Positions 1 to 64,000 of a DNA stretch of 64,000 nt are shown here, in pieces. The position numbers were made by a program, and so were the translations under genes. Below the pieces are notes generated by a model that was given only the letters and a program-made list of their open reading frames with translations, was not told the origin of the DNA and did not search any database. Every line of letters starts with the position of its first letter. Position 1 is the stretch's first letter. The stretch comes from Burkholderiaceae bacterium (GTDB taxonomy: Bacteria > Pseudomonadota > Gammaproteobacteria > Burkholderiales > Burkholderiaceae_E): the NCBI GenBank assembly GCA_021166725.1, contig JAJPES010000027.1, positions 37,410-101,409 on the forward strand, read 5' to 3'.

Positions 1-204
1 ATGCTGATCGTCACCAGCCTGTATCGCGACTTCGTGCCGTCGTCCTGGGGAATGTTCTATCCGACCTTCTGGGACATCGCGTTCCTCGCCGGGTCGATCG
101 GGCTGTTCCTGGTGATGTTCCTCGTCTTCGTGCGCCTGATGCCGGTGCTGTCGATGTCGGAGCTGCGCAAGCTCGTGCATCGCCGCGACGAGGGCCGGAC
201 ATGA
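1..204 (+). CDS. actC: Alternative complex III subunit ActC, C-terminal end (partial)
   Basis: Only the last 67 codons lie in the window; the ATG at base 1 is an internal methionine, not the start. The piece holds one hydrophobic helix (about residues 27-45) and a short charged tail, as at the end of the NrfD-like integral membrane subunit ActC, which carries a quinol site in alternative complex III. The identification rests mainly on the next genes, which follow the actD-actE-actF order. Its stop overlaps the actD start as ATGA. Confidence 0.7.
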   Translation: MLIVTSLYRDFVPSSWGMFYPTFWDIAFLAGSIGLFLVMFLVFVRLMPVLSMSELRKLVHRRDEGRT

Positions 205-743
205 GCGACGACGCGCGCATCCATGGCCTGCTCGCCGAGTTCGGCGCGGCCGACGAGTTGCTGCGAGCGGTCGAGCGCGCGCGCGCCGAGCGCTACTCGG
301 CGATCGAGGCGTTCTCGCCCTTTCCGATCGACGGCCTGGCCGAGGCGATCGCGCCCGGTACCCACGGCGGCGTCGCACCGTGGATGCTGGCGGGCGCGGT
401 GCTGGGCGGGGGCGGTACGTACCTGCTGGAGTGGTATTCGGCGGTGATCGACTATCCGATCCTCGTCGGCGGACGCCCGCTGAACAGCTGGCCGGCATTC
501 CTGCCGCCGGCCATCGAGATGACCGTGCTGGGGGCGGTGATCTTCGGCGTGCTCGCCATGCTGATCGCCAACGGCCTGCCGCGACTGCATCACCCGCTGT
601 TCGGCATCGCGGCGTTCGAGCGTGCCAGCTCCGATCGCTTCTTCCTCCTCGTGCACGCCGACGATCCGCGCTACCAGCGCGAGCGCACGCGGGCGTTCCT
701 CGCTGCGCTCTCGCCGCTGTCGCTGACCGAGGTCGCGGCATGA
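201..743 (+). CDS. actD: Alternative complex III subunit ActD (DUF3341)
   Basis: This 180-residue protein has a soluble N-terminal part followed by two hydrophobic segments (about residues 58-75 and 108-128), the layout of the DUF3341 membrane subunit ActD. The conserved-looking loop between the helices is rich in Trp and Pro (around residues 95-105). ActD is a structural subunit of alternative complex III, which oxidises menaquinol or ubiquinol in place of a bc1 complex. It overlaps both neighbours by 4 bp, so translation is probably coupled along the operon. Confidence 0.85.
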   Translation: MSDDARIHGLLAEFGAADELLRAVERARAERYSAIEAFSPFPIDGLAEAIAPGTHGGVAPWMLAGAVLGGGGTYLLEWYSAVIDYPILVGGRPLNSWPAFLPPAIEMTVLGAVIFGVLAMLIANGLPRLHHPLFGIAAFERASSDRFFLLVHADDPRYQRERTRAFLAALSPLSLTEVAA

Positions 744-1303
744 GCGCGCGCCTGGCTTGCCTCGGGGTCGTGCTGGCAAGCGGACTTCTCGCCGGCTGCG
801 AGCGCGCGATGCACGAGATGTACGATCAGCCGAAGTACGAGCCGCTCGAGCCGAGCACGCTCTTCGCCGACGGCAATTCGTCGCGTCCGCAGGTGCCGGG
901 CACGATGGTCGCCGCAAAGGGCGAGACCGCGGCAATGCAGCGCGGCTTCACCGACCCGCTGCCGGTTACGCCGGCGCTGCTCGCGCGCGGACGCGAGCGC
1001 TTCGACATCTACTGCGCGCCCTGCCACAGCCGCGCCGGCGACGGCGACGGCATGCTGCCGCGGCGGGGATTTCCCTCCCCGCCCAGCTATCACAGCGAGC
1101 GTCTGCGCAACGTGTCCGACGGCTACCTCTACCAGGTGATCCGCGACGGCTATGGCGCGATGTATCCGTATGGAGACCGGATCGCGCCGCACGATCGATG
1201 GGCGATCGTCTCCTACATCCGTGCGCTGCAACTGAGCCAGCACGCGGCCGTTTCCGCACTGGGCGCCGACGACCGCCGCAAGCTCGAAGAGGCGACGCGA
1301 TGA
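740..1303 (+). CDS. actE: Alternative complex III monohaem cytochrome c subunit ActE (lipoprotein)
   Basis: The protein is 187 residues from the ATG at 740, which overlaps the actD stop. An N-terminal hydrophobic stretch ends in a lipobox (LLAGC), so it is probably a lipid-anchored periplasmic protein. The YDQPKYEPLEPS block that follows is typical of ActE. One CxxCH haem motif (CAPCH) sits near residue 93, with several Met residues downstream as possible axial ligands. ActE passes electrons from the complex toward the oxidase encoded just downstream. It overlaps actF by ATGA. Confidence 0.88.
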   Translation: MSARLACLGVVLASGLLAGCERAMHEMYDQPKYEPLEPSTLFADGNSSRPQVPGTMVAAKGETAAMQRGFTDPLPVTPALLARGRERFDIYCAPCHSRAGDGDGMLPRRGFPSPPSYHSERLRNVSDGYLYQVIRDGYGAMYPYGDRIAPHDRWAIVSYIRALQLSQHAAVSALGADDRRKLEEATR

Positions 1304-2466
1304 GCGGCCTGCCGCTCTCGCGCGCACGATGGGCGATGCCGGCGGTCGGCGTCGTCGCGCTTCTCGCCTGCCTGCTGCTCGGGTTCCCGCAGCCGAGACA
1401 GGCGTTGCTGTCCTACCTGCTGGCGTGGTTCTTCTTCACCGGGCTGACGCTGGGCAGCCTGGCGCTGCTGATGGTGCATCCGCTCACCGGCGGGCGCTGG
1501 GGCGAGTCGATCCGCCCGCAACTGCTGGCAGCGGCGCGCGCGCTGCCGCTGCAGGCGCTGCTCGTGTTGCCGATCCTGTTCGGGATGCGCGTGCTCTACC
1601 TCTGGGCGCAACCGCAGGCGATCGCGGCCAGCGAGCAGCTGCAGGCGCAGGGCTGGTATCTCGCCGAGCGCTTCTTCGTGATCCGCACGATCGCCTGGTT
1701 CGCGCTGTGGCTATGGTTGTGGAGCGCGATCGATCGCCGGCTGCGCGATCCGGCGCGGATCGACCGCCTGCCCGCACTGGCCGCCGGTGGCCTGATCGTC
1801 TACGCGCTGAGCATGTCGCTGGCGGCGACCGACTGGGTGATGTCGCTGCTGCCGCAGTGGCGCTCGTCGATCTTCGGAATGCTGGTCGTTACCGGCCAGA
1901 TGCTCGCCGCGGCAGCGCTCGCGACGTGGATGGCCGCGCGCCGCGATCCGCGTTCGCGCCGGGCGGCGCCCGATTCCGCGTTGCTGGCCGATCTCGGCAA
2001 CCTGCTGCTGATGTTCGTGCTCGCCTTCGCCTATCTGGCGTTCATGCAGTACCTGACGGTGTGGATCGCCGATCTTCCCGCCGAGCGAAGCTGGTACGTG
2101 CCGCGCACGCTGACGAGCTGGCGATGGCTCGCGTGGTTCCTCGTCGCGTTCCTCTTCGTCGTGCCCTTTGCCGTGCTGCTGTCGCGGCGCGCCAAGCGCA
2201 TGCCGGTCGTGCTCGCGGCGGTGGCAGCGATGCTGCTCGCCGGTTCGATGGCGCACGCGCTGTGGCTCGTGGTGCCGAGCTTCCGGGCGCAAGGGTTCTC
2301 GTTGCGCTGGACCGACCTGTTCGCCGTGCTCGGTATCGGCCTGCTCTGGATCAGCCTCTATCGCGTGCAGTGGAACGCGCTGCGCGATCTGCCGTTCGCG
2401 GCGATGCCTGCACGAGCGGGGCCGCCGGGGCATGTGCAATCCGGGAAGGAACATCGGCATGGCTGA
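1300..2466 (+). CDS. actF: Alternative complex III membrane subunit ActF
   Basis: This is a 388-residue polytopic membrane protein with about ten hydrophobic segments, in the position of ActF, the second large NrfD-like membrane subunit of alternative complex III. The start at 1300 is fixed by the 4-bp overlap with actE. Its end overlaps the next small gene by 8 bp. Position and topology support the call more than single motifs do, since ActF has no obvious cofactor signature in the primary sequence. Confidence 0.82.
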   Translation: MSGLPLSRARWAMPAVGVVALLACLLLGFPQPRQALLSYLLAWFFFTGLTLGSLALLMVHPLTGGRWGESIRPQLLAAARALPLQALLVLPILFGMRVLYLWAQPQAIAASEQLQAQGWYLAERFFVIRTIAWFALWLWLWSAIDRRLRDPARIDRLPALAAGGLIVYALSMSLAATDWVMSLLPQWRSSIFGMLVVTGQMLAAAALATWMAARRDPRSRRAAPDSALLADLGNLLLMFVLAFAYLAFMQYLTVWIADLPAERSWYVPRTLTSWRWLAWFLVAFLFVVPFAVLLSRRAKRMPVVLAAVAAMLLAGSMAHALWLVVPSFRAQGFSLRWTDLFAVLGIGLLWISLYRVQWNALRDLPFAAMPARAGPPGHVQSGKEHRHG

Positions 2467-2836
2467 GTCGGCGCCCCGCTTCGGCCACGAGAGCTCGTCC
2501 GTCTCGTGGCGCCTCGTTCTCGGTGTCGTCGCGATTCTCGTCGTCGTCGTCGTCGTCGCGGTCGTCGCGCTGCATTTCGTGCTGACGGACTGGGCCATGC
2601 CGCAGCACGAGCAGGTCGTCGCGCGGCGCGGCACCGTTCCGCCGGCGCCGCGGCTGCAGCCCGATCCGCGCACCGACCTGGCGGAACTGCGCAGGGAGAA
2701 GAGCGCGCTGCTATCGGGGTACGCGTGGGCCGATGCCGAGCACGAGTTCGCGCGCATTCCGATCGAACGCGCGATGGCGCTGTATGCGCAGCGGCGCTCG
2801 GCGCAGGCGCGCGAAGCCTCGTCGGTGGCGCGATGA
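2459..2836 (+). CDS. Small single-helix membrane protein of the respiratory operon
   Basis: This 125-residue protein has one very hydrophobic, valine-rich helix (residues about 18-42) and a periplasmic tail containing LQPDPRTDL and, later, RIPIERAMAL. Short proteins with such a tail recur, to my recollection, between ActF-like and CoxB-like genes, but I know no assigned function. A good ribosome-binding site (GGGAAGGA, 2443-2450) supports the ATG at 2459. The helix is encoded by a run of seven TCG/GTC triplets (2538-2558). Its stop overlaps the coxB start by ATGA. Confidence 0.6.
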   Translation: MAESAPRFGHESSSVSWRLVLGVVAILVVVVVVAVVALHFVLTDWAMPQHEQVVARRGTVPPAPRLQPDPRTDLAELRREKSALLSGYAWADAEHEFARIPIERAMALYAQRRSAQAREASSVAR

Positions 2837-3801
2837 ACGACTTCTTCCATTTCCTGCCGGAAGCGTCCAGCGTCGCTTTCCGCCTCGACGTGCTGTTCTG
2901 GTCGCTGATCGCGTTGTCGGCCGTGGTCGCGCTCGGCGTGTCGATCGCGCTCGTCTGGTTCTCGGTCAAGTACCGGCGCGGCAGCCGTGCCGATCGCAAG
3001 GACCGGCACCGCCAGAGCCTGCCGGTCGAGCTCACCTGGACGCTCGTGCCGCTCGTCGTCTTCCTCGCGATCTTCGGCTGGAGCTTCGTGCTGTTCGCCG
3101 AGCTGCACACGCCGCCGGCCGATGCGACGACGATCTACGTCGTCGCCAAGCAGTGGATGTGGAAGGCGCAGCATCCCGGAGGCCAGCGCGAGATCAACGT
3201 GCTGCACGTGCCGCTGGGGCATCCGGTGCGATTGACGATGACCTCGCAGGACGTGATCCACGATTTCTACGTGCCGGCGTTTCGCGTCAAGCAGGACGTG
3301 ATTCCCGGACGCTACACCGAGATGTGGTTCACGCCGACGGAACTGGGCGAGTTTCCGTTGTTCTGCGCCGAATTCTGCGGACTCGATCACTCGCGCATGA
3401 CCGGCTCGATCGTCGTGATGCGACCGGCCGAGTTCGCCGACTGGCTCGACGGCCAGCGCGGCGGCGAAGGGCTCGCCGCGCGCGGCGCGCTGCTCTTCCG
3501 GCGTCTGGGCTGCAGCGGCTGCCACGGCGCGAACTCGAGCGTGCACGCGCCCGATCTCGACGGCCTGCTCGGCCGGCCGGTACATCTGTCGGACGGCACG
3601 ACGGTGGTCGCCGATGCCACCTACATCCGCGACTCGATCCTGCTGCCGGCCCGCCAGGTCGTTGCCGGCTTCGCGCCGATCATGCCGAGCTTCGCCGGGC
3701 AGGTCAGCGAGGAGGACCTGCTCGCGCTGGTCTCCTACCTCGCGTCGACGCCGTCGGCGGCGGCCAACGGCACCACGGAGAACTCGCATGAGCGCCGTTG
3801 A
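2833..3801 (+). CDS. ctaC: Cytochrome c oxidase subunit II fused to cytochrome c (caa3 type)
   Basis: The 322-residue protein has two N-terminal transmembrane helices (about 21-45 and 68-90), then the CuA cupredoxin domain. The CuA ligands are visible as H143, C178, C182, H186 and M189. A C-terminal cytochrome c domain follows with a CxxCH motif (C227, C230, H231), which defines a caa3-type oxidase that carries its own electron-donor domain. It overlaps the upstream small gene by 4 bp and ctaD by 14 bp. The fused cytochrome is a likely acceptor for electrons from ActE. Confidence 0.93.
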
Positions 3802-5416
3802 TCCATCGATCCCGGTTGCGATCGACTCGAGCGCCTCCGGCAGTTACCTCGTCGGCGACGACTCGATCATCGGCTGGCTCACCACGCGCGACCACAAGCG
3901 CATCGCGATCCTCTACGCGCTGGCGATCACCTTCTTCTTCTTCCTCGGCGGCGCCGCCGCCACGCTCGTGCGGCTGAACCTTTTCGATCCGAGCGGCTCG
4001 CTGCTGAGCGCGTCCACCTACAACAAGGCCTTCACCTTCCACGGCGTGGTGATGGTCTGGTTCTTCCTGATCCCGTCGATTCCGGCCACGCTGGGGAACT
4101 TCCTCGTGCCGCTGATGATCGGTGCTCGCGATCTCGCGTTTCCCCGCCTGAACCTGGCGAGCTGGTACCTGTTCGTCGGCGGAGGGCTGTTCGCCATCGC
4201 GGCACTGCTCGCCGGAGGCGTAGACACCGGCTGGACCTTCTATACGCCGTTCTCGACGATGTTCTCGAACTCGAACGTGATGCTGGCGGTGATCGGCGTG
4301 TTCATCACCGGCTTCTCGTCGATCCTCACCGGGTTGAACTTCATCGTGACGGTGCACACGATGCGCGCGACCGGCATGCACTGGATGCGCCTGCCGCTGT
4401 TCGTGTGGGCGATCTACGCCACATCGCTCGTGATGGTGCTGGCCACGCCCGTGCTCGCGATGACGCTGTCGCTGATCGGACTGGAACGCATCGCCGGCGT
4501 CGGCATCTTCGACCCGGCGCTGGGCGGCGACCCGGTGCTCTTCCAGCACCTGTTCTGGTTCTACTCGCACCCGGCCGTCTACATCATGGTGCTGCCCGCG
4601 ATGGGCGTTACGAGCGAGCTGATCAGCTGCTTCGTGCAGCGGCGCGTCTTCGGCTACCGCTTCATGACGTGGTCGATCCTGGCGATCGCCGTCATCAGCT
4701 TTCTCGTCTGGGGCCACCACATGTTCGTCGCCGGACAGTCGATCTACGCGAGCATGGTGTTCTCGATCCTCAGCTACCTGGTTGCCGTGCCGTCGGCGAT
4801 CAAGATCTTCAACTGGACGGCCACGCTCTACAAGGGCGACATCACCTTCGAGGCGCCGATGCTGTACGCGCTGGGCTTCGTCGGCCTGTTCCTGATCGGC
4901 GGCCTCACCGGCCTGATCGTCGCCGCCACCGCCGTCGACGTGCACCTGACCGACACCTACTTCGTCGTCGCGCACTTCCACTACATCATGGTCGGCGGCT
5001 CGGTGATGGCCTACCTCGGCGGCATCCACTTCTGGTGGCCGAAGATCACCGGGCGCCGCTATTCCGAAAGCTGGGCGCGCTTCGCCGCGATCCTGATGTT
5101 CTTCGGCTTCAACCTCACGTTCTTCCCGCAGTTCCTGCTCGGCTACCTCGGCATGCCGCGGCGCTACCACGCCTATCCGCCGCAGTTCGAGGGGCTGAAC
5201 GTGCTGTCGTCGGCGGGCGCCTCGATCCTCGCCGTCGCCTACCTGCTGCCGCTGTTCTACCTGCTTTGGTCGCTGCGCTACGGCGAGGCGGCGAGCCACA
5301 ACCCGTGGAACGCGCGCGGCATCGAGTGGCAGACCGCGTCGCCGCCGCCGCAGGAGAACTTCGTGCGCGCGCCGGTCGTGCGCGAGGCCTACGCCTACGA
5401 CGAGCCCGCGCCGTGA
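3788..5416 (+). CDS. ctaD: Cytochrome c oxidase subunit I, A2 type
   Basis: The 542-residue haem-copper oxidase catalytic subunit reduces O2 and pumps protons. Visible ligands are H85 and H398 for haem a, H396 for haem a3, and H261, H310 and H311 for CuB. Y265 is the expected tyrosine cross-linked to H261. The motif before CuB is YSHPAVY, so the K/D-pathway glutamate of A1 oxidases (HPEVY) is replaced by the Tyr-Ser pair that marks the A2 subfamily, as in Thermus caa3. There are about twelve helices. The start overlaps coxB by 14 bp. Confidence 0.95.
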
Positions 5417-6087
5417 GCAGCGCCGCCGTCTCCGCACGCGACGCGCCGCATCGGGCGCCGCAGCCCGCGATGCAGTTCGACAACGCCGGACAGCAGCGCG
5501 CCGCGGCGCAACTCGGGATGTGGGTGTTCCTCGCCACCGAGGTGCTGTTCTTCGGCGTGCTCTTCGCCAGCTACGTGCTGTGCCGCATCCGCTTTCCCGA
5601 GGCCTTCGCGCTCGGCAGCCGCCATACCGACGTGGTGCTCGGTTCGATCGAGGCGGTGATCCTGCTCGTGAGCAGCGCCGTCGTCACCTGGGCGGTGGCG
5701 CTGGTCGCACTCGACGAGCGGCGCCTGGTCGTGCGCCTGCTCGCGTTCGCTGCCCTGCTCGGGCTGGCCTTCCTCGCGCTGCACGGCATCGAGTACTGGA
5801 ACGAGTACCACGAGGGATTGATGCCCGGCGTCGCCTGGACGCAGGTGGGCGAGCACGCGGCGACGATGCAGCAGTTCTTCTTCCTCTACTACGCGATGAC
5901 GCTCTACCACAGCCTGCACGTGACGATCGGCGTCGGCGTGCTGGTCACGCTCGCGGTGATGATGCACAACGGACGCATCGGCAGCATCTGGCCGACGCCG
6001 CTCGTCGTCGGCGGACTGTACTGGCATCTGGTCGACATCGTCTGGATCTTCCTGTTCCCGCTGATCTACCTGGTCGATCGGAGCTGA
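5413..6087 (+). CDS. ctaE: Cytochrome c oxidase subunit III
   Basis: The 224-residue protein has five or so helices and family hallmarks: [11 protein letters not shown] near the N-terminus, a HGIEYWNEY block, [15 protein letters not shown], and a terminal [18 protein letters not shown]. The GTG at 5413 overlaps the ctaD stop (GTGA); an ATG at 5470 is the alternative and would remove 19 residues. Subunit III stabilises the oxidase and its proton uptake. It is shorter than the seven-helix form, as is usual for caa3 operons. Confidence 0.9.
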
Positions 6088-6094
6088 GAAGCCG

Positions 6095-6394
6095 ATGAGA
6101 CGCGAAGTGCTGGCCAGCGCGCGTACGCCCGCAGCGGCGCTGCTCGTCCTGCTCGTGCTGCTGGCGATCAACATCGGCTGCGCGTGGCTGCCGCTGGGCG
6201 CATACCGCCCGCTGATCGCCGTCCTGTTGTCGGTGGCGATGACGCTGGTCCTGATGATCTTCTGCATGCACCTGCGTCATGCCAGCGCGACGCTGCGGCT
6301 GACCGCGGCGGCGGGCTTCTTCTGGTTGTCGATCCTGATCGCGCTGTCGCTGACGGACTTCCTCGCGCGCGCGCCGGTGCCCGCGCCGTGGTAG
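6095..6394 (+). CDS. ctaF: Cytochrome c oxidase subunit IV-type membrane protein
   Basis: This is a 99-residue protein with three hydrophobic helices (about 13-33, 40-60 and 67-86), 7 bp behind ctaE. The central MTLVLMIFCMHLRHA stretch resembles the prokaryotic subunit IV family found at the end of caa3 and cytochrome bo operons. It is an accessory subunit without cofactors. It closes the respiratory operon; the next gene starts only 15 bp later but is functionally unrelated. Confidence 0.75.
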   Translation: MRREVLASARTPAAALLVLLVLLAINIGCAWLPLGAYRPLIAVLLSVAMTLVLMIFCMHLRHASATLRLTAAAGFFWLSILIALSLTDFLARAPVPAPW

Positions 6395-6409
6395 CGTCGC
6401 AATCTCATC

Positions 6410-8257
6410 ATGCCGACCGAACCCAGCCCGGAACTGGTCAAGACGGTTGTCCTGCTCGCGGCCGGCGTGCTGGCAGTGCCGCTGTTCAAGCGCCTTCGGC
6501 TCGGCTCGGTGCTGGCCTATCTGGTTGCCGGACTGCTGATCGGTCCGTTCGGACTTCGCTTCTTCACCGAGCCCGAGCACATCCTGCGGGTTGCCGAACT
6601 CGGCGTCGTGATGTTCCTGTTCATCATCGGCCTCGAAATGCGCCCGCGACGCCTGTGGGGCATGCGCCGGCAGATCTTCGGCGCCGGGTTGGTGCAGGTG
6701 GTCGTCTGCGGCGCGGCGCTTAGCGCGCTGGGCATGCTCGCCGGCTATCGACCCGCGGTGGCGTTCGTCGCCGCGATGGGCTTCGTGCTGACGTCCACCG
6801 CCACGGTGATGCAGCTGCTCGACGAGCGCGGCGAAACGCTCACTCCGCCCGGCCAGCGCATCGTTTCGATCCTGCTGCTCGAGGACCTGGCGATCGTTCC
6901 GCTGCTGGCGATCGTCGCCGTCCTTTCCCCGGAGGCGGGCGGTGCGGCCTCCGCGAGCCGCGCGGCGTCGAACTGGCTCACCGTGGGCGCTGCTCTCGCG
7001 GCGGTGATCGGCCTCGTGGCGGTGAGCCGCTGGTTGCTGAATCCGATGTTCGAGGTACTGGCGCGCTCGAAGGCGCGCGAGGTGATGACCGCGGCCGCGT
7101 TGCTGGTCGTGCTCGGCGCAGCGCTGGCGATGCAATGGAGCGGACTGTCGATGGCGATGGGGGCCTTCGTCGCCGGGGTGATGCTCTCGGAGTCGAGCTT
7201 CCGCAACGAGCTCGAGGCGGACATCGAACCGTTTCGCGGCATCCTGCTGGGGCTGTTCTTCATCAGCGTCGGCATGTCGCTCGATCTCGGGCTGGTGATC
7301 GACGCCTGGGCGCCGATCCTGCTGATGGTCGCCGCCTACATGGCGGTGAAGGCGCTCGGCGTCTACGCGGTAGCGCGCCTGGGCCGCGCCGGGCGTGGCG
7401 AGTCGCTGGTGCGCGCGACGCTGATGGCGCAGGGCGGTGAGTTCGCGTTCGTCCTGTACGCGGCTGCGGCCGCGACCGGACTCCTCGATGCACCCACCGC
7501 TGCGGTGCTGTCCGCCGTCGTCATCGTTTCGATCGCGATCACGCCGCTCCTCGTGCCGCTGTTGCGCCTGCTTCCCGAAAGGCGCAGCAACCTCGACGGC
7601 GTCGAGGCGGTGCAGGATGCGAGCGACGTCGCGGCTTCGGTGCTGCTGATCGGATTCGGGCGCTTCGGCCAGATTGCCAGCCAGGCGTTGCTCGCGCGCG
7701 GCATCGACCTCGCGATCATCGACAGCGACCCCGACATGATCCGCGCTGCTGCCGGCTTCGGCTTCAAGGTCTATTACGGCGACGGCACGCGGCTCGACGT
7801 GCTGCATGCGAGCGGAGCCGGGCGGTCGCGGGCGATCCTGGTGTGCGTCGACGACAAGCGCAGCACCGCGCGCATCGTCGAACTGGCGAAGCACGAATGG
7901 CCGCTGGTGCCGGTGCTCGCGCGCTCGTACGACCGCCAGCATGCGATAGAGCTGATCAACGCGAACGTCGACTACCAGATCCGCGAGACCTTCGAATCGG
8001 CGCTTGCCTTCAGCATCGCCACGCTGGAGAAACTCGGCGCGACGACAGAGGAAGCGGCCGAGGTTTGCCGTGAGATCCGCCGACGCGACGCCGCGCGGCT
8101 CGAGCTTCAGGTGGCCGGCGACCTGCGCAGCGGCGGCGACCTGATCCTGCGCGATCACCGGATGACGCCCACCCCGCTGACGACGCCGCGGCGTCCCGGC
8201 GAGGCGCTCAGCGAGGAGACCGCCGAGGCGCTCGGCGAGCGCCCGCCTGCGGGATGA
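6410..8257 (+). CDS. Kef-type monovalent cation:proton antiporter (CPA2) with TrkA-N domain
   Basis: The 615-residue protein has about twelve transmembrane helices over residues 1-390, with Kef/CPA2 hallmarks such as LVAGLLIGPFGL near residue 40 and a FIIGLEMRP stretch near residue 70. A soluble nucleotide-binding RCK/TrkA-N domain follows, with a Rossmann start LIGFGRFGQIAS around residue 410. Such proteins exchange K+ or Na+ for protons, and the RCK domain gates them by NAD(H) or glutathione adducts. No KefF/KefG-type ancillary gene is adjacent. It converges on hpd with 19 bp between stops. Confidence 0.88.
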   Translation: MPTEPSPELVKTVVLLAAGVLAVPLFKRLRLGSVLAYLVAGLLIGPFGLRFFTEPEHILRVAELGVVMFLFIIGLEMRPRRLWGMRRQIFGAGLVQVVVCGAALSALGMLAGYRPAVAFVAAMGFVLTSTATVMQLLDERGETLTPPGQRIVSILLLEDLAIVPLLAIVAVLSPEAGGAASASRAASNWLTVGAALAAVIGLVAVSRWLLNPMFEVLARSKAREVMTAAALLVVLGAALAMQWSGLSMAMGAFVAGVMLSESSFRNELEADIEPFRGILLGLFFISVGMSLDLGLVIDAWAPILLMVAAYMAVKALGVYAVARLGRAGRGESLVRATLMAQGGEFAFVLYAAAAATGLLDAPTAAVLSAVVIVSIAITPLLVPLLRLLPERRSNLDGVEAVQDASDVAASVLLIGFGRFGQIASQALLARGIDLAIIDSDPDMIRAAAGFGFKVYYGDGTRLDVLHASGAGRSRAILVCVDDKRSTARIVELAKHEWPLVPVLARSYDRQHAIELINANVDYQIRETFESALAFSIATLEKLGATTEEAAEVCREIRRRDAARLELQVAGDLRSGGDLILRDHRMTPTPLTTPRRPGEALSEETAEALGERPPAG

Positions 8258-8276
8258 AGCGCGCGGCCGACAGCGT

Positions 8277-9368
8277 TCAGTCCGACTTGTCCTGCAGCAC
8301 GCCGCGGCGAATCTGGTCGCGCTCCATCGACTCGAACAGCGCCTTGAAGTTTCCCTCGCCGAAGCCCTCGTCGCCCTTGCGCTGGATGAACTCGAAGAAC
8401 ACCGGGCCGAACAGCGGTTGCGAGAAGATCTGCAGCAACAGGCGCTTCTTCCCGTCCGCGGTGCTGCCGTCGAGCAGGATTCCGCGCGTGCGCAGCTCGT
8501 CGACGTTCTCGCCGTGGCCCGGCAGCCGTTCGTCGAGCATCTCGTAGTAGATGTCGTTGGGCGCGCTCATCACCGGAATGCCCGCCATCTGCAGGCTGTC
8601 GACGCTCGCGCGCAGATCGTCGCTGAGCAGCGCGATGTGCTGGATTCCCTCGCCGTTGAACTGCATCAGGAACTCCTCGATCTGCCCGGAGCCCCGTCCC
8701 GATTCCTCGTTCAGCGGAATGCGGATCCTGCCGTCGGGTGCCGTCATCGCCTTCGAGGTCAGCCCCGTGTACTCGCCCTCGATATCGAAGTAGCGGATCT
8801 CGCGGAAGTTGAACAGGCGCTCGTAGAACTGCGCCCAGTACGCCATCCGTCCCCGGTAGACGTTGTGCGTCATGTGATCGATGGCGCTGAAGCCGTGGCC
8901 GCGCGGATGGCGCTCGACGCCGTCGAGCCACTCGAAGTCGATGTCGTAGATCGACCGGCCTTCCTCGAAGCGGTCGATCAGGTACAGCGGCGCGCCGCCG
9001 ATGCCTTTGATCGCCGGCAGTCGCAACTCCATCGGGCCGGTGGGCAGTTCGACCGGTTGCGCGCCGAGCGAGAGCGCGCGCTCGTAGGCCGCATGCGAGT
9101 CGTTCACGCGGAACGCGAGCCCGCAGGCGGAGGGCCCGTGCTCGGCAGCGAAGTACGACGCGACGCTGTTCGGCTCGTCGTTGACGATGAAGTTGATCGC
9201 GCCCTGGCGATACAGGCTCACCCGCTTCGAGCGATGGCGAGCGACTTTCGTGAAGCCGAGCTTCTCGAGCACCGGCTCGAGGACATTCGGCGTCGGCGAG
9301 GCGAATTCGACGAATTCGAAGCCCGCCAGGCCCATCGGGTTGTCGAGATTGTCGAGTGTGTGCGGCAT
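8277..9368 (-). CDS. hpd: 4-hydroxyphenylpyruvate dioxygenase
   Basis: The 363-residue non-haem iron enzyme converts 4-hydroxyphenylpyruvate to homogentisate in tyrosine degradation. Two vicinal-oxygen-chelate halves are visible. The iron ligands fall in [11 protein letters not shown], in [11 protein letters not shown] and in the terminal [12 protein letters not shown] block, whose Glu is the third ligand. The end, [18 protein letters not shown], is the usual C-terminal helix. The ATG at 9368 gives an N-terminus ([14 protein letters not shown]) typical of proteobacterial HPD. No homogentisate dioxygenase gene is next to it. Confidence 0.95.
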
Positions 9369-9454
9369 CTGATGCTCTCGCAGCCTTTGCCGCCCCACGA
9401 TACCGCGCGGCGAACAACGCGCCACGGCGCGGGGGGTATCGCTTCGGTGTCGGC

Positions 9455-9919
9455 CTACATCTGCGCCTGCAGGTAGTCCTGCAACCCCACCCGGTCGATC
9501 AGGCTCAGCTGCTTGCGCAGCCAGTCGAGGTGCAATTCCTCGTCGTCGAGCATCTCGGCGAGCAGGTCGCGGCTGACGTAATCGCTGCACTGCTCGCAGA
9601 CGCCGACCGCGGCGCGCAGGTGGTCGATCGCCTCGCCGACGAGCTCGCGGTCGTAGTCGAGCTGTCTGGCGACGGTATCGCGCGCATCGATCTCGCGACG
9701 GCTCCTCATCGACGGCGTGGCGCCGAGCAGCAGGATGCGCGCCATGATCCGGCCGGCGTGCGTCGTTTCCTCTTCGCTGTAGGCGTACTGCGCGTCGGCC
9801 AGGCGCGAGAAGCCCCAGTGGCGGCAGGTGGCGCCGTGCAGCAGGTACTGCCGGTGCCCGGTGAGTTCGAAGGAGAGGTATTCGTCCAGTGCAAGGGTGA
9901 CGCGCGGGTCGCCTTTCAT
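9455..9919 (-). CDS. bfr: Bacterioferritin-family iron storage protein, haem methionine replaced
   Basis: The 154-residue protein starts MKGDP and ends LQDYLQAQM like E. coli Bfr. The dinuclear ferroxidase ligands are all present: E18, E51, H54, E92 (aligning with E94 of E. coli), E127 and H130, plus Y25. Position 52, normally the Met that ligates the inter-subunit haem, is Thr, so this subunit probably cannot bind haem. The start at 9919 follows an AAGAGAG ribosome-binding site; a longer reading to 9970 adds 17 residues unlike the family. It is divergent from the MFS gene. Confidence 0.9.
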
Positions 9920-10066
9920 GTCTCTCTTGTCGCTTGTTCGGATGTCCTGGTTCTTGCCGGAATGATGCACGTCGAATCGGGCCAGGGCCAGACCACCCTG
10001 CGCGCGCCGGCGCCATCGGCCGAGGAGCGCTTCTCGAAGGGAGCATCATCGCTCTCGAAGAACCAT

Positions 10067-11623
10067 ATGAGCGCTGCACCGCACACGAGCACCGAAATCG
10101 ATTCGCGCAGGCGAGGCTGGATTCTCGTCGCGTTGATGTTCGCGATGATGCTCGCCGCGATGGACACGACCATCGTCTCGACGGCGATCCCGCAGATCGT
10201 CGACGACCTCGGCGGCTTCGCGATGATCACCTGGGTGTTCTCGATCTACCTGCTGGCGCAGACGGTCACCATCCCCATCTACGGAAATCTCGCCGACATG
10301 TTCGGGCGCAAGCCCGTGCTGGTCATCGGCACGCTGATCTTCCTGGCAGGTTCGGCTGCCTGCGCGCTGGCCTGGAACATGGTCTGGCTGATCGTCTTCC
10401 GCGCACTGCAGGGTCTGGGTGCCGGCTCGATCATGGCCACGGTGAACACGATCGCCGGCGACCTCTATTCGGTGCGCGAGCGGGCGCGCGTGCAGGGATG
10501 GCTGTCCAGCGTCTGGGGCGTGGCGGCGGTGGCCGGGCCGCTGCTCGGCGGCGCATTCGCCGAACACGCGACCTGGCGCTGGATCTTCCTGATCAACCTG
10601 CCGATCGGCGCTGCGGCGCTGGGCCTGCTCGTGCGCTTCCTGCACGAGAAGCCGAGCCACCGCTCGCACCGCATCGACTACCTGGGAGCGGTACTGATCC
10701 TGTGCACGGGTTGCGTGCTGATCTACGGGCTGCTGCAGGCAGGGCAGGCGTGGCCCTGGGGATCGGCACCGAGCATCGCGGTCTTCGCGCTGGTCGCTGC
10801 GCTGGTTGTCGTCACCGTGCGGGTCGAGCGGCGAGCGGCCGAGCCGGTCATGCCGGGCTGGCTGTGGCGCGACCGCTTGCTGATGGGCACCAATCTGTCG
10901 ATGATCGGCATGGGCGCGGTGCTGATGGGGCCGAACGTCTATCTGCCGACGTTCGGGCAGTCGGTGCTCGGGTTGGGTGCCATCGCGGCCGGCTTCGTGC
11001 TCGCCAGCCTGAGCCTGGGCTGGCCGTTGGCTTCGGCATTGTCGGGACGCGTGTATGCGCGCATCGGCTTTCGCGACGCGGGTCTTGCCGGTGCCGCATT
11101 GATGACGATCGCGGCCTTCGCCTTTCTCGCGTTGCCCGACCCGCCGTCCGTCTGGCTGCTGTTGCTCGACCAGGTCGCGCTGGGCGCCGGCTTCGGCCTG
11201 CTCTCGACGCCGCTGCTGGTCGGCGTGCAGGCTACCGTCGGCTGGAGCCGGCGCGGCACCGTCACGGGCGCCAACATCTTCTCGCGCTACCTCGGCCAGA
11301 CGCTCGGCGCTGCGATCTTCGGCGCGATCTTCAACGCGGCGTTGCGCGAGCGATTGCTCGACGCGCCGGCGGACCTGCACGCGCAGTTGCCGCGACACGT
11401 CGATGGGGTGATCGATGCGCTGCACGGCTCGGCGCTTTCGATGCCGGCTCGGCAGTATCTGCAGGACGCGATCGGCGCCGCCACCGCGCACGTCTACGTG
11501 GGGCTGTCGGTGATCGCCGCCTGCACGCTCGTCGTGCTGTTCGTGGCGCCGCGACGATTTCCGCTGGTGGACGATGCGCCGCCGGCGAGGACGGACTCGT
11601 CGCGACAGGGTACGGCGCGCTGA
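10067..11623 (+). CDS. MFS drug exporter, DHA2 (EmrB/QacA) family
   Basis: The 518-residue protein has about 14 hydrophobic segments. Motif D/C elements of the DHA2 family are visible: [13 protein letters not shown] in helix 1, [13 protein letters not shown] in the loop between helices 2 and 3, and [25 protein letters not shown] in helix 5. It probably exports toxic organic compounds by proton antiport. No membrane-fusion protein or TolC gene is adjacent, so the outer part of an efflux complex is not encoded here. The ATG at 10067 is chosen; upstream in-frame starts would overlap the bfr promoter region. Confidence 0.88.
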
Positions 11624-11723
11624 GCCACCGTGCGAGCCGATCGTCCATGCCCGTCTCGATGGGCAGCACTGCCCGAGGTTGCTTCGCAACCCTCCATGCG
11701 TGCGCCGGCGTACCCTGTGGTCG

Positions 11724-13238
11724 ATGACACTCGACGACGAATCCGCACCGAAGGCCTTCGCTTTCGACAACACCTACGCGCGCGAACTGGCCGGCACCTA
11801 CGTGCCGTGGAAGCCGGTTGCCGTGCCGAACCCGCGGCTGCTGTTCCTGAACCGCGAGCTCGGGCTCGAGCTCGGCCTCGACGCCGAATCGCTCGACGGC
11901 GACGCCCTCGTGCCGCTGTTCGCCGGCAACGTGGTGCCCGAGGGCGCCGAGCCGCTGGCGCAGGCCTACGCCGGGCATCAGTTCGGCATGTTCTCGCCGC
12001 AGCTGGGGGACGGTCGCGCGCTGCTCCTCGGTGAAGTCGTCGACCGCTTCGGACGGCGCCGCGATATCGCCTTCAAGGGATCGGGACGCACGCCCTTCGC
12101 GCGTGGCGGCGACGGCAAGGCAGCCGTCGGTCCGATGCTGCGCGAAGCGCTGATCGGCGAATGGATGCACGCCGCGGGCATTCCGAGCACGCGCGCGCTG
12201 GCCGTCGTCGCAACCGGCGAACCGGTGTATCGCGAAGAGCCGCTGCCCGGCGCCGTGCTCACGCGCGTGGCGTCGAGCCACCTGCGCGTGGGTACGCTGC
12301 AGTTCTTCGCGGCGCGCGGCGAGCGCGACGTGCTGCGCCGCCTGGTCGATTACGCGATCGCGCGCCACGATCCGCAGCTCGCGGACGCGCCCGAAGCCGA
12401 GCGCTACGTCGGGTTGCTGCACGCCGTCGCCGTGCGCCAGGCGCGACTCGTCGCACAGTGGATGAACGTCGGCTTCATCCACGGCGTGATGAACACCGAC
12501 AACATGACGCTGTCGGGCGAGACGATCGACTACGGCCCGTGCGCCTTTCTCGAGGCCTACGATCCGGCGACCGTGTTCAGCAGCATCGACGAGGGCGGGC
12601 GCTACGCCTACGAGAACCAGCCGTCGATCGCGCGCTGGAATCTCGCGCGCCTGGCCGAGACGCTGGTGATGCTGATCGCCGATCCGGACGACGAAGCGGC
12701 GGTGAAGCAGGCGGTGGCGCGGCTCACCGAGCCGATCGACGCGTTTCCCCGCCTGTACGAGGCGGCGTGGCGCGAGGGCCAGCGCGCGAAGCTCGGGTTG
12801 CTCTCGAGTGAACACGCGGACGCGGCTGCGCTGGCCGACGACTGGCTGGCGCTGCTGCAGGCGCAGCGGGTGGATTTCACGCTCGCCTGGCGCCGGCTGG
12901 CCGATGCTGCCGAGGGCGACGAGGCGCCGTTGCGTGCGCTGTTCGGCGATCGTGCTGTGCTCGATGCGTGGATCGTGAGATGGCGCGAGCTTTGCGGACC
13001 CGGCAACGACGTCGAACGCGCGCAGCGGATGCGGTGCGTCAACCCGTGGCTGATTCCGCGCAATCACCGCGTCGAGGAAGCGCTGTCGGCGGCGTCGCGC
13101 AACGACGACCTCGCCGTCTTCGACGATCTGCTTGCCGCTTTGCGCAAGCCTTTCGACGAATCGATGGCCGCGGCCCGCTACGCGCAGCCGGCGCCGCCGG
13201 AAACGACGGCCGCCTACCGCACGTTCTGCGGCACGTGA
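11724..13238 (+). CDS. selO: Protein adenylyltransferase SelO (YdiU family)
   Basis: The 504-residue pseudokinase transfers AMP from ATP to Ser, Thr or Tyr of other proteins, and is linked to redox stress in E. coli. Family blocks are clear: FDNTYARELAG at the start, AQAYAGHQFG, LGDGRALLLGE, the KGSGRTPF nucleotide-binding segment, GVMNTDNM with the catalytic Asp, and IDYGPCAF with the metal-binding Asp. The stop falls in a tandem 14-bp repeat, so the last codons have been duplicated downstream as non-coding sequence. Confidence 0.95.
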   Translation: MTLDDESAPKAFAFDNTYARELAGTYVPWKPVAVPNPRLLFLNRELGLELGLDAESLDGDALVPLFAGNVVPEGAEPLAQAYAGHQFGMFSPQLGDGRALLLGEVVDRFGRRRDIAFKGSGRTPFARGGDGKAAVGPMLREALIGEWMHAAGIPSTRALAVVATGEPVYREEPLPGAVLTRVASSHLRVGTLQFFAARGERDVLRRLVDYAIARHDPQLADAPEAERYVGLLHAVAVRQARLVAQWMNVGFIHGVMNTDNMTLSGETIDYGPCAFLEAYDPATVFSSIDEGGRYAYENQPSIARWNLARLAETLVMLIADPDDEAAVKQAVARLTEPIDAFPRLYEAAWREGQRAKLGLLSSEHADAAALADDWLALLQAQRVDFTLAWRRLADAAEGDEAPLRALFGDRAVLDAWIVRWRELCGPGNDVERAQRMRCVNPWLIPRNHRVEEALSAASRNDDLAVFDDLLAALRKPFDESMAAARYAQPAPPETTAAYRTFCGT

Positions 13239-13253
13239 GCTGCGGCACGTGAG
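13226..13253. repeat. 14-bp tandem duplication across the selO stop codon
   Basis: CTGCGGCACGTGAG occurs twice in a row, followed by a partial third copy (CTGCGGCAG). The first copy contains the selO TGA, and each copy includes the palindrome CACGTG. This looks like a replication-slippage duplication at the gene end. Confidence 0.85.
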
Positions 13254-13263
13254 CTGCGGCAGC

Positions 13264-13292
13264 GCGGTCGACGAACCCGGGGCGTCGACCGC
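13264..13292. terminator. GC-rich hairpin between convergent genes
   Basis: A perfect 10-bp inverted repeat (GCGGTCGACG / CGTCGACCGC) with a 9-nt loop lies between the convergent ends of selO and the 13331 gene. No T-run follows on either strand, so it is not a classic intrinsic terminator. Position suggests a bidirectional 3'-end hairpin. Confidence 0.5.
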
Positions 13293-13330
13293 CGATCCGG
13301 GCGGCCGCGGCAGCGAGACGTTCCCCTCGC

Positions 13331-14110
13331 TCAGCCGTCCTGCGGAACCTTCGCGCGAACCAGCGTCGAACCATCCGACGCGCGCAACTCGTACCTCTCG
13401 ATCGACGTGAGGATCGTGCCGCCGGCAGCGCCCGGCTGCACGCCGGCGATGCGCAACTGGATGTCCAGCTTCGTATTGCCGCGCGCCGTCCGGTCGCGCA
13501 CCAGTCCTGCCTGTGCTGCAGGCACGGACCAGTGCTGCGCCGTTTCCCCGTTGACGAACTGCACCGTCACCTTCTGGCGCAGCGCCTGGAAATCGAACTG
13601 CGACGCCGGCGACAGCGCGCCGATCGTGAACTCCTGATAGCCGGCGTCGTAGTCGCTCAGCCCCGCATTGGACACCGACAGTCGCAGGCGACCGATGTCT
13701 CGCACGGCGGCGCGCGCCGCTTCGAACTCGGCGCGCACCGCGGCACGCTGCGCGGCTTTGTCGGCCGGACGCGACTGCTGCACCCGGGAGTCGTCTTCGA
13801 CCCAACGCTCGAGCGGTGGATCGATGCCGGCGAGATCGAAGTACAGCAGCACCATCGTGGCGGCATCGGGGTTCACCGCTTCGCGCGTACGAGCGGGGAC
13901 CGGGGCGCCCGCCGCGGGCGACGACACGCCCGGCGCGGCGTGGGCGGGAGCGATGCCCGTCGCTGCGCCCGACAGCGCCGAAGCGGCGGCGACGGCCAGC
14001 GTCATCGCCGCCCGTCGCACCCGCACGCTCTGTGACGGATGCCCACGTTCCCGCGAGCGGATGTCGGCGAGCCTCCGTCTTCCGGCTGCGTACTGCGTGT
14101 CGTCGTTCAC
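13331..14110 (-). CDS. Exported protein of unknown function (third gene of secreted-protein operon)
   Basis: I do not recognise the family. The GTG at 14110 overlaps the upstream stop as GTGA and gives 259 residues with a long basic N-terminal region, then a signal-like hydrophobic stretch ending around APAHA; an ATG at 14005 would start just before it. The mature part is Ala-rich at first, then mixed, with a predicted beta-rich end (DIQLRIAGVQPGAAGG, SIERYELRASDGSTLV). No cysteines or enzyme motifs stand out. It likely works in the envelope with the two coupled proteins upstream. Confidence 0.6.
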   Translation of the reverse strand: MNDDTQYAAGRRRLADIRSRERGHPSQSVRVRRAAMTLAVAAASALSGAATGIAPAHAAPGVSSPAAGAPVPARTREAVNPDAATMVLLYFDLAGIDPPLERWVEDDSRVQQSRPADKAAQRAAVRAEFEAARAAVRDIGRLRLSVSNAGLSDYDAGYQEFTIGALSPASQFDFQALRQKVTVQFVNGETAQHWSVPAAQAGLVRDRTARGNTKLDIQLRIAGVQPGAAGGTILTSIERYELRASDGSTLVRAKVPQDG

Positions 14111-15093
14111 AGCGTCGGTCCCTTCGCGTTCTTCGACGCGCGCTCGATCTCGCCGGCGCGCCGCTGCTGGTCGGCCTGGCGCAGCGCCTGCTCGGTGGCG
14201 CCGAGGCGCTTGTAGCCGCCACCCATGTCGACAACGCCGACCATCATGTATTCGACCAGTGCCTTGTTGTCGCGCTTGGGACGCAGGTCTGCCGAGACGA
14301 CGATGCCGCAGTCGGGCGTGAGGCTCACGCCGGCATCCGGATCGGCGGCGCCCGTGCATTTCCCGAACAGCGGCGAGGCTTCGCCGATGCGCCGTCCCAG
14401 CGGGTCGTAGGCCCAGGTAAGGAGTGCGCGGCCGTCGCCCGGATCCATGCGGCGGGTAGGCTCGCCGTACTTTGCCACGAGCGCCTTCTCCACCGATTCG
14501 ACGGTCATGTCCTGTCCGTCGGCGGTACGTTCCTTGCGCGCGGCGTTCAATACGCGCTCGTCACCCGGCACACCCATCGTGCCGACGAACCACTTCACTT
14601 CGCCGGGTTGCAGGTCGTCGCGGCGGGCGTTCATGCCGCGCGCCATCGCGTCGCGCTGCATCTCCGCCATGATCTGCCGTCCGGTGCGTTCGACGCGCGG
14701 CTTGGCGACGCTCGCGTCGAAGCCCTGCCGGATCTTCTGCCCGTAGGACTGCATCGTGAAGCCGCGCGAGTTGTCCTCGCGAACGACCAGCAGCGGATGG
14801 CTGCACATCACGGTGGTGGCGGCGTCGTCCCAGCTCATTCCGGGCTGCACGCCGACCACGTCGACGACCGGCGCGCCCGCCGCGCGCGGAGCCGGCTTCG
14901 CTGCCGGACATTTCAGGTCGCCGCGCGCCGCCTGCGCGACTTCCTTGGCGCTCGCTCCGGCGGCCTGCGCGGCGGTCCCGGCGAGCAACGCAACGGCCGC
15001 GACGAGCGTGCGCAGGAACGGCGTGGCGCGGTAGCCGAACGCGGTGTGCGATCGATGCCCGGCGATGTTCCTTCGAGATGCTGTGGCGTTCAT
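14107..15093 (-). CDS. Exported protein of unknown function (second gene of secreted-protein operon)
   Basis: The 328-residue protein starts with a signal peptide (hydrophobic core about residues 27-45, cleavage after AQAAG or similar). The mature protein includes VVDVVGVQPGMSWDDAATTVMC, a form seen in proteins annotated only as hypothetical, with conserved-looking Cys residues (C62, C97) and a later FGKC / LTPDCG pair. The end is a charged helix (LRQADQQRRAGEIERASKNAK). I cannot assign a function. It overlaps both neighbours by 4 bp. Confidence 0.62.
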   Translation of the reverse strand: MNATASRRNIAGHRSHTAFGYRATPFLRTLVAAVALLAGTAAQAAGASAKEVAQAARGDLKCPAAKPAPRAAGAPVVDVVGVQPGMSWDDAATTVMCSHPLLVVREDNSRGFTMQSYGQKIRQGFDASVAKPRVERTGRQIMAEMQRDAMARGMNARRDDLQPGEVKWFVGTMGVPGDERVLNAARKERTADGQDMTVESVEKALVAKYGEPTRRMDPGDGRALLTWAYDPLGRRIGEASPLFGKCTGAADPDAGVSLTPDCGIVVSADLRPKRDNKALVEYMMVGVVDMGGGYKRLGATEQALRQADQQRRAGEIERASKNAKGPTL

Positions 15094-15848
15094 TTCGAGA
15101 ATCCCTTGAACAACTGGATCATCTGGCCCACTGCCTGGATCGCTTGTCCTGCCTCGCCGCCTCCGGAGGGCGCGTCCGCGTACTGCCCGCCTTCCTGAAG
15201 CACGCCGCCGCCGGCCGTCGGCATCGATCCGAGGCCTGCGATACCTGCGCCGAGACCGCTGCTGGCGGTGAGGTTGGAGAAGCTCACGGCGTACTCGCGC
15301 TCGGTGCGCAATTGCCGGTTGCCGATGACGGCGAGCTGGGCCAGCGTCAGGTCGAGGCTGAAGACGTTGCCCGGAACCGCGTTGCGTTTGTTGTACTGCA
15401 GGATGCGTTCGAACGAGGCCTCGCGCGCCTCGCCGGGCGCGAGCCGGAACTGCGGATCGGCACCGTTGCGGCTGACCTCGCCGATGCCTTGCACGTAGCG
15501 CGCCTCCGAAGTGCCGGAGCGGCCCCACGCGTACGAATGCCCCTGGTTGTCGGTAAGCGAGGCGCTGCCTGTGCGGTAGCCGACGATCACCGGCTGGCTG
15601 CCCAGGTTGCGGATTCGCAGCGTGGTTCGCACGCTGTGGTAGGCGGTGACGCGACCCGAGTCGGTGACGTTGACCTTGACCACCTGCGACATCAGCGGAC
15701 CGTCCACCCGACAGTTCGGTGCGCCGTTGCACGGATCGGCGGCGTTTGCCCCATGCGTCGCGCCGGTACAGAGCAGCAGCGCGAGCGCGCTGCCCGCCGC
15801 CCTGCGAGTGTGCCGGCGCCGTAGGTCGATGGCGCGGTTGTTCGTCAT
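15090..15848 (-). CDS. Exported protein of unknown function (first gene of secreted-protein operon)
   Basis: The 252-residue protein has a signal peptide (positively charged start, hydrophobic core about residues 18-30, ANAAD junction). The mature part carries an early Cys pair (DPCNGAPNC) and a beta-sandwich-like stretch with LRIRNLGSQPVIVGY, suggestive of an Ig-like or DUF-type envelope domain. The C-terminus is Gly-rich (GGGVLQEGGQYADAPSGGGE) before a short amphipathic helix. The start has a strong GAGGAAA ribosome-binding site that lies inside a hairpin (see next entry). Confidence 0.62.
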   Translation of the reverse strand: MTNNRAIDLRRRHTRRAAGSALALLLCTGATHGANAADPCNGAPNCRVDGPLMSQVVKVNVTDSGRVTAYHSVRTTLRIRNLGSQPVIVGYRTGSASLTDNQGHSYAWGRSGTSEARYVQGIGEVSRNGADPQFRLAPGEAREASFERILQYNKRNAVPGNVFSLDLTLAQLAVIGNRQLRTEREYAVSFSNLTASSGLGAGIAGLGSMPTAGGGVLQEGGQYADAPSGGGEAGQAIQAVGQMIQLFKGFSK

Positions 15849-15885
15849 GATTTCCTCGCGAATACGGCTGTCGTGCGAGGAAATC
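15849..15885 (-). promoter_or_regulatory. Hairpin enclosing the ribosome-binding site of the secreted-protein operon
   Basis: A perfect 11-bp inverted repeat (GATTTCCTCGC / GCGAGGAAATC, 15-nt loop) ends directly at the ATG of the first gene. In the mRNA the 3' arm holds the Shine-Dalgarno sequence GAGGAAA, so folding would hide it. It could be a translational switch, or an operator for the LuxR-type regulator encoded just upstream; sequence alone cannot separate the two. Confidence 0.6.
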
Positions 15886-15939
15886 TAGGGCGCGACGCGG
15901 CGCCCCGCACCTCCCGAACGGGAGGGAATTCTGCGCTGC

Positions 15940-17067
15940 TCAGGCGCGGTTTTCCCGTAGCAGCAGCGCTACCAGTTCGGCCTGGCGGTGCGTTCCGGTC
16001 TTCTGGAAGAGGATCTTCAGATAGCCGCGTGCGGTGCCGTAGCCGATGCCGCAGCGCTCGGCCGCTTCACGAAGTCCGCAGCCGGCGGTCAGTTGCAGCG
16101 CCAGGCGTGATTCCGCGCTCGTGAAGCGGTAGCGCTCCCGGATGCGCTGCAGGTTCTCGCCCGCGTCGCAACGCGGCTCGGTAAACATCAACAGCACGTA
16201 GCTGCGCAGCGGCTGGTAGGCGACGACGCCGCCTCGCGCCGGCAGCGCACGGACCTCGAGCGTGCAATCGTTCGTGCCGTGCAGCACGAGGCGATCGTTG
16301 CGCGGCGCCAACCCGCACGCGGCGTCGACGATCAGGCCGGCAAGCGCCTGGCGCGCCGACGGCAGGCGCGCCTGCAGGCGACCGGCTCGCGACTCGAGCA
16401 CGGTGCCGTTCTGCAGCCAGCGCTCGAGTGCCGGATTCGCGTGACGCAGCGCGCCTTGTTCGTCGACCAGCGCGTACCCCTCGGGCAGTGCGTCGAGCGC
16501 GGCCAGTCCGAGCCGTTCCGATTGCCTTGCCGAATCGATCCGCATGCAGAAGGCGAGCGCGCGCTGGAAGTGCGGCGCGAGCGCCCGCATGGCCGCGATG
16601 TCGTCGTCGTCGAAGGGCGGCATCTCCGAGGGCCGGAACAGCGACAGATTGGCGACCACACCGCGCTGCGCATACGGAGTCAGGCCGATCGTGTGCGCGA
16701 AGTACTGTGGCCGCATCCATTCGTTGAAATACGTCGAGCGTCGAAGGATGTCGGGGTCGCCGGTGAATCGAGCGAGAGTCTCGGCCGTGCGCACGACGCC
16801 CGGACGATGCAGTTGCGCCGTGTATCGCGCCCACGGGTTGTCGGGGTGGAAGTACAGCGGATTGAACTGCTGCAGCCAGCTCGATGCGACGCCGTGCAGT
16901 TCGACGATGTGGGTGCGGCGTTCGGTGAAGTCGAGGAAGTAGAGCGCTTCCATGTTGCTGTCGTAGCGCTCGTGCAGCAGGCGCATCGCACTGCGCCAGC
17001 CGCCCTCCTCCATGGGGGCGGCGTAGATCGCCTCGATCATCTCGTCGGTGGGCTGCGTTCGCGTCAT
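15940..17067 (-). CDS. LuxR-type transcriptional regulator
   Basis: The 375-residue protein ends in a LuxR-type helix-turn-helix (about residues 310-370: FTSAESRLALQLTAG, then LREAAERCGIGYGTARGYLKILFQKTG). The first 190 residues look like a sensor region, and residues about 195-290 resemble a PAS-like fold (EGYALVDEQGALRHANPALERWL). It has no receiver domain or autoinducer-binding signature that I can see. It sits 91 bp upstream of the three secreted-protein genes on the same strand and may control them. Confidence 0.8.
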   Translation of the reverse strand: MTRTQPTDEMIEAIYAAPMEEGGWRSAMRLLHERYDSNMEALYFLDFTERRTHIVELHGVASSWLQQFNPLYFHPDNPWARYTAQLHRPGVVRTAETLARFTGDPDILRRSTYFNEWMRPQYFAHTIGLTPYAQRGVVANLSLFRPSEMPPFDDDDIAAMRALAPHFQRALAFCMRIDSARQSERLGLAALDALPEGYALVDEQGALRHANPALERWLQNGTVLESRAGRLQARLPSARQALAGLIVDAACGLAPRNDRLVLHGTNDCTLEVRALPARGGVVAYQPLRSYVLLMFTEPRCDAGENLQRIRERYRFTSAESRLALQLTAGCGLREAAERCGIGYGTARGYLKILFQKTGTHRQAELVALLLRENRA

Positions 17068-17208
17068 GCGGCTCGCTCGCGCCGGCAGATCTCGGTGAGA
17101 TCGTCGAACCGAAGATGATACCGGCAGGCGGCAGCGTGCGCGATGCCGGCGCGAGATGCTGCCGCAGGCATGCATAATCGCCGGACGGCACGCTGCGAAC
17201 GCTTTCCG

Positions 17209-18249
17209 ATGCTCGTTCCCGACTCCCGTTGCTCCTCCGCGCTGGCCGCTCGTCTGCGGCACGCACTCGTCGCGGTTGCGGCGTGGCTGGCGCTGGCCGG
17301 TGTCGCGGCGCCGGTGCGCGCCCAGTCGCCGCTGGTCGTTCTGGTGCCGTATCCGGTGGGTGCGCTGTCCGACGGCGTGGCTCGTGTTGTAGCGCCCGCG
17401 CTCGCGCGTGCGCTCGACCGCCCGGTGGTCGTCGAGAACCTCGGAGGCGCGGGCGGAGCGCTTGCGGCGCGCCGGGCGCTGAAGGCTCCCGCCGACGGCG
17501 AACTGCTGCTGCAGGGCTCGCCCAACGAACTGATCCTCGCGCCGAGGGCGCAGCCCTCTGCCGGCTTCGCTGCCGCGGATTTCCGCATGGTGCAGATCAT
17601 CGGCTCGGCGCCGCTCGTCATCGTCGCGCGCGCCGACCTGCCGGCGTCGTCGTTCGGTGAACTGGCCGAACTCGCCAGCCGATCGGCGCCCGCCCAGCCG
17701 CTCAGCTACGGAAGCGTCGGCGTCGGTTCGCTGTACCACCTGCTCGGCCGCCAACTCGCGCAGCGTCTTCACGTGCCGATGACGCACGTTCCCTACTCCG
17801 GAGGCGCGCCGCTGATGCGGGACCTGGCGGGCGGCGTCGTTGATTTCGCGATCCTTCCGGCCGCGGTTTCCACGTTCGCTCTGGTCGATGCCGGCAGGCT
17901 GAAGCTGCTCGGCACGCTCGAACCGGCACGGGCGCAGCAGGCAAAGCCGCGGCTGCGCTCGCTGCCCAGCCTGGCCGGCGACGCGCGCATGTCCGACTTC
18001 ACCTACTCGATCTGGTCCGGATATTTCGTCCGGGCCGATACGCCGTCCGAGCTTGCGCAACGGCTGAACGAGGCACTGGCGATCGTGCTGCGCGATCCGC
18101 AGGTGATCGCCCGCATCGCAGCACAGGGCGCGGATCCGATGCCGGCAATGGATCTTGACGAGTCGCAGGCGTTCTACCTGCGCGAGATTGCGCGCTACGA
18201 CGCGCTGGCTTCGGACGGCACCGACGACGGCGCACACTCGCCGCGTTGA
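17209..18249 (+). CDS. Bug-type periplasmic substrate-binding protein (tripartite tricarboxylate transporter family)
   Basis: The 346-residue protein has a signal peptide (hydrophobic core about residues 20-35, ending VRAQS). Bug hallmarks are VVLVPYPVGALSDGVAR near the mature start, PVVVENLGGAGGALAAR, SYGSVGVGSLYHL and THVPYSGGAPLMRDL. These proteins bind carboxylates and other small ligands; Burkholderiales carry dozens. No TctA/TctB membrane genes are adjacent, so it is an orphan receptor. The ATG at 17209 places the signal peptide correctly. Confidence 0.85.
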   Translation: MLVPDSRCSSALAARLRHALVAVAAWLALAGVAAPVRAQSPLVVLVPYPVGALSDGVARVVAPALARALDRPVVVENLGGAGGALAARRALKAPADGELLLQGSPNELILAPRAQPSAGFAAADFRMVQIIGSAPLVIVARADLPASSFGELAELASRSAPAQPLSYGSVGVGSLYHLLGRQLAQRLHVPMTHVPYSGGAPLMRDLAGGVVDFAILPAAVSTFALVDAGRLKLLGTLEPARAQQAKPRLRSLPSLAGDARMSDFTYSIWSGYFVRADTPSELAQRLNEALAIVLRDPQVIARIAAQGADPMPAMDLDESQAFYLREIARYDALASDGTDDGAHSPR

Positions 18250-18301
18250 CGCCGCTTCGGACGGGCCTGACGGGTTGCGCGAAAGGCCGGCGTGAGCGCT
18301 C

Positions 18302-18685
18302 CTACAGCTGCATCTCGCAGCGCTCGATGTCGATCACCAGCGCGCCGCGCGCCCACGGGAACACGGCCTTGGCGCGCGCGGCGAGTTCGCCTTCGGCCTG
18401 CACGCTGCCCTTGCCGAAAATGACGCCGCCCTGGCCGGGACCGCGCGAGCCACGCACGCCGCGCGAGGCGGCCATCAACTGGATGCGGTCGTCGCGCTTG
18501 AGGTTCTCCTCGGTGCGCTCGTAATGGCCGGCGGGAAGGACGATGCGCGCGTCGTCGATGCCGATGCGCCGCGCGTAGTCGCCCCAGTTGCCGACGAGGT
18601 GCGGGCCGTCGGGGCCCTGCGTGACGATCGCGACGAACTCGGCTTTCTCGAGCAGTTCGCGGGCGGTGGGGTCGAGTGCGGCCAT
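18302..18685 (-). CDS. Pyridoxamine 5'-phosphate oxidase-like flavin-binding protein
   Basis: The 127-residue protein has a split-barrel layout: ELLEKAEFVAIVTQGPDGPHLVGNWGDY and a basic KRDDRIQLMAASRGVRG stretch, as in small FMN- or F420-binding members of the PNPOx-like family. The substrate is unknown. The ATG at 18685 is preferred because CAGGGA lies 7-8 nt upstream; an ATG at 18691 is also in frame. It is divergent from the riboswitch-controlled terC gene. Confidence 0.7.
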   Translation of the reverse strand: MAALDPTARELLEKAEFVAIVTQGPDGPHLVGNWGDYARRIGIDDARIVLPAGHYERTEENLKRDDRIQLMAASRGVRGSRGPGQGGVIFGKGSVQAEGELAARAKAVFPWARGALVIDIERCEMQL

Positions 18686-18791
18686 GTGCATTCCCTGGTT
18701 TGGTGAAGCGGCGAGCATTGCGCCGCCTGCGTGCCGGCGGAATGATGTGGCTCAATTCAGCCCCTGCCGGCCGGCCCGCGATTCCCTCCGT

Positions 18792-18821
18792 TTGACAATG
18801 ACCCCGCCGCGCTGCTCCAAT
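18792..18821 (+). promoter_or_regulatory. Sigma-70-type promoter for the manganese riboswitch and terC
   Basis: A perfect -35 box TTGACA (18792-18797) is followed after 18 bp by TCCAAT (18816-18821), matching the -10 consensus at four of six positions. Transcription would start near 18828, immediately before the conserved riboswitch core, which supports both calls. Confidence 0.6.
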
Positions 18822-18830
18822 CCGGCTGCC

Positions 18831-18978
18831 TCCGAAGGGGAGTAGCTCGCGGGGATCGCTCTCCGATCCTCGTGCTGCGGCGTCGTCAGTACGGATCCGG
18901 TTGCGGCTACGACCGATCGATCCCGGCGCCGCAGATCGGCGCGCAGCAACGCGCGCCGCTCGGCAAGACCGACGTCGG
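18831..18978 (+). ncRNA. yybP-ykoY manganese riboswitch
   Basis: The three conserved blocks of this class occur in order and at fitting distances: AAGGGGAGTAGC (18835-18846), CGTCGTCAGTACG (18881-18893) and GCAAGACC (18963-18970). GGATC/GATCC and GCGC-rich segments between them can form the variable helices. A further GC-rich hairpin (GCGCGCAGCAACGCGCGC) lies inside the third-block side. In known cases Mn2+ binding raises expression of TerC/Alx-type or MntP exporters. The gene 55 bp downstream is terC, the expected target. Confidence 0.88.
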
Positions 18979-19032
18979 CGCCTGTTCCACGCAAAGCCCG
19001 TCCTCGCCACGCGGGCCGAAGAGGCACTCCCC

Positions 19033-20097
19033 ATGATGAGCATCGGCACCCCGCTGATGTGGTCGTTGTTCGCAGCCTTCGTCGTCGTCGCGCTGCTCGT
19101 CGATTTCCTCGCGCTGAAGGGCCAGGGTGCGCACGCCGTCTCGATGAAGGAGGCAGCGACCTGGTCGCTGCTGTGGATCGCCGTGTCCTTCGTCTTCGTC
19201 GGCTGGCTCTGGTGGCACCTCGGCGGTGCGTCGGGCGACGCGGCCGCACGCGCGCTGGCCAACGACAAGGCGCTCGAATTCGCCACCGGCTACCTGGTGG
19301 AGAAGGCGCTCGCCGTCGACAACATCTTCGTCTTCCTGATGGTGTTCACCTATTTCGCGGTGCCCGGCGAATTCCAGAAGCGCGTGCTGATGATCGGCAT
19401 CCTCGGCGCACTCGTGCTGCGCGCAGCGATGATTCTCGTCGGCGCGTGGCTGATCGTTCGTTTCCACTGGGTGCTGTACCTGTTCGGCGCGTTCCTCGTC
19501 TTCACCGGGGCGAAGATGTGGTGGACTGCCGGCAAGGAGCCCGACCTGGCGTCGAACCCGGCGTTGCAGTGGATCAACCGGCGACTGAAGGTTTCGCCCG
19601 GCTACGACGGCGAGCGCTTCTTCACGCGCATCGACGGCGTGCGGATGGTCACGCCGCTGTTCGTCGTGATCCTGCTGATCGGTATCGTCGACGTTGTGTT
19701 CGCGGTCGATTCGATCCCCGCGATCTTCGCGATCACGACCGATCCGTTCATCGTGCTCACGTCGAACGTTTTCGCGATCCTCGGGCTGCGCGCGATGTAC
19801 TTCCTGCTCGCCGGCCTGCACGATCGATTCCACCTGCTCAGCTACGGCCTTGCCGTCGTGCTGGTGTTCATCGGCGCGAAGATGCTGCTGATCGACGTGT
19901 ACAAGATCCCGGTGGCATGGTCGCTGGCGGTTACCGTGCTGGTACTCGCGGCGTCGATGATCCTGTCGCTGATGGTCGCGCCACGCGGCAGCGGAGGCAG
20001 CGCGTACCCGTTTCGCGCCAGGCGCCCCGATGCGTCGTCGCCGGGCGACGCGACGAAACGCGATCGCTCGCCGCAGGGTGCGCGCAATCGTCGCTGA
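19033..20097 (+). CDS. TerC/Alx-family membrane protein, probable manganese exporter
   Basis: The 354-residue protein has about nine helices and the TerC signatures: EFATGYLVEKALAVDNIFVFLM, with the acidic pair and Asn in the membrane, and later IDVVFAVDSIPAIFAITTDPFIV. The family is linked to Mn2+ export and to loading of exported metalloenzymes. The C-terminal 40 residues are hydrophilic and basic. Two ATG codons (19033 and 19036) are in frame; the first is used. Control by the Mn riboswitch upstream supports a metal-homeostasis role rather than tellurite resistance. Confidence 0.9.
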   Translation: MMSIGTPLMWSLFAAFVVVALLVDFLALKGQGAHAVSMKEAATWSLLWIAVSFVFVGWLWWHLGGASGDAAARALANDKALEFATGYLVEKALAVDNIFVFLMVFTYFAVPGEFQKRVLMIGILGALVLRAAMILVGAWLIVRFHWVLYLFGAFLVFTGAKMWWTAGKEPDLASNPALQWINRRLKVSPGYDGERFFTRIDGVRMVTPLFVVILLIGIVDVVFAVDSIPAIFAITTDPFIVLTSNVFAILGLRAMYFLLAGLHDRFHLLSYGLAVVLVFIGAKMLLIDVYKIPVAWSLAVTVLVLAASMILSLMVAPRGSGGSAYPFRARRPDASSPGDATKRDRSPQGARNRR

Positions 20098-20135
20098 TCG
20101 GCCCCGGCCTGCTTTCCACTGAAGAAGGGCGACTC

Positions 20136-20933
20136 ATGCTCCCCGACGCTGCCTACACCGCACTCGACGCGCGCGTCTTTCGCGCCAGTACGCTAACGCG
20201 AGGTCCGTGGGATCCCGCTCACCAGCATGCGGGACCGCCGATCGCGCTCGTCTGTCGTGCGATCGAGCAGGCGGCGCGCGAGCACGGGCTCACCCATATC
20301 GCGCGCCTCACCGCGAACCTGCTGCGTCCGGTGCCGATCGGCGAGTTGATCGTCGAGGTGAGCACCGAGTACGCCGGCCGCAACGCGGCGCACTTCTCCG
20401 CTCAACTGCTGGCCGGCGACAAGGACATCGCGCGCTTCACCGCGCTGGCGCAGCGCGAAACGCCGATCGAGCTGCCGGGGAACCTGATCGGGCATCCGCT
20501 GCCGAAGGCGCCGCTGTCGCCGGACGAATCGCCTGCGGCGAACTTCCCCTTCGCGGGCAGGGCGGTGGGCTACGCCGATCTCGTCGAGACGCGCATCGCC
20601 CGCGGCAGCTTCTGGAACGGGCCATGCGCCGTCTGGTTTCGACTGCGCCATCCGCTGCTGGCAGGAGAGCCGCCGAGCCCGTTCCAGCGTGTCGCGGTGG
20701 TCGCCGACTCGGGCAACGGCGTCAGCGCGGTGCTCGATTACGAGCGCTACACCTTCGTGAACTTCGACCTGACGATCAACCTGCTGCGTCGGCCGGTGGG
20801 CGAGTGGATCTGCCTCGACGCGCGCACGGCGCTCGGTTCCACCGGCGGCGGTCTCGCCGAGTCGGCGCTCTACGACGCGGACGGGTTGATCGGCCGCGCG
20901 ACGCAGAGCCTGGCGGTGCGGGCGAGGGCCTGA
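20136..20933 (+). CDS. Acyl-CoA thioesterase family protein (hotdog fold)
   Basis: The 265-residue protein resembles double-hotdog thioesterases: an N-terminal HQHAGPPIALVCRAIE stretch, LTANLLRPVPIGEL, and in the second half FVNFDLTINLLRRPVGEWICLDART followed by GGGLAESALYDADGLIGRATQSL, which is the usual C-terminal strand pair. It probably hydrolyses an acyl-CoA, substrate unknown. The start follows GAAGAAGG. It lies 38 bp behind terC and could share its transcript. It converges on the metallo-hydrolase gene. Confidence 0.8.
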   Translation: MLPDAAYTALDARVFRASTLTRGPWDPAHQHAGPPIALVCRAIEQAAREHGLTHIARLTANLLRPVPIGELIVEVSTEYAGRNAAHFSAQLLAGDKDIARFTALAQRETPIELPGNLIGHPLPKAPLSPDESPAANFPFAGRAVGYADLVETRIARGSFWNGPCAVWFRLRHPLLAGEPPSPFQRVAVVADSGNGVSAVLDYERYTFVNFDLTINLLRRPVGEWICLDARTALGSTGGGLAESALYDADGLIGRATQSLAVRARA

Positions 20934-20937
20934 AGGT

Positions 20938-22065
20938 TCAAAGCGGGACGGTGATTCCCTCGTCGTCCCCGTGGGGGAACACCGCCTCGAAGCCGAGTTC
21001 GTGCTGCAGGTCGGCCTTGCCCCACGCTTCGTTCGTCGCGCAGCGGTAGTTGAAGACCAGCTTCGGCGGTTGCACCAGTGAACGCGCGACGATGCGCTGC
21101 ACCGCTTCCTCGTCCGGATGTCCGAAGATCGCGCCGTTCGTGCTGACGAGGTAGCACGGCGAGCGCAGGAGCGACATCAGCTCGTCGGTGGTGTTCGCCT
21201 TACTGCCGTGGTGCGCGACCTTCACGGCATCGACCTCGAGCGTCTGCAGTCCTCGCTCGTCGAGCAGCCGGCGCAGCGATGCGCAGACGACGTCGGGGTG
21301 CGCGTCGGCCAGGAACAGCGCGCTCTTGCCGGCCGGCTCGAACTCGGCGAGGAACGCGATGCTCGCGCCGTTGGCGGCGGCGTTGTCGGGCCGCGACTGC
21401 TTCTCGAGCAGCGCATCGAGCTCGGGTGTGCTGCCGAGCAGGCCTTCGGCCGGCAGGTACTTCTTCTGGCGCGCCAACAGCTTCCAGGCGGCGTCGAAAT
21501 CGCCCGGATCGAGGTCGCGCACGTCCTTGCGCCAGGCATTGCGCATCCGGTCGAGCGTTGCGAGGGTGGGGGAGAGCAGCGTCAGCGACAGACCGTCGGG
21601 AAGAACCACGCACGGCAGCGGCGCGTCGTCGCGAACGACGATGGGGCCGCCGTCGAACGCGCCGTTCCACTGGCGCTCGTCGAGCCGTTGCGCGAGCAGC
21701 GCGCTGAAGAACTCTCCCTGCCGTCCGCCGAGAAGACCGTGCGCCCGCTCGAGATGCCGCCAGCCGTTGAACCAGACGTCGTGGACGACGAAGGGCCACG
21801 GCGGCGGCTCGGCGAACAGCCGCACGAGGCCATCCACATGGTCGGTGTCGACGTGCGTGAGCACGACGAGCTCGATGCGGGTATCGCCCCTCGGCAGCGA
21901 GCGCATCTGCGCGTCGAGCGCGCTCCAGGCGCCGATCGGGCCGCCGTCGATCAACACGCGGCGCGTACGCTTGCCGGTTCCGTATTCGATCCACAGGCAG
22001 TCGCCGTGCAGCGCGGGAAGCATCCGGATGCGCAGGAAGGAATCGGCGTTCGCGGCGTCGGGCAT
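20938..22065 (-). CDS. ComEC/Rec2-type metallo-beta-lactamase-fold hydrolase
   Basis: The 375-residue soluble protein has the MBL metal site H71-x-D73-x-D75-H76 (THVDTDHVDG), the form found in the ComEC C-terminal domain rather than HxHxDH. A second hallmark is KVAHHGSKANTTDELM, followed by YLVSTNGAIFGHPD. It has no membrane segments or DNA-channel domain, so it is a stand-alone hydrolase, perhaps of nucleic acid or a nucleotide. It is the last gene of a three-gene operon and starts 7 bp after the CHAT-like gene ends. Confidence 0.8.
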   Translation of the reverse strand: MPDAANADSFLRIRMLPALHGDCLWIEYGTGKRTRRVLIDGGPIGAWSALDAQMRSLPRGDTRIELVVLTHVDTDHVDGLVRLFAEPPPWPFVVHDVWFNGWRHLERAHGLLGGRQGEFFSALLAQRLDERQWNGAFDGGPIVVRDDAPLPCVVLPDGLSLTLLSPTLATLDRMRNAWRKDVRDLDPGDFDAAWKLLARQKKYLPAEGLLGSTPELDALLEKQSRPDNAAANGASIAFLAEFEPAGKSALFLADAHPDVVCASLRRLLDERGLQTLEVDAVKVAHHGSKANTTDELMSLLRSPCYLVSTNGAIFGHPDEEAVQRIVARSLVQPPKLVFNYRCATNEAWGKADLQHELGFEAVFPHGDDEGITVPL

Positions 22066-22072
22066 GGTCGGT

Positions 22073-25012
22073 TCACAGCCTCCAGTCGGCGTCGCCGAAA
22101 GCGACGATGCACAGTGCCATCGGCAGGCTCTCGAGCATCGCCTCGCGGCGCGCATCGAGGATCAGCTCGCCGAGCTGGTCGGCCTCGGCGCCGCCCGCGC
22201 GCAGCAGGCGTGCGAGGATCTTCGAGCCGACCGTGACCGCGTGCTCGCCGAACACGGTGGCGGTCGTCGAGATCACAACGGCCGCGCCCGCCTGGCGAAA
22301 GTAGCGGATGTGGTTCGAGAACGGCTCGGCGGTGCCCGCAACATCGCAGCCGAGCAGGAACACCAGCGGCGGCGGGGCGCCTTCCGGGCGAACGTAGTCG
22401 CGCGGCAGGCGCAGCGTGGCGAGGAAGTCGCCGCCGATTTCCAGCTTCAGGTCCTGGCGGCGGCCTTCGTTGTGCGGAAACGCGACGAGCAGGGCCGGCT
22501 TGCGCTGGCCGACCGTTTCCTTCCACGCCTGCCACGTCCGGGCTTCGAGTGTCGCGTCGCCGAAACGCGGCGACAGCATCGCCAGCAGCGGCGTGCGCGC
22601 GTCCTTCGGCACCTGGGCGCTGAAGCCGAGCACGGCGCAGCGGCCCAGATCGAGCCGGTCGCGGCCCTCGGCCGGCTCGGACTGGATCACCACTTCGGCA
22701 CCGTCCGGCCTGCCGAGCGCCGGGCTGTAGACGTGACGTTCGACGACCTTGCGCAGACCCCAGAATCCCATCGGGCAGACGTAGGCGGCCGGATCGGCGC
22801 GTCCGGCGCAGTCGGACGGACAACTACCGGTCTTCAGTGCTTGGCGAAAGCCGGGGCAGAGCTGGTCTGCGTCGGGCGCCGGCGGTGGGTAGTCGTAGAA
22901 GAACTCGATCGGGACGACTGCATCGGCGCGCGCACTGACGACCTGGATGTGCGTGAGCGCGTCGTCACGCGGATCGAATCCGCCGTGCGCAAGCTCGACG
23001 AACTGGTCGAGGCACAGCGCCGAGTAGAGATCGGCGCCGACGCGTGCGAGCCGCACGAGCAGTTGCGGGTTCTCGCCCTGGTCGAGTCCGTCGGCGTGAT
23101 CGGCGATGCTGTGCGCGGCGTCGGACAGCGCCTCGTTCAACTGCAGCAGCGGCTCCGAGAGGCCTTCGAGGCTGGTCGCCCAGGCGCGTCGCTCGGCGAC
23201 CGCCGTGAGCCTGGGTACGCCGTCGGTCTCGCCGTGGTTCAGCACCAGCGCCAGATCGAAGGGGCGCCGGGCGCCCAGGTCGCTCCAGTCGAAGCGCACC
23301 TGCGTTTCGTCGAGCAATGCGATGCCTTCGCCGCGCTCGTCGCGCCTTTCTCGCACCTGCGTGCGCAGTCGCGCGGTCTGCAGCACCCGACCGCGGTGCA
23401 GGACGCCGATGCGCGCATCGAAGGCGCCGCTGCTGCGTGGGGTGAAGACGAACTCGGCTTCGGTGCTCGGACCGGCGCGCGGCAGCGTGATCTCGCGCAG
23501 CATCGGCTCGTCGAACTGCCGCGCTTCGTGCACGACGATCTGCAGCGTGTGCGTATCGCGATCCTTCGGCAGCTCGTGCTCGGGAAAGGGCGTCGCAACG
23601 CTGTCCCAGCTTGCATCGTCGGGGGTGCCGATGCGCACGAGGAGCATCACCGGCTCGCCCTGTACGTAGCCGTCGTGGATCGCTTCGAGCGCATCGTCGA
23701 CCGTCTTGCGCAGGCTGCGCTGCTGCAGGTGGCGCGCCGGGCGGTGCTCGTCGTCCAGTGGACGGCTGCGCGCCGTGTGGGGAGGCGGTGTGACGGGTGG
23801 CGGAGGAGGCGGTTCCCCGGCCGGCGCCTCTTCGACGGGCGACGGAGCGGCGCGCGGTCCCTTCATGCGTTCGACCTCACGGCGCCGTTCGAACGGCCAA
23901 CCCCACCGCGCGCCGGACTTGCCCGGCGAGGTCGCGCGCGGTGGAGCACCGGGCATCGGCGCCGAGGGAGCGGTCGGGCGCATCGGCGCCGATTCCGACC
24001 GAGGAGCGGCCGGCGCTGCAGCCGAGCTCGCCTGCCGCGCCGGCGCACGTTCGCTGATCTCGATCAGCTTCGCGCCGAGCCAGGCGACGTGGCCCGGCCC
24101 GATCGAGCGCATCAGGGCGACGTCCAGTGGACATCCGCGCGCCATCTCATCGGAAAGTTTCGCCAGCGCGCTCGACAATCGCTCGGCGGGCATGGCCGGC
24201 GCGACGACGACGCCGTCTGCCTGCACCCGCGCGGCCAGCGCGCGAACGAGCGGTGCCGAGCGGGTCGGCCACTCGGAACCGAATCCGGCAACGACCGCGA
24301 GTGCGCAGCGAGGCAGCGCCGCGGCCTCGAGCACGCGTGCGAGCGCGAACGGCAACGGCTGTGCGAGTGCGAGCAGTTCGACGCGCGGCGTGCGGCGCGA
24401 GGCGATGACGAAACGCGCGCCCTGCGCAGGCCACGCGTACTTCTCCGCGATCGCGAGACGATACTTGCCGAGCGGATCGCCGGGCAGTGCCGAGACCGTG
24501 AACGGCCAGCGCCATTGCGTGGGATGTTCCGGCTTCCATCCCGACTGCACGTGCACGCCTGCGAGCTTCGCCGCGGGATGCGACAGCGCCTCGACGAAGT
24601 CGAGGACCCGTCCTTCGTGTTCGATCTCCTCCAACGCAGCGAGCCGAACGAACGACTCGCTCGCGGTGAAGCGCTCCCAGGCGTCGGCGAGAGACGCGGC
24701 GGACGGCCATTGCCGCAGCCCCGCCGGTGCCGCGCGGGCTCCGGCGGGCGCGGTCGGCACCCGCCACCCGAGAATGCCGTGCGTCGTCCACGAGTCCGCC
24801 GCGATGGTTCTCAGTAGCTCGAACAGTGCCGACGACGACTCGCCCGCTTCGGCCGCGTCGACTGCAGCGATCCGCCGCGCCCATTGCGGATCGACGGGCT
24901 GCCCGGCGACGGTGCGATCGAAGGCCGTCAGCACGCCGAGCGCGGCGAGCGCGGCGACGAAGCGCTCGTCTTCGACGCCGAGGCTCCAGGCGCCCAGGTG
25001 GTGCCGGTCCAT
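22073..25012 (-). CDS. CHAT-like (caspase-fold) peptidase, large two-part protein
   Basis: The 979-residue cytosolic protein has three parts. Residues 1-320 contain a CHAT-like end (around 235-305: LAVVAGFG, then LSDEMARGCPLDVAL) without an obvious catalytic pair. Residues 320-425 are a Pro/Ala-rich linker. Residues 430-979 end in a second CHAT-like domain with candidate catalytic H847 (LLVAFPHNEG) and C889 (LVFLLGCDVAG), then a typical helix-strand tail. A cysteine group (C719, C731, C735, C746, before GFWGLRKVVERH) could bind metal. It lies between patatin and MBL genes in one operon. Confidence 0.65.
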   Translation of the reverse strand: MDRHHLGAWSLGVEDERFVAALAALGVLTAFDRTVAGQPVDPQWARRIAAVDAAEAGESSSALFELLRTIAADSWTTHGILGWRVPTAPAGARAAPAGLRQWPSAASLADAWERFTASESFVRLAALEEIEHEGRVLDFVEALSHPAAKLAGVHVQSGWKPEHPTQWRWPFTVSALPGDPLGKYRLAIAEKYAWPAQGARFVIASRRTPRVELLALAQPLPFALARVLEAAALPRCALAVVAGFGSEWPTRSAPLVRALAARVQADGVVVAPAMPAERLSSALAKLSDEMARGCPLDVALMRSIGPGHVAWLGAKLIEISERAPARQASSAAAPAAPRSESAPMRPTAPSAPMPGAPPRATSPGKSGARWGWPFERRREVERMKGPRAAPSPVEEAPAGEPPPPPPVTPPPHTARSRPLDDEHRPARHLQQRSLRKTVDDALEAIHDGYVQGEPVMLLVRIGTPDDASWDSVATPFPEHELPKDRDTHTLQIVVHEARQFDEPMLREITLPRAGPSTEAEFVFTPRSSGAFDARIGVLHRGRVLQTARLRTQVRERRDERGEGIALLDETQVRFDWSDLGARRPFDLALVLNHGETDGVPRLTAVAERRAWATSLEGLSEPLLQLNEALSDAAHSIADHADGLDQGENPQLLVRLARVGADLYSALCLDQFVELAHGGFDPRDDALTHIQVVSARADAVVPIEFFYDYPPPAPDADQLCPGFRQALKTGSCPSDCAGRADPAAYVCPMGFWGLRKVVERHVYSPALGRPDGAEVVIQSEPAEGRDRLDLGRCAVLGFSAQVPKDARTPLLAMLSPRFGDATLEARTWQAWKETVGQRKPALLVAFPHNEGRRQDLKLEIGGDFLATLRLPRDYVRPEGAPPPLVFLLGCDVAGTAEPFSNHIRYFRQAGAAVVISTTATVFGEHAVTVGSKILARLLRAGGAEADQLGELILDARREAMLESLPMALCIVAFGDADWRL

Positions 25013-25025
25013 CCGACTGCCTGCG

Positions 25026-26135
25026 TCAGGCGAGCGCGTGCATCGGCGCTGGCAGGCCGGGAGCGGGCGACAGTGCGAGCCTCGCGCGCTGGCGCAGTGC
25101 CGCGTCGCACAGCGCGTAGCCCCAGTTCATCAGCCGGCCCTGCAGCCGCTCGTCGAAAGCGGCCAGCCTCGTCGGCACTTCGTCGAGTTCGCCGGTGATC
25201 GTGTTGTCGGCGGCCAGCGGATCGCTTGCCTCGTAGTCGCCGATTCGCGTGCCGATCCCCCAGTACGCGCCGTGCTGGCGTCCCGCCTCGAACTCCGCGA
25301 TGAGCCAGCGCTTGCGAAGCGCGCGTGCCTGGTCGATCAGGATGTCGCGCACGCGGCCCAGCTGCATCACGTTGTCTTCCCAGGGCTCTTCCTGGATGCC
25401 GAAGGGCGCGCCGGCATCGCTGACCAGGACGAGGTCGACGCGACCGACGAGCGATTCGAGCCCCATGTTGTCGTAGACGCCGCCGTCGGTAAGGACGACG
25501 CGATCGCGCAGCGCTTCGAATTCGGGCGCCTTGCTGCCGTCGCGCCACTCGCCGGGATCGGTGTCGAGGACGATCGGCGAGAACACCGGCGGGAACGCGC
25601 TCGACGCCGCCACCGCAATCGACAGCGGCACGGACTCGCTGCGGTTCGTGCCGAGCAGGTAGTCGGCAATGAAGTCCTGTCGGAAGCGGAAGCTGCGCCC
25701 GGTCTGCAGGCTCGTCGCATAGAAGACGAAGCGCGGGTTGCCGGGGCGCGACGCGTCCGGGATGTCCTTCAGCATCGCGCCGTGGAAGAGATCCTTGTCG
25801 TATCGGTGGGCGAGGAAGTCGCCTGCCGTCCTGAACGGCGTCAGCAGGCCCTTCAGTCCGGCGCCGACGTCGATCGTGCGGCCGCAGAACGCGCGCACCG
25901 GGTCGACGACCAGCGCGTCGAAGTTCGCGGCTCGACCGTCGTCGAACTGCAGGTCCTTCCAGCGATGCGCGAGCACGCCGGCGAGGATCGAGCCGCCCGA
26001 GACGCTGGTGATGCGGTCGAGCTTGCCGAGCAGTCCGGCGTCGTTGAGCCGCTGCAGCGAGCCGAGGCCGAAGAGCGTTGCACGGTACCCGCCGCCGGAC
26101 AACGCGATGCCGACCGTCTTTCCGTCGATTGCCAT
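25026..26135 (-). CDS. Patatin-like phospholipase
   Basis: The 369-residue protein has the full patatin set: the oxyanion loop GGGYRA (14-19), the nucleophile S46 in SVSGGS, and the catalytic D217 in LTDGGVYDN. An invariant-looking Pro segment (ASSAFPPVFSPI) lies between, as in this family. It has no signal peptide or membrane helix. Patatins of this type hydrolyse membrane phospholipids and serve as effectors in some anti-phage systems. It is first in the operon, with 13 bp to the CHAT-like gene. Confidence 0.88.
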   Translation of the reverse strand: MAIDGKTVGIALSGGGYRATLFGLGSLQRLNDAGLLGKLDRITSVSGGSILAGVLAHRWKDLQFDDGRAANFDALVVDPVRAFCGRTIDVGAGLKGLLTPFRTAGDFLAHRYDKDLFHGAMLKDIPDASRPGNPRFVFYATSLQTGRSFRFRQDFIADYLLGTNRSESVPLSIAVAASSAFPPVFSPIVLDTDPGEWRDGSKAPEFEALRDRVVLTDGGVYDNMGLESLVGRVDLVLVSDAGAPFGIQEEPWEDNVMQLGRVRDILIDQARALRKRWLIAEFEAGRQHGAYWGIGTRIGDYEASDPLAADNTITGELDEVPTRLAAFDERLQGRLMNWGYALCDAALRQRARLALSPAPGLPAPMHALA

Positions 26136-26235
26136 GGGCGCTCTCCGTCGCAGCCGTGTCGTGCGTCATCGTCGAACGAAGCACGCGCCGGCGCAAGCGC
26201 GGCGCTCGATGATTCGCGCGCTCGGCGCACGGCGT

Positions 26236-26958
26236 TCAGTTCGGCGGCGCCGGGATCGCCAGCCCTTTGGCCACCGCCGGGCGCTTCACGAAGGCGGCGA
26301 GCACGCGCGCCACCTGCGGGAAATCGTCGAAGCCGACGAGCTCGCGCGCGCCGTAGAACCCGACCAGGTTGCGTACCCACGGAAAGATCGCGATGTCGGC
26401 GATCGTGTACTCGTCGCCCATCATCCACTGGCGCCCCGCGAGGCGCTGCTCGAGCACGCGCAGCATCCGCTTCGACTCGTTCACGTAGCGGTCGCGCGGG
26501 CGTTTGTCCTCGTAGTCCTTGCCGGCGAACTTGTGGAAGAAACCCACCTGCCCGAACATCGGGCCGATGCCGCCGACCTGGAACATCAGCCACTGCAGCG
26601 TCTCGTAGCGGGCGGCCGCGCCCGAAGGCACGAAGTCCTCGCGACCGAGCGCGGCGCACTTGTCCGACAGGTAGATCAGGATGGCGCCCGATTCGAAGAG
26701 CGGCAGCGGCGTTCCGCCGGGTCCTTCGGGGTCGATGATCGCCGGGATCTTGTTGTTCGGGTTCAGCGACAGGAACTCGGGCGACAACTGATCGTCGGTC
26801 TCGAAGCTCACGCGGTGCGGCTCGTACGGCAGACCGGTTTCCTCGAGCATGATCGACGCCTTCACGCCGTTGGGCGTGGGCAGCGAATAGAGCTGGATGC
26901 GCTCGGGGTGGTGCGCGGGCCACTTCTTCGTGATCGGGAAGGCGGACAGGTCGGTCAT
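26236..26958 (-). CDS. Glutathione S-transferase, YghU/YfcG-like (Nu class)
   Basis: The 240-residue protein has an N-terminal thioredoxin-fold domain with LPTPNGVKASIMLEE, NPNNKIPAIIDPEG and FESGAILIYLSDK, the usual glutathione-site blocks of YghU/YfcG relatives, which act as disulfide-bond reductases with glutathione. The helical C-terminal domain follows, with GDEYTIADIAIFPWVRNL. It is a single gene 100 bp upstream of the patatin start on the same strand, apparently not part of that operon. Confidence 0.9.
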   Translation of the reverse strand: MTDLSAFPITKKWPAHHPERIQLYSLPTPNGVKASIMLEETGLPYEPHRVSFETDDQLSPEFLSLNPNNKIPAIIDPEGPGGTPLPLFESGAILIYLSDKCAALGREDFVPSGAAARYETLQWLMFQVGGIGPMFGQVGFFHKFAGKDYEDKRPRDRYVNESKRMLRVLEQRLAGRQWMMGDEYTIADIAIFPWVRNLVGFYGARELVGFDDFPQVARVLAAFVKRPAVAKGLAIPAPPN

Positions 26959-27066
26959 CTCGGGGCTCCGTCGGCGAAGTCCTCAGGGTAACGTGCGTAC
27001 GAGCGTCCGTCGTACGAGCTGGGAAAGCCACCGGCGAACCCCGAACGCACCGGCAGCATCATCCGG

Positions 27067-27411
27067 TCAGGCAGGTACGCGCCCGTCGAGGTCGGGACGC
27101 AGATCCAGGCTTTCCTGCGCGGTGGCCTCGTTGCGTGCGCCGATGAAGACCGCCGGCTGCAAAGCGCTTCGATTCACCGCCACGTGCGGCATTCCGGCCG
27201 GGATGTACAGATAGTCGCCTGCGGATGCCGGCTCGTGGGGAATGCGGCATTGCAGATCCGTCCGGCGTGGCGCCCGTCGCTGCGAACGGCGCTTGCCTGC
27301 TGCTGCGTGCTGAAACGCGGCGCCGATGCGCGGCGGACGATCGAGCACATGCACGAATTGCCGGAAGTCGCCGGCGATGCGCTGCAGCCACTGTGGCGCC
27401 GCAATCCGCAA
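27067..27411 (-). pseudogene. Decayed cupin-domain gene
   Basis: The last 60 codons read as a good cupin end (GDYLYIPAGMPHVAVNRS, then QESLDLRPDLDGRVP), but the part that should carry the first metal-binding motif is a basic, unlike-protein stretch (around residues 40-52). The only in-frame start is a TTG at 27411; no ATG or GTG lies between it and the stop near 27580. The simplest reading is a truncated or frameshifted gene; a divergent short cupin remains possible. The 168 bases up to the next gene hold nothing I recognise. Confidence 0.45.
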
Positions 27412-27579
27412 TGGGGGGAATCGATCGGGCGTTGGACGCGCATCGACGTCGGTCCGATCCCCGGACGGCCGGTCGCGGGAGCGGAGCCGTCGTGAGGCGC
27501 GAAGCCGGCGTCGCTCCTCGGGAAACGTGCGAAGCGCTTCACACCGTCTGTCGCGTGTCCACTCCTGCCGCCGGTTTCG

Positions 27580-28512
27580 TCACGCTCCCGCCGGCGGAGA
27601 AACGGCCTGGGCGTAGCGCGGCGACAGCGCGTTGTGCACTGCCGTGGCCGCGATCGCGGCGTGTCCCGTCGCGACCGCGATCTGGTTCAGCGCGCTGACG
27701 ACGTCGCCGATGGCATACAGGCCGGGCACGCTGGTGTGCATGTGGCTGTCCACGTGCAGCGCGCCTTCGTCGTCGCACCGCGCGCCCAGCGACAGCGCAA
27801 GTCCGGAGCGCTGGCGGCTCCCCAGCATGGCGTAGACGACGTCGAAGGCGCGACGCCGGCCGTCGATCAGGAACGTGCAGCGTTCGCCGTCGAAGCGCAT
27901 GTCGGCAGGGACCGCGGTCGCCGCGATTCCGGTCTCGCGCAGGCGCCGGCCCTGCTGCGGATCGGTCGAAGCGTCGGTGTCGGTAGGCACGACGGTGACG
28001 CGCCCCGAATAGGTGCGCAGGAAAAGCGCGTGCCGCGCCGCCGATGCGAAGGGCCCGTGTACGGCGATGTCGCGATCGGCCGCCTCGAAGGCATCGCAGA
28101 TCGGACAGAAGCGCAGCGCCGCGCAGGCCACCGCATCCTCGAGGCCCTCGATCTGCGGCATGACGTCCTCGCAGCCGGTCGCCAGCACGACGCAGCGCGC
28201 GTCGAAACGGAATCCGTCGACGTCGAGCGCGAAGCCGTCGCCTGCGCCGCTGTGTCGCTCGATCGACGTTGCCTCGCCCGGCTCGATGCGCGCGCCGAAG
28301 CTGCGCGCCTGTGCTGCCAGGCGCGCGAGGAATGCGTCGCCGCTGATGCCGCTCGGAAAGCCGGGGCAGTTGTGGCTTTCGGGAATCCAGCGGGCGCGGC
28401 TATTGCCTGCGTCGAAAACGGCGATCGAACGGCGGAAGCGCGACAGGTAGACGGCAGCCGTGAGCCCGCCGGGGCCGGCGCCGACGATCGCGCAATCGAG
28501 CAGGACGGTCAT
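27580..28512 (-). CDS. Thioredoxin-reductase-like FAD-dependent oxidoreductase
   Basis: The 310-residue flavoprotein has the FAD motif GAGPGG (11-16), VVLATGCED near residue 110 and the second FAD motif GLYAIGDVVSALNQIAVATGHAAIAA near the C-terminus. A CxxC pair (C136-P-I-C139) stands where thioredoxin reductase has CATC. The NAD(P)H loop reads VHGPFASAA instead of GxGxxA, so pyridine nucleotide binding may be altered. The electron acceptor is unknown; no thioredoxin gene is adjacent. Confidence 0.82.
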   Translation of the reverse strand: MTVLLDCAIVGAGPGGLTAAVYLSRFRRSIAVFDAGNSRARWIPESHNCPGFPSGISGDAFLARLAAQARSFGARIEPGEATSIERHSGAGDGFALDVDGFRFDARCVVLATGCEDVMPQIEGLEDAVACAALRFCPICDAFEAADRDIAVHGPFASAARHALFLRTYSGRVTVVPTDTDASTDPQQGRRLRETGIAATAVPADMRFDGERCTFLIDGRRRAFDVVYAMLGSRQRSGLALSLGARCDDEGALHVDSHMHTSVPGLYAIGDVVSALNQIAVATGHAAIAATAVHNALSPRYAQAVSPPAGA

Positions 28513-28636
28513 CGCATGCCCGTGGCATCCGGCGTTCCCGCCCGCTCGACGCGGATCGAATGACAACGCCGCCGCGAGGGCTGCGTCCGGTCGCACTATG
28601 CTGGTGCGTGTGTACATACCGAGCAGGGGGCGAGTC

Positions 28637-29284
28637 GTGCGCACGCGGCGCTTCGTACGGGGTTCGTTACTGGCTGCGGCGCTCGCCTCGCTCGCCGCAG
28701 CCTCCTTGGCGCAACCGCTGCGCGCGATCGGCGACTGCACGATCCGCAGCGGAACGCTGTGCCCCGGAGCCGATCTGCGCCGCGCCGATCTGCACGGCGC
28801 CGATCTCTCCAATTCGCAGTTCACCAATGCGGACCTGAGCGGAGCCCGGCTCGACGATGCGAATCTGCGCGCGGCGAATCTGCGGCAGGCAAAGCTGCGC
28901 GAGGCCGACCTGCGCAACGCGGTGCTGGCCGACGCCGATCTGCTCGGCGCGCACCTGGGCGGCGCCGACCTCTCGGGCGCGGATCTATCGAATGCGAACC
29001 TGCGCGACGCCAGGCTGCCCAATGCATCGCTTCGCGGTGCGATGCTGCGGGACGCCGACCTGACCGCTGCCGAACTGCCCGGTGCGAACCTGGAAAACGC
29101 GGATCTGCGTCATGCCAGGCTGCGCGGCGCGGATCTGCGCGGCGCCTCGCTGATGGGCGCCGACCTGAGCGGGGCGGATCTGCGCAGCGCGAATCTCGTC
29201 GGAGCGAACCTGGAAGGGGCGAAGACCGACGGCGCCCGCTTCCTCGGAGCGCAGACGCAGGACTGCCGCGGCTGTCCGTCGTGA
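28637..29284 (+). CDS. Exported pentapeptide-repeat protein
   Basis: The 215-residue protein begins with a signal peptide (RRFVRGSLLAAALASLAAASLAQ) and then about 30 consecutive A(D/N)LxxA-type pentapeptides from roughly residue 45 to 200, which fold as a right-handed square beta-helix. Four cysteines flank the helix (DC, LC at the start; DCRGC at the end). The GTG at 28637 has a strong AGGGGGCGAG site upstream and gives the best signal peptide; a TATGCT -10-like box at 28597 fits a start near 28610. Function unknown. Confidence 0.8.
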   Translation: MRTRRFVRGSLLAAALASLAAASLAQPLRAIGDCTIRSGTLCPGADLRRADLHGADLSNSQFTNADLSGARLDDANLRAANLRQAKLREADLRNAVLADADLLGAHLGGADLSGADLSNANLRDARLPNASLRGAMLRDADLTAAELPGANLENADLRHARLRGADLRGASLMGADLSGADLRSANLVGANLEGAKTDGARFLGAQTQDCRGCPS

Positions 29285-29346
29285 GACGGCCGCGCCGGGC
29301 GCGCACGATCGGACGAACGAGCAGGTGCCCGGGGTCGGGCGGCCCC

Positions 29347-29364
29347 GCTCGCCGTCAGGCGAGC
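29347..29364. terminator. Hairpin at the convergent ends of the pentapeptide and DUF2853 genes
   Basis: A perfect 7-bp inverted repeat (GCTCGCC / GGCGAGC, loop GTCA) overlaps the stop codon of the minus-strand gene. It lacks a T-run; only its position argues for a transcript end. Confidence 0.35.
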
Positions 29365-29666
29365 TTGCCGAGCGTGTTCGTCGCCTCTGCGAGCAGGTAG
29401 TAGAACGTCACGCGTTGCTTGCGCTGCGCGCCTTTCATCTTCTCGAGCACCGCCTGGATCGCGGCGTCGGCGGCATCGGCCGCCAGCCCCAGCTTCTTCG
29501 CGGCGAAGCCGTCGCGGACCGTCGCCAGCTCGCTGCGGCTCGAGGCCGAGACGAGCGAGGAATCGGCATCCCGAAGCGCGATGCCGCAGTACTTGACGAT
29601 GGCGGCGACCGCGTTCTCGTTCACGTTCGGCGTGTACTTGCGCAGGTCGGTGAGGTAGTTTTCCAT
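29355..29666 (-). CDS. DUF2853 family small protein
   Basis: The 103-residue, probably all-helical cytosolic protein matches the DUF2853 pattern: YLTDLRKYTPNVNENAVAAIVKYCGIAL at the start, VRDGFAAKKLGL in the middle and VTFYYLLAEATNTLGKLA at the end. Its role is not known. The ATG at 29666 is used; longer readings add low-complexity sequence. The 159 bases between it and the ClC gene hold its promoter region but no motif I can defend. Confidence 0.78.
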   Translation of the reverse strand: MENYLTDLRKYTPNVNENAVAAIVKYCGIALRDADSSLVSASSRSELATVRDGFAAKKLGLAADAADAAIQAVLEKMKGAQRKQRVTFYYLLAEATNTLGKLA

Positions 29667-29825
29667 GAACGTCTCCACAGGGATACGGGCTTGAACCACA
29701 CGCTTGCACTTGCCCGCGGAAGAGTAGCGCCGGGCGGGAGTCGGGTGAAGTGCAAGTACGGCGGCGCATCCGCTTCCTTTGACGGCGAGCAACTCCCGAC
29801 TTGATCCGGCGCAAGCCGCGCCGGT

Positions 29826-31664
29826 TCAGCGCGTCGGACGCAGTTCGAGCGCGGCGCGTTCCAGTACGCCGCGCACCTGCTCGGCGTGCACGCCGTCGCC
29901 CGCGCGAGCGGCGTCCCGTTCGCAAACGAGCGCGAGCGCAGCGCCGGACTCGTCGAGTCGTTGCATCGCTTCGCGCAGCGTTGCATGCGGCGAGACGGCG
30001 ATGAAGCGCGGCGCCACCTGTAGCGCCTGCTCGAGCGCCGACAGCGCTGCGTCTGCGCGTTCGTCGAGCGTCGGCGGACGCGCAACGCCGACCACGTCGC
30101 GCTCCCTGGTGACGAGCAGCCAGTCCGGTGCGGTCGCGAATACCTGTTCGAGGACCTCGTTGTTCGCCTCGAGTGCCGCACGCGCGAAGCGCCGGTTCAT
30201 CACCGCACTCACGCCGGTGCGCTCCAGCGACAGCGCCACCGGGTCGAAGCGGTACTCCAGTCCGCGCCCGCGCAGCAGCGCGACGAAGATCGCTTCCTGT
30301 CCGAAGACGCTGCGCGCGACGAGCAGCGCCGGAATCACCGCTGCCATGCCGGGCAGCAGCGTGTGCGGATTCGCCGTGAGTTCGAGGATCGCCATCAGCG
30401 CCGCCAGTGGTGCGTGCAGGCTCGCACCCATCATCGCGACGACGCCGAGCGTCGCGTAGAAGGCCGCCGATGCGCCGCCGTGCGGCATCAGCCAGTCGCC
30501 GACGAGGCCGAGCGCGCCGCCCGCGGTCGCGCCCATCACGACCATCGGACCGATGAGTCCGCCGGGAAGGCCCAGTCCGCCGCAGGCGACGGTTGCCGCG
30601 AGCTTGAGCAGCGTGATCGTGACCAGTGCGGCGAGGCCGAACTGGCCGAGCAGTGCTGCCTGCACGGTGTCGTAGCCCAGGCCCATCACCTGCGGCGCGA
30701 CGAGCGCGCAGGCGCCGGTGATCGCGCCGGCGACGGTCGTTCGCAGCACCAACGGCAGTCGTCGCGAGTGCAACTCGAGCGTGCGCGTTCCCCACACGTA
30801 GGCGGCGGCGAGACATCCGACCGCGATACCGAGCAGGACGACGAACGGCAGTTCGAGCAGCGATGCGAGTTGCAGCGGCGGCACGGCAAACGCCGGATCG
30901 GGTCCATACACGATGCGACTCACTGCGGCGGCGGCCATCGCGGCGAGAATCACCGGCGCGAAGCCGGCGAGCGTGTACTCGAGGAGCACGACCTCCATTG
31001 CGAACACGACGCCGGCGATCGGCGTATTGAACGACGCGGCGATCGAGCCGGCGACGCCGCAGCCGACGAGCGTGCGGATGCTGTTGTTGGGCAGGCGCAA
31101 CCACTGTCCGAGCAGGCTGGCGCTCGTCGCGCCGATGTGGATGACCGGCCCCTCGCGTCCGACCGAGTGACCGCAGGCGATCGAAACGGCGCCGCCGACG
31201 AACTGCATCGCAGCATTGCGCCAGGGCAGCCAGCCCGCGTGGCGGGCCAACTGGGCCATCACGTGCGACGGGCCGACGCTGCGCGACTCCGGTCGCACGG
31301 CCCGAAAGAGCAGACCGATCGCGAGTCCGCCGGCGATCGGCAGCGCGAGCCGCCATTCGAACGGCAGCGCCTCGAAGTTCTCGGCGTTGTCCATCGGTCC
31401 GGCGAGCACCAGCGCGTTCTCGCTGACCAGCCGGAACGCGACGATCACCACGCCGGTGACGACGCCGGCGAGCAGTCCGAGCACCGACAGAGGGAACAGC
31501 GCGTCGGCGCGCGCCAGCGCCGCGCGCAGCGCTTCGAGCGCCACGCGTGGGCTGGCATGACCCGCGAAGCCCGTCGTCTTTCGTTTCAGCTTCGTTTCAC
31601 CCGTGCGAGCGAAGAATGCGCCCGTCGGTCTCGACCGCTCCTTCCTGCCGGATTGCGATGACAT
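29826..31664 (-). CDS. ClC-family chloride channel/antiporter with CBS-like tail
   Basis: The 612-residue protein has about twelve helices with ClC selectivity motifs: GREGPVIH, the NTPIAGVVFAMEV helix, and GGLGLPGGLIGP. Residues from about 465 form a soluble tail with two weak CBS-like repeats. The ATG at 31664 overlaps the divergent shp gene by 7 bp; a GTG at 31544 would give 572 residues and avoid the overlap, so the true start is uncertain. There is no fluoride-riboswitch signature upstream, so fluoride export is not indicated. Confidence 0.85.
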   Translation of the reverse strand: MSSQSGRKERSRPTGAFFARTGETKLKRKTTGFAGHASPRVALEALRAALARADALFPLSVLGLLAGVVTGVVIVAFRLVSENALVLAGPMDNAENFEALPFEWRLALPIAGGLAIGLLFRAVRPESRSVGPSHVMAQLARHAGWLPWRNAAMQFVGGAVSIACGHSVGREGPVIHIGATSASLLGQWLRLPNNSIRTLVGCGVAGSIAASFNTPIAGVVFAMEVVLLEYTLAGFAPVILAAMAAAAVSRIVYGPDPAFAVPPLQLASLLELPFVVLLGIAVGCLAAAYVWGTRTLELHSRRLPLVLRTTVAGAITGACALVAPQVMGLGYDTVQAALLGQFGLAALVTITLLKLAATVACGGLGLPGGLIGPMVVMGATAGGALGLVGDWLMPHGGASAAFYATLGVVAMMGASLHAPLAALMAILELTANPHTLLPGMAAVIPALLVARSVFGQEAIFVALLRGRGLEYRFDPVALSLERTGVSAVMNRRFARAALEANNEVLEQVFATAPDWLLVTRERDVVGVARPPTLDERADAALSALEQALQVAPRFIAVSPHATLREAMQRLDESGAALALVCERDAARAGDGVHAEQVRGVLERAALELRPTR

Positions 31665-32083
31665 TCGATCGTTCTTCTTTCCGTCGCCGTTCCACCGCCG
31701 GGCTGCTGTGCCTGGCGATCGCCTTGCCGATCGCCGCCGCGCGCGCGGGCGATACCACGCCCGCGCAGCAACTCGCGCGCTGGAGCGCTGCTGCCGGCGC
31801 CGCCGGCGACGCGGCCCGCGGACGCGCCTTCTTCACCGGCCGCCACGGCGGCGAATGGTCGTGCGCATCGTGCCACGGCGATCCGCCGCTCGCCGGCGGC
31901 AAGCACCAGAGTACCGGCAAGGCGATCGATCCGCTCGCGCCTGCCGCGAACGACGCGGCATTCACCGACGCCGCTCGTGTCGACAAGTGGTTCCGGCGCA
32001 ACTGCAGGGACGTGCTCGGCCGCGAATGCGACGCCCGCGAGAAAGCCGACGTGCTCGCCTGGCTGCTGGAGCTGAAGCGATGA
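31658..32083 (+). CDS. shp: SHP-type monohaem cytochrome c (DUF1924)
   Basis: The 141-residue protein has a signal peptide (LCLAIALPIAAARAG), one CxxCH motif (CASCHG) near residue 68 and a C-terminal NCRDVLGREC segment whose two Cys probably form the disulfide known in sphaeroides haem protein. SHP has an Asn sixth ligand that leaves on reduction, letting it bind O2 or NO; the Asn in this segment is a good candidate. It overlaps dhc by ATGA and starts inside the divergent ClC reading frame. Confidence 0.85.
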   Translation: MTFDRSSFRRRSTAGLLCLAIALPIAAARAGDTTPAQQLARWSAAAGAAGDAARGRAFFTGRHGGEWSCASCHGDPPLAGGKHQSTGKAIDPLAPAANDAAFTDAARVDKWFRRNCRDVLGRECDAREKADVLAWLLELKR

Positions 32084-32577
32084 TCGCCGTTCGTTCCCTC
32101 GCGTTCGTCGCTCTCTCGCTGCTCGCGCTGACGGCGCACGCCGACCGTCGCGCCATGCCGGCGGATGTACCCGGGATCTACGCGACGGAGTGCGGCGCCT
32201 GCCATGTCGCGTACGCGCCCGGTGCGTTGCCCGCCGATTCCTGGCGACGCATCGTCGCCGGACTCGAGCGCCATTACGGGACCGATGCATCGCTCGACGA
32301 CGCGTCGGTTGCGCGCATCGGCGAATGGTTGCAGCGCCATGCCGGCACCTGGAAGCACGTGCGCGAGGCGCCGCCGCAGGACCGCATCACGCGCGCCGCC
32401 TGGTTCGAGCGCAAGCACCGAAAGATCGATTCCGCCGCCTGGCGCCACGAAGGCGTCAACAGCGCTGCGAACTGCGCGGCCTGCCACCTCGGCGCCGAGC
32501 GCGGGCATTTCGACGACGACGACCTGCGCATTCCGCCCGGGCTGCCCGTCCGTCTTCGAGGCGCCTGGAACGACTGA
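32080..32577 (+). CDS. dhc: Dihaem cytochrome c
   Basis: The 165-residue protein has a signal peptide and two CxxCH motifs, CGACH (near residue 40) and CAACH (near residue 133), with spacing like the dihaem cytochrome c that accompanies SHP. GIYATECGACHVAYAPG and the SWRRIVAGLERHYG block are typical. It passes electrons between the membrane cytochrome b and SHP. It is coupled to shp by a 4-bp overlap. Confidence 0.87.
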   Translation: MIAVRSLAFVALSLLALTAHADRRAMPADVPGIYATECGACHVAYAPGALPADSWRRIVAGLERHYGTDASLDDASVARIGEWLQRHAGTWKHVREAPPQDRITRAAWFERKHRKIDSAAWRHEGVNSAANCAACHLGAERGHFDDDDLRIPPGLPVRLRGAWND

Positions 32578-32639
32578 ACCCTGTTCGAGCGGTCGTCGCC
32601 CGCGAGGGCCGCTCGCACGCACTTTCGAAGGAGAATTCC

Positions 32640-33377
32640 TTGCATACCACTTCGACCCTGCCGCGCGCGATCGACGCAGCGCCCCCCGCCGGGCGCGGGC
32701 GACTCGTCGTCGACGCGCCGACGCGCATGTTCCACTGGCTGTTCGCGCTCAGCTTCGTCGGCGCCTTCGTCACCGCCGACGGCGAACGCTGGCGAGCGAT
32801 GCACGTGACGCTCGGCTATCTGTTCGCGGGACTGTTCGTGCTGCGCCTGCTCTACGGCCTGCTCGGGCCGCGCCAGGTGCGACTTTCGCTCCTTCGTCAC
32901 CGCGTGAGCGGCATTCGCGCGTGGTTGCGCTCGCTCGCGCAGCGTCCGCTGCTGCAGGTGGACTGGCGCCACGGCGAGAACCTGCTGATCGCGCTGGCGG
33001 TCGTCGCGATGATGCTCGCGGTCGTTCCGCTCGCGCTCAGCGGTTTCGCCGTCTACCAGGAGTGGACGGGCGACTGGCTCGAGGAAGTGCACGAGTTCTT
33101 TGGCAACGCGTTCCTCGCGGTGGTGCTCGCGCATGTCGTGGCGCTGGCCGGATCGAGCTTGCTGCACCGGCGCAACCGGATGCTGCCGATGATCACCGGC
33201 CGCATCGACGGACGCGGGCCCGACCCGGTGCGCCGCGAGCGCCGGTGGTTGGCGGCATTGCTGCTCGTCGCGTCGATCGGCTTCGTTGGATGGCAGTGGG
33301 CCGAGGCGCCGAACGGGCTCGTGCCGTCGTCGGCGCGTCATGCGATCTCGACCACGATGAGCGCCGCCTTTTCGTGA
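32640..33377 (+). CDS. Cytochrome b561-type membrane protein of the SHP operon
   Basis: The 245-residue protein has four to five helices. Histidines suited to haem b ligation lie at TRMFHWLFAL (helix 1), RAMHVTLGYLF (helix 2), VHEFFGNAFL and VVLAHVVAL (helices 3-4). It should draw electrons from quinol and reduce the dihaem cytochrome. The start is a TTG at 32640, supported by an AAGGAG site 6-7 nt upstream; no nearer ATG fits. The 150 bases that follow, up to the next gene, show no clear feature. Confidence 0.83.
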   Translation: MHTTSTLPRAIDAAPPAGRGRLVVDAPTRMFHWLFALSFVGAFVTADGERWRAMHVTLGYLFAGLFVLRLLYGLLGPRQVRLSLLRHRVSGIRAWLRSLAQRPLLQVDWRHGENLLIALAVVAMMLAVVPLALSGFAVYQEWTGDWLEEVHEFFGNAFLAVVLAHVVALAGSSLLHRRNRMLPMITGRIDGRGPDPVRRERRWLAALLLVASIGFVGWQWAEAPNGLVPSSARHAISTTMSAAFS

Positions 33378-33527
33378 TCCCGCCCTGCGCCGCGTCGCAC
33401 TGACCCTCGCATCGCCTTCCCGTTTCGGGGTAAACAGGGGTAACGTGCCCCGTCCCGGACGTGCGACTTCGAGGTGATCGAGAATGCAGGGCAAGGCGAA
33501 GGCGCGCGAGCACGAGAGAGGCCCGAG

Positions 33528-35555
33528 TTGAAACTGCGTACCGACCTGGATCCCGCGCGCGTGCGTGAGGGCGAGCTGCTGTGGGCGCCCGATCCGCAGC
33601 AGGTGGCGAACACGCGCATCGCCGAGTACATGCGCTGGCTCGCGCGCGAGCGGGGGCTCGCCTTCGACGACTACGCGGCACTGTATCGATGGTCGGTCGA
33701 CGATCTCGACTCGTTCTGGCGCTCGGTCTTCGACTACTTCGACGTGCGCTCGTCGACGCCGGTCGGCGCCGTGCTCGGGCGCCGCGAGATGCCCGGCGCC
33801 GAATGGTTCCCGGGCGTGCGGCTGAACTACGCCGAGCATGTGCTGCGCAACGAACGTGCCGGGCAGGATGCGCTCCTTCATCTCGACGAAACGCACGCGC
33901 TTGCCGGTTTCGCGTGGGAAGCGCTGGCCGCCCAGGTGCGAACGCTTGCCACGCGCCTGCGCGAGATGGGCGTGGCGCCGGGCGACCGCGTCGTCGCCTA
34001 CCTGCCGAACGTTCCCGAGACGGTCGTCGCGATGCTGGCGACGACCGCGATCGGCGCGATCTGGTCCAGCGTCTCGCCCGACTTCGGCGCGAGCGGCGCG
34101 CTCGATCGCATCGCGCAGTTGCAGCCCAAGGTGCTGTTCTGCGTGGACGGCTACCGCTACGGCGGCAAGGTCTACGACCGCACGGCCGAGTTGCGCGCGA
34201 TCGTCGCCGGGCTCGCGGACCTCGGGCACGTCGTCGTTCTGCCGCGCCTCGGTGGCGCGCTGCCCGCGTTCGAGCGTGACGGCCTCGACGTGCGGACGTG
34301 GGAGACGGCGATCGGCGGCGAACCGGTCGCCGCCGCCGGGTTCCGCTTCGAGCAGGTTGCGTTCGATCACCCGCTGTGGATCCTGTTCTCGTCGGGGACG
34401 ACCGGGCTGCCGAAGGCGATCGTGCACGGACACGGCGGCATCCTGCTCGAGATGCTCAAGCTCGTCGCGCTGCACATGGACCTGCGACCCGGCGAACGGA
34501 TGTTCTTCTTCAGCACCACCGGCTGGATGATGTGGAACTTCCTCGCCAGCTCGATGCTGTGCGGCGTCGTCCCGGTCCTCTACGATGGTCACCCGGCCTA
34601 CCCGGACGTCGACGTCCTGTGGCGCATGGCGCAGGACAGCGGCGCGTCGTATTTCGGCGCAAGCCCCACCTACGTCGACATCCTCGCGAAGGCGGGCGTC
34701 GTGCCGGGCGAGCGCTACGACCTGTCCCGGCTGCGCGCGATCATGCCCGCCGGCTCGCCGGTGTCGCCCGCACACACGGCCTGGTTCTACCGCAACGTGA
34801 AGGCCGACCTGTGGGTGTGCAGCGGCAGCGGCGGCACCGACGTGTGCACGGGTTTCGTCGGCGGCGTGCCGACGCAGCCGGTATACGCGGGAGAGATCCA
34901 GGCGCCGCATCTCGGCGTGTCGGCGCAGGCGTGGAACGACGCCGCAGAGAGCGTCGTGGACGAGGTCGGCGAACTGGTGATCACGCAGCCGATGCCGTCG
35001 ATGCCGGTGAGATTCTGGAACGACCCGGACGGCAGTCGCTACCGCGATTCGTATTTCGGCGTCTTCCCGGGCGTCTGGCGCCAAGGCGACTTCTTCCGCA
35101 TCAACGCGCGTGGCGGCTGTTTCGTGCTCGGTCGAAGCGACGCGACGCTGAACCGCCACGGCGTTCGAATCGGCACTGCCGAGATCTACCGCGCGCTGGC
35201 CACGCTGCCCGAGATCGACGATGCGCTGATCGTCAATCTCGACCTTCCGGGCGGCGGGTTCTTCATGCCGCTGTTCGTGAAGCTGCGCGTGGGCGCGACG
35301 CTCGACGATGCGCTCGTCGCGCGCATCGGCACGCGCCTGCGCGACGCCTGCACGCCGCGGCACGTGCCCGACAAGGTGTACCAGGTCGACGCGATTCCGG
35401 CGACGCTCACCGGCAAGAAGATGGAGGTGCCGGTACGGCGGATCCTGCAGGGGATGCCGGCCGAACGCGCTGCGAACCGCAGCGCGATGGCCGACCCGTC
35501 GGCGCTCGACTGGTTCGTCGGCTACGCTGCCGCGCAGACCGACTACTCGCGCTAG
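33528..35555 (+). CDS. aacS: Acetoacetyl-CoA synthetase
   Basis: The 675-residue acyl-adenylate-forming enzyme activates acetoacetate with ATP and CoA, feeding it to thiolase or polyhydroxybutyrate synthesis. Markers are GAIWSSVSPDFGASGALDRI, the P-loop FSSGTTGLPKAIVHGHGG, TTGWMMWNFL and a C-terminal TLTGKKMEVPVRRIL with the catalytic Lys. The TTG at 33528 follows a GAGAGAGG site and gives the usual N-terminus; a GTG at 33474 is an in-frame alternative. It converges on a phasin gene, consistent with PHB metabolism. Confidence 0.93.
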   Translation: MKLRTDLDPARVREGELLWAPDPQQVANTRIAEYMRWLARERGLAFDDYAALYRWSVDDLDSFWRSVFDYFDVRSSTPVGAVLGRREMPGAEWFPGVRLNYAEHVLRNERAGQDALLHLDETHALAGFAWEALAAQVRTLATRLREMGVAPGDRVVAYLPNVPETVVAMLATTAIGAIWSSVSPDFGASGALDRIAQLQPKVLFCVDGYRYGGKVYDRTAELRAIVAGLADLGHVVVLPRLGGALPAFERDGLDVRTWETAIGGEPVAAAGFRFEQVAFDHPLWILFSSGTTGLPKAIVHGHGGILLEMLKLVALHMDLRPGERMFFFSTTGWMMWNFLASSMLCGVVPVLYDGHPAYPDVDVLWRMAQDSGASYFGASPTYVDILAKAGVVPGERYDLSRLRAIMPAGSPVSPAHTAWFYRNVKADLWVCSGSGGTDVCTGFVGGVPTQPVYAGEIQAPHLGVSAQAWNDAAESVVDEVGELVITQPMPSMPVRFWNDPDGSRYRDSYFGVFPGVWRQGDFFRINARGGCFVLGRSDATLNRHGVRIGTAEIYRALATLPEIDDALIVNLDLPGGGFFMPLFVKLRVGATLDDALVARIGTRLRDACTPRHVPDKVYQVDAIPATLTGKKMEVPVRRILQGMPAERAANRSAMADPSALDWFVGYAAAQTDYSR

Positions 35556-35587
35556 GACCCGTGCACTTGTGGTGTGAACGGGCCTAG
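35552..35587. terminator. Symmetric hairpin joining two convergent stop codons
   Basis: The inverted repeat CTAGG-CCCGT-CAC / GTG-ACGGG-CCTAG, with small bulges and a loop near 35569, covers the whole gap between acetoacetyl-CoA synthetase and the phasin. Both TAG stops lie in its outer stem. It reads equally from either side, as expected of a bidirectional terminator, though without a T-run. Confidence 0.55.
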
Positions 35588-36087
35588 CCCTGGCGCTTCG
35601 GCGCCTGGCCGGTGGCCTGCGCCGCTGCCTGCTGCATCTGGTCGTAGGCGGTTCGCGCGGCCTCCATCGATTTCGAGATGAAATCGAAGGCGCCGCCGGC
35701 GCCGCCGGGTGCGCCTTTCGCCAACGTCTCGACCGCCTCGGAAAGCTGCTCGTTGCTGCGCGCGATCTGTCGCTCGACGAGTGCGCCGATGTCGACGCCC
35801 GTTTCGTGCGCGATGGCGTACACCGCGTTCGCATAGGCAGCGAATTTTTCGGGCGGCAGCATCGCGAAGCTGGTGACCAGCTCGGTGAGTCTTTCGGTGT
35901 CGCGCGCTTCCAGCAGCGCGCGAATCTGCTCGCTCGACTGCTCGAGCGAAGCACGCGTGGTCTGCATGTTCAGTTCGGCCAGCCGGCGGAAGCCTTCGAT
36001 CGTCTTCGCGGCAGCCGCGCCGGTGAACTCGATCGTCTCGCTCTGCAGCTTCTGCAGGTCGGCTCCGCTGGGCAAGGGCTTGGGCAT
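35584..36087 (-). CDS. phaP: Phasin family protein (PHA granule-associated)
   Basis: The 167-residue helical protein carries the phasin pattern: LNMQTTRASLEQSSEQIRALLEARD in the middle and an amphipathic C-terminal half ending in an Ala/Gln-rich tail. Phasins coat polyhydroxyalkanoate granules and control their size. The ATG at 36087 follows an AGAGGAG site. The long upstream region with small palindromes (see next entry) could carry control by a PhaR-type repressor. Confidence 0.88.
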   Translation of the reverse strand: MPKPLPSGADLQKLQSETIEFTGAAAAKTIEGFRRLAELNMQTTRASLEQSSEQIRALLEARDTERLTELVTSFAMLPPEKFAAYANAVYAIAHETGVDIGALVERQIARSNEQLSEAVETLAKGAPGGAGGAFDFISKSMEAARTAYDQMQQAAAQATGQAPKRQG

Positions 36088-36440
36088 GTTCTCGCTCCTC
36101 TGGTTGAGGGTCGGTTCGGGAGGGCCCGGCGGCAGTACCCCTGCGGTCGGGCCGGTGGGTCTTCGGAGGATCGTGGCCGCGGCAGGAGGGCGAGTCAAGG
36201 GGGCCTTACGTATTGGCATGCGTCGGCGTGCGTCGGCGTGCGTGCACACGTCGGCGCCATCGAGCCCGAGCTACCCCTCGGCAAGCCCTTGCCGACTGGT
36301 ACTGCTGCGAAACGCAGCAATAACGCTTGCACAAGCAACTTCACAGCGGAAAACGCTGCATTCCGCAGCAGACGCACGGAGTAAAGTCCGTTCGATCGGG
36401 TCGGCCGCAGGCCCCGACGTGGAGAGCCAAGGTGCAGCGT
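36088..36440. promoter_or_regulatory. Phasin upstream region with three small palindromes
   Basis: This 353-bp gap holds no gene. It contains a twice-repeated TGCGTCGGCG and, at 36303-36369, three inverted repeats: TGCTGCG-AAA-CGCAGCA, GCTTG-CA-CAAGC and GCTGC-ATTCC-GCAGC. TGC-rich palindromes of this kind are bound by PhaR in other PHA producers, so these may be operators for phaP, or for the DUF2905 gene on the other side. The link is inference. Confidence 0.4.
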
Positions 36441-36632
36441 ATGTTCATCGCCATCGGCCTTCTTTTGGTCGCCGTCGGCCTGCTGTGGCCGTGGCTTTCG
36501 CGTTTCCCGTGGGGCCGCTTGCCCGGCGATATCTCCATCGTGCGCGAGGACTTCAGCTTCCACTTCCCGATCACGACGTCGGTCATCGTTTCGATCGTGC
36601 TCACGCTCATTGTCTGGTGGTTACGCCGGTAG
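36441..36632 (+). CDS. DUF2905 family small membrane protein
   Basis: The 63-residue protein has two hydrophobic helices (about 2-18 and 43-60) joined by the conserved block FPWGRLPGDISIVREDFSFHFPI, which is diagnostic of DUF2905. Its function is unknown. The ATG at 36441 has an AAGG about 8 nt upstream; a GTG three codons earlier is possible. A GTGGGG/CCCCAC hairpin (36636-36650) follows the stop. Confidence 0.85.
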   Translation: MFIAIGLLLVAVGLLWPWLSRFPWGRLPGDISIVREDFSFHFPITTSVIVSIVLTLIVWWLRR

Positions 36633-36711
36633 CGAGTGGGGTTGCCCCACGCGACGGCGCCGAGTCGAGGCATCGTCTGGTCGTCTTGATGGCCTGGCCA
36701 AGGGGAGAACA

Positions 36712-37650
36712 ATGCAAAGGCGACGCTTTCTCGGGGTCTCCATCCTTTCATTGGCCGCGGTGGCCGCTCACGGTGTTTCGCTCGGGCAGGCCGCGGAGAA
36801 GAAGCGCAGCCGGCTGGTGCTGCTGGGTACGAAAGGCGGGCCGCGGGTGGGCGGGGCCGGCCGTTCCAACCCGGCGAACCTGCTCGTTGTCGACGGTGTT
36901 CCGTACGTCATCGATTGCGGCTACGGCGTCTCGCGGCAACTGGTTCGCGCCGGCGTGCCCCTCAACACGCTTCGCTACATCTTCCTCACGCACAATCATT
37001 CGGACCACGTCCTCGAATACGGCCCGTTGCTGTACAACGGCTGGGCCACCGGCCTGAAGCAGCAGGTCGACGTCTATGGCCCGCCACCGCTGGCGCAGCC
37101 GACCGAAGCGTTCATGCAGTCGCTGCGCTTCGACATCGATACGCGCATCGGCGACGAGGGCAAGCCCGATCTGCGCAAGCTCGTCGTCGCACACGAGATT
37201 GCCGGCGACGGCGAAGTGTTTCGCAACGATTCCGTGCGCGTCACCGCGATGCGGGTAGCGCATCCGCCGATCCGCGACGCCTACGCGTTTCGCTTCGAGT
37301 GTCCGGACCGCGTGATCGTCTTCTCGGGAGATACCGCCTATCTGCCCAGGCTCGCCGAGTTCGCCCGTGGCGCCGACGTGCTCGTGCACGAGGTGATGTA
37401 CCTGCCGGGCGTCGATGCGCTGGTCAAGCGCGTGCCGAATGCCGCGACGTTGCGCGAGCACCTGCTCGCGAGCCATACGCTCACCGACGACGTCGGTCGC
37501 ATCGCGCAGGCCGCCGGCGTGCAGACGCTCGTGCTCTCGCATTTCGTTCCGGGCGACGATGCGTCGATCACCGACGAGATGTGGGCCGAGGGCGTGCGCA
37601 AGCACTATGGCGGGCGCATCGTCGTCGGTGCCGACCTGATGGAGATCTGA
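36712..37650 (+). CDS. Tat-exported metallo-beta-lactamase-fold hydrolase
   Basis: The 312-residue protein starts with a twin-arginine signal (RRRFLGVS, then a hydrophobic core to about residue 26), so it is folded in the cytosol and exported. The dinuclear metal site is HNHSDH (THNHSDHVLEYG, near residue 94), with later ligands in VAHPPIRDAYAF, FSGDTAYL and VLSHFVPGDD. The arrangement is that of arylsulfatase/RNase Z-like hydrolases. Substrate unknown. An AGGGGAGA site precedes the ATG. Confidence 0.85.
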   Translation: MQRRRFLGVSILSLAAVAAHGVSLGQAAEKKRSRLVLLGTKGGPRVGGAGRSNPANLLVVDGVPYVIDCGYGVSRQLVRAGVPLNTLRYIFLTHNHSDHVLEYGPLLYNGWATGLKQQVDVYGPPPLAQPTEAFMQSLRFDIDTRIGDEGKPDLRKLVVAHEIAGDGEVFRNDSVRVTAMRVAHPPIRDAYAFRFECPDRVIVFSGDTAYLPRLAEFARGADVLVHEVMYLPGVDALVKRVPNAATLREHLLASHTLTDDVGRIAQAAGVQTLVLSHFVPGDDASITDEMWAEGVRKHYGGRIVVGADLMEI

Positions 37651-37663
37651 TACCGCGCGTTTG

Positions 37664-37694
37664 TGCTCCGCCCGCTCGTACGGACGGGCGAGCA
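37664..37694. terminator. Hairpin between convergent genes
   Basis: TGCTC-GCCCG pairs with CGGGC-GAGCA around a loop containing CTCGTACGGA, with one bulged base. It lies between the convergent ends of the 36712 and 37716 genes. There is no T-run. Confidence 0.45.
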
Positions 37695-37715
37695 CCGACG
37701 CGTCCCGCTCGCGCG

Positions 37716-38834
37716 TCAGCCTGCCCGAAGCGCCCGCACCTGCAGCGCCAGCGCTCCGATCCCCGCCATCAGCGTGACGAAGGCGATCCAGCCGCCGATC
37801 CACGGGACGCGCGCGAGAAACGCGAGCAGCACCACCGACAACGCGGCGCCGACCACGCGACGCGCCAGCGCTTTCGCCGGATCGGAAGACAGCTGCGCGA
37901 CGAACCAGTCGCCGATGCCGATCGCCGAGGCCACCCACGCAAGCGGCAGCAGCATCAGGTAGACGAGCAGCAGAAGCAGGCCGAGCGGAATCCCGATCAC
38001 GGTGACGAAGGACAGCACGACGACGATCGGCGTGCAGACGAGAACGGCGAAGCCGAGCAGCAGCGCCGAGCCCGGCCGACGGTGCAGCGCCCCGGAGATC
38101 GCGGCGCTTGCGCGCGGCAGCAGCGCAACGACGATCGCCGCGAGCAGCGTCAATCCGATCGTCCACAGCGTCGCGAAGACAACGCCGATCCAGTGCATCG
38201 ATCTCGGTGCGGCGTCTGGCGGGAGTTGCGCGCCGAGTTGCTCGACCGCACCGGACACCTGCGCGGCGGGGTCTCGCTGCAGCGGCGCGTTGCTGCGGTA
38301 GCGCAGGCTGCCGTCGATGCGCGCGTGCGGGCCCAGTTCGATGCTTCCCGCGGTGACTTCGGCGTCGCCGCCGATGCGCCCGTCGATCAGCACGCTGCCG
38401 CCCGCTGCGCCGAGCGACCCGTCGGTGGCGCCTCGAAACTCGACGCGACCTGCGGTGACGGTCAGGTTTCCCCCGATGCGGGCGCCCGGTTCGACTTGCA
38501 CCTCGCCGCCGGCCAATCGGGCGTTGCGTGCCACCTGGCCGGCCAGCGACAGGCGGCCACCCGCTGCGTAGACCGATTGTCCGACGTTTGCACCGAGGCG
38601 CACGGTGCCGCCGGCGACCACCGCGTCGCCGGCGACGGCTGCCTCGACATCGACGCTGCCGCCGGCGGCGAACAGGTCGCCGTCGACCGGCGTGCGCTCG
38701 GTGACGCCGGCGCCGGCCACGAAGCGGTCGGAAGCTCCGGCTGCGGCCGCAGCCGAAGGCACGAGCGACGCGAATGCGAGCGAAACGAGCAGGGCCGCCA
38801 CAAGCCCGAGGCTGCGCGCGGTGGGCGTCGCCAC
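37716..38834 (-). CDS. Exported polymer-forming (bactofilin-like) membrane protein
   Basis: The 372-residue protein has a signal peptide, then about 170 residues of short beta-strand repeats (GDLFAAGGSVDVEAAVAGDAV-like units with regular Gly, Ala and Val), as in bactofilin or polymer-forming cytoskeletal domains. The C-terminal half holds four or five membrane helices. The repeat region would sit in the periplasm. The GTG at 38834 is used because no ATG gives a signal peptide. It lies 29 bp behind a small Cys-rich gene and probably shares its transcript. Confidence 0.7.
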   Translation of the reverse strand: MATPTARSLGLVAALLVSLAFASLVPSAAAAAGASDRFVAGAGVTERTPVDGDLFAAGGSVDVEAAVAGDAVVAGGTVRLGANVGQSVYAAGGRLSLAGQVARNARLAGGEVQVEPGARIGGNLTVTAGRVEFRGATDGSLGAAGGSVLIDGRIGGDAEVTAGSIELGPHARIDGSLRYRSNAPLQRDPAAQVSGAVEQLGAQLPPDAAPRSMHWIGVVFATLWTIGLTLLAAIVVALLPRASAAISGALHRRPGSALLLGFAVLVCTPIVVVLSFVTVIGIPLGLLLLLVYLMLLPLAWVASAIGIGDWFVAQLSSDPAKALARRVVGAALSVVLLAFLARVPWIGGWIAFVTLMAGIGALALQVRALRAG

Positions 38835-38863
38835 TTTCGGTTCGCCGCCGCGCGTTGCGGTTC

Positions 38864-39151
38864 TCAGTGAGCGGGTGCCTTCTGCGGCGCGCCCAGCACG
38901 TAGCGCAGGCATTCGGCGACGCCGGACGGCGACAGCGTTTCGCCGGCGCGCGGCGTCATGAACAGCACCACCGCTTCGCCGTCGCGCCGCGCTTCGCAGG
39001 TGCCGATCTTCGAGCACTCGCCCGACGGACACGACCACCAGCTGAGCGCCTTGCACGCGTGGACCGCTTCGAGAACCTGCTGGCCGGTTTGCGAGTCGTT
39101 GTCGATGCGCACCTGCAGTTGCGCGCCCTGGCCTTCGATGCGGAAGCTCAT
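38864..39151 (-). CDS. Small cysteine-containing protein of unknown function
   Basis: The 95-residue protein has no signal peptide. A central cysteine group (HACKALSWWSCPSGECSKIGTC, C-x8-C-x4-C-x5-C) could bind a metal or form disulfides. The rest looks like an alternating beta-alpha fold (LQVRIDNDSQTGQQVLEAV). The ATG at 39151 follows a GGAGGAAT site, which is strong. I do not recognise the family. Confidence 0.6.
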   Translation of the reverse strand: MSFRIEGQGAQLQVRIDNDSQTGQQVLEAVHACKALSWWSCPSGECSKIGTCEARRDGEAVVLFMTPRAGETLSPSGVAECLRYVLGAPQKAPAH

Positions 39152-39222
39152 GATTCCTCCCCGGACGCATTGGGTTGCCGACGCGTCGCGACAGCGCCAC
39201 TGTAGTCCAACTGAACCGCGCG

Positions 39223-39723
39223 TCAATGGGCCGGCGCCGGCCGCTCGACGACCAGGGTGTGCGCGACGGATGCGAGCTCGCAATCGACCGCCTCGCCGCG
39301 CCGCTCGAGCACGACGAAGTCGCCGTCGGCCAGCGCGAGCAGCGGGTGGTGCCAGACCCCGCGGGCGAAGTGCACTCCGCAGCGGCCGTCGAGGCGGAAG
39401 GCGCGCATCGTCTCGCCATCGGGTCGTGCATCGCCGAGCGCGACGACGACGACGAAGGGGACGCCTCCCAGCGGAACGAAGCCCTGGCCTCCGAGGCGGT
39501 GCCGCTCGAGCGTGCGCACGACGAAGGGCAACGCGACCGCCTGCGCGCGGAAGACGGCGAGCGCCGCGCGTGCGCCGTCGCCGGCGACGTCGGGATCGGG
39601 CAGCTCGAAGCGACGGGACGTGCCGTCGTTGATCGAAACCCCGCCGCCAGGGCCGGGCGCGATCACGAAGCCGTAGGGCGCGAAGGCGTCGACGTCGAGC
39701 GGCTGCAGCGCGAGCGTGCGCAC
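39223..39723 (-). CDS. allA: Ureidoglycolate lyase
   Basis: The 166-residue cupin-fold enzyme splits ureidoglycolate to glyoxylate and urea, the last step of allantoin use. Family features are PLDVDAFAPYGFVIA at the start, LERHRLGGQGFVPLGG and GVHFARGVWHHPLLAL. The GTG at 39723 is 17 bp behind livF. Placement at the end of an ABC-transporter operon with an amidase suggests that the operon handles ureides or amides rather than branched-chain amino acids. Confidence 0.85.
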   Translation of the reverse strand: MRTLALQPLDVDAFAPYGFVIAPGPGGGVSINDGTSRRFELPDPDVAGDGARAALAVFRAQAVALPFVVRTLERHRLGGQGFVPLGGVPFVVVVALGDARPDGETMRAFRLDGRCGVHFARGVWHHPLLALADGDFVVLERRGEAVDCELASVAHTLVVERPAPAH

Positions 39724-39740
39724 GGAACCCGGCGCGCCGC

Positions 39741-40529
39741 TCAGAAGTTGATCCCCAGCCACTCGCGCACCTGATCGTGCAGGTCGCCCGCGAAATCGGC
39801 TGGCGTTCCGTCGGCGGTGATCTCGCCCAGGCTCAGCACGTAGACGTGATCCGACATGGACACCACGCGACGCACGTTGTGGTCGACGAGCAGGATGCCC
39901 ATGCCGGACCTGGCGAACGCGCCGATCCACTGGAACACCTCGGCGGCCACGCGCGGCGCCAGTCCGATGCTCGGCTCGTCGATCAGGCAGACCTTCGGCT
40001 GCACCATGTAGGCCTTGGCGAACTCGAGCGACTTCTGCTGTCCGCCCGACAGGTCGCCCGCCTGCGCGGAGAGTTTTTCCTTCAGCACCGGAAAGCGCTC
40101 GAGCGTGTCGGCGTAGCGCTGCTCGAGAACGCTGCCGAACTGCCGGTGCCGGCCCTCGAGCGCCAGGCGCAGGTTCTCGGCAACGGTCATGTACGGAAAC
40201 AGGCTCGATTCCTGCGGGATGTACCACAGCCCGTCGTCGATCATCGTGTGCGCGGGCTTGCCCGAGATATCGGCGCCGCGCCAGGCGACGCGCCCGGATT
40301 TCGGGCGCAGGAAGCCGCAGATCGTCTTCATCAACGTCGACTTGCCGGCGCCGTTCAGCCCGATCAGGCCGCTGATGCGCCCGGCGCGCACCGACAGCGA
40401 GACGTTGCGCAGCACGTCGATGTCGCCGAGATAGCCGGCGGTGACGTTCTCGACGGCGAGCAGCGTTTCGGCGCTGCCGGCAGGCCGGTCGGCCGATGCC
40501 GTCCCCGGGGCGCGTGCCGCTTCAACCAT
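39741..40529 (-). CDS. Branched-chain/amide-type ABC transporter ATP-binding protein (LivF-like)
   Basis: The 262-residue ATPase has Walker A GLNGAGKST, the signature LSGGQQKSLEF, Walker B KVCLIDEPSIGLAP and the H-loop VDHNV. The first 25 residues are an Ala/Pro-rich extension absent from E. coli LivF. It overlaps livG by 8 bp. It energises uptake together with the LivG-like ATPase through the LivH/LivM-like permeases. Confidence 0.9.
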   Translation of the reverse strand: MVEAARAPGTASADRPAGSAETLLAVENVTAGYLGDIDVLRNVSLSVRAGRISGLIGLNGAGKSTLMKTICGFLRPKSGRVAWRGADISGKPAHTMIDDGLWYIPQESSLFPYMTVAENLRLALEGRHRQFGSVLEQRYADTLERFPVLKEKLSAQAGDLSGGQQKSLEFAKAYMVQPKVCLIDEPSIGLAPRVAAEVFQWIGAFARSGMGILLVDHNVRRVVSMSDHVYVLSLGEITADGTPADFAGDLHDQVREWLGINF

Positions 40530-41259
40530 GTTCGACCTCGTCGGCGACGTCCTCGCCGAGATAGGCTTCGATGACCGACGGATCCTGCAGCACCTGCTGC
40601 GTGGGACCCTCGGCCAGCACCTTGCCCGCGTTCATGCACACCGAGCGCGGACACAGCTCGACGACGACCGGCATGTCGTGGCTGACCAGCACGAAGGTCT
40701 GGCCGTCCGCGTTGCGCCGCCGGATGAACGCGCCCATCGTCTCCTTCATCACCGGGTGCACGGCGGCGAAGGGCTCGTCGAGCAGCGCGAGACGAGGGGG
40801 CACCATGAAGCACATGCCGAACTCGAGCAGCTTCTTCTGCCCGCCCGACAGCTGCCCGCCGTCCAGGTGCATCACGTGCGCGAGCTGCAGTTCGTCGAGC
40901 AGCTCGACGGCGCGCCGGGTGGCGCCGGCTTCGTCCAGGCCCATCGCCAGTCCGCAGACGACGAGGTTGTCGAACGCGCTCACGCGCGCGAAGACGCGCG
41001 TCATCTGGAACATGCGCAGCACGCCGCGGCGCGTCAGTTGGGTGGGATTCAGGCCGAGCACTTCGCGCCCGTCCAGGCGCACTAGGCCCGCGTCGGCCTT
41101 CATGTGGCCCGAAAGCAGGTTCAGCAGCGTCGTCTTGCCCGAGCCGTTCGGGCCGATCAACCCGAGCAGCTCGCCTTCGTCGACGTGCAGGCTGGCGGCG
41201 TCCACCGCGCGCAGGCCGCCGAAGCGCCTGGTGACCGAATCGACCTCGAGCAGCGCCAT
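40522..41259 (-). CDS. Branched-chain/amide-type ABC transporter ATP-binding protein (LivG-like)
   Basis: The 245-residue ATPase has Walker A GPNGSGKTT, signature LSGGQKKLLEF, Walker B LALLDEPFAAVHP and H-loop VSHDM. The switch from the usual GLNP to FAAVHP after Walker B is slightly unusual. The ATG at 41259 overlaps the livM stop by one base (TGATG). Confidence 0.9.
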   Translation of the reverse strand: MALLEVDSVTRRFGGLRAVDAASLHVDEGELLGLIGPNGSGKTTLLNLLSGHMKADAGLVRLDGREVLGLNPTQLTRRGVLRMFQMTRVFARVSAFDNLVVCGLAMGLDEAGATRRAVELLDELQLAHVMHLDGGQLSGGQKKLLEFGMCFMVPPRLALLDEPFAAVHPVMKETMGAFIRRRNADGQTFVLVSHDMPVVVELCPRSVCMNAGKVLAEGPTQQVLQDPSVIEAYLGEDVADEVEHG

Positions 41260-42257
41260 CAGCGTGCCTCCCTGGCCGCGGTCGAGCCTGCGGCGCGCCG
41301 TCCGGCGAACGCGTCGCGCGCCAGCCCCCACAGGCCTTCGCGGAAGAAGCGCGCGAACACGATGACGAGCAGCGCGAAGACGATCATCTGGATGTTGCCG
41401 ACGTCGCGCAGCATCTCGGAGGCGACGTAGACGAGCACCGCGCCGATCAGCGGGCCGACCAGCGTTCCCATGCCGCCGATGACGACCATCGCGATCACGA
41501 TGCCGGTCTGCGCGATGAGTCCGAGCTCGGGGCTGACGAGCTGGGCGAAGGTGCCGTACAGGCCGCCGGCGAAGCCGCAGATCGCGCAGCTGACGAAGAA
41601 GGCGATCGTCTTTGCGCGCACGACGTCGATGCCGCGGCTGGCGGCGCCGATCTCGTCGTCGCGTATGGCCAGCAGGTAGCGGCCGATCGGCGCACGCAGC
41701 ATCGCGTAGACGAGAATCGTCGACGCGACGAGCGCGACCAGGAACAGGTAGTAGTTGGCCACGTGGCTGCCGACGAGCGGCGGGACGTTCAGGCCCTGGT
41801 CGCCGCGCGTGAAGTCGATCGAGTTGTAGATGACGAGCCGCGCGATCTCGGCAAAGGCGAGCGTGGTCAGCGCGAGGTACGGCCCCGACAGGCGCAGCAC
41901 GATGCGCCCGAGAACGAGCCCGATCAGTCCGGGGACGACGATCGCCAGCGGCAGGCCGATCGCGAGCGGAATCTGCCAGTGCCAGGCGGCCAGGCCGGTG
42001 GTGTAGGCGCCGAGCATCGCGAAGGCGGCGGGCGCGAGCGAGAACTGCCCGGTGTAGCCGGCGAGCAGGTTCCAGCCGACCGACAGCATCGCGAAATACA
42101 TGCTGACGATCAGCACGCCGAGCCAGTACGGCGACGAGATGCCCAGCGGCAGCAGCGCGAGCACCGCGAGCACGACGAGCGCCAGGCGCAGTTCCTGCGC
42201 GAGCTTGTGGCGAAGGAAGTTGCGGTGCGCCGGGATGTGCATGTCGGAAGCCGCCAC
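41259..42257 (-). CDS. Branched-chain/amide-type ABC transporter permease (LivM-like)
   Basis: The 332-residue permease has about ten helices and family blocks such as NLLAGYTGQFSLAPAAFAMLGAY, GPYLALTTLAFAEIARLV and MVVIGGMGTLVGPLIGA. The GTG at 42257 is chosen because GGAGGT lies 6-7 nt upstream, inside the end of livH; an ATG at 42242 is the alternative. It forms the membrane channel with the LivH-like protein. Confidence 0.9.
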   Translation of the reverse strand: MAASDMHIPAHRNFLRHKLAQELRLALVVLAVLALLPLGISSPYWLGVLIVSMYFAMLSVGWNLLAGYTGQFSLAPAAFAMLGAYTTGLAAWHWQIPLAIGLPLAIVVPGLIGLVLGRIVLRLSGPYLALTTLAFAEIARLVIYNSIDFTRGDQGLNVPPLVGSHVANYYLFLVALVASTILVYAMLRAPIGRYLLAIRDDEIGAASRGIDVVRAKTIAFFVSCAICGFAGGLYGTFAQLVSPELGLIAQTGIVIAMVVIGGMGTLVGPLIGAVLVYVASEMLRDVGNIQMIVFALLVIVFARFFREGLWGLARDAFAGRRAAGSTAAREAR

Positions 42258-42259
42258 CT

Positions 42260-43150
42260 TCAGACCTCCCGCACGCGCTCGCCGAACAGGCCCTGCGGGC
42301 GCAGCAGCAGCACGAGGATCAGCAGCACGAGGCCGAAGGTGTCGCGATAGTCGTAGGACAGGTAGACGGCGCCGAAGCTCTCGAGCACGCCGAGCAGCAG
42401 TGCGGCGACGATGCTGCCCGGAATCGAGCCCATGCCGCCGATGACGACGATGACGTAGGACTTGATCGCGGGGAAGATGCCGACGTCGGGCGACGGGTTG
42501 ATCACCGGCGCGAGCAGTGCGCCGGCGAGCGCGGCGAGCACGCCCGAGGCCATGAAGACGATGCTGCTCGCGCGCGCGGTGTCGATGCCCGCGATCGACG
42601 CGCCGAGCCGGTTCTGCGCGACCGCCTGCACCTGCCGGCCCCACAGCGAGCGTTTCAGGAAGAGCGCCAGCGCCACCAGCAGCACGATCGCGACGACGGC
42701 GGTGATCAGTTTCTGCCCGCTGATCATGAACGGGCCGATCGACATGCGCGTGATGTCCGACAGCGACGGACCGCGCATCGGGTACGGCCCGACGACCTTG
42801 TCGACGAGGTTGATCAGCAGCAGCGACAGGCCGAAGGTGACGACGACGGCGTACTCGTCCTTCATCAACCCCCACGAGCCGTAGCCTTCGTAGAGCGGAC
42901 GCATCAGCCAGCGTTCGGTGGCCCAGCCGAGCAGCGCGCCGGCGAGCGCCGCGACGGGCAGCGCGAGCCACGGCGGCACGCCGAGCGCGAGCGAGACGAG
43001 CGTGTAGGTGTACGCGCCGATCATGTAGAACTCGCCGTGCGCGAAGTTCACGATCTTCAGGATGCCGAAGATCATCGTGAGGCCGACGGCCATCAGCGCG
43101 TAGAACAGGCCGATGATCAGGCCGTTGACGAAGAGGTCCAGAGCGAGCAA
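42260..43150 (-). CDS. Branched-chain/amide-type ABC transporter permease (LivH-like)
   Basis: The 296-residue permease has about eight helices and LivH blocks: NGLIIGLFYALMAVGLTMIFGILKIVNFAHGEFYMIGAY-type start (two segments), AVAQNRLGASIAGID and VIVVIGGMGSIPGSI. The start is a TTG at 43150, preceded by GGGAG; no ATG gives the usual N-terminus. Two bases separate its end from the livM start. Confidence 0.9.
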   Translation of the reverse strand: MLALDLFVNGLIIGLFYALMAVGLTMIFGILKIVNFAHGEFYMIGAYTYTLVSLALGVPPWLALPVAALAGALLGWATERWLMRPLYEGYGSWGLMKDEYAVVVTFGLSLLLINLVDKVVGPYPMRGPSLSDITRMSIGPFMISGQKLITAVVAIVLLVALALFLKRSLWGRQVQAVAQNRLGASIAGIDTARASSIVFMASGVLAALAGALLAPVINPSPDVGIFPAIKSYVIVVIGGMGSIPGSIVAALLLGVLESFGAVYLSYDYRDTFGLVLLILVLLLRPQGLFGERVREV

Positions 43151-43220
43151 GGGCGGTCTCCCGCCGCGCCCCGCGGGATCGCGAGGCGCGGTACTTCCGA
43201 CTCCTAGGAGGCTGTCGCCG

Positions 43221-44432
43221 TCACTTCGAGGGCTTCTTGATGCGGTCGACGTGCAGGGGCTCGCCGGGCACCTGGATCAGCGTCGTCTTGCTGAGCGGCT
43301 GGTCGATCTCGGTGAGCTGGTAGGTGACGTACGGGATGTCGACCCACTGCTGGTAGGTGTAGCCCGGCTCCTGGGAGAACTTGAAGGTGCCGCGCGTGCC
43401 GGAGAAGGTCATCTTCTGCAGCGCGTCGATCATCTTCGCGCTGTCGGTGGAATTCGCCTGCTTGATCGCGTCGGCGATCAGCAGCACGGAGTCGGCCGCC
43501 TGGAAGATCAGCCGGTTCGGCTCCGTCTTGTGCTCCTTCTGGTAGATGTCGGCCACCTGCTTGCCGAGTTCGGGCATCGGCATCTTCGGGTGGTACAGGC
43601 CGAAGGCGAGCATGTACTTGCCGGCTTCCTTCACGTTCTGCCAGAAGTCGGGGTAGTCGGCGATGCCCGCGCCGTCGTAGAACCAGGTTTTCGCGCTCGG
43701 CGCGACGCCCTGCTCGTAGATCTGGTTCATCAGGATGTACGCAGCCGGCGGCAACATGATGTTGACGACCAGGTCGGGCGGACTCGCGCGTAGCGGCAGC
43801 ACGGCCGGGGTGAAGTCCTTGCCGGCGCGATCGAGCGCGACATACTTGTACGAAGTCTCGGGCGCGTTCTTCTTCAGGAACTCGCCGAGCAGCTTCGCCT
43901 GGCCGATGCCGTAGTCGGTGTTCTCGGCGAAGGCGATCACGCTCTTGACCTTCAGCGCGGCGATCGTCTCGGCCATCGCGGAGGAGACGCGCGTGTTGTA
44001 GTTGCCGGGGTTGAAGACCTCCGGGTAGCCCTTCTTGCGGATGTCGTCGGACCAGCAGTTGGTGTTGATGTAGGGCGTCTTGTAGCGGTGCGCGACCTCG
44101 ATCGCCGCCAGGCACACCGAACTCTGGTGTCCGCCGGTGACGGCCACGACCTTGTCGCGAGTGATCAGCTTCTCGGCGGCGGCACGGCCCTTCTCGGGAA
44201 TGCCCTGGTCGTCTTCGTAGATCATCTGCAACGGCCGGCCGAGCACGCCGCCCTTGTCGTTGATCATCTTCGTGACGATCTCGATGCCGTCCTTCACCTG
44301 CGTGCCCTGCACGACGGAGCCGGGGGGCGACTGCGCGATGCTCACGCCGACGACGATCGGCTCGGCCGCCTGGCCGGAGAGCGCGAACGCCGCAGCCGCC
44401 GCTGCGATGGCGAATCGGAATGGGTGTTTCAC
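43221..44432 (-). CDS. ABC transporter periplasmic amide/amino-acid-binding protein
   Basis: The 403-residue protein has a signal peptide (FAIAAAAAAFALSGQAAE) and a LivK-type type I binding fold: VVGVSIAQSPPGSVVQGTQVK, VVAVTGGHQSSVCLAA and FAENTDYGIGQAK. The GTG at 44432 follows GGAGG and overlaps the amidase stop (GTGA). The ligand is unknown; the joined amidase and ureidoglycolate lyase point to an amide or ureide. Confidence 0.88.
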   Translation of the reverse strand: MKHPFRFAIAAAAAAFALSGQAAEPIVVGVSIAQSPPGSVVQGTQVKDGIEIVTKMINDKGGVLGRPLQMIYEDDQGIPEKGRAAAEKLITRDKVVAVTGGHQSSVCLAAIEVAHRYKTPYINTNCWSDDIRKKGYPEVFNPGNYNTRVSSAMAETIAALKVKSVIAFAENTDYGIGQAKLLGEFLKKNAPETSYKYVALDRAGKDFTPAVLPLRASPPDLVVNIMLPPAAYILMNQIYEQGVAPSAKTWFYDGAGIADYPDFWQNVKEAGKYMLAFGLYHPKMPMPELGKQVADIYQKEHKTEPNRLIFQAADSVLLIADAIKQANSTDSAKMIDALQKMTFSGTRGTFKFSQEPGYTYQQWVDIPYVTYQLTEIDQPLSKTTLIQVPGEPLHVDRIKKPSK

Positions 44433-46105
44433 GGCTTCCTCCTTCGGTTGGGTTCGATCAGTTCTTCGAGGCGTGCGCCCACGTCGAGGACGCGCCGGTC
44501 GTCGCCGCGCCGCGCGGCGACCTGCACGCCGATCGGCGCGCCGTTCTCCCCCAGGCCGCACGGCAGCGTGAGCGCCGGCATTCCGGTGAGGTTGAAAGGC
44601 ATCGTGAGCGAGGTGAGCGCGGTATGCAACGGGATTTCGCGACCGTCGATGACGGGCGCGCTTGCGCCGAGTCGGGGCGCCGCGATGCGCAAGGTCGGCG
44701 TGACGAGGACGTCGACGTCCTTCATTGCCTCGGCGAAAGCGGCGTCGAGTTCGGCGCGGCCGCGCTGCGCGCGGGTGTACCAGATCGCGGGCAGGAACTG
44801 TCCGATCTCCAGGCGCACGCGCACGTCGGCGCCCAGCGTCCCGGGCTTTTCGAGCAGGCGCTGCCAGTGCAGGTCGGTGGCCTCGCTGCACAGCGTGACG
44901 AACTGCAGCGCCGCGCTCGATTCGATGCCTGCGATGTCGACCTCGACGACGTGTGCGCCGTCGTCGCGCATGCGCGCGATCGCCGCTTCGACGGCGAGTC
45001 GCACGTCGTCGGCGATCGGCTCGAGGAAGTGTCGCCTCGGCACGCCCACGCGCAATCCGGCAAGCGGCGCCGGCGGGGCGGTGCGCACGACGTGGCCGGC
45101 GAGCACGGCGAACGCGAGCGACGCGTCGGCGACGCTCGCGGCGATCGGACCGATGTGATCGAGGCTCGCGCCGAGCGCCTGCGCGCCGTCGCGCGGAACC
45201 GCATCGAAGCTCGGCTTGAAGCCGACGACGCCGCAGCAGGCAGCGGGAATGCGGATCGAGCCGGCGGTGTCGGTGCCGACGGCGATGCGCACGATGCCGG
45301 CGGCGACCGCTGCGGCGGATCCGCCGCTGGAGCCGCCGGGCGTGTGCGCCGGATGATCCGGGTTGACCACGCGGCCGAAGTGCGGGTTGTCGCTGGTGAT
45401 GCCGTAGGCGAGTTCGTGCAGGTTCGTCGTGCCGATCACGATCGCGCCGGCGCGGCGCAGGCGAGCGACGGCAAGCGCGTCGTCGGTGGCCGCGGACGAA
45501 GCTGCGGCATCGTCGGTGCCGTTCGTCTGCACGAAGCCGGCCACCGGCATCAGGTCCTTGATCGCGACCGGCATCCCGGCGAGCGGCAGTGCTTCACCGG
45601 CTCGCCGCCGCCGCTCGACGTCCGCTGCGGCGGCCTCGATCGCAGCGTCTTCGGCGAGCGAGACGAACGCGTGCAGGTCGTGCCGGCGCCGTGCCAGCGC
45701 AACGGCGGTGAGTGCGGCGTGCGCGAGGCCTTCCGATTCGGCCTGCGCGGGATTCGCGGGTGCGGGGTGCGCGATGCTTGCGCTTGCCGCCCCGGGGACT
45801 CCGGCGGAGGCGCCGGGCGACGCGTGCGCCCTCGCTTCGCTGCGAGCGGCCACGCGCGGTGGCCGGAGATAGCCGAGATCGGCGCGTGGGTTCGACGATT
45901 CGAAGGCGCGCAACTCGGGAAGATTGACGCGCAGACGTTCGGCCCACGCCGCATGCCGGCCCGGATGCGGGTAGCGCGCCAGGCGCGCGATCGCATCGAG
46001 CGCCTGGTCGAGGCGCTCGGCGAGGTCGGATGCTGCGTCAGGGGGTGCGTCGGACACGTGCAGTGGCTTCGAATGCGGGCGGTGCTGCGCTACAGTTGCC
46101 GCCAT
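44429..46105 (-). CDS. Amidase signature family enzyme
   Basis: The 558-residue hydrolase has the Ser-Ser-Lys triad of the amidase signature family: Lys in MPVAIKDLMPVAG, and the Ser residues in HTPGGSSGGSAAAVAAG and GTDTAGSIRIPAACCG. Residues 1-150 form an extra N-terminal part with an Ala-rich linker, giving a length above the common 470-500. It is the first gene of the transporter operon and is divergent from the GntR regulator, with the palindrome in the 75-bp gap. Confidence 0.9.
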   Translation of the reverse strand: MAATVAQHRPHSKPLHVSDAPPDAASDLAERLDQALDAIARLARYPHPGRHAAWAERLRVNLPELRAFESSNPRADLGYLRPPRVAARSEARAHASPGASAGVPGAASASIAHPAPANPAQAESEGLAHAALTAVALARRRHDLHAFVSLAEDAAIEAAAADVERRRRAGEALPLAGMPVAIKDLMPVAGFVQTNGTDDAAASSAATDDALAVARLRRAGAIVIGTTNLHELAYGITSDNPHFGRVVNPDHPAHTPGGSSGGSAAAVAAGIVRIAVGTDTAGSIRIPAACCGVVGFKPSFDAVPRDGAQALGASLDHIGPIAASVADASLAFAVLAGHVVRTAPPAPLAGLRVGVPRRHFLEPIADDVRLAVEAAIARMRDDGAHVVEVDIAGIESSAALQFVTLCSEATDLHWQRLLEKPGTLGADVRVRLEIGQFLPAIWYTRAQRGRAELDAAFAEAMKDVDVLVTPTLRIAAPRLGASAPVIDGREIPLHTALTSLTMPFNLTGMPALTLPCGLGENGAPIGVQVAARRGDDRRVLDVGARLEELIEPNRRRKP

Positions 46106-46119
46106 TGGTTCCGGTATCG

Positions 46120-46146
46120 GGTCCGACCGGTCTGACCGGTCGGACC
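46120..46146. promoter_or_regulatory. Perfect palindrome, probable GntR operator
   Basis: Half-sites GGTCCGACCGGT and ACCGGTCGGACC are exact inverted copies around CTG. The core GGT-CTG-ACC fits the GT-N3-AC pattern bound by FadR-family GntR proteins. It lies between the divergent amidase and gntR genes, 15 bp from one start and 35 bp from the other, so one regulator could control both directions. Confidence 0.75.
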
Positions 46147-46180
46147 GGCGATCCGGGAATCCTGCCGAGGGTCCTGCCCG

Positions 46181-46882
46181 ATGTCAATGCCGATGCGTAC
46201 CGTGGAGCACGTCGCGCACGAACTGCAGCAGCGGATCCGGCGTGGCGAATGGAAGCAGGGCGGCCGCCTGCCCGGCCAGCGCCAGCTCGCCGAAGATCTC
46301 GGCGTCAGCCGCGCCTCGCTGCGCGAAGCGATCACCATGCTCGAGGGCCTGGGACTGCTGCGCAGCGAAGCGGGCCGCGGCGTCTTCCTCGCGCTGCCGG
46401 GCGAGAAGGGTCGCGGCGCGGCCTACGGATTGTGGCGTTTCCAGGGACGTTACTCGCTGCGCGACGTGTACCTGCTGCGCACGCAGGTCGAGGAACTCGC
46501 GGCGGCGCTGGCGGCAGGCGTCGTGACGAACGCCGGGCTCGCCCGCCTGGGGCGCTGCGTGACGAAGATGCAGGCCGCGGGCGATGCCGGCGACCTGGTC
46601 GCGATGGCCGAGGCCGACAGTGCCTTCCATGCGGCGATCTTCGAGATCGCCGGCAGCCCGATGCTGGTCGAACTCGCCGAGAGCCTGGCCGAGGTGGTCG
46701 AGGGCAGCCGTCGCGTCGCCTTTGCCGATCCGGCCCGTGTGCGCGAGCCGATCCGCGAGCACCGGCGAATCCTCGACGCCCTCGGCGAACACTCGGGCAA
46801 GGCCGCGCGGCGCGCGATGCGAATGCACATCGTCAGTGCGGCGGGCCGCGCGGGGCTCGAGCTGAAGATCCCCGGCGTCTGA
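46181..46882 (+). CDS. GntR-family transcriptional regulator, FadR subgroup
   Basis: The 233-residue protein has the winged helix at the N-terminus (LQQRIRRGEWKQGGRLPGQRQLAEDLGVSRASLREAITMLEGLGLL) in the standard form, then an all-helical FCD ligand domain with the metal-binding pattern (ADSAFHAAIF, and later REHRRILDAL). Such proteins usually repress a neighbouring catabolic or transport operon until a small acid binds. The divergent amidase-transporter operon is the obvious target. ATG 46187 is an alternative start. Confidence 0.9.
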   Translation: MSMPMRTVEHVAHELQQRIRRGEWKQGGRLPGQRQLAEDLGVSRASLREAITMLEGLGLLRSEAGRGVFLALPGEKGRGAAYGLWRFQGRYSLRDVYLLRTQVEELAAALAAGVVTNAGLARLGRCVTKMQAAGDAGDLVAMAEADSAFHAAIFEIAGSPMLVELAESLAEVVEGSRRVAFADPARVREPIREHRRILDALGEHSGKAARRAMRMHIVSAAGRAGLELKIPGV

Positions 46883-46988
46883 CGCCGCGCAAGGTAGCCG
46901 GCGACGGCCGCTGCGCGAGCGGCGATTCAAGCGAAACACTGCACTAGACTGTCGGTCGTACCGATTTCGCGGCGAGCAGGAGACCGGC

Positions 46989-47438
46989 ATGTACGAACGC
47001 ATACTCGTGCCGTACGACGGCAGCCCGACCTCCGACGAGGCCCTAGACGAGGCGCTCCGGCTCGCCCGGCTGTGCTCGTCGCGGCTGCGCCTGATCCACG
47101 TCGTCGATCCGCTGCTGTACATCACCGGCTTCGAAGTCGGCGCGGTGTACGCCAACGAGATCCTGCCGGGGCTGCTCGCTGCGGGCGAGGCGCTGTTGCA
47201 CAAGGCGCGCGACCGGATCGAGGCGCAGGGCCTCGCCGTCGAGAGCGAAGTGATCCAGAGCAGCGGCGAGCGTGTCGCACGCATCATCGTCGAGCAGGCG
47301 GCGCTGTGGAAGGCCGACCTGATCGTCCTCGGCACGCACGGCCGGCGCGGCGTCGACCGGGTGCTGATGGGCAGCGACGCCGAGCTGGTCGCGCGCACCG
47401 CTCCGGTTCCGGTGCTGCTCGTGCGCGCCAGGGCCTGA
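46989..47438 (+). CDS. Universal stress protein (UspA family)
   Basis: The 149-residue protein has the Usp fold pattern: ERILVPYDGSPTSDEAL at the start, IVEQAALWKADLIVLGTHGRRGVDRVLMGSDAELVARTAPVPVLLVR at the end, including the ATP-binding G-x2-G-x9-G-S/T-like segment (GTHGRRGVDRVLMGS). It is 24 bp from the next gene and probably in one operon with it. A role in a stress-linked metabolic operon is inference. Confidence 0.9.
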   Translation: MYERILVPYDGSPTSDEALDEALRLARLCSSRLRLIHVVDPLLYITGFEVGAVYANEILPGLLAAGEALLHKARDRIEAQGLAVESEVIQSSGERVARIIVEQAALWKADLIVLGTHGRRGVDRVLMGSDAELVARTAPVPVLLVRARA

Positions 47439-47462
47439 ATCGATCCAGCCGCGGAGAATCCA

Positions 47463-48341
47463 GTGAACATCGACGAACTGATCGCGATCGACATCCACAC
47501 GCACGCCGAGACCTCGACGCGCATGCTCCCCGACGAGGCCGAGGCCGAGGCGCTCGAGGCGCGCGGCAGGTATTTCCGCTACGAGGTGAAGCATCCGACG
47601 ATCGCGCAGATGGCCGACTACTACCGGCAGCGCAAGATCGGCTTCGTCGTGTTCAACGTCGATCACGAGAGCGGGATGGGGATCAAGCGCATCTCGAACG
47701 AAGAGGTGGCGGAGTCGGCCGCCGAGCATGCCGACATCTGCATCCCCTTCGCGAGCATCGATCCCCGGCGCGGCAAGATGGGCGTGCGCGAGGCGCGCCG
47801 GCTGATCGAGCATTTCGGCGTCAAGGGCTTCAAGTTCCACCCGATCATCCAGGCTTTCCGTCCGAACGACCGCGACGTCTATCCGCTGTACGAGGTGATC
47901 GCCGAGGCGGGGCTGCCGGCGCTGTTCCACACCGGACAGACCGGCATCGGAGCGGGCATGCGCGGCGGCGGCGGGCTGCGGATCAAGTACGCCGATCCGA
48001 TCCTGCTCGACGACGTCGCGGCCGATTTCCCCGACATGCAGATCGTCATGGCGCACCCGGCCGTGCCGTGGCAGGACGAGCAGTTGTCGGTCGCGCTGCA
48101 CAAGCCGAACACGTGGATCGACCTGTCGGGCTGGTCGCCCAAGTACTTCGAGCCGAAGCTCGTGCAGTACGCGAACACGCTGCTGAAGGACCGCGTGCTG
48201 TTCGGCACCGACAATCCGGTGATCCTGCCCGATCGCTGGATCGCCGACTTCGAGAAGCTGCCGATCAAGCCGGAAGTGCGCCCGCTGATCATGAAGGAGA
48301 ACGCCGTCCGCCTGCTGAAGCTCGCGCCGCGGGCCGCTTGA
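47463..48341 (+). CDS. Amidohydrolase (Amidohydrolase_2 / ACMSD-like) family protein
   Basis: The 292-residue TIM-barrel metal enzyme has the HxH motif (IDIHTHAE, residues 11-13), FHTGQTGIGAG, MAHPAVPWQDEQL and the catalytic Asp in LFGTDNPVILPDR, all typical of the decarboxylase/hydrolase branch that includes ACMSD and resorcylate decarboxylases. The substrate cannot be read from the sequence. The start is GTG. Its end overlaps the SpmAB gene by four bases (TTGA). Confidence 0.85.
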   Translation: MNIDELIAIDIHTHAETSTRMLPDEAEAEALEARGRYFRYEVKHPTIAQMADYYRQRKIGFVVFNVDHESGMGIKRISNEEVAESAAEHADICIPFASIDPRRGKMGVREARRLIEHFGVKGFKFHPIIQAFRPNDRDVYPLYEVIAEAGLPALFHTGQTGIGAGMRGGGGLRIKYADPILLDDVAADFPDMQIVMAHPAVPWQDEQLSVALHKPNTWIDLSGWSPKYFEPKLVQYANTLLKDRVLFGTDNPVILPDRWIADFEKLPIKPEVRPLIMKENAVRLLKLAPRAA

Positions 48342-49687
48342 ACGCGATCTTCCTGGCGATCGTCCTCGTCGCCTTCGGCACGGCGGCGTGGCGCGAACTC
48401 TTTTCGATCGCCGCCGACGGCGTGCCGTCGCCGATGCAGGCGCTGTCGGCGGCGACGATCGCCTCGGCGGGCGAGGCGGTCACGCTCGCCATCGGGCTGG
48501 TCGGCGCGCTTGCGCTCTTTCTCGGCCTGATGAAGGTGGCCGAGGCGGGGGGACTGCTGGCGATCCTCGCGCGGCTGATCCGGCCGCTGATGACGCGTCT
48601 TTTTCGCGACGTCCCCGCCGAGCATCCGGCGATGGGCGCGATGGTGCTGAACCTGTCGGCCAACGCGCTCGGCCTTGGCAACGCGGCGACGCCGTTCGGC
48701 ATCCGGGCGATGCAGGAACTCGACAAGCTCAATCCCCGGCCGGGAACCGCCACCGACGCGATGGCGCTGTTCCTGGCGATCAACACGTCGAGCGTCACGT
48801 TGCTGCCCACGGCGGTGATCGCGCTGCGCGCGTCGGCGGGTTCGAGCGACCCGGCGGGCATCCTGCCCACGACGCTCTTCGCTTCGATCTGCGGAACGGT
48901 CGCGGCGGTGGCGACGGCGTTTGCGTTGGCGCGATTCTTCCCGGCGGACGACGCGCCGCTCGCCGATGCTCGACCCGATGCACGACCCGATGCGCGGCCC
49001 CAGGTGCAACCCGAGGCGCGAGGCGCCGACGCACGAAGCGCTGACGTCGCGCGCGCGGAGTCGTCGCTCGCCGAGGCCGGGGCGGTCGCGTGGCCGTTCT
49101 GGGCGTCGGTGCTGGCGCTCGTCGCGCTGGCAGCGCTGGTGCCCATCACCGTCGTCGGGGGACGGGCGATTTCGCCGTGGATCGTGCCGGCGCTGGTTGC
49201 CGGCTTCCTGTGCTTCGGCCTGCTGCGCGGCGTTCGCGTCTACGAGAGCTTCGTCGAAGGCGCGAAGGAAGGCTTCGAAGTCGCCGTGCGAATCATCCCG
49301 TATCTCGTCGCGATCCTCGTGGCGATCGGCATGCTGCGCGCAAGCGGTGCACTCGACGCGATCGTCGGCGCGATCGGCGGCTTCACCGCGCGCTTCGGGC
49401 TGCCCGCCGAGGCGTTGCCGATGGCGCTGCTGCGCCCGCTGTCCGGCTCGGGCGCCTACGGCGTCATGGCGTCGATCATCGGCGACCCGGCGATCGGACC
49501 CGACAGCTACGTCGGCTACCTGGTGAGCACGCTGCAGGGCTCGTCCGAGACGACGTTCTACGTGCTCGCCGTCTACTTCGGCGCGGTGCAGGTGCGCCGC
49601 GTGCGGCACACGCTGGTGGCGGCGCTCGTCGCGGACTTCGTTGCAGTGGCGGCGGCGGTCGCTGCCTGCCGCTACCTGTTCGGCTGA
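48338..49687 (+). CDS. Fused SpmA-SpmB nucleoside-recognition membrane protein
   Basis: The 449-residue membrane protein joins two Gate/nucleoside-recognition domains. The first half (about 1-205) is SpmA-like, with MVLNLSANALGLGNAATPFGIRAMQ. The second (about 250-449) is SpmB-like, with LPMALLRPLSGSGAYGVM and GSSETTFYVLAVYFGAV. Between them is a degenerate Ala/Asp/Arg/Pro linker encoded by short repeats (ADARPDARPDARPQ). The fusion is found in non-spore-forming bacteria; function unknown. The TTG start overlaps the upstream stop. Confidence 0.87.
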   Translation: MNAIFLAIVLVAFGTAAWRELFSIAADGVPSPMQALSAATIASAGEAVTLAIGLVGALALFLGLMKVAEAGGLLAILARLIRPLMTRLFRDVPAEHPAMGAMVLNLSANALGLGNAATPFGIRAMQELDKLNPRPGTATDAMALFLAINTSSVTLLPTAVIALRASAGSSDPAGILPTTLFASICGTVAAVATAFALARFFPADDAPLADARPDARPDARPQVQPEARGADARSADVARAESSLAEAGAVAWPFWASVLALVALAALVPITVVGGRAISPWIVPALVAGFLCFGLLRGVRVYESFVEGAKEGFEVAVRIIPYLVAILVAIGMLRASGALDAIVGAIGGFTARFGLPAEALPMALLRPLSGSGAYGVMASIIGDPAIGPDSYVGYLVSTLQGSSETTFYVLAVYFGAVQVRRVRHTLVAALVADFVAVAAAVAACRYLFG

Positions 49688-49691
49688 TTCG

Positions 49692-49725
49692 TTGACATCC
49701 GTTCCAGACTGGTCGAGACTGGTCT
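49692..49725 (+). promoter_or_regulatory. Toxin-antitoxin promoter and direct-repeat operator
   Basis: TTGACA (49692-49697) is a perfect -35 box; the -10 region is weak. Over it lie two exact copies of AGACTGGTC (49706-49714 and 49716-49724), 10 bp apart and thus on the same face of the helix. The antitoxin ATG follows three bases later. The layout fits autoregulation by an antitoxin, and a very short leader. Confidence 0.5.
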
Positions 49726-49727
49726 GC

Positions 49728-50021
49728 ATGAAAGGGAGGCTCATAGCGGCCGAACCGGTCAGCGCCTACGATGCGAAGACGCATCTGCCCAGGCTGCTCG
49801 AGCGGGCCGAGCGGGGCGAGCGTTTCGTCATCACGCGTCATGGAAAGCCGGTTGCCCAACTGATCCCGTTCGAGGGAGCCGACGACGCGTCGCTCGCGCA
49901 GATGCTCGACCGGGTCGACCGTGTTCGTGCGCGTTTGGCACGGCAGGGAATCGCGTTGTCCCGCATCCTCGAGCCGGGCGAGAGCGTGCGCGATCTCGCC
50001 CATTCGGGCCACCGGTACTGA
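49728..50021 (+). CDS. Antitoxin, Phd/YefM family
   Basis: The 97-residue protein has the Phd/YefM N-terminal DNA-binding pattern: VSAYDAKTHLPRLLERAERGERFVITRHGKPVAQLIPF. The C-terminal third is polar, as expected for the toxin-binding tail. The ATG at 49728 is close to the operator repeats and has no good ribosome-binding site; GGGAGG lies just inside, so a later non-ATG start is conceivable. It is followed 13 bp later by the PIN-domain toxin. Confidence 0.85.
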   Translation: MKGRLIAAEPVSAYDAKTHLPRLLERAERGERFVITRHGKPVAQLIPFEGADDASLAQMLDRVDRVRARLARQGIALSRILEPGESVRDLAHSGHRY

Positions 50022-50034
50022 TCCCGCAGCGCGC

Positions 50035-50457
50035 ATGCCCGTCGTTGTCGATGCGTCGGTCGTACTGGCATGGCTGCTGCCCGACGAGCACAGCGACGAG
50101 GCGCGCAGCCTGATCCACCGCAGCGTGCGCGAAAGGATCCGCGCGCCTTCGCTGTTGCTTGCGGAGGTTGCGAACGCGTTGCGCACGGCCGAGCGGCGAG
50201 GCCGGCTGCGCCCGGCGTTGCGTCGTGCACTGCTCGACGACTTCCTGTCGTTGCCGATGGCGCTCGCGCCGGTTTCGAGCAGCGCTGTCCTGCGCGCCGA
50301 CGAGCTCGCCGCCCGGCATTCGCTTACGGTGTACGACGCCAGCTATATCGAACTCGCCGTGGCGTCGCGCAGCGTACTCGCCACCTTCGACGAGGCGTTG
50401 AAACGCGCCGCAGCCGCCGAAGGCGTTCCCTTCGCGCACGACGACGCGACCCGCTAG
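50035..50457 (+). CDS. Toxin, VapC-type PIN-domain RNase
   Basis: The 140-residue PIN nuclease has the expected acidic residues: D6 in VVVDASVVLAWLL, E44 in LLLAEVANALR, D100 in VYDASYIELA and D118 in ATFDEALKR. VapC toxins cut specific tRNA or rRNA when the antitoxin is degraded. Pairing with a Phd/YefM antitoxin rather than VapB is common. The TPP riboswitch of the next gene begins about 45 bp after its stop. Confidence 0.88.
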   Translation: MPVVVDASVVLAWLLPDEHSDEARSLIHRSVRERIRAPSLLLAEVANALRTAERRGRLRPALRRALLDDFLSLPMALAPVSSSAVLRADELAARHSLTVYDASYIELAVASRSVLATFDEALKRAAAAEGVPFAHDDATR

Positions 50458-50502
50458 CGCGCATCGCATCGGGTACACTGTTCTTGCGCGTCTTCGCGCA
50501 CT

Positions 50503-50592
50503 CGCTGGGGGTGCTGCCTTCGGGATTCGTCCCGGACGGCGGCTGAGAAAGTCCCTTCGAACCTGTTGAGGTAATCCTCGCGCAGGGAAGCC
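50503..50592 (+). ncRNA. TPP riboswitch (THI box)
   Basis: The class hallmarks are intact: GGGGTGCTGCC at the 5' side, GGCTGAGAAAGTCCCTTCGAACCTG in the middle (GCTGAGA and GAACCTG are the invariant cores), and GCAGGGAAGCC at the 3' side. The final helix includes GGGAAG, which is also the ribosome-binding site 4-8 nt before the cytX ATG, so ligand binding would hide it. A TACACT box (50474-50479) may be the promoter -10. It lies directly before a thiamine-precursor transporter. Confidence 0.93.
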
Positions 50593-50593
50593 A

Positions 50594-51880
50594 ATGACGA
50601 ACACCGTCCGCAACACCGCTCTCGTTCCCCTGTCCGACGCCGAACGCCTGTTCGGCTGGCGCGACCACGCCGCGCTCTGGTTGAGCCTGGGCGTCGGCCT
50701 GCTCGTCATGCAGGTCGGCGCCTATCTCGTGCCGGCGATGGGAACGCGCGCCGCGCTCGTTGCGATCGTCGCCGGCTCGCTGATCGGCTCGGGGCTGCTC
50801 GCCTGGACCGCGAAGATCGGCTGCGACAGCGGGCTGTCCAGCGCGGGACTGATGCACGCTGCCTACGGCAGCCGCTTCGCGCGGCTGCCCGTGTTCCTGA
50901 ACGTCGTGCAGCTCGTCGGCTGGACGACTTTCGAGCTCGTCATCATGCGCGACGGAACGGTGGCGATCGCACGCGAGGCGGGCTGGCTCGCCGCGTCATT
51001 CTGGCCGCTCGTGGTCACGCTCGCCTGGGGCGCGCTGCTGGTCGCGCTGCTCTCCGGCTCGATGGTGCGGCTGGTGCGGCATTTCGTCGGCCGGTACGGG
51101 CTGCCGCTGGTCGTGCTCTCGCTGCTGTGGCTGAGCTGGCAGTTCCTCGGACGCGCACAGGAAATCGGCTGGTCGACGTTGTGGAACCGCCCCGGCGACG
51201 GCGGCATGAGCACGCTGTCTGCACTCGACCTCGTCATCGCGATGCCGATTTCGTGGCTGCCGCTGGTCGCCGATTTCGCGCGCCACGGCCGCGACGGTGC
51301 GAGCGCGCTGCGCGGCACCTGGCTCGGTTACGCGATCGCCAACATCTGGTGCTATGCGCTGGGCGTGCTGGTCGCGCTCACCGTACCGTCCACCGACCTC
51401 GTCGCGGCGCTGCTGCTCGCGCAGGGCGGACTCGTCGCGCTCGGCCTGATCCTGGTCGACGAGGTCGACAACGCCTATGGCGACCTCTATTCGGGCTCGG
51501 TCGCCAGTCACAGCCTGCTGCCGCGCATCGGCCAGCGCAGCTGGGCAATCGTGCTCGCCGTCGGCTGCACGCTGCTCGCGCTGGTGCTGCCGATGCACAG
51601 CCTCGAGCCGTTCCTGCTGCTGCTCAGTTCGGTGTTCGTGCCGTTGTACGGCGTCATTCTCGGCCGCCTCGGCGGTGCCGACGACGTTGCGGCCCGCGTC
51701 GGCGCGGTCGGCGTGAACGGCGGCGCGGTTGCCATCTGGTGGCTCGGCGTCGCGAGCTTCCATCTGTCGGCCGCGTTCACCCCCGAGCTCGGCTCGGCGC
51801 TGCCGACGCTCGCGCTCACCTTCGCGCTGGCGCGACTCACGCGGGGCGCCACTGGCTTCGCCAGCCCGCGCGCCGCGTGA
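50594..51880 (+). CDS. cytX: Thiamine-precursor transporter CytX (NCS1 family)
   Basis: The 428-residue protein has about 12 helices and NCS1 features such as LIGSGLLAWTAKIGCDSGLSSAGLMHAAYG and MPISWLPLVADFARHGRDG. CytX is thought to take up hydroxymethylpyrimidine, a thiamine precursor. Control by the TPP riboswitch immediately upstream supports this over a cytosine or uracil role. The ATG at 50594 follows the riboswitch ribosome-binding site. It overlaps the next gene as GTGA. Confidence 0.9.
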   Translation: MTNTVRNTALVPLSDAERLFGWRDHAALWLSLGVGLLVMQVGAYLVPAMGTRAALVAIVAGSLIGSGLLAWTAKIGCDSGLSSAGLMHAAYGSRFARLPVFLNVVQLVGWTTFELVIMRDGTVAIAREAGWLAASFWPLVVTLAWGALLVALLSGSMVRLVRHFVGRYGLPLVVLSLLWLSWQFLGRAQEIGWSTLWNRPGDGGMSTLSALDLVIAMPISWLPLVADFARHGRDGASALRGTWLGYAIANIWCYALGVLVALTVPSTDLVAALLLAQGGLVALGLILVDEVDNAYGDLYSGSVASHSLLPRIGQRSWAIVLAVGCTLLALVLPMHSLEPFLLLLSSVFVPLYGVILGRLGGADDVAARVGAVGVNGGAVAIWWLGVASFHLSAAFTPELGSALPTLALTFALARLTRGATGFASPRAA

Positions 51881-52386
51881 ACGAGCGCCCTGGCGAGCCG
51901 GTGCCGCGCGAACGATGGTCGTCGCTCGACCGGCTCGAGTTGATCGTGCCGCCGCCGGCCGTGACGCTCGCGATCGGCGTGCTGATGTGGCTGCTCGCGC
52001 GCTGGCTGCCGGCGCTTCAGTTCATGCTGCCGCTGCGCGGCGTGCTCGCATCGGCGCTCGCGATCGCCGGGATCGCGCTGATGGGCGGGTGCGCACTGCA
52101 GTTCCACCGCGCCGGCACGACGGTCAACCCGATGAAGCCGCAGAAGGTATCCGCCCTGGTGGAGGGCGGCTTCTACCGCTTCAGCCGCAACCCGATCTAC
52201 CTGGCCGACGCACTGATCCTCGTCGGCTGGGGGCTATGGTTGTCGAACTTCGCCTCGCTCGCGGCGATCGCGCTGTTCGTCGCCTACCTGAACCGCTTCC
52301 AGATCGTGCCGGAGGAGCGCGCGTTGCACGAGGCCTTCGGCGCGGAGTTCGACGCGTACCGCAGGCGGGTGCGGCGCTGGGTTTGA
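51877..52386 (+). CDS. Isoprenylcysteine carboxylmethyltransferase-like membrane protein
   Basis: The 169-residue protein has three to four helices and the PEMT/ICMT-type C-terminal motif: [24 protein letters not shown], then [24 protein letters not shown]. Bacterial members methylate unknown lipids or small molecules. The GTG start overlaps the cytX stop, so it is co-transcribed and probably also under TPP control; a role in thiamine metabolism is not obvious. Confidence 0.82.
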
Positions 52387-52450
52387 CGGGGGCGCTGGTT
52401 GGCCGCGCGGTGCCGCGGGCTCTCGTGCGCTGTTCCGCAGACCGGCGCTA

Positions 52451-52478
52451 CCCTTCACCCTTGACCCTTCACCCTTCA
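52451..52478. repeat. Four 7-bp tandem repeats before the luciferase-like gene
   Basis: CCCTTCA, CCCTTGA, CCCTTCA and CCCTTCA follow one another without gaps, ending 11 bp before the ATG at 52490. On the minus strand the unit is TGAAGGG. Heptamer arrays of this kind are prone to length change by slippage. Confidence 0.85.
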
Positions 52479-52489
52479 CGTCCGCAGAA

Positions 52490-53488
52490 ATGACCCCGCT
52501 GTCCGTTCTCGATCTCGTCCATGTGCGCGAAGGCGACACGCCGGCCGACGCGTTGCGCCATGCGCTCGAGCTCGCGCGGCATTGCGAGCGCTTCGGCTAC
52601 CGCCGCTACTGGATCGCCGAACACCACAACATGACGGGCATCGCCAGCGCGGCAACCTCGGTCGTCATCGGCTACATCGCCGGCGCAACGACCACGCTGC
52701 GCGTGGGTGCCGGCGGCATCATGCTGCCGAACCACTCTCCGCTGGTGATCGCCGAGCAGTTCGGCACGCTCGAGTCGCTGTATCCGGGGCGCATCGAACT
52801 CGGCCTCGGGCGTGCGCCGGGCACCGACCGGGTCACGATGCAGGCGCTGCGCCGCGACGCGAGCGCCGCGGACACCTTCGCCGACGACGTGCTCGAACTG
52901 CAGGCGCTGTTCGGACCGGTGCAGCCGGGGCAGCCTTATCAGGCCGTGCCGGGTGCCGGGCTGAACGTGCCGCTGTGGATCCTCGGTTCGAGCCTGTACG
53001 GTGCGCAGCTCGCTGCGGCGCTCGGCCTGCCGTACTCGTTCGCTTCGCACTTCGCGCCCGAGGCGCTGATGCACGCGCTCGCCGCCTATCGCGAGCGCTT
53101 CCGCGCGTCGACGCAGCTCGCCGCGCCGTACGCAATGCCCGCGGTGAATGTCGTCGTCGCCGATACCGACGACGAGGCGCGGCGACTCTTCACCAGCGCA
53201 CAACAGGCGTTCACGCGGATGATCCGCAATACGCGCGGTCGGCTGCCGGCGCCGATCGACGACATCGAGTCGTTCTGGACGCCGGCCGAGAAGGCGCAGG
53301 CCTCGCGCATGCTCTCGTGCTCCTTCGTCGGCTCGCCGGACACCGTGCGTCGCGAGCTGCAGGCTTTCGTCGCGCACACGAAGGCCGACGAGCTGATCGT
53401 CGCCTCGGCGATCTTCGACCCGGCCGCGCGGCGCAGGTCCTACGAGTTGCTCGCGCAGGCGTGGATCGGCGAGGCGCCCGATGCCTGA
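52490..53488 (+). CDS. Luciferase-like (LLM class) flavin-dependent oxidoreductase
   Basis: The 332-residue TIM-barrel protein has LLM markers: [63 protein letters not shown], and [29 protein letters not shown]. It belongs to the MsnO8-like group, which uses FMNH2; the substrate is unknown. It has no close operon partner: the heptamer repeat lies upstream and the SAM-II leader downstream. Confidence 0.9.
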
Positions 53489-53503
53489 CGGGGTCGGCGC
53501 CAT

Positions 53504-53533
53504 TTGACATCCGCCGCCCGGCGGACGTACCTT
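53504..53533 (+). promoter_or_regulatory. Promoter of the SAM-II riboswitch and metX
   Basis: A perfect TTGACA (53504-53509) is followed after 18 bp by TACCTT (53528-53533), a weak -10. Transcription would begin near 53540, just ahead of the aptamer. The TTGACATCC context is the same as in the toxin-antitoxin promoter. Confidence 0.5.
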
Positions 53534-53545
53534 TGAGCGGTCTCA

Positions 53546-53600
53546 TCGCGCCGATTTGAGGATCAGCTTGCGGGCGCGTTACAAGTACGGCTAAAGCGGC
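53546..53600 (+). ncRNA. SAM-II riboswitch
   Basis: The compact H-type pseudoknot of SAM-II can be traced: stem CGCGCC (53547-53552) with GGCGCG (53573-53578), the GATTTGAGGATCAG loop, GCTT (53566-53569) pairing with AAGC (53594-53597), and the conserved GGCTAAAG block (53589-53596). The UACAAGU stretch replaces the usual GAUAAAU. SAM-II normally controls methionine synthesis genes such as metA and metX; metX is the next gene. Confidence 0.88.
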
Positions 53601-53618
53601 CTGGTTCATTCCGATCGA

Positions 53619-53650
53619 GCCCGACCCGCCAGCAAGCCGGTCGGGCTTTT
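53619..53650 (+). terminator. Intrinsic terminator in the metX leader
   Basis: GCCCGACC and GGTCGGGC form a perfect 8-bp stem with a 12-nt loop, followed by TTTTCGTTTT. It is the clearest Rho-independent terminator in the window and lies between the SAM-II aptamer and metX, so SAM binding could end transcription here. An alternative antiterminator helix is not obvious by eye. Confidence 0.85.
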
Positions 53651-53667
53651 CGTTTTCGGACTTCGAA

Positions 53668-54921
53668 TTGGCTGCTCCGGATTCGCCTGTCCTGCATCCG
53701 CCCGAGCACGCGCCGGTGCGCGATGCGAGCGTTGCCCCTGTCGCGCCCGTCGCGATTCCCCCCGGTTCGGTCGGCATCGTCGAGCCTCGACGGATGCGCT
53801 TCGCCGAGCCCCTCGCGCTCGCCAGCGGCGCGTCGATCGCCGACTACGAGCTCGTCTATGAAACCTATGGAACGCTGGACGAAGCGCGCAGCAACGCGGT
53901 GCTCGTCTGCCATGCGCTGAACGCGGGGCATCACGTCGCCGGCACCTACGCCGCTTCGCCGAAGGACGTCGGCTGGTGGGACAACATGGTCGGCCCCGGC
54001 AAGCCGGTCGACACCGATCGCTTCTTCGTGATCGGCGTGAACAATCTCGGCAGCTGTTTCGGTTCGACCGGTCCGATGCATCCGAACCCGGCTACCGGCA
54101 AGCCCTACGGCCCCGACTTCCCGGTCGTGACCGTCGAGGACTGGGTGCACGCGCAGGCGCGGCTGGCCGATGCGCTCGGCATCGAGCGCTTCGCGGCGGT
54201 GATGGGCGGCAGCCTCGGCGGTATGCAGGCGCTCGCCTGGTCGATGCTGTACCCCGATCGAATCGCGCACTGCGTGGCGATCGCCACCGCGCCGAAGCTG
54301 TCCGCGCAGAACATCGCGTTCAACGAAGTCGCGCGCCGAGCGATCGTCACCGATCCCGACTTCCACGGCGGGCGTTTCTACGAGCACGGCGTGGTACCGG
54401 CGCGCGGACTGCAGGTGGCGCGGATGATCGGGCACATCACCTACCTGTCCGACGACGTGATGGCCGAGAAGTTCGGCCGCGCGCTGCGCAGGCACGTCAC
54501 CGACACGGCGCTGCGCAACGAGTACCGCTTCACCTTCGACGTGGAGTTCGAGATCGAGTCGTACCTGCGCTACCAGGGCGAGAAGTTCTCTTCGTACTTC
54601 GACGCCAACACGTACCTGCTGATCACGCGCGCGCTCGACTACTTCGATCCCGCGCTTGCGCACGGCGGGGATCTCGCTCGTGCGCTCGCCGGCACGAAGG
54701 CCGACTTCCTCCTCGTCTCGTTCACCACCGACTGGCGCTTCGCGCCCGATCGCAGCCGCGAGATCGTGGAGGCGCTGCTGGCCAACGGCCGGCGCGTCAC
54801 CTACGCGGAGGTCGATGCGCCGCACGGACACGACGCGTTCCTGCTCGAGGATCCGCAGTACGTTGCCGTGATGCGCACGTGGTTCGATCGCGTCGCAGCG
54901 CGCGCAGGGGCTGCACGATGA
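53668..54921 (+). CDS. metX: Homoserine O-acetyl/succinyltransferase MetX
   Basis: The protein is 417 residues from the TTG at 53668; a GTG at 53716 gives 401 residues and is equally plausible, since family proteins begin near [14 protein letters not shown]. MetX is an alpha/beta hydrolase acylating homoserine, the first committed step of methionine synthesis. The nucleophile is in [14 protein letters not shown], with the Asp in FTTDWRFAP and the His in [26 protein letters not shown] and [12 protein letters not shown] are hallmark blocks. It overlaps metW as ATGA. Confidence 0.95.
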
Positions 54922-55559
54922 GCGTGCCGTCGGTTGCGACTGCAGCGGCGTCCGCGAGCCGGCCGGTATCGGCGAACGGGTTGCGCGCCGATCTCTCGCT
55001 GATCGCCGCGTGGATCTCGCCGGGTTCGCGCGTGCTCGACCTGGGCTGCGGCGACGGCGCGTTGATGGCGCACCTGCAGCGGGCCAAGGCCTGCCGCGGC
55101 TACGGCGTCGAGATCAACGATGCGCAACTGCTCGCGTGCATGCGCCGCGGAGTCGACGTCATCCAGCAGAACATCGAGGCCGGCCTGGGGATGTTCCACG
55201 CGCTCGCCTTCGACGTCGTCGTGCTGTCGATGGCGATCCAGGCGACGCGCGAGACCGAGCGGGTGCTGCGCGAGATGAGCGAGGTCGCCCGCGAAGGCAT
55301 TGTGTCGTTCCCGAACTTCGGACACTGGTATCACGCGTGGTCGATCCTGCGCGGACGCATGCCGGTGTCGCGCGAGATGCCTTACGCCTGGTACGACACG
55401 CCGAACCTGCATCTGTCCACGGTGCGCGACTTCGAGGACTTTCTCGATCGGCTGGGGCTCGACGTCACCGCGCGCGCTTTCCTCGTCGACGGCCGCCCGG
55501 TGCGCCGTCTTGCCGGGCTTCGCGCCACGCAGGCGATCTACCGCTTCCGGCGTCGCTGA
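54918..55559 (+). CDS. metW: Methionine biosynthesis protein MetW
   Basis: The 213-residue protein has a class I methyltransferase fold ([16 protein letters not shown]) and MetW blocks: [27 protein letters not shown], and [23 protein letters not shown]. MetW partners MetX and stimulates it in other proteobacteria. Translation is coupled to metX by the 4-bp overlap, so it is under the same SAM-II control. Confidence 0.95.
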
Positions 55560-55676
55560 CGCACCGGCGGCGTCTTTCGGGCCGGCAGCCGCCGCAGGCA
55601 CACGAGCGGCGCGTTATCGCGCAGGCGCCCAGCCTGCCCGGCGCGCCGTTGCACCTGCGCCCGGGCGCTCCGCAGC

Positions 55677-55973
55677 TCAGCGCACGTCGGCGAACTCGGG
55701 CGTGCGCTCGAGGATCGCCCGCGCGAACGGGCAGGTGGACCGCAGCCGCAGCTTTCCGTCGCGTGCCCACTGCGCGATCTCGGCCACCAGCCTGCGTCCG
55801 CAGCCGGAGCCGCGCAGCTCGTCGTCGATCCACGTGTGGTCGATCGTCGTGTACTGCGGTGCGCGCGTGTACCTGAGCTCGGCTACACGTTCGCCCCGGC
55901 GCAGGACGTAGAACACCCCGCCGTCGGCGTTTTCGGTGTGCAGGATCGGATCGTCGCAACGAGGCGTAGTCAT
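55677..55973 (-). CDS. GNAT-type N-acetyltransferase (COG2388, small)
   Basis: The 98-residue protein is a short Gcn5-related fold as in YjdJ-like proteins: GVFYVLRRGERVAELRYTR, then DHTWIDDELRGSGCGRRLVAEIAQWARDGKLRLRSTCPFA with the acetyl-CoA loop (RGSGCGRRL). The substrate is unknown. It lies 19 bp downstream of the dehydrogenase on the same strand and may be the last gene of that operon. Confidence 0.85.
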   Translation of the reverse strand: MTTPRCDDPILHTENADGGVFYVLRRGERVAELRYTRAPQYTTIDHTWIDDELRGSGCGRRLVAEIAQWARDGKLRLRSTCPFARAILERTPEFADVR

Positions 55974-55992
55974 GCCCGGCCTCCCGGTTCGT

Positions 55993-57186
55993 TCACAATG
56001 GCGCCCCCGGTTCGAGGCGCAACACGCTGCCGTCGTCCTCGTCGGTGAGCAGGTACAGCAAGCCGTCGCGGGATGCGCGCACGTCGCGCACCCGCTGTTG
56101 CAGGTCCTGCAGCAAGCGCTCTTCCTGCACGACGCGGTTGTCGGCGATGATCAGGCGCGACAGCAGGCGGAATTTCAGCGATCCGACGAACGCGTCGCCG
56201 CGCCATTGCGGGAATCGGTGGCCGGTATAGAAGGCCAGCCCCGACGGCGCGATCGACGGCGTCCACTGCCACACCGGCGGCGTGACGTCGGACCGCTCGG
56301 TCCCTTCACCGATCGTGAAGCCGGTCACGTATTCCTTGCCGTAGGTGATCACCGGCCAGCCGTAGTTGCCGCCGGCGCGGACGATGTTCACCTCGTCGCC
56401 GCCCTGGGGCCCGTGTTCGTCGATCCACAATCCGCCGGTGGCCGGATTCAGCGCCGCTCCCTGCACGTTGCGAAAGCCGTAGGCGTAGATGTCGGGCAGC
56501 GCCCCTTCGCGGCCGACGAAGGGGTTGTCGTCCGGCACGCTGCCGTCGGGGCGGACGCGGACGATCTTGCCGTAGTGATTGTCCAGTTGTTGCACGCGGT
56601 CGCGGTGCGTGTAGCGGTCGCCCATCGTGATGAACATCGTTCCGTCGCCGGCGAAGACGATGCGCGAGCCGAAATGGTTGCCTCCGGTCGAAGCGTCCTT
56701 TTGCGCCCAGATGCGCGTGGCATTGCGCAATGCCGGTGTCGGTCCGTCGACGAACTCCGCCCGTGCGACTGCCGTGCGCGCTCCGCCGTCGACCGGCTCG
56801 GCATACGAGAGGAACAGCGCCTGCGACACGCCGAAGTCGGGCGCGAGCACGACGTCCAGCAGCCCGCCCTGGCCGCGTGCGAAGACCTTCGGCACGCCGT
56901 CGAGCGGTTTCGACAGCCGCCCCTGCAGCGAAACGACGCGCAGCCGTCCCGGACGTTCGGTGACGAGCATGCGTCCGTCGGGCAGGAACGCGAGCGACCA
57001 CGGGTGCTCGAGGCCCGAGGCGACGCGCACGACGCGCGGCGCCGGCGAAGCGCCCGGCGCCTGCGCCCGCGCGCTCGAGACGGAGCCGGTCCATCCGGCG
57101 GCAGCGCCTGCGCCGACGAGCGCGCCGCGCGAGAGCGTGCGCAGCGCGTCGCGCCGGGCACGGTTGCGCAGATCGATTTCGTTCAT
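55993..57186 (-). CDS. PQQ-dependent sugar dehydrogenase-like protein (YliI/Asd family)
   Basis: The 397-residue protein has a signal with RRDALRT before a hydrophobic core, possibly Tat-dependent, ending ARAQA. The six-bladed propeller of soluble aldose dehydrogenases is evident from LEHPWSLAFLPDGRMLVTERPGRL, GGNHFGSRIVFAGDG, EHGPQGGDEVN and GHRFPQWRGDAFVGSLKF. It oxidises sugars in the periplasm. It overlaps the cupin gene as ATGA, so it is the third gene of the RuBisCO-like operon. Confidence 0.88.
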   Translation of the reverse strand: MNEIDLRNRARRDALRTLSRGALVGAGAAAGWTGSVSSARAQAPGASPAPRVVRVASGLEHPWSLAFLPDGRMLVTERPGRLRVVSLQGRLSKPLDGVPKVFARGQGGLLDVVLAPDFGVSQALFLSYAEPVDGGARTAVARAEFVDGPTPALRNATRIWAQKDASTGGNHFGSRIVFAGDGTMFITMGDRYTHRDRVQQLDNHYGKIVRVRPDGSVPDDNPFVGREGALPDIYAYGFRNVQGAALNPATGGLWIDEHGPQGGDEVNIVRAGGNYGWPVITYGKEYVTGFTIGEGTERSDVTPPVWQWTPSIAPSGLAFYTGHRFPQWRGDAFVGSLKFRLLSRLIIADNRVVQEERLLQDLQQRVRDVRASRDGLLYLLTDEDDGSVLRLEPGAPL

Positions 57187-57644
57187 CCGGGTCCCCCCGT
57201 CGTGCGGATGAATGCCGCGATCTCGGGATCGGCGCGCAGCGCGTCGAGTTCGGCTTCGTCGGGCAGATGCGGGCGATCGCGGTCGCGGTTCACCAGGCAA
57301 AGGAAGCCCAGCGGCTCGTCGTCGGCGCGGAACTGGTGCCAGGTCTGCGGATCGATCGAGACGAGGTCGTGCTCGGCGATCTCGTGGATGCGATCTCCGA
57401 CCAGGCAACGTCCTCGTCCGCGCAGCACGAGCACCGCATGCCGATGCTGGTGCCGCTCGAGCGTCGAGTGGCCGCCGGGGGCGATCTCGAAGTAGCGCAA
57501 CTGGCAGCCGAGATCGGCTTCGTCGAACAGCAACTGGCGCGTGATGTCGCGAAACGGCGCGCTGCCGGCGTCCTTGTACGGCGCGACGGCGACCCGCTCC
57601 CAGCGCGCGGTGCCGATGCGGCGTCGCCGTGGCGAGTCGGTCAT
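57183..57644 (-). CDS. Cupin-domain protein
   Basis: The 153-residue cytosolic protein has one cupin domain: GGHSTLERHQHRHAVLVLRGRGRCLVGDR carries the metal-binding His residues, and IDPQTWHQFRADDEPLGFLCLVNRDRDRP the second motif. The role is unknown; single cupins often isomerise sugars or bind metal. It overlaps the RuBisCO-like gene and the dehydrogenase gene by 4 bp each. Confidence 0.85.
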   Translation of the reverse strand: MTDSPRRRRIGTARWERVAVAPYKDAGSAPFRDITRQLLFDEADLGCQLRYFEIAPGGHSTLERHQHRHAVLVLRGRGRCLVGDRIHEIAEHDLVSIDPQTWHQFRADDEPLGFLCLVNRDRDRPHLPDEAELDALRADPEIAAFIRTTGGPG

Positions 57645-58834
57645 CGGGCAGCTCCTGCCCGACTCGCTGCCGTCGGTTCGTCGTCCGTGCCGCGCGCTTC
57701 GGCGACGCGACGCGCGAATTTCGCGGCGCGCTCGGCGAGCGCGTCGCCGGCGCGCAGCAGGTCGCCGCCGATCAGCAGCATCGTGTCCGGGCCGTAGGCG
57801 CCGACGATCTCGTCGACGCGTTCCAGGCGCATGCCGCCGGCCGGAACCGGCATCGCCGGCGCATGCGGGCCGAGCGGCCCGCGCGCACGATCGGCGATCG
57901 CCAGGCAGTCGGCGCGCGCATGGGGAAAGCGTCCGCCCCAGTTCGGGAAGATCGTCGCGTCGGCGCCGAACAGGCGGAACAGCCGCCCGAGCAGCAGCGG
58001 CGGCGCGATGCGCAGATGACCGGCGAGCGCCGGATGCGCGAGCAACGGCACTCCGGCCTCGGCGCGGACGAGCTCCGCGAATGCGGGGACGCCGATGATC
58101 ATCGGGCAGCACAGCAACGCCCCGACGCCTTCGTCGCCGGCCACGCGCAGTTGCGCGGCGAGGCGTCGGGGTCCTCCGGAGAGCGTGGGCGCGTAGATCG
58201 ATCGGTGGCCGGCAAGGGGGCCGCCGGCTTCGTGCTTCTCGCGATTCGCGCGCTCGATCGCGCGCTGCACGAGCGGCACTCGTTGCGCGAAGGGAGCGCA
58301 CGACTGGTCCGCGATGCCGTGGTCGTCCTTGATGACGTCGATGCCCGCGCGAGCGAGCACGAAGGCGAGATCGGCGAGGGCGCGCGCATCGAGCCCCTGC
58401 GGCTTGAGTGCCGTGCAGCCGAGCGGGCGGCCCGTCACGGGCCGGTCGGCGGCTGCAGAGACGGCAGCACGCCACCCGGCGATGCCGAAGCGCGGTCCCG
58501 GCAGTTTCGCCAGCGTCGCGGCGGGAAGATCGAGATCGATCAACTCGACATCGGGTTGCAGCGAGCAGTTGCCGAACACGACGTTGAGCATCTGCCCCGG
58601 CTCGTCGCCGGTCGTTTCGACGGCGAGCGCGAGCACGACGTCGAAGCGGTCGTCGACCTGCGGCGACGGCACGATGTCGAGGACTTCGCCGACGATCTCG
58701 GCGCGCACGCGTTCGTCGCGCACCGCCTCGATCGGCATCTCGATCGACTGCTCGACGGCGAGCGCGCGCGCCCGCGCGTCGATCGCATCGGCGGAGCACT
58801 GCAGCCGGTAGCGCACGGACATCCGGGCAGACAT
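57641..58834 (-). CDS. RuBisCO-like protein (form IV)
   Basis: The 397-residue protein has a RuBisCO large-subunit fold: TALKPQGL with K144 (K175 of RuBisCO), GIDVIKDDHG with K169, D170, D171 and H172 where RuBisCO has KDDE (E204 changed to His), and PAGGM (A332) where the Ser-Gly-Gly loop stands. Loop 6 lysine is absent. It therefore cannot fix CO2 and probably enolises or decarboxylates a different 2-keto sugar phosphate, as other RLPs do. Start ATG 58834 or 58822. It leads a three-gene operon with coupled starts. Confidence 0.9.
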   Translation of the reverse strand: MSARMSVRYRLQCSADAIDARARALAVEQSIEMPIEAVRDERVRAEIVGEVLDIVPSPQVDDRFDVVLALAVETTGDEPGQMLNVVFGNCSLQPDVELIDLDLPAATLAKLPGPRFGIAGWRAAVSAAADRPVTGRPLGCTALKPQGLDARALADLAFVLARAGIDVIKDDHGIADQSCAPFAQRVPLVQRAIERANREKHEAGGPLAGHRSIYAPTLSGGPRRLAAQLRVAGDEGVGALLCCPMIIGVPAFAELVRAEAGVPLLAHPALAGHLRIAPPLLLGRLFRLFGADATIFPNWGGRFPHARADCLAIADRARGPLGPHAPAMPVPAGGMRLERVDEIVGAYGPDTMLLIGGDLLRAGDALAERAAKFARRVAEARGTDDEPTAASRAGAAR

Positions 58835-58992
58835 CCGTCAAGCATACCGCCCACCCTTCGGCTGCCCGACCGAAGGCCTCGTCCGAAGGGGCATCGGCCA
58901 TCGGCCGCGCGGGCGATACACGGCCCGACGATCGATCGTGGCGCGACCGATGTCCGATGGTCGGCAGCAACCGCCGCGCATAGCCTGGCGGC

Positions 58993-61900
58993 ATGGATCG
59001 CGAACTTCATCCGCGCCGCAGCGATTCGCGCAGTGGCGCCTGGCGCCTTTCCTTCCGGCGGCGGTCCGGCTGCTTCGCGCGCCTGCTGGCCGCCGCATGG
59101 TTCTTCGTTTCATCGACCGCTGCGAACGGTGCCGACGGGCTTGCGGCGATCTTCGGCGGCGTGTCGTCGTCGCCGGGCACCTGCACGCCGGCCGGCGGGG
59201 CTGCGGGCGTGGGCGGCTCGCCGTTTCCGATCGGCGGGGGCATCGGCATCGGCGTTGGCGGCGGCGCGATCGCGCAGTTCGTCGCCGAAGTGGAGCGGGC
59301 CAGCCGGCCGCCGCGACCGGCGCCGGTGGGCTGCGATGCGCCGCCGCCGCGGCGCCGCGAACCGGCGAGCCTGGCGTCGTCGTCGCTCGACCGATCGGCA
59401 GGAAACCCGGTCGACGTCGTCACCGGCAACAAATACGAACGGCAGGTCGATGTCGTGCTGGCGCATCCGCAGTCGAGCGTGCTGTCGCCCGACGGCCTGG
59501 CCGATGCCTTCGGCCTGCCGCAGGACGATACGCTGAACCTGCTCGTCGCGCGGCACTACAACAGCCGCAGCGATTTCGCGTTGGCGCTCGGGCGCGGATG
59601 GAGTCACAGCTTCGAGACGAGGCTGGCGCGCATCGTGCGCGACGGTCGCGTCGAGCTGCAGATCGTCCAGGGTGATGGACGGCGCATCGTGTTTCGCCGG
59701 CAGCGCGCAACGGCGGGCCGTGCGGATGCGGGCGAAGCGCGACGCTATGCAGCACGCACGATCGACGACGGCCTGGTCGACGAGCAGCATGGCGCCGGCA
59801 CGCCGGTCGCCTACGTCTGGCGCTGGCCGGGAGGCCGGCTGTTGCATTTCGATCGCGACGGGCAGCTCGAATCGATCGTGTCCGCCGACCTCGACACGAT
59901 TCGGGTCCGTCGCGACGAGCGGGGCCGCGTCGTCGAAGTGCGCGACGACGCAGGGCGGACGATCGGCTTCGAATACGACGACACCCGGCTCGTCGCGCTG
60001 CGATTACCCGACGGACAGCGCATCCGCTACGAATTCGACGCACACCGCCAGCTCGTCGCGGTGCGCTATCCGGACGGACGCGCGCTGCGCTACGAGTACG
60101 GCGATCCGCGTGCGTTCCATCGGCTCACGTCGGTGATCGATACCGACGGAAGACGCAGCGAGTATCGATACGGCGACGATGGCCGCGTGCGGAGCTCGCG
60201 CGCCATCGGGCAGGCCGAAGGGCAGGCGCTGCGCTTCGAGTACGAGTTGCCGGCGACGGCAGGCGCACGTGGCACGACGACGGTCCGCGTCGGCGACACC
60301 GTCACGCGCTATCGCTGGCTCGACGCGAGCGGCGAGCCGATGCTCGTCGAATCCGATGGCGACGGCTGCTGGCGTTGCCCGGCGGTCGGGTCGAGGGTGC
60401 GCGTCGGTGCCGCAGGAAGCGTCGTCGCGCTGGGCGAGATGCGCATCCGCCGCGACGCGCAGGGACGCGTCGTCGAGCGCCGTGTCCCCGCGCAGGACGG
60501 GCGTGCCGCATGGTTCGAGCGCGTCTCCTATGCCGCGGGATCGCCATGGCCGACGCCGATCCGGATCGTGCGTCCGAGCGTGGTTCCCGGGCGCGAGACG
60601 CGGATCGAACTGCGCTACAACGATCGGATGCAGGTCGCCGCCGTCGAGTTCGACGGCCATCTGCCCGACGACGACGGCGCTCAGGAGTTGCGTGCGCTCG
60701 TGCGCTTCGAGTACGCCGGCTTCGACACCCGACCGGAGCGTGCCGCAGTGCGCGGTCGCCTTGCGGCGATCGTGCGCGTCTCGCCCGACGGCAGCCTGCA
60801 ACGGACCGCGTTCCGTCACGACGCACAGCGTCGCCTCGTCGGCATCGAGGCCGAAGCGACGACTTCCCATCGGATCGAGCGCGACGCGCTCGGGCGCGCA
60901 GTCGCAGAGCGCCTGCCCGACGGCGCGACGCGGCGCCGCAGCTTCGATGCGGCCTGGCGGCTGGCGAGCACGGCCGCGCGCGGAACGACGATCTCGTTCG
61001 GCTACGACGACGCAGGGAGGCCGCGGACGATCGAATGGTCCGGCGGCGAGCGATGGACGATCCGCCTCGCCGCTGCCGCGATCGAGATCGAGTCGAATCA
61101 CGGGTGGCGCGAGCGGATCGTGCCCGGCGCGAAGCGGGTAGTCGCTCCCGGCCTGCCGGTGGCGATTGCGCGCATCGAGTCGGGGCGACACGTGCTCGTC
61201 GATGCACGGGGCCGGCGAACCGAGCGCCGATACGACGATCTCGGCCGGCTCGTCGAAACGCGTTCGCCGGGCGAAGGGCGAAAACGCTATCGCTACGACG
61301 GCTTCGGGCGCCTGGCGAGCATCGCCTTCGCCGACGGCAGCGTCGATTCGCGCGAGCACGACGCGGGTGGTCGGCTGGTGCGCCGGCTGCAGCGTTCCGC
61401 CGACGACCGTGCGGAGACGACCTTCCGCTACCAAGGCGCGCAGTTGTACGCGATCGAGCACGACGGGCAGCGTTCGATCGTGCGGCACGACGACGAAGGT
61501 CGCGTCGTCGAGCGGCTCGAGACGCGCGACGGCCACGACTATCACGAGCGGCTCGAGTACGACGCGCGCGGACGGCTGGCAATGCAGATGCTCGCCGACG
61601 GCACGCGGCTGCGGCATCGCTACGACGCGCAAGGCCGCCGCGAGGCGCTCGAGCTGGCGCTCCCCAAGGCCGGTTTTCGCAGCCTGGTACGGCGCGTCGC
61701 CGGCGGCGAGCCGGACCGTATGCTGCTCGAACTGGGCAACGGTATCCGCTTCGAGCGACGCGACGACGCGGCAGGACAGCCGGTGTCGCTCGCCTGGCGG
61801 CGAAGCGGTGAAGTCCCGGACGTCATTGCCGGCGATGCGGCGCAGGCGCTGCCTTTTCGTCGATTGCACTGGGATACGGCCGGCCTGCCGTTGGCCATAG

Positions 61901-63696
61901 AACACGAGGGCGGCGAAGACCGCTACGCCTACGATCGCTTCGGGCGGCTGGTCGTGCGCGAGCGGCACGCTTCGGCCGGCGACCCGGTCGATGCGCGGCG
62001 CGCGACGCACGTCGAGTATTTCGCGCTGGATGCGCTGGGCGAACGTATCGCGGTTCGGCGCCGCGATGGCAGCGATGCGCGCGGCGCCGGCGATTCGGCG
62101 CGCGTTGCGACCGGCCTGCCCGTGCGCGTGGGCCCGCTGTCGCTGCGCTACGGTGCGCAGCGCCGCATCGTCGAGGCGCAGGGCGACGGGACGCGTGCGC
62201 GCTACCGCTACGACGCGTTCGGCCGCAGGGTCGCGAAGCGGGTCGAGCGCAGCTCGCCGCCGATCGACAACGCGAGTGCCTCCCGAGGGTTCCTGTACCG
62301 CGACCAGCGGCTCGCCGTGGAGACCGACGGCAACGGCGGGATCGTCCGGCAGTACGTGTACTGGAACGCGCAGCCGATCGCGCTGCTCGAGCACGATGGG
62401 TCCCGCACGTCGCTCGCCTGGTTGCACAACGACCATCTCGGTGCGCCGATCGCGGCAACCGACGAGGCCGCGCGCATCGTCTGGCGAGGCGAGCGCGACG
62501 CGTGGGGCGCGCTCGCCTGGCAAACCGGCCCGTTGCATCAGCCGCTGCGTCTGCCGGGGCAGTATCACGACGCGGAAACCGGCCTGCACGACAATCTGCT
62601 GCGCAGCTACGACCCGGGCGGCGGACGCTATCTCGAGCCCGATCCGCTCGGACTGGCCGCCGGATTCGATCCCTATGCGTATGCCGACGGCAACCCGCTG
62701 GTGGGCGTCGATCCGCTCGGGCTGCTGCTGTTCGCCTTCGACGGCACCGGCAACGGCGCGAGCGGCGCCGGCGGCGAGGACGTCTCGAACGTACGCAAGT
62801 TCTTCGAGGCGTCGGATGACCCCGACCGTTGGTACATGGCCGGCGTCGGTCGCGAAGACTATCCGAGCGGCATCACCGCGACACCGCTCGACTGGGCCGA
62901 GGCGCGCACCGCGCGCGACCGCGTCGACTGGATGATCGGAACGCTCGACCGCTTCCTCGACGATGCGTGGATCGGGCGGGTGGCGCCGGTGGACGTCATC
63001 GGTTTCTCGCGCGGTGCGGCAATGGCACGCGATTTCGTCAACCGCGTGGCGTCGATGATCGACGCAGGACACTTCCGCGAACGCGGTGTCTGCGTGGACC
63101 TGCGTTTCCTCGGGCTGTGGGACACCGTCGCGCAGTTCGGTTTTCTCGGACTGGCGAACCAGAACTGGCAGCTGGCGATACCGTCGACGGTGCGCGCGAC
63201 CTACCACGCCGTTGCGGTCAACGAGCACCGTACGCTGTTTCCGCTCGAATCGGCGCTCGGCAGCCCGGCGTGGGTCGTCGAGCGGGGCTTCGTCGGCAGC
63301 CATGCCGACATCGGCGGCGGCAATGCGGAGGGCGACCTTTCCGACGTGACGCTGGCCTGGATGACGCGCATGGCGCAGTCGCTCGGCGTTCCGCTGCGCG
63401 ATCTGCCGGCGCAGCACCGCGTCGTCACCGATCCGCTGGTGCACGGTCGCGACTACATCGGGAGGACCGATCGCAGCGTCTATCGGCGCGACGTGAACGG
63501 AAAGGTCGTGCAGCAGAGTTCGCAGCGCACGGCGGTGGTGCCCGGTCTCGACTGGAAGGAGTCGCTCGCGTATCTGGTGCCGTTTCCGCAGCGCGGACGC
63601 GATGCGGGCGGTTGGCCGTCGCTGGTCGGGCGCGTCGACATGCAGGCGTACGGGGCGTGGTTGAAGGACGCCTACGGCGTCGACATCCGTCGCTGA
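58993..63696 (+). CDS. RHS-repeat protein with C-terminal Tle1-like (DUF2235) lipase toxin domain
   Basis: The 1567-residue protein has an N-terminal hydrophobic segment (about 28-46), a Gly-rich stretch, a DUF6531-type block (GNPVDVVTGNKYERQ), many YD repeats, and the RHS core end (LPGQYHDAETGLHDNLLRSYDPGGGRYLEPDPLGL), closing with DPLG at 1240. Residues 1245-1567 form a DUF2235/Tle1-like domain: FDGTGN (1249-1254), nucleophile S1339 in GFSRGA, and H1437/D1439 in HADIGGG. The tail is likely delivered as a phospholipase toxin. No PAAR domain or immunity gene is visible in the window. Confidence 0.92.
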   Translation: MDRELHPRRSDSRSGAWRLSFRRRSGCFARLLAAAWFFVSSTAANGADGLAAIFGGVSSSPGTCTPAGGAAGVGGSPFPIGGGIGIGVGGGAIAQFVAEVERASRPPRPAPVGCDAPPPRRREPASLASSSLDRSAGNPVDVVTGNKYERQVDVVLAHPQSSVLSPDGLADAFGLPQDDTLNLLVARHYNSRSDFALALGRGWSHSFETRLARIVRDGRVELQIVQGDGRRIVFRRQRATAGRADAGEARRYAARTIDDGLVDEQHGAGTPVAYVWRWPGGRLLHFDRDGQLESIVSADLDTIRVRRDERGRVVEVRDDAGRTIGFEYDDTRLVALRLPDGQRIRYEFDAHRQLVAVRYPDGRALRYEYGDPRAFHRLTSVIDTDGRRSEYRYGDDGRVRSSRAIGQAEGQALRFEYELPATAGARGTTTVRVGDTVTRYRWLDASGEPMLVESDGDGCWRCPAVGSRVRVGAAGSVVALGEMRIRRDAQGRVVERRVPAQDGRAAWFERVSYAAGSPWPTPIRIVRPSVVPGRETRIELRYNDRMQVAAVEFDGHLPDDDGAQELRALVRFEYAGFDTRPERAAVRGRLAAIVRVSPDGSLQRTAFRHDAQRRLVGIEAEATTSHRIERDALGRAVAERLPDGATRRRSFDAAWRLASTAARGTTISFGYDDAGRPRTIEWSGGERWTIRLAAAAIEIESNHGWRERIVPGAKRVVAPGLPVAIARIESGRHVLVDARGRRTERRYDDLGRLVETRSPGEGRKRYRYDGFGRLASIAFADGSVDSREHDAGGRLVRRLQRSADDRAETTFRYQGAQLYAIEHDGQRSIVRHDDEGRVVERLETRDGHDYHERLEYDARGRLAMQMLADGTRLRHRYDAQGRREALELALPKAGFRSLVRRVAGGEPDRMLLELGNGIRFERRDDAAGQPVSLAWRRSGEVPDVIAGDAAQALPFRRLHWDTAGLPLAIEHEGGEDRYAYDRFGRLVVRERHASAGDPVDARRATHVEYFALDALGERIAVRRRDGSDARGAGDSARVATGLPVRVGPLSLRYGAQRRIVEAQGDGTRARYRYDAFGRRVAKRVERSSPPIDNASASRGFLYRDQRLAVETDGNGGIVRQYVYWNAQPIALLEHDGSRTSLAWLHNDHLGAPIAATDEAARIVWRGERDAWGALAWQTGPLHQPLRLPGQYHDAETGLHDNLLRSYDPGGGRYLEPDPLGLAAGFDPYAYADGNPLVGVDPLGLLLFAFDGTGNGASGAGGEDVSNVRKFFEASDDPDRWYMAGVGREDYPSGITATPLDWAEARTARDRVDWMIGTLDRFLDDAWIGRVAPVDVIGFSRGAAMARDFVNRVASMIDAGHFRERGVCVDLRFLGLWDTVAQFGFLGLANQNWQLAIPSTVRATYHAVAVNEHRTLFPLESALGSPAWVVERGFVGSHADIGGGNAEGDLSDVTLAWMTRMAQSLGVPLRDLPAQHRVVTDPLVHGRDYIGRTDRSVYRRDVNGKVVQQSSQRTAVVPGLDWKESLAYLVPFPQRGRDAGGWPSLVGRVDMQAYGAWLKDAYGVDIRR

Positions 63697-64000
63697 AGCG
63701 CGCGTCGCGTCATGCGGCAGCGAGCCGGGGCGAGGGCGCGGCGGGCGACTGCGCGTAGCGCGCCGCCGCCCCCCGATCGGCCGAGGGCGAGCGCCGTGCG
63801 CGGCGGCACTCCGGCTGCGGCGGCCGGCGCTTCGCGCCGGCTCCCCTCCGCTGCTCGTCCCGGGGTCGCGCGGCCGAACTTATATGGACGCCTCCCTTGT
63901 GGCAAGCGAGCTTCGAGGGTCTGGACGTGGCGGATTCATTGCACCCTTATATCCGGCCTGTGTATGCAGCAATCACGCTGCGGGCCCTGATGGTTGTTCG
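63697..64000. other. Extreme-GC intergenic region with a hairpin
   Basis: No convincing gene is present in these 304 bases. A perfect 8-bp hairpin (GCCGGCGC-TTC-GCGCCGGC) lies at 63823-63841. The last 100 bases drop in GC content and include CGAACTTATATGG and CCCTTATATCC, a change of composition that may mark the border of a different region or the start of a gene outside the window. Confidence 0.5.

What the first reader, a model, noticed from the sequence alone, without database searches (positions are those of the whole stretch)
20938..26135. Patatin, CHAT-like peptidase and ComEC-type metallo-hydrolase in one operon: candidate defence system
Three genes on one strand with 13- and 7-bp gaps encode a phospholipase with intact patatin catalytic residues, a 979-residue protein ending in a CHAT-like domain with a plausible His/Cys pair, and a soluble ComEC-type MBL hydrolase. 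Each family is known separately as effector or processing factor in bacterial conflict systems (patatin effectors in CBASS; CHAT proteases with gasdermins or TPR proteins). I know no named system with just these three. A regulated protease could activate the phospholipase or the nuclease-like MBL. No sensor gene (NTPase, cyclase) is adjacent, so the trigger may lie in the N-terminal half of the CHAT protein.
Basis: partly seen in the sequence, partly recalled or inferred. Interest (0 to 1): 0.82.

Follow-up and report, generated by a model that had tools for sequence, protein, structure and literature searches.

The report
Protease, nuclease and lipase defence trio
Three adjacent bacterial genes, which recur together in the same order in other bacteria, encode a predicted caspase-like protease, a predicted DNA-cutting enzyme and a predicted membrane-lipid-cutting enzyme, and they likely form an anti-virus self-destruct system in which the protease would switch on the other two.

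Summary
The operon is real: patatin, 979-residue CHAT protein and MBL hydrolase, minus strand, 13- and 7-bp gaps. All six genome loci found with this CHAT protein keep the three genes in the same order. Structure prediction and fold searches give a caspase/CHAT/separase-like C-terminus (His847 and Cys889 in 23 of 23) and a probably degenerate caspase-like N-terminal half. The MBL resembles the defence nucleases of Lamassu, AVAST and DRT, and two stretches are lengthened relative to ComEC, with conserved glycines. This is the anatomy of 'gated' pro-nucleases, shown in 2025 to be switched on by partner trypsin-like or caspase proteases (PMC12799240). New here: a CHAT protease as partner, and a patatin as recurring third gene. 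Of 17 plasmid loci inspected with the same patatin group, 12 also hold an MBL and a caspase, subtilisin, HExxH or E2-E1-JAB gene; three of them lie beside CBASS or Hachiman. Best reading: abortive infection with protease-triggered DNA and membrane effectors. Nuclease activation is inferred by homology; patatin control is inferred from linkage; phage defence is untested; the trigger is unknown. This copy is not in a recognisable defence island.

The parts
25026..26135 (-). Patatin-like phospholipase, 369 aa; Ser46 codon 25998-26000, Asp217 codon 25485-25487
   Evidence: Pfam PF01734 57.1 bits; both residues invariant in 15 of 15
22073..25012 (-). CHAT (caspase-like) protein, 979 aa
   Evidence: 23 homologs; AlphaFold2 model and fold searches
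24038..25012 (-). N-terminal half, residues 1-325: predicted degenerate caspase-like domain, presumed sensor side (inference)
23300..23734 (-). Residues 427-571: all-beta region, probably Ig-like (inference)
   Evidence: DSSP of the model; Asf1-type weak Foldseek hits
22775..22858 (-). Residues 719-746: four-cysteine cluster, possible zinc site (inference)
   Evidence: Cys719, 735, 746 in 23 of 23 and Cys731 in 22 of 23
22076..22645 (-). Residues 790-979: CHAT catalytic domain; His847 codon 22472-22474, Cys889 codon 22346-22348
20938..22065 (-). MBL-fold hydrolase, 375 aa, of the gated defence-nuclease type
   Evidence: PADLOC LmuA 2.7e-65, Avs1a 3e-42, RTasMBL 3e-36
21838..21855 (-). HxDxDH metal-binding motif, residues 71-76
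   Evidence: Invariant in 13 of 13
21571..21765 (-). Residues 101-165: first lengthened stretch, with Gly113 and Gly117
   Evidence: 80-105 residues between His76 and Pro166 in 13 MBLs against 53-57 in 9 ComEC; glycines in 12 of 13
21373..21567 (-). Residues 167-231: second lengthened stretch, with Gly211
   Evidence: 52-67 residues against 11-13 in ComEC; Gly211 in 11 of 13
21202..21213 (-). HHGS motif, residues 285-288
   Evidence: Invariant in 13 of 13

Best explanation
The three genes likely form an abortive-infection anti-phage system in which the predicted CHAT protease, once its N-terminal half senses infection, would cut the gating stretches of the predicted MBL pro-nuclease and would also release the patatin lipase, so that cell DNA and membrane would be attacked together. 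Shown here: the operon, its conservation, the intact catalytic residues, the two lengthened MBL stretches with conserved glycines, and the recurrence of this patatin group beside other protease-MBL pairs. Predicted: the caspase fold. Inferred by homology to HamMAB, Avs1 and Canu: that the protease cleaves and activates the nuclease. Inferred from gene linkage alone: that the patatin is a second effector under the same protease. Unknown: the trigger.
For: 6 of 6 genome loci with this CHAT protein keep patatin-CHAT-MBL in order. The MBL is close to LmuA, Avs1a and RTasMBL and has two stretches longer than in 9 ComEC proteins, while a third segment hardly differs. Caspase/CHAT/separase fold with invariant His847 and Cys889. 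Published precedent for protease-gated MBL nucleases in Hachiman, AVAST and Canu (PMC12799240). Patatin and MBL groups co-occur in 3 genomes against 0.14 expected, P 1.8e-4, own genome left out, and are adjacent in each. 12 of 17 inspected plasmid patatin loci hold an MBL and a protease-type gene; one passes NCBI cut-offs for the anti-phage 6A-MBL system. Patchy presence: 2 of 18 genomes in the genus.
Against: No activity is shown. 5 of 17 plasmid patatin loci (L024, L027, L072, L076, L077) and 4 of 8 patatin genomes in the phylum sample (L050-L053, one family) have no MBL found nearby, and four plasmid CHAT-MBL loci have no patatin, so the parts can separate. No sign of a gating insertion in the patatin: Ser-Asp spacing 164-181 in 16 linked and 167-175 in 7 solitary ones. 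Gly113 and Gly117 lie in the lengthened stretch but the alignment places them opposite ComEC residues, not inside the gap. The window copy is among metabolic genes. The MBL next to the HExxH proteins is another subfamily with HxHxDH.
Confidence: 0.45

Rival explanations
1. Protease-nuclease pair with an independent patatin: the CHAT protease likely activates only the MBL, as in Canu, and the patatin is a separate effector or accessory that is not under proteolytic control.
For: CHAT-MBL occurs without patatin in 4 of 4 inspected plasmid loci; patatin occurs without MBL in 5 of 17 plasmid loci and 4 of 8 genomes; no patatin gating insertion seen.
Against: 6 of 6 genome CHAT loci keep the patatin as first gene, and the patatin group recurs beside MBLs with several protease types, more than expected for an unrelated passenger.
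Confidence: 0.33
2. A non-defence stress or lipid-turnover operon: the protease would process a hydrolase and a phospholipase for cell housekeeping.
For: The window copy lies among metabolic genes (GST, acyl-CoA thioesterase, TerC), with no recognisable defence island.
Against: Only 2 of 18 genomes of the genus and 3 of 200 of the order have the CHAT gene, own included; the MBL is of the defence type; patatin-MBL relatives lie on plasmids beside CBASS or Hachiman genes or are 6A-MBL.
Confidence: 0.08
3. The CHAT protein is a scaffold or infection-sensing switch that controls patatin and MBL by binding rather than by cutting them.
For: Its catalytic pair is assigned by conservation and fold only; no proteolysis is shown.
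Against: His847 and Cys889 are invariant in 23 of 23; the related MBLs studied elsewhere are activated with an active partner protease (PMC12799240).
Confidence: 0.1

Closest known systems
Gated MBL pro-nuclease with partner protease: HamMAB (Hachiman) and Avs1 (Tuck et al. 2025, PMC12799240; abstract, Results and Discussion read)
   Same: MBL of the LmuA/Avs1a type next to a protease; stretches lengthened relative to ComEC; no shared sensor needed between systems
   Different: Partner here is a predicted CHAT protease, not a trypsin domain fused to HamA or Avs1b; nuclease gene is downstream; a patatin is added; conserved residues in the stretches are glycines, not isoleucines
Canu (CanA caspase with Ig-like fold, CanB, CanC MBL; same paper)
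   Same: Caspase-fold protease upstream, MBL downstream, Ig-like region, conserved glycines in the MBL
   Different: One 979-residue CHAT protein instead of separate CanA and CanB; CHAT/separase-like rather than C14 caspase; patatin as first gene
6A-MBL (E2-E1-JAB protein plus MBL; NCBIfam NF058523/NF058524; row 6a of Iyer et al. 2006, PMC1779556, passages seen)
   Same: Defence-type MBL with a processing module; in L023, L096, L097 and L098 a patatin stands next to it
   Different: No E2-E1-JAB gene next to the window trio; window MBL only 31.8 bits to NF058524 (cut-off 220)
Craspase TPR-CHAT / Csx29 and SAVED-CHAT proteases
   Same: Predicted CHAT fold; regulated protease in immunity (recalled)
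   Different: No gRAMP/Cas7-11 or SAVED domain found; different N-terminal half; four-cysteine cluster
Patatin effectors of CBASS (CapV type; recalled)
   Same: Patatin as presumed membrane-attacking effector
   Different: No CD-NTase hit among the 41 window proteins scanned; the window patatin has no PADLOC match at E up to 1

Membership tests
Gated MBL pro-nuclease with partner protease | ComEC-like MBL with intact metal site | tested here: met
   HxDxDH, Asp254, HHGS in 13 of 13; LmuA 2.7e-65, Avs1a 3e-42
Gated MBL pro-nuclease with partner protease | Two insertions relative to ComEC | tested here: met
   80-105 against 53-57 and 52-67 against 11-13 residues; third segment 46-66 against 46-48. 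That they cover the active site was not modelled
Gated MBL pro-nuclease with partner protease | Conserved cleavage residue in both insertions | tested here: inconclusive
   Gly211 (11 of 13) lies inside the second gap; Gly113/117 (12 of 13) lie in the first lengthened stretch but not inside the aligned gap
Gated MBL pro-nuclease with partner protease | Partner protease cleaves the MBL and turns it into a DNase | not testable with these tools
   Needs purified proteins
Canu | Separate caspase gene canA and gene canB before the MBL gene canC | tested here: not met
   One 979-residue ORF with CHAT-type fold; no C14 caspase match in Pfam
Canu | Protease gene upstream, MBL gene downstream | tested here: met
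   6 of 6 loci
AVAST type 1 (Avs1) | Trypsin-like protease with STAND NTPase | tested here: not met
   No trypsin or NTPase match in the CHAT protein; MBL 207.6 bits to NCBIfam Avs1a, cut-off 420
6A-MBL | E2-E1-JAB protein beside an MBL above the NF058524 cut-off | tested here: not met
   MBL 31.8 bits against 220; neighbours are GST and thioesterase
Lamassu | SMC-type LmuB next to LmuA | tested here: not met
   No LmuB hit at E up to 1e-5 among 41 window proteins scanned; two ABC-ATPase-type AriA matches occur among the 58 scanned
CBASS | CD-NTase beside the effector | tested here: not met
   No cyclase hit at E up to 1e-5 among 41 window proteins
CHAT/caspase-fold proteases (clan CD) | Caspase-type fold with His then Cys | tested here: met
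   Prediction only; His847 and Cys889 in 23 of 23
CHAT/caspase-fold proteases (clan CD) | Proteolytic activity | not testable with these tools
   Needs an assay

The most novel reading that the evidence does not exclude
Patatin-protease-MBL is a general architecture of bacterial immunity: one interchangeable processing module (CHAT, caspase, subtilisin, HExxH metalloprotease or E2-E1-JAB) fires two zymogens at once, a gated nuclease and a gated phospholipase, so that one protease destroys both DNA and membrane.
Probability: 0.33. Interest if true: 0.87.

Novelty: new variant of a known kind. Interest (0 to 1): 0.72.

Why it matters
[quoted passage not shown] This operon offers a concrete candidate, a phospholipase, and a new partner protease, CHAT. 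The change of protease type around a constant patatin-plus-MBL theme makes the idea testable by comparing loci that differ only in the protease. A two-target response from one protease would parallel eukaryotic caspase cascades (recalled).

Tried and rejected
Chance adjacency: rejected (6 of 6 CHAT genome loci). Phage-borne trio: no CHAT match in the phage records at E 1e-5; in viral contigs 105 stretches matched a pattern but none encodes a relative. Plasmid-borne trio: the five plasmid records with a CHAT match are distant (27-29% identity) CHAT-MBL loci; four were inspected, without patatin; the fifth encodes a protein identical to one of the four. Empty site: five relatives without the CHAT gene were searched with the GST and thioesterase flanks. 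GST relatives are at most 50% identical; the thioesterase is in 2 of 5, but blastn shows only that gene in common apart from one 57-base match, so no empty site could be shown. Shared N-terminal half between window and plasmid CHAT types: profile comparison gave E 0.074, no match; the C-terminal halves match at E 1.8e-38. Patatin gating insertion: none seen; own-genome patatins were listed as a yardstick but not used. Control patatins: I took four at about 30% identity as expected negatives; three turned out to sit in MBL / E2-E1-JAB / patatin loci and one in a CBASS locus, so there is no clean negative control on plasmids. Literature: ten searches listed no description of this trio; bioRxiv and most subscription journals are not held and supplements could not be opened. 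PMC7159879, PMC8195603 and PMC10910872 were only searched for terms. Families absent from the VIA lists are not taken as excluded.

Full report
WHAT IS THERE. The minus strand of the window holds three tightly packed genes: a patatin-like phospholipase (25026-26135), a 979-residue protein (22073-25012) and an MBL-fold hydrolase (20938-22065), with 13- and 7-bp gaps. Upstream is a glutathione S-transferase gene (26236-26958); downstream is a convergent acyl-CoA thioesterase gene. The patatin passes its Pfam cut-off (57.1 against 27.7 bits) and keeps Ser46 and Asp217, invariant in 15 of 15 aligned relatives. The MBL keeps HxDxDH, Asp254 and HHGS, invariant in 13 of 13.

THE MBL IS OF A DEFENCE TYPE WITH A KNOWN MECHANISM. 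It matches PADLOC profiles LmuA (2.7e-65), Avs1a (3e-42) and RTasMBL (3e-36), but stays under NCBIfam's Avs1a cut-off (207.6 against 420 bits). Tuck et al. (Science 2025, PMC12799240; I read abstract, Results and Discussion) showed that such enzymes are gated pro-nucleases: two insertions relative to a ComEC-type nuclease block the active site, and cutting by a partner trypsin-like protease (HamA, Avs1b) activates them; incubation with the CanAB caspase complex turns CanC into a nuclease, and both CanC insertions hold conserved glycines. I tested the anatomy with ComEC proteins of nine genomes (own and eight relatives). The stretch from His76 to Pro166 is 80-105 residues in 13 MBLs against 53-57 in 9 ComEC; that from Pro166 to Asn232 is 52-67 against 11-13; a third segment is 46-66 against 46-48. 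Gly211 (11 of 13) lies inside the second gap. Gly113 and Gly117 (12 of 13) lie in the first lengthened stretch, though the alignment sets them opposite ComEC residues rather than inside the gap. Cleavage itself is untested.

THE TRIO TRAVELS AS A UNIT. Six distinct genome loci carry the CHAT protein: window, L002, L003, L007, L008, L009. All six have patatin upstream and MBL downstream on the same strand; the gaps run from -1 to 90 bp in the five complete ones; in L002 the patatin is cut by the contig end. Over five loci (L007 left out) pairwise identities of the three proteins rank alike (Spearman 0.87-0.94; pairs are not independent). The CHAT gene is rare: 2 of 18 genomes in the genus (the second has the coordinates of L002 and is probably the same contig), 3 of 200 in the order, 2 of 369 in the class, 1 of 398 in the phylum sample, own genome included each time. 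Flanking genes differ between loci, except that window and L002 share synteny downstream.

THE PATATIN RECURS WITH OTHER PROTEASE TYPES. In 398 phylum genomes this patatin group (E up to 1e-50) is in 8 and this MBL group (E up to 1e-30) in 9; four genomes have both, and in all four the two lie within about 3 kb. Without the own genome it is 3 against 0.14 expected, P 1.8e-4. A caution: the seed alignments came partly from linked loci. The other four patatin genomes (one family, L050-L053) show no match to my MBL or protease references nearby. On plasmids I inspected 17 of the 20 best patatin hits of 106 records (H12, H21 and H29 left out as likely duplicates). Twelve hold an MBL and a protease-type gene within the 6-7 kb fetched on each side: eight with the HExxH-type protein (L015, L016, L026, L028, L029, L073, L074 with the gene split over three ORFs, and L075, where the similarity is only 29% and the record says serine protease), two with a subtilisin (L022, L025), one with caspase-mid-MBL (L014), and one whose E2-E1-JAB protein and MBL pass NCBI's cut-offs for the anti-phage 6A-MBL system (L023: 674 and 409.5 bits). 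Five have no MBL found (L024, which has a subtilisin; L027; L072; L076; L077). Genome loci add subtilisin-MBL-patatin (L048), a patatin fragment with subtilisin and MBL (L057), patatin-MBL without a protease found at a contig end (L047), and an HExxH-type protein-MBL-patatin cluster converging on MBL-mid-caspase (L049). Four more distant patatins, meant as controls, gave three further MBL / E2-E1-JAB / patatin loci and one CBASS locus. Of the 25 examined loci with both patatin and MBL, 24 also hold a peptidase-type gene; they were found through one of the genes, so this is a description, not a rate. The HExxH protein is called a protease from its motif (checked in L015, L026, L028, L029); Pfam names no peptidase in it, its MBL partner is a different subfamily with HxHxDH, and two of these MBLs stay under their Pfam cut-off.

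SURROUNDINGS. Three patatin-MBL loci lie beside known defence genes: L015 (HamA, E 3.9e-145), L016 (DUF1837 and helicase genes, CBASS cyclase) and L029 (CBASS cyclase and SAVED gene). Patatin-less relatives lie beside HNH and Vsr nucleases and transposases (L011, L017). The window does not: 58 proteins of my own gene calls (41 window, 17 from L008 and L009 flanks) gave at E up to 1e-5 only mad3, AriA, mad8 (two members each), two phospholipase-effector models and C3a156 (one member each); the scan does not say which members.

MECHANISM. Most likely, infection is sensed through the N-terminal half of the CHAT protein; the CHAT domain becomes active and cuts the lengthened stretches of the MBL; the freed nuclease destroys DNA; and the patatin, in the same operon and perhaps also cut or released, attacks the membrane, so that the infected cell stops before phage release. 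Step status: catalytic residues, gene order and lengthened stretches shown; fold predicted; nuclease activation inferred by homology; patatin control inferred from linkage; trigger unknown.

KNOWN OR NEW. It works like Canu and the HamMAB and Avs1 pairs, but it is not Canu (no separate CanA and CanB), nor Avs1, 6A-MBL, Lamassu or CBASS by the features tested. Ten literature searches listed no description of a patatin-CHAT-MBL system or of patatin as a partner of gated nucleases. The main text of PMC12799240 has no occurrence of 'patatin', 'CHAT', 'subtilisin' or 'lipase', though it says that nuclease homologs co-occur with proteases of other diverse families; its supplements were not readable. 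The MBL beside E2-E1-JAB was described in 2006 (PMC1779556, passages seen). Verdict: new variant of a known kind.

Noticed in passing
window 58993-63693 (+): A 1567-residue RHS-repeat protein ending in a Tle1-like phospholipase domain (Pfam PF05593, PF09994), which looks like a secreted RHS effector.
   Followed up: no
window 28460-29281 (+): A 274-residue pentapeptide-repeat protein (PF00805, E 3.3e-48) overlapping a reductase-like ORF on the other strand.
   Followed up: no
L049 4815-13476: HExxH-type protein, MBL and patatin on one strand converge on an MBL-mid-caspase (Canu-like) set on the other: two protease-MBL sets share one locus.
   Followed up: partly
L018 9878-15071 (-): A 1220-residue ORF annotated as S8 peptidase also matches the HExxH-type protein (E 7e-179) and stands beside a large MBL, which suggests a fusion of two protease types.
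   Followed up: no
L023, L096, L097, L098: Four MBL / E2-E1-JAB loci carry a patatin next to them, so patatin may be a regular third gene of 6A-MBL-type systems.
   Followed up: partly
window 22775-22858 (-); plasmid CHAT proteins in L010, L012, L013: A four-cysteine cluster in the CHAT protein, conserved in the genome family and also visible in the plasmid types, hints at a structural zinc site of this CHAT subfamily.
   Followed up: partly
L008 5094-6293 (+): A second ORF with a patatin-like start lies about 1.1 kb beyond the MBL of the L008 trio; it may be the other of the two Patatin matches in the Pfam scan of 58 proteins.
   Followed up: no
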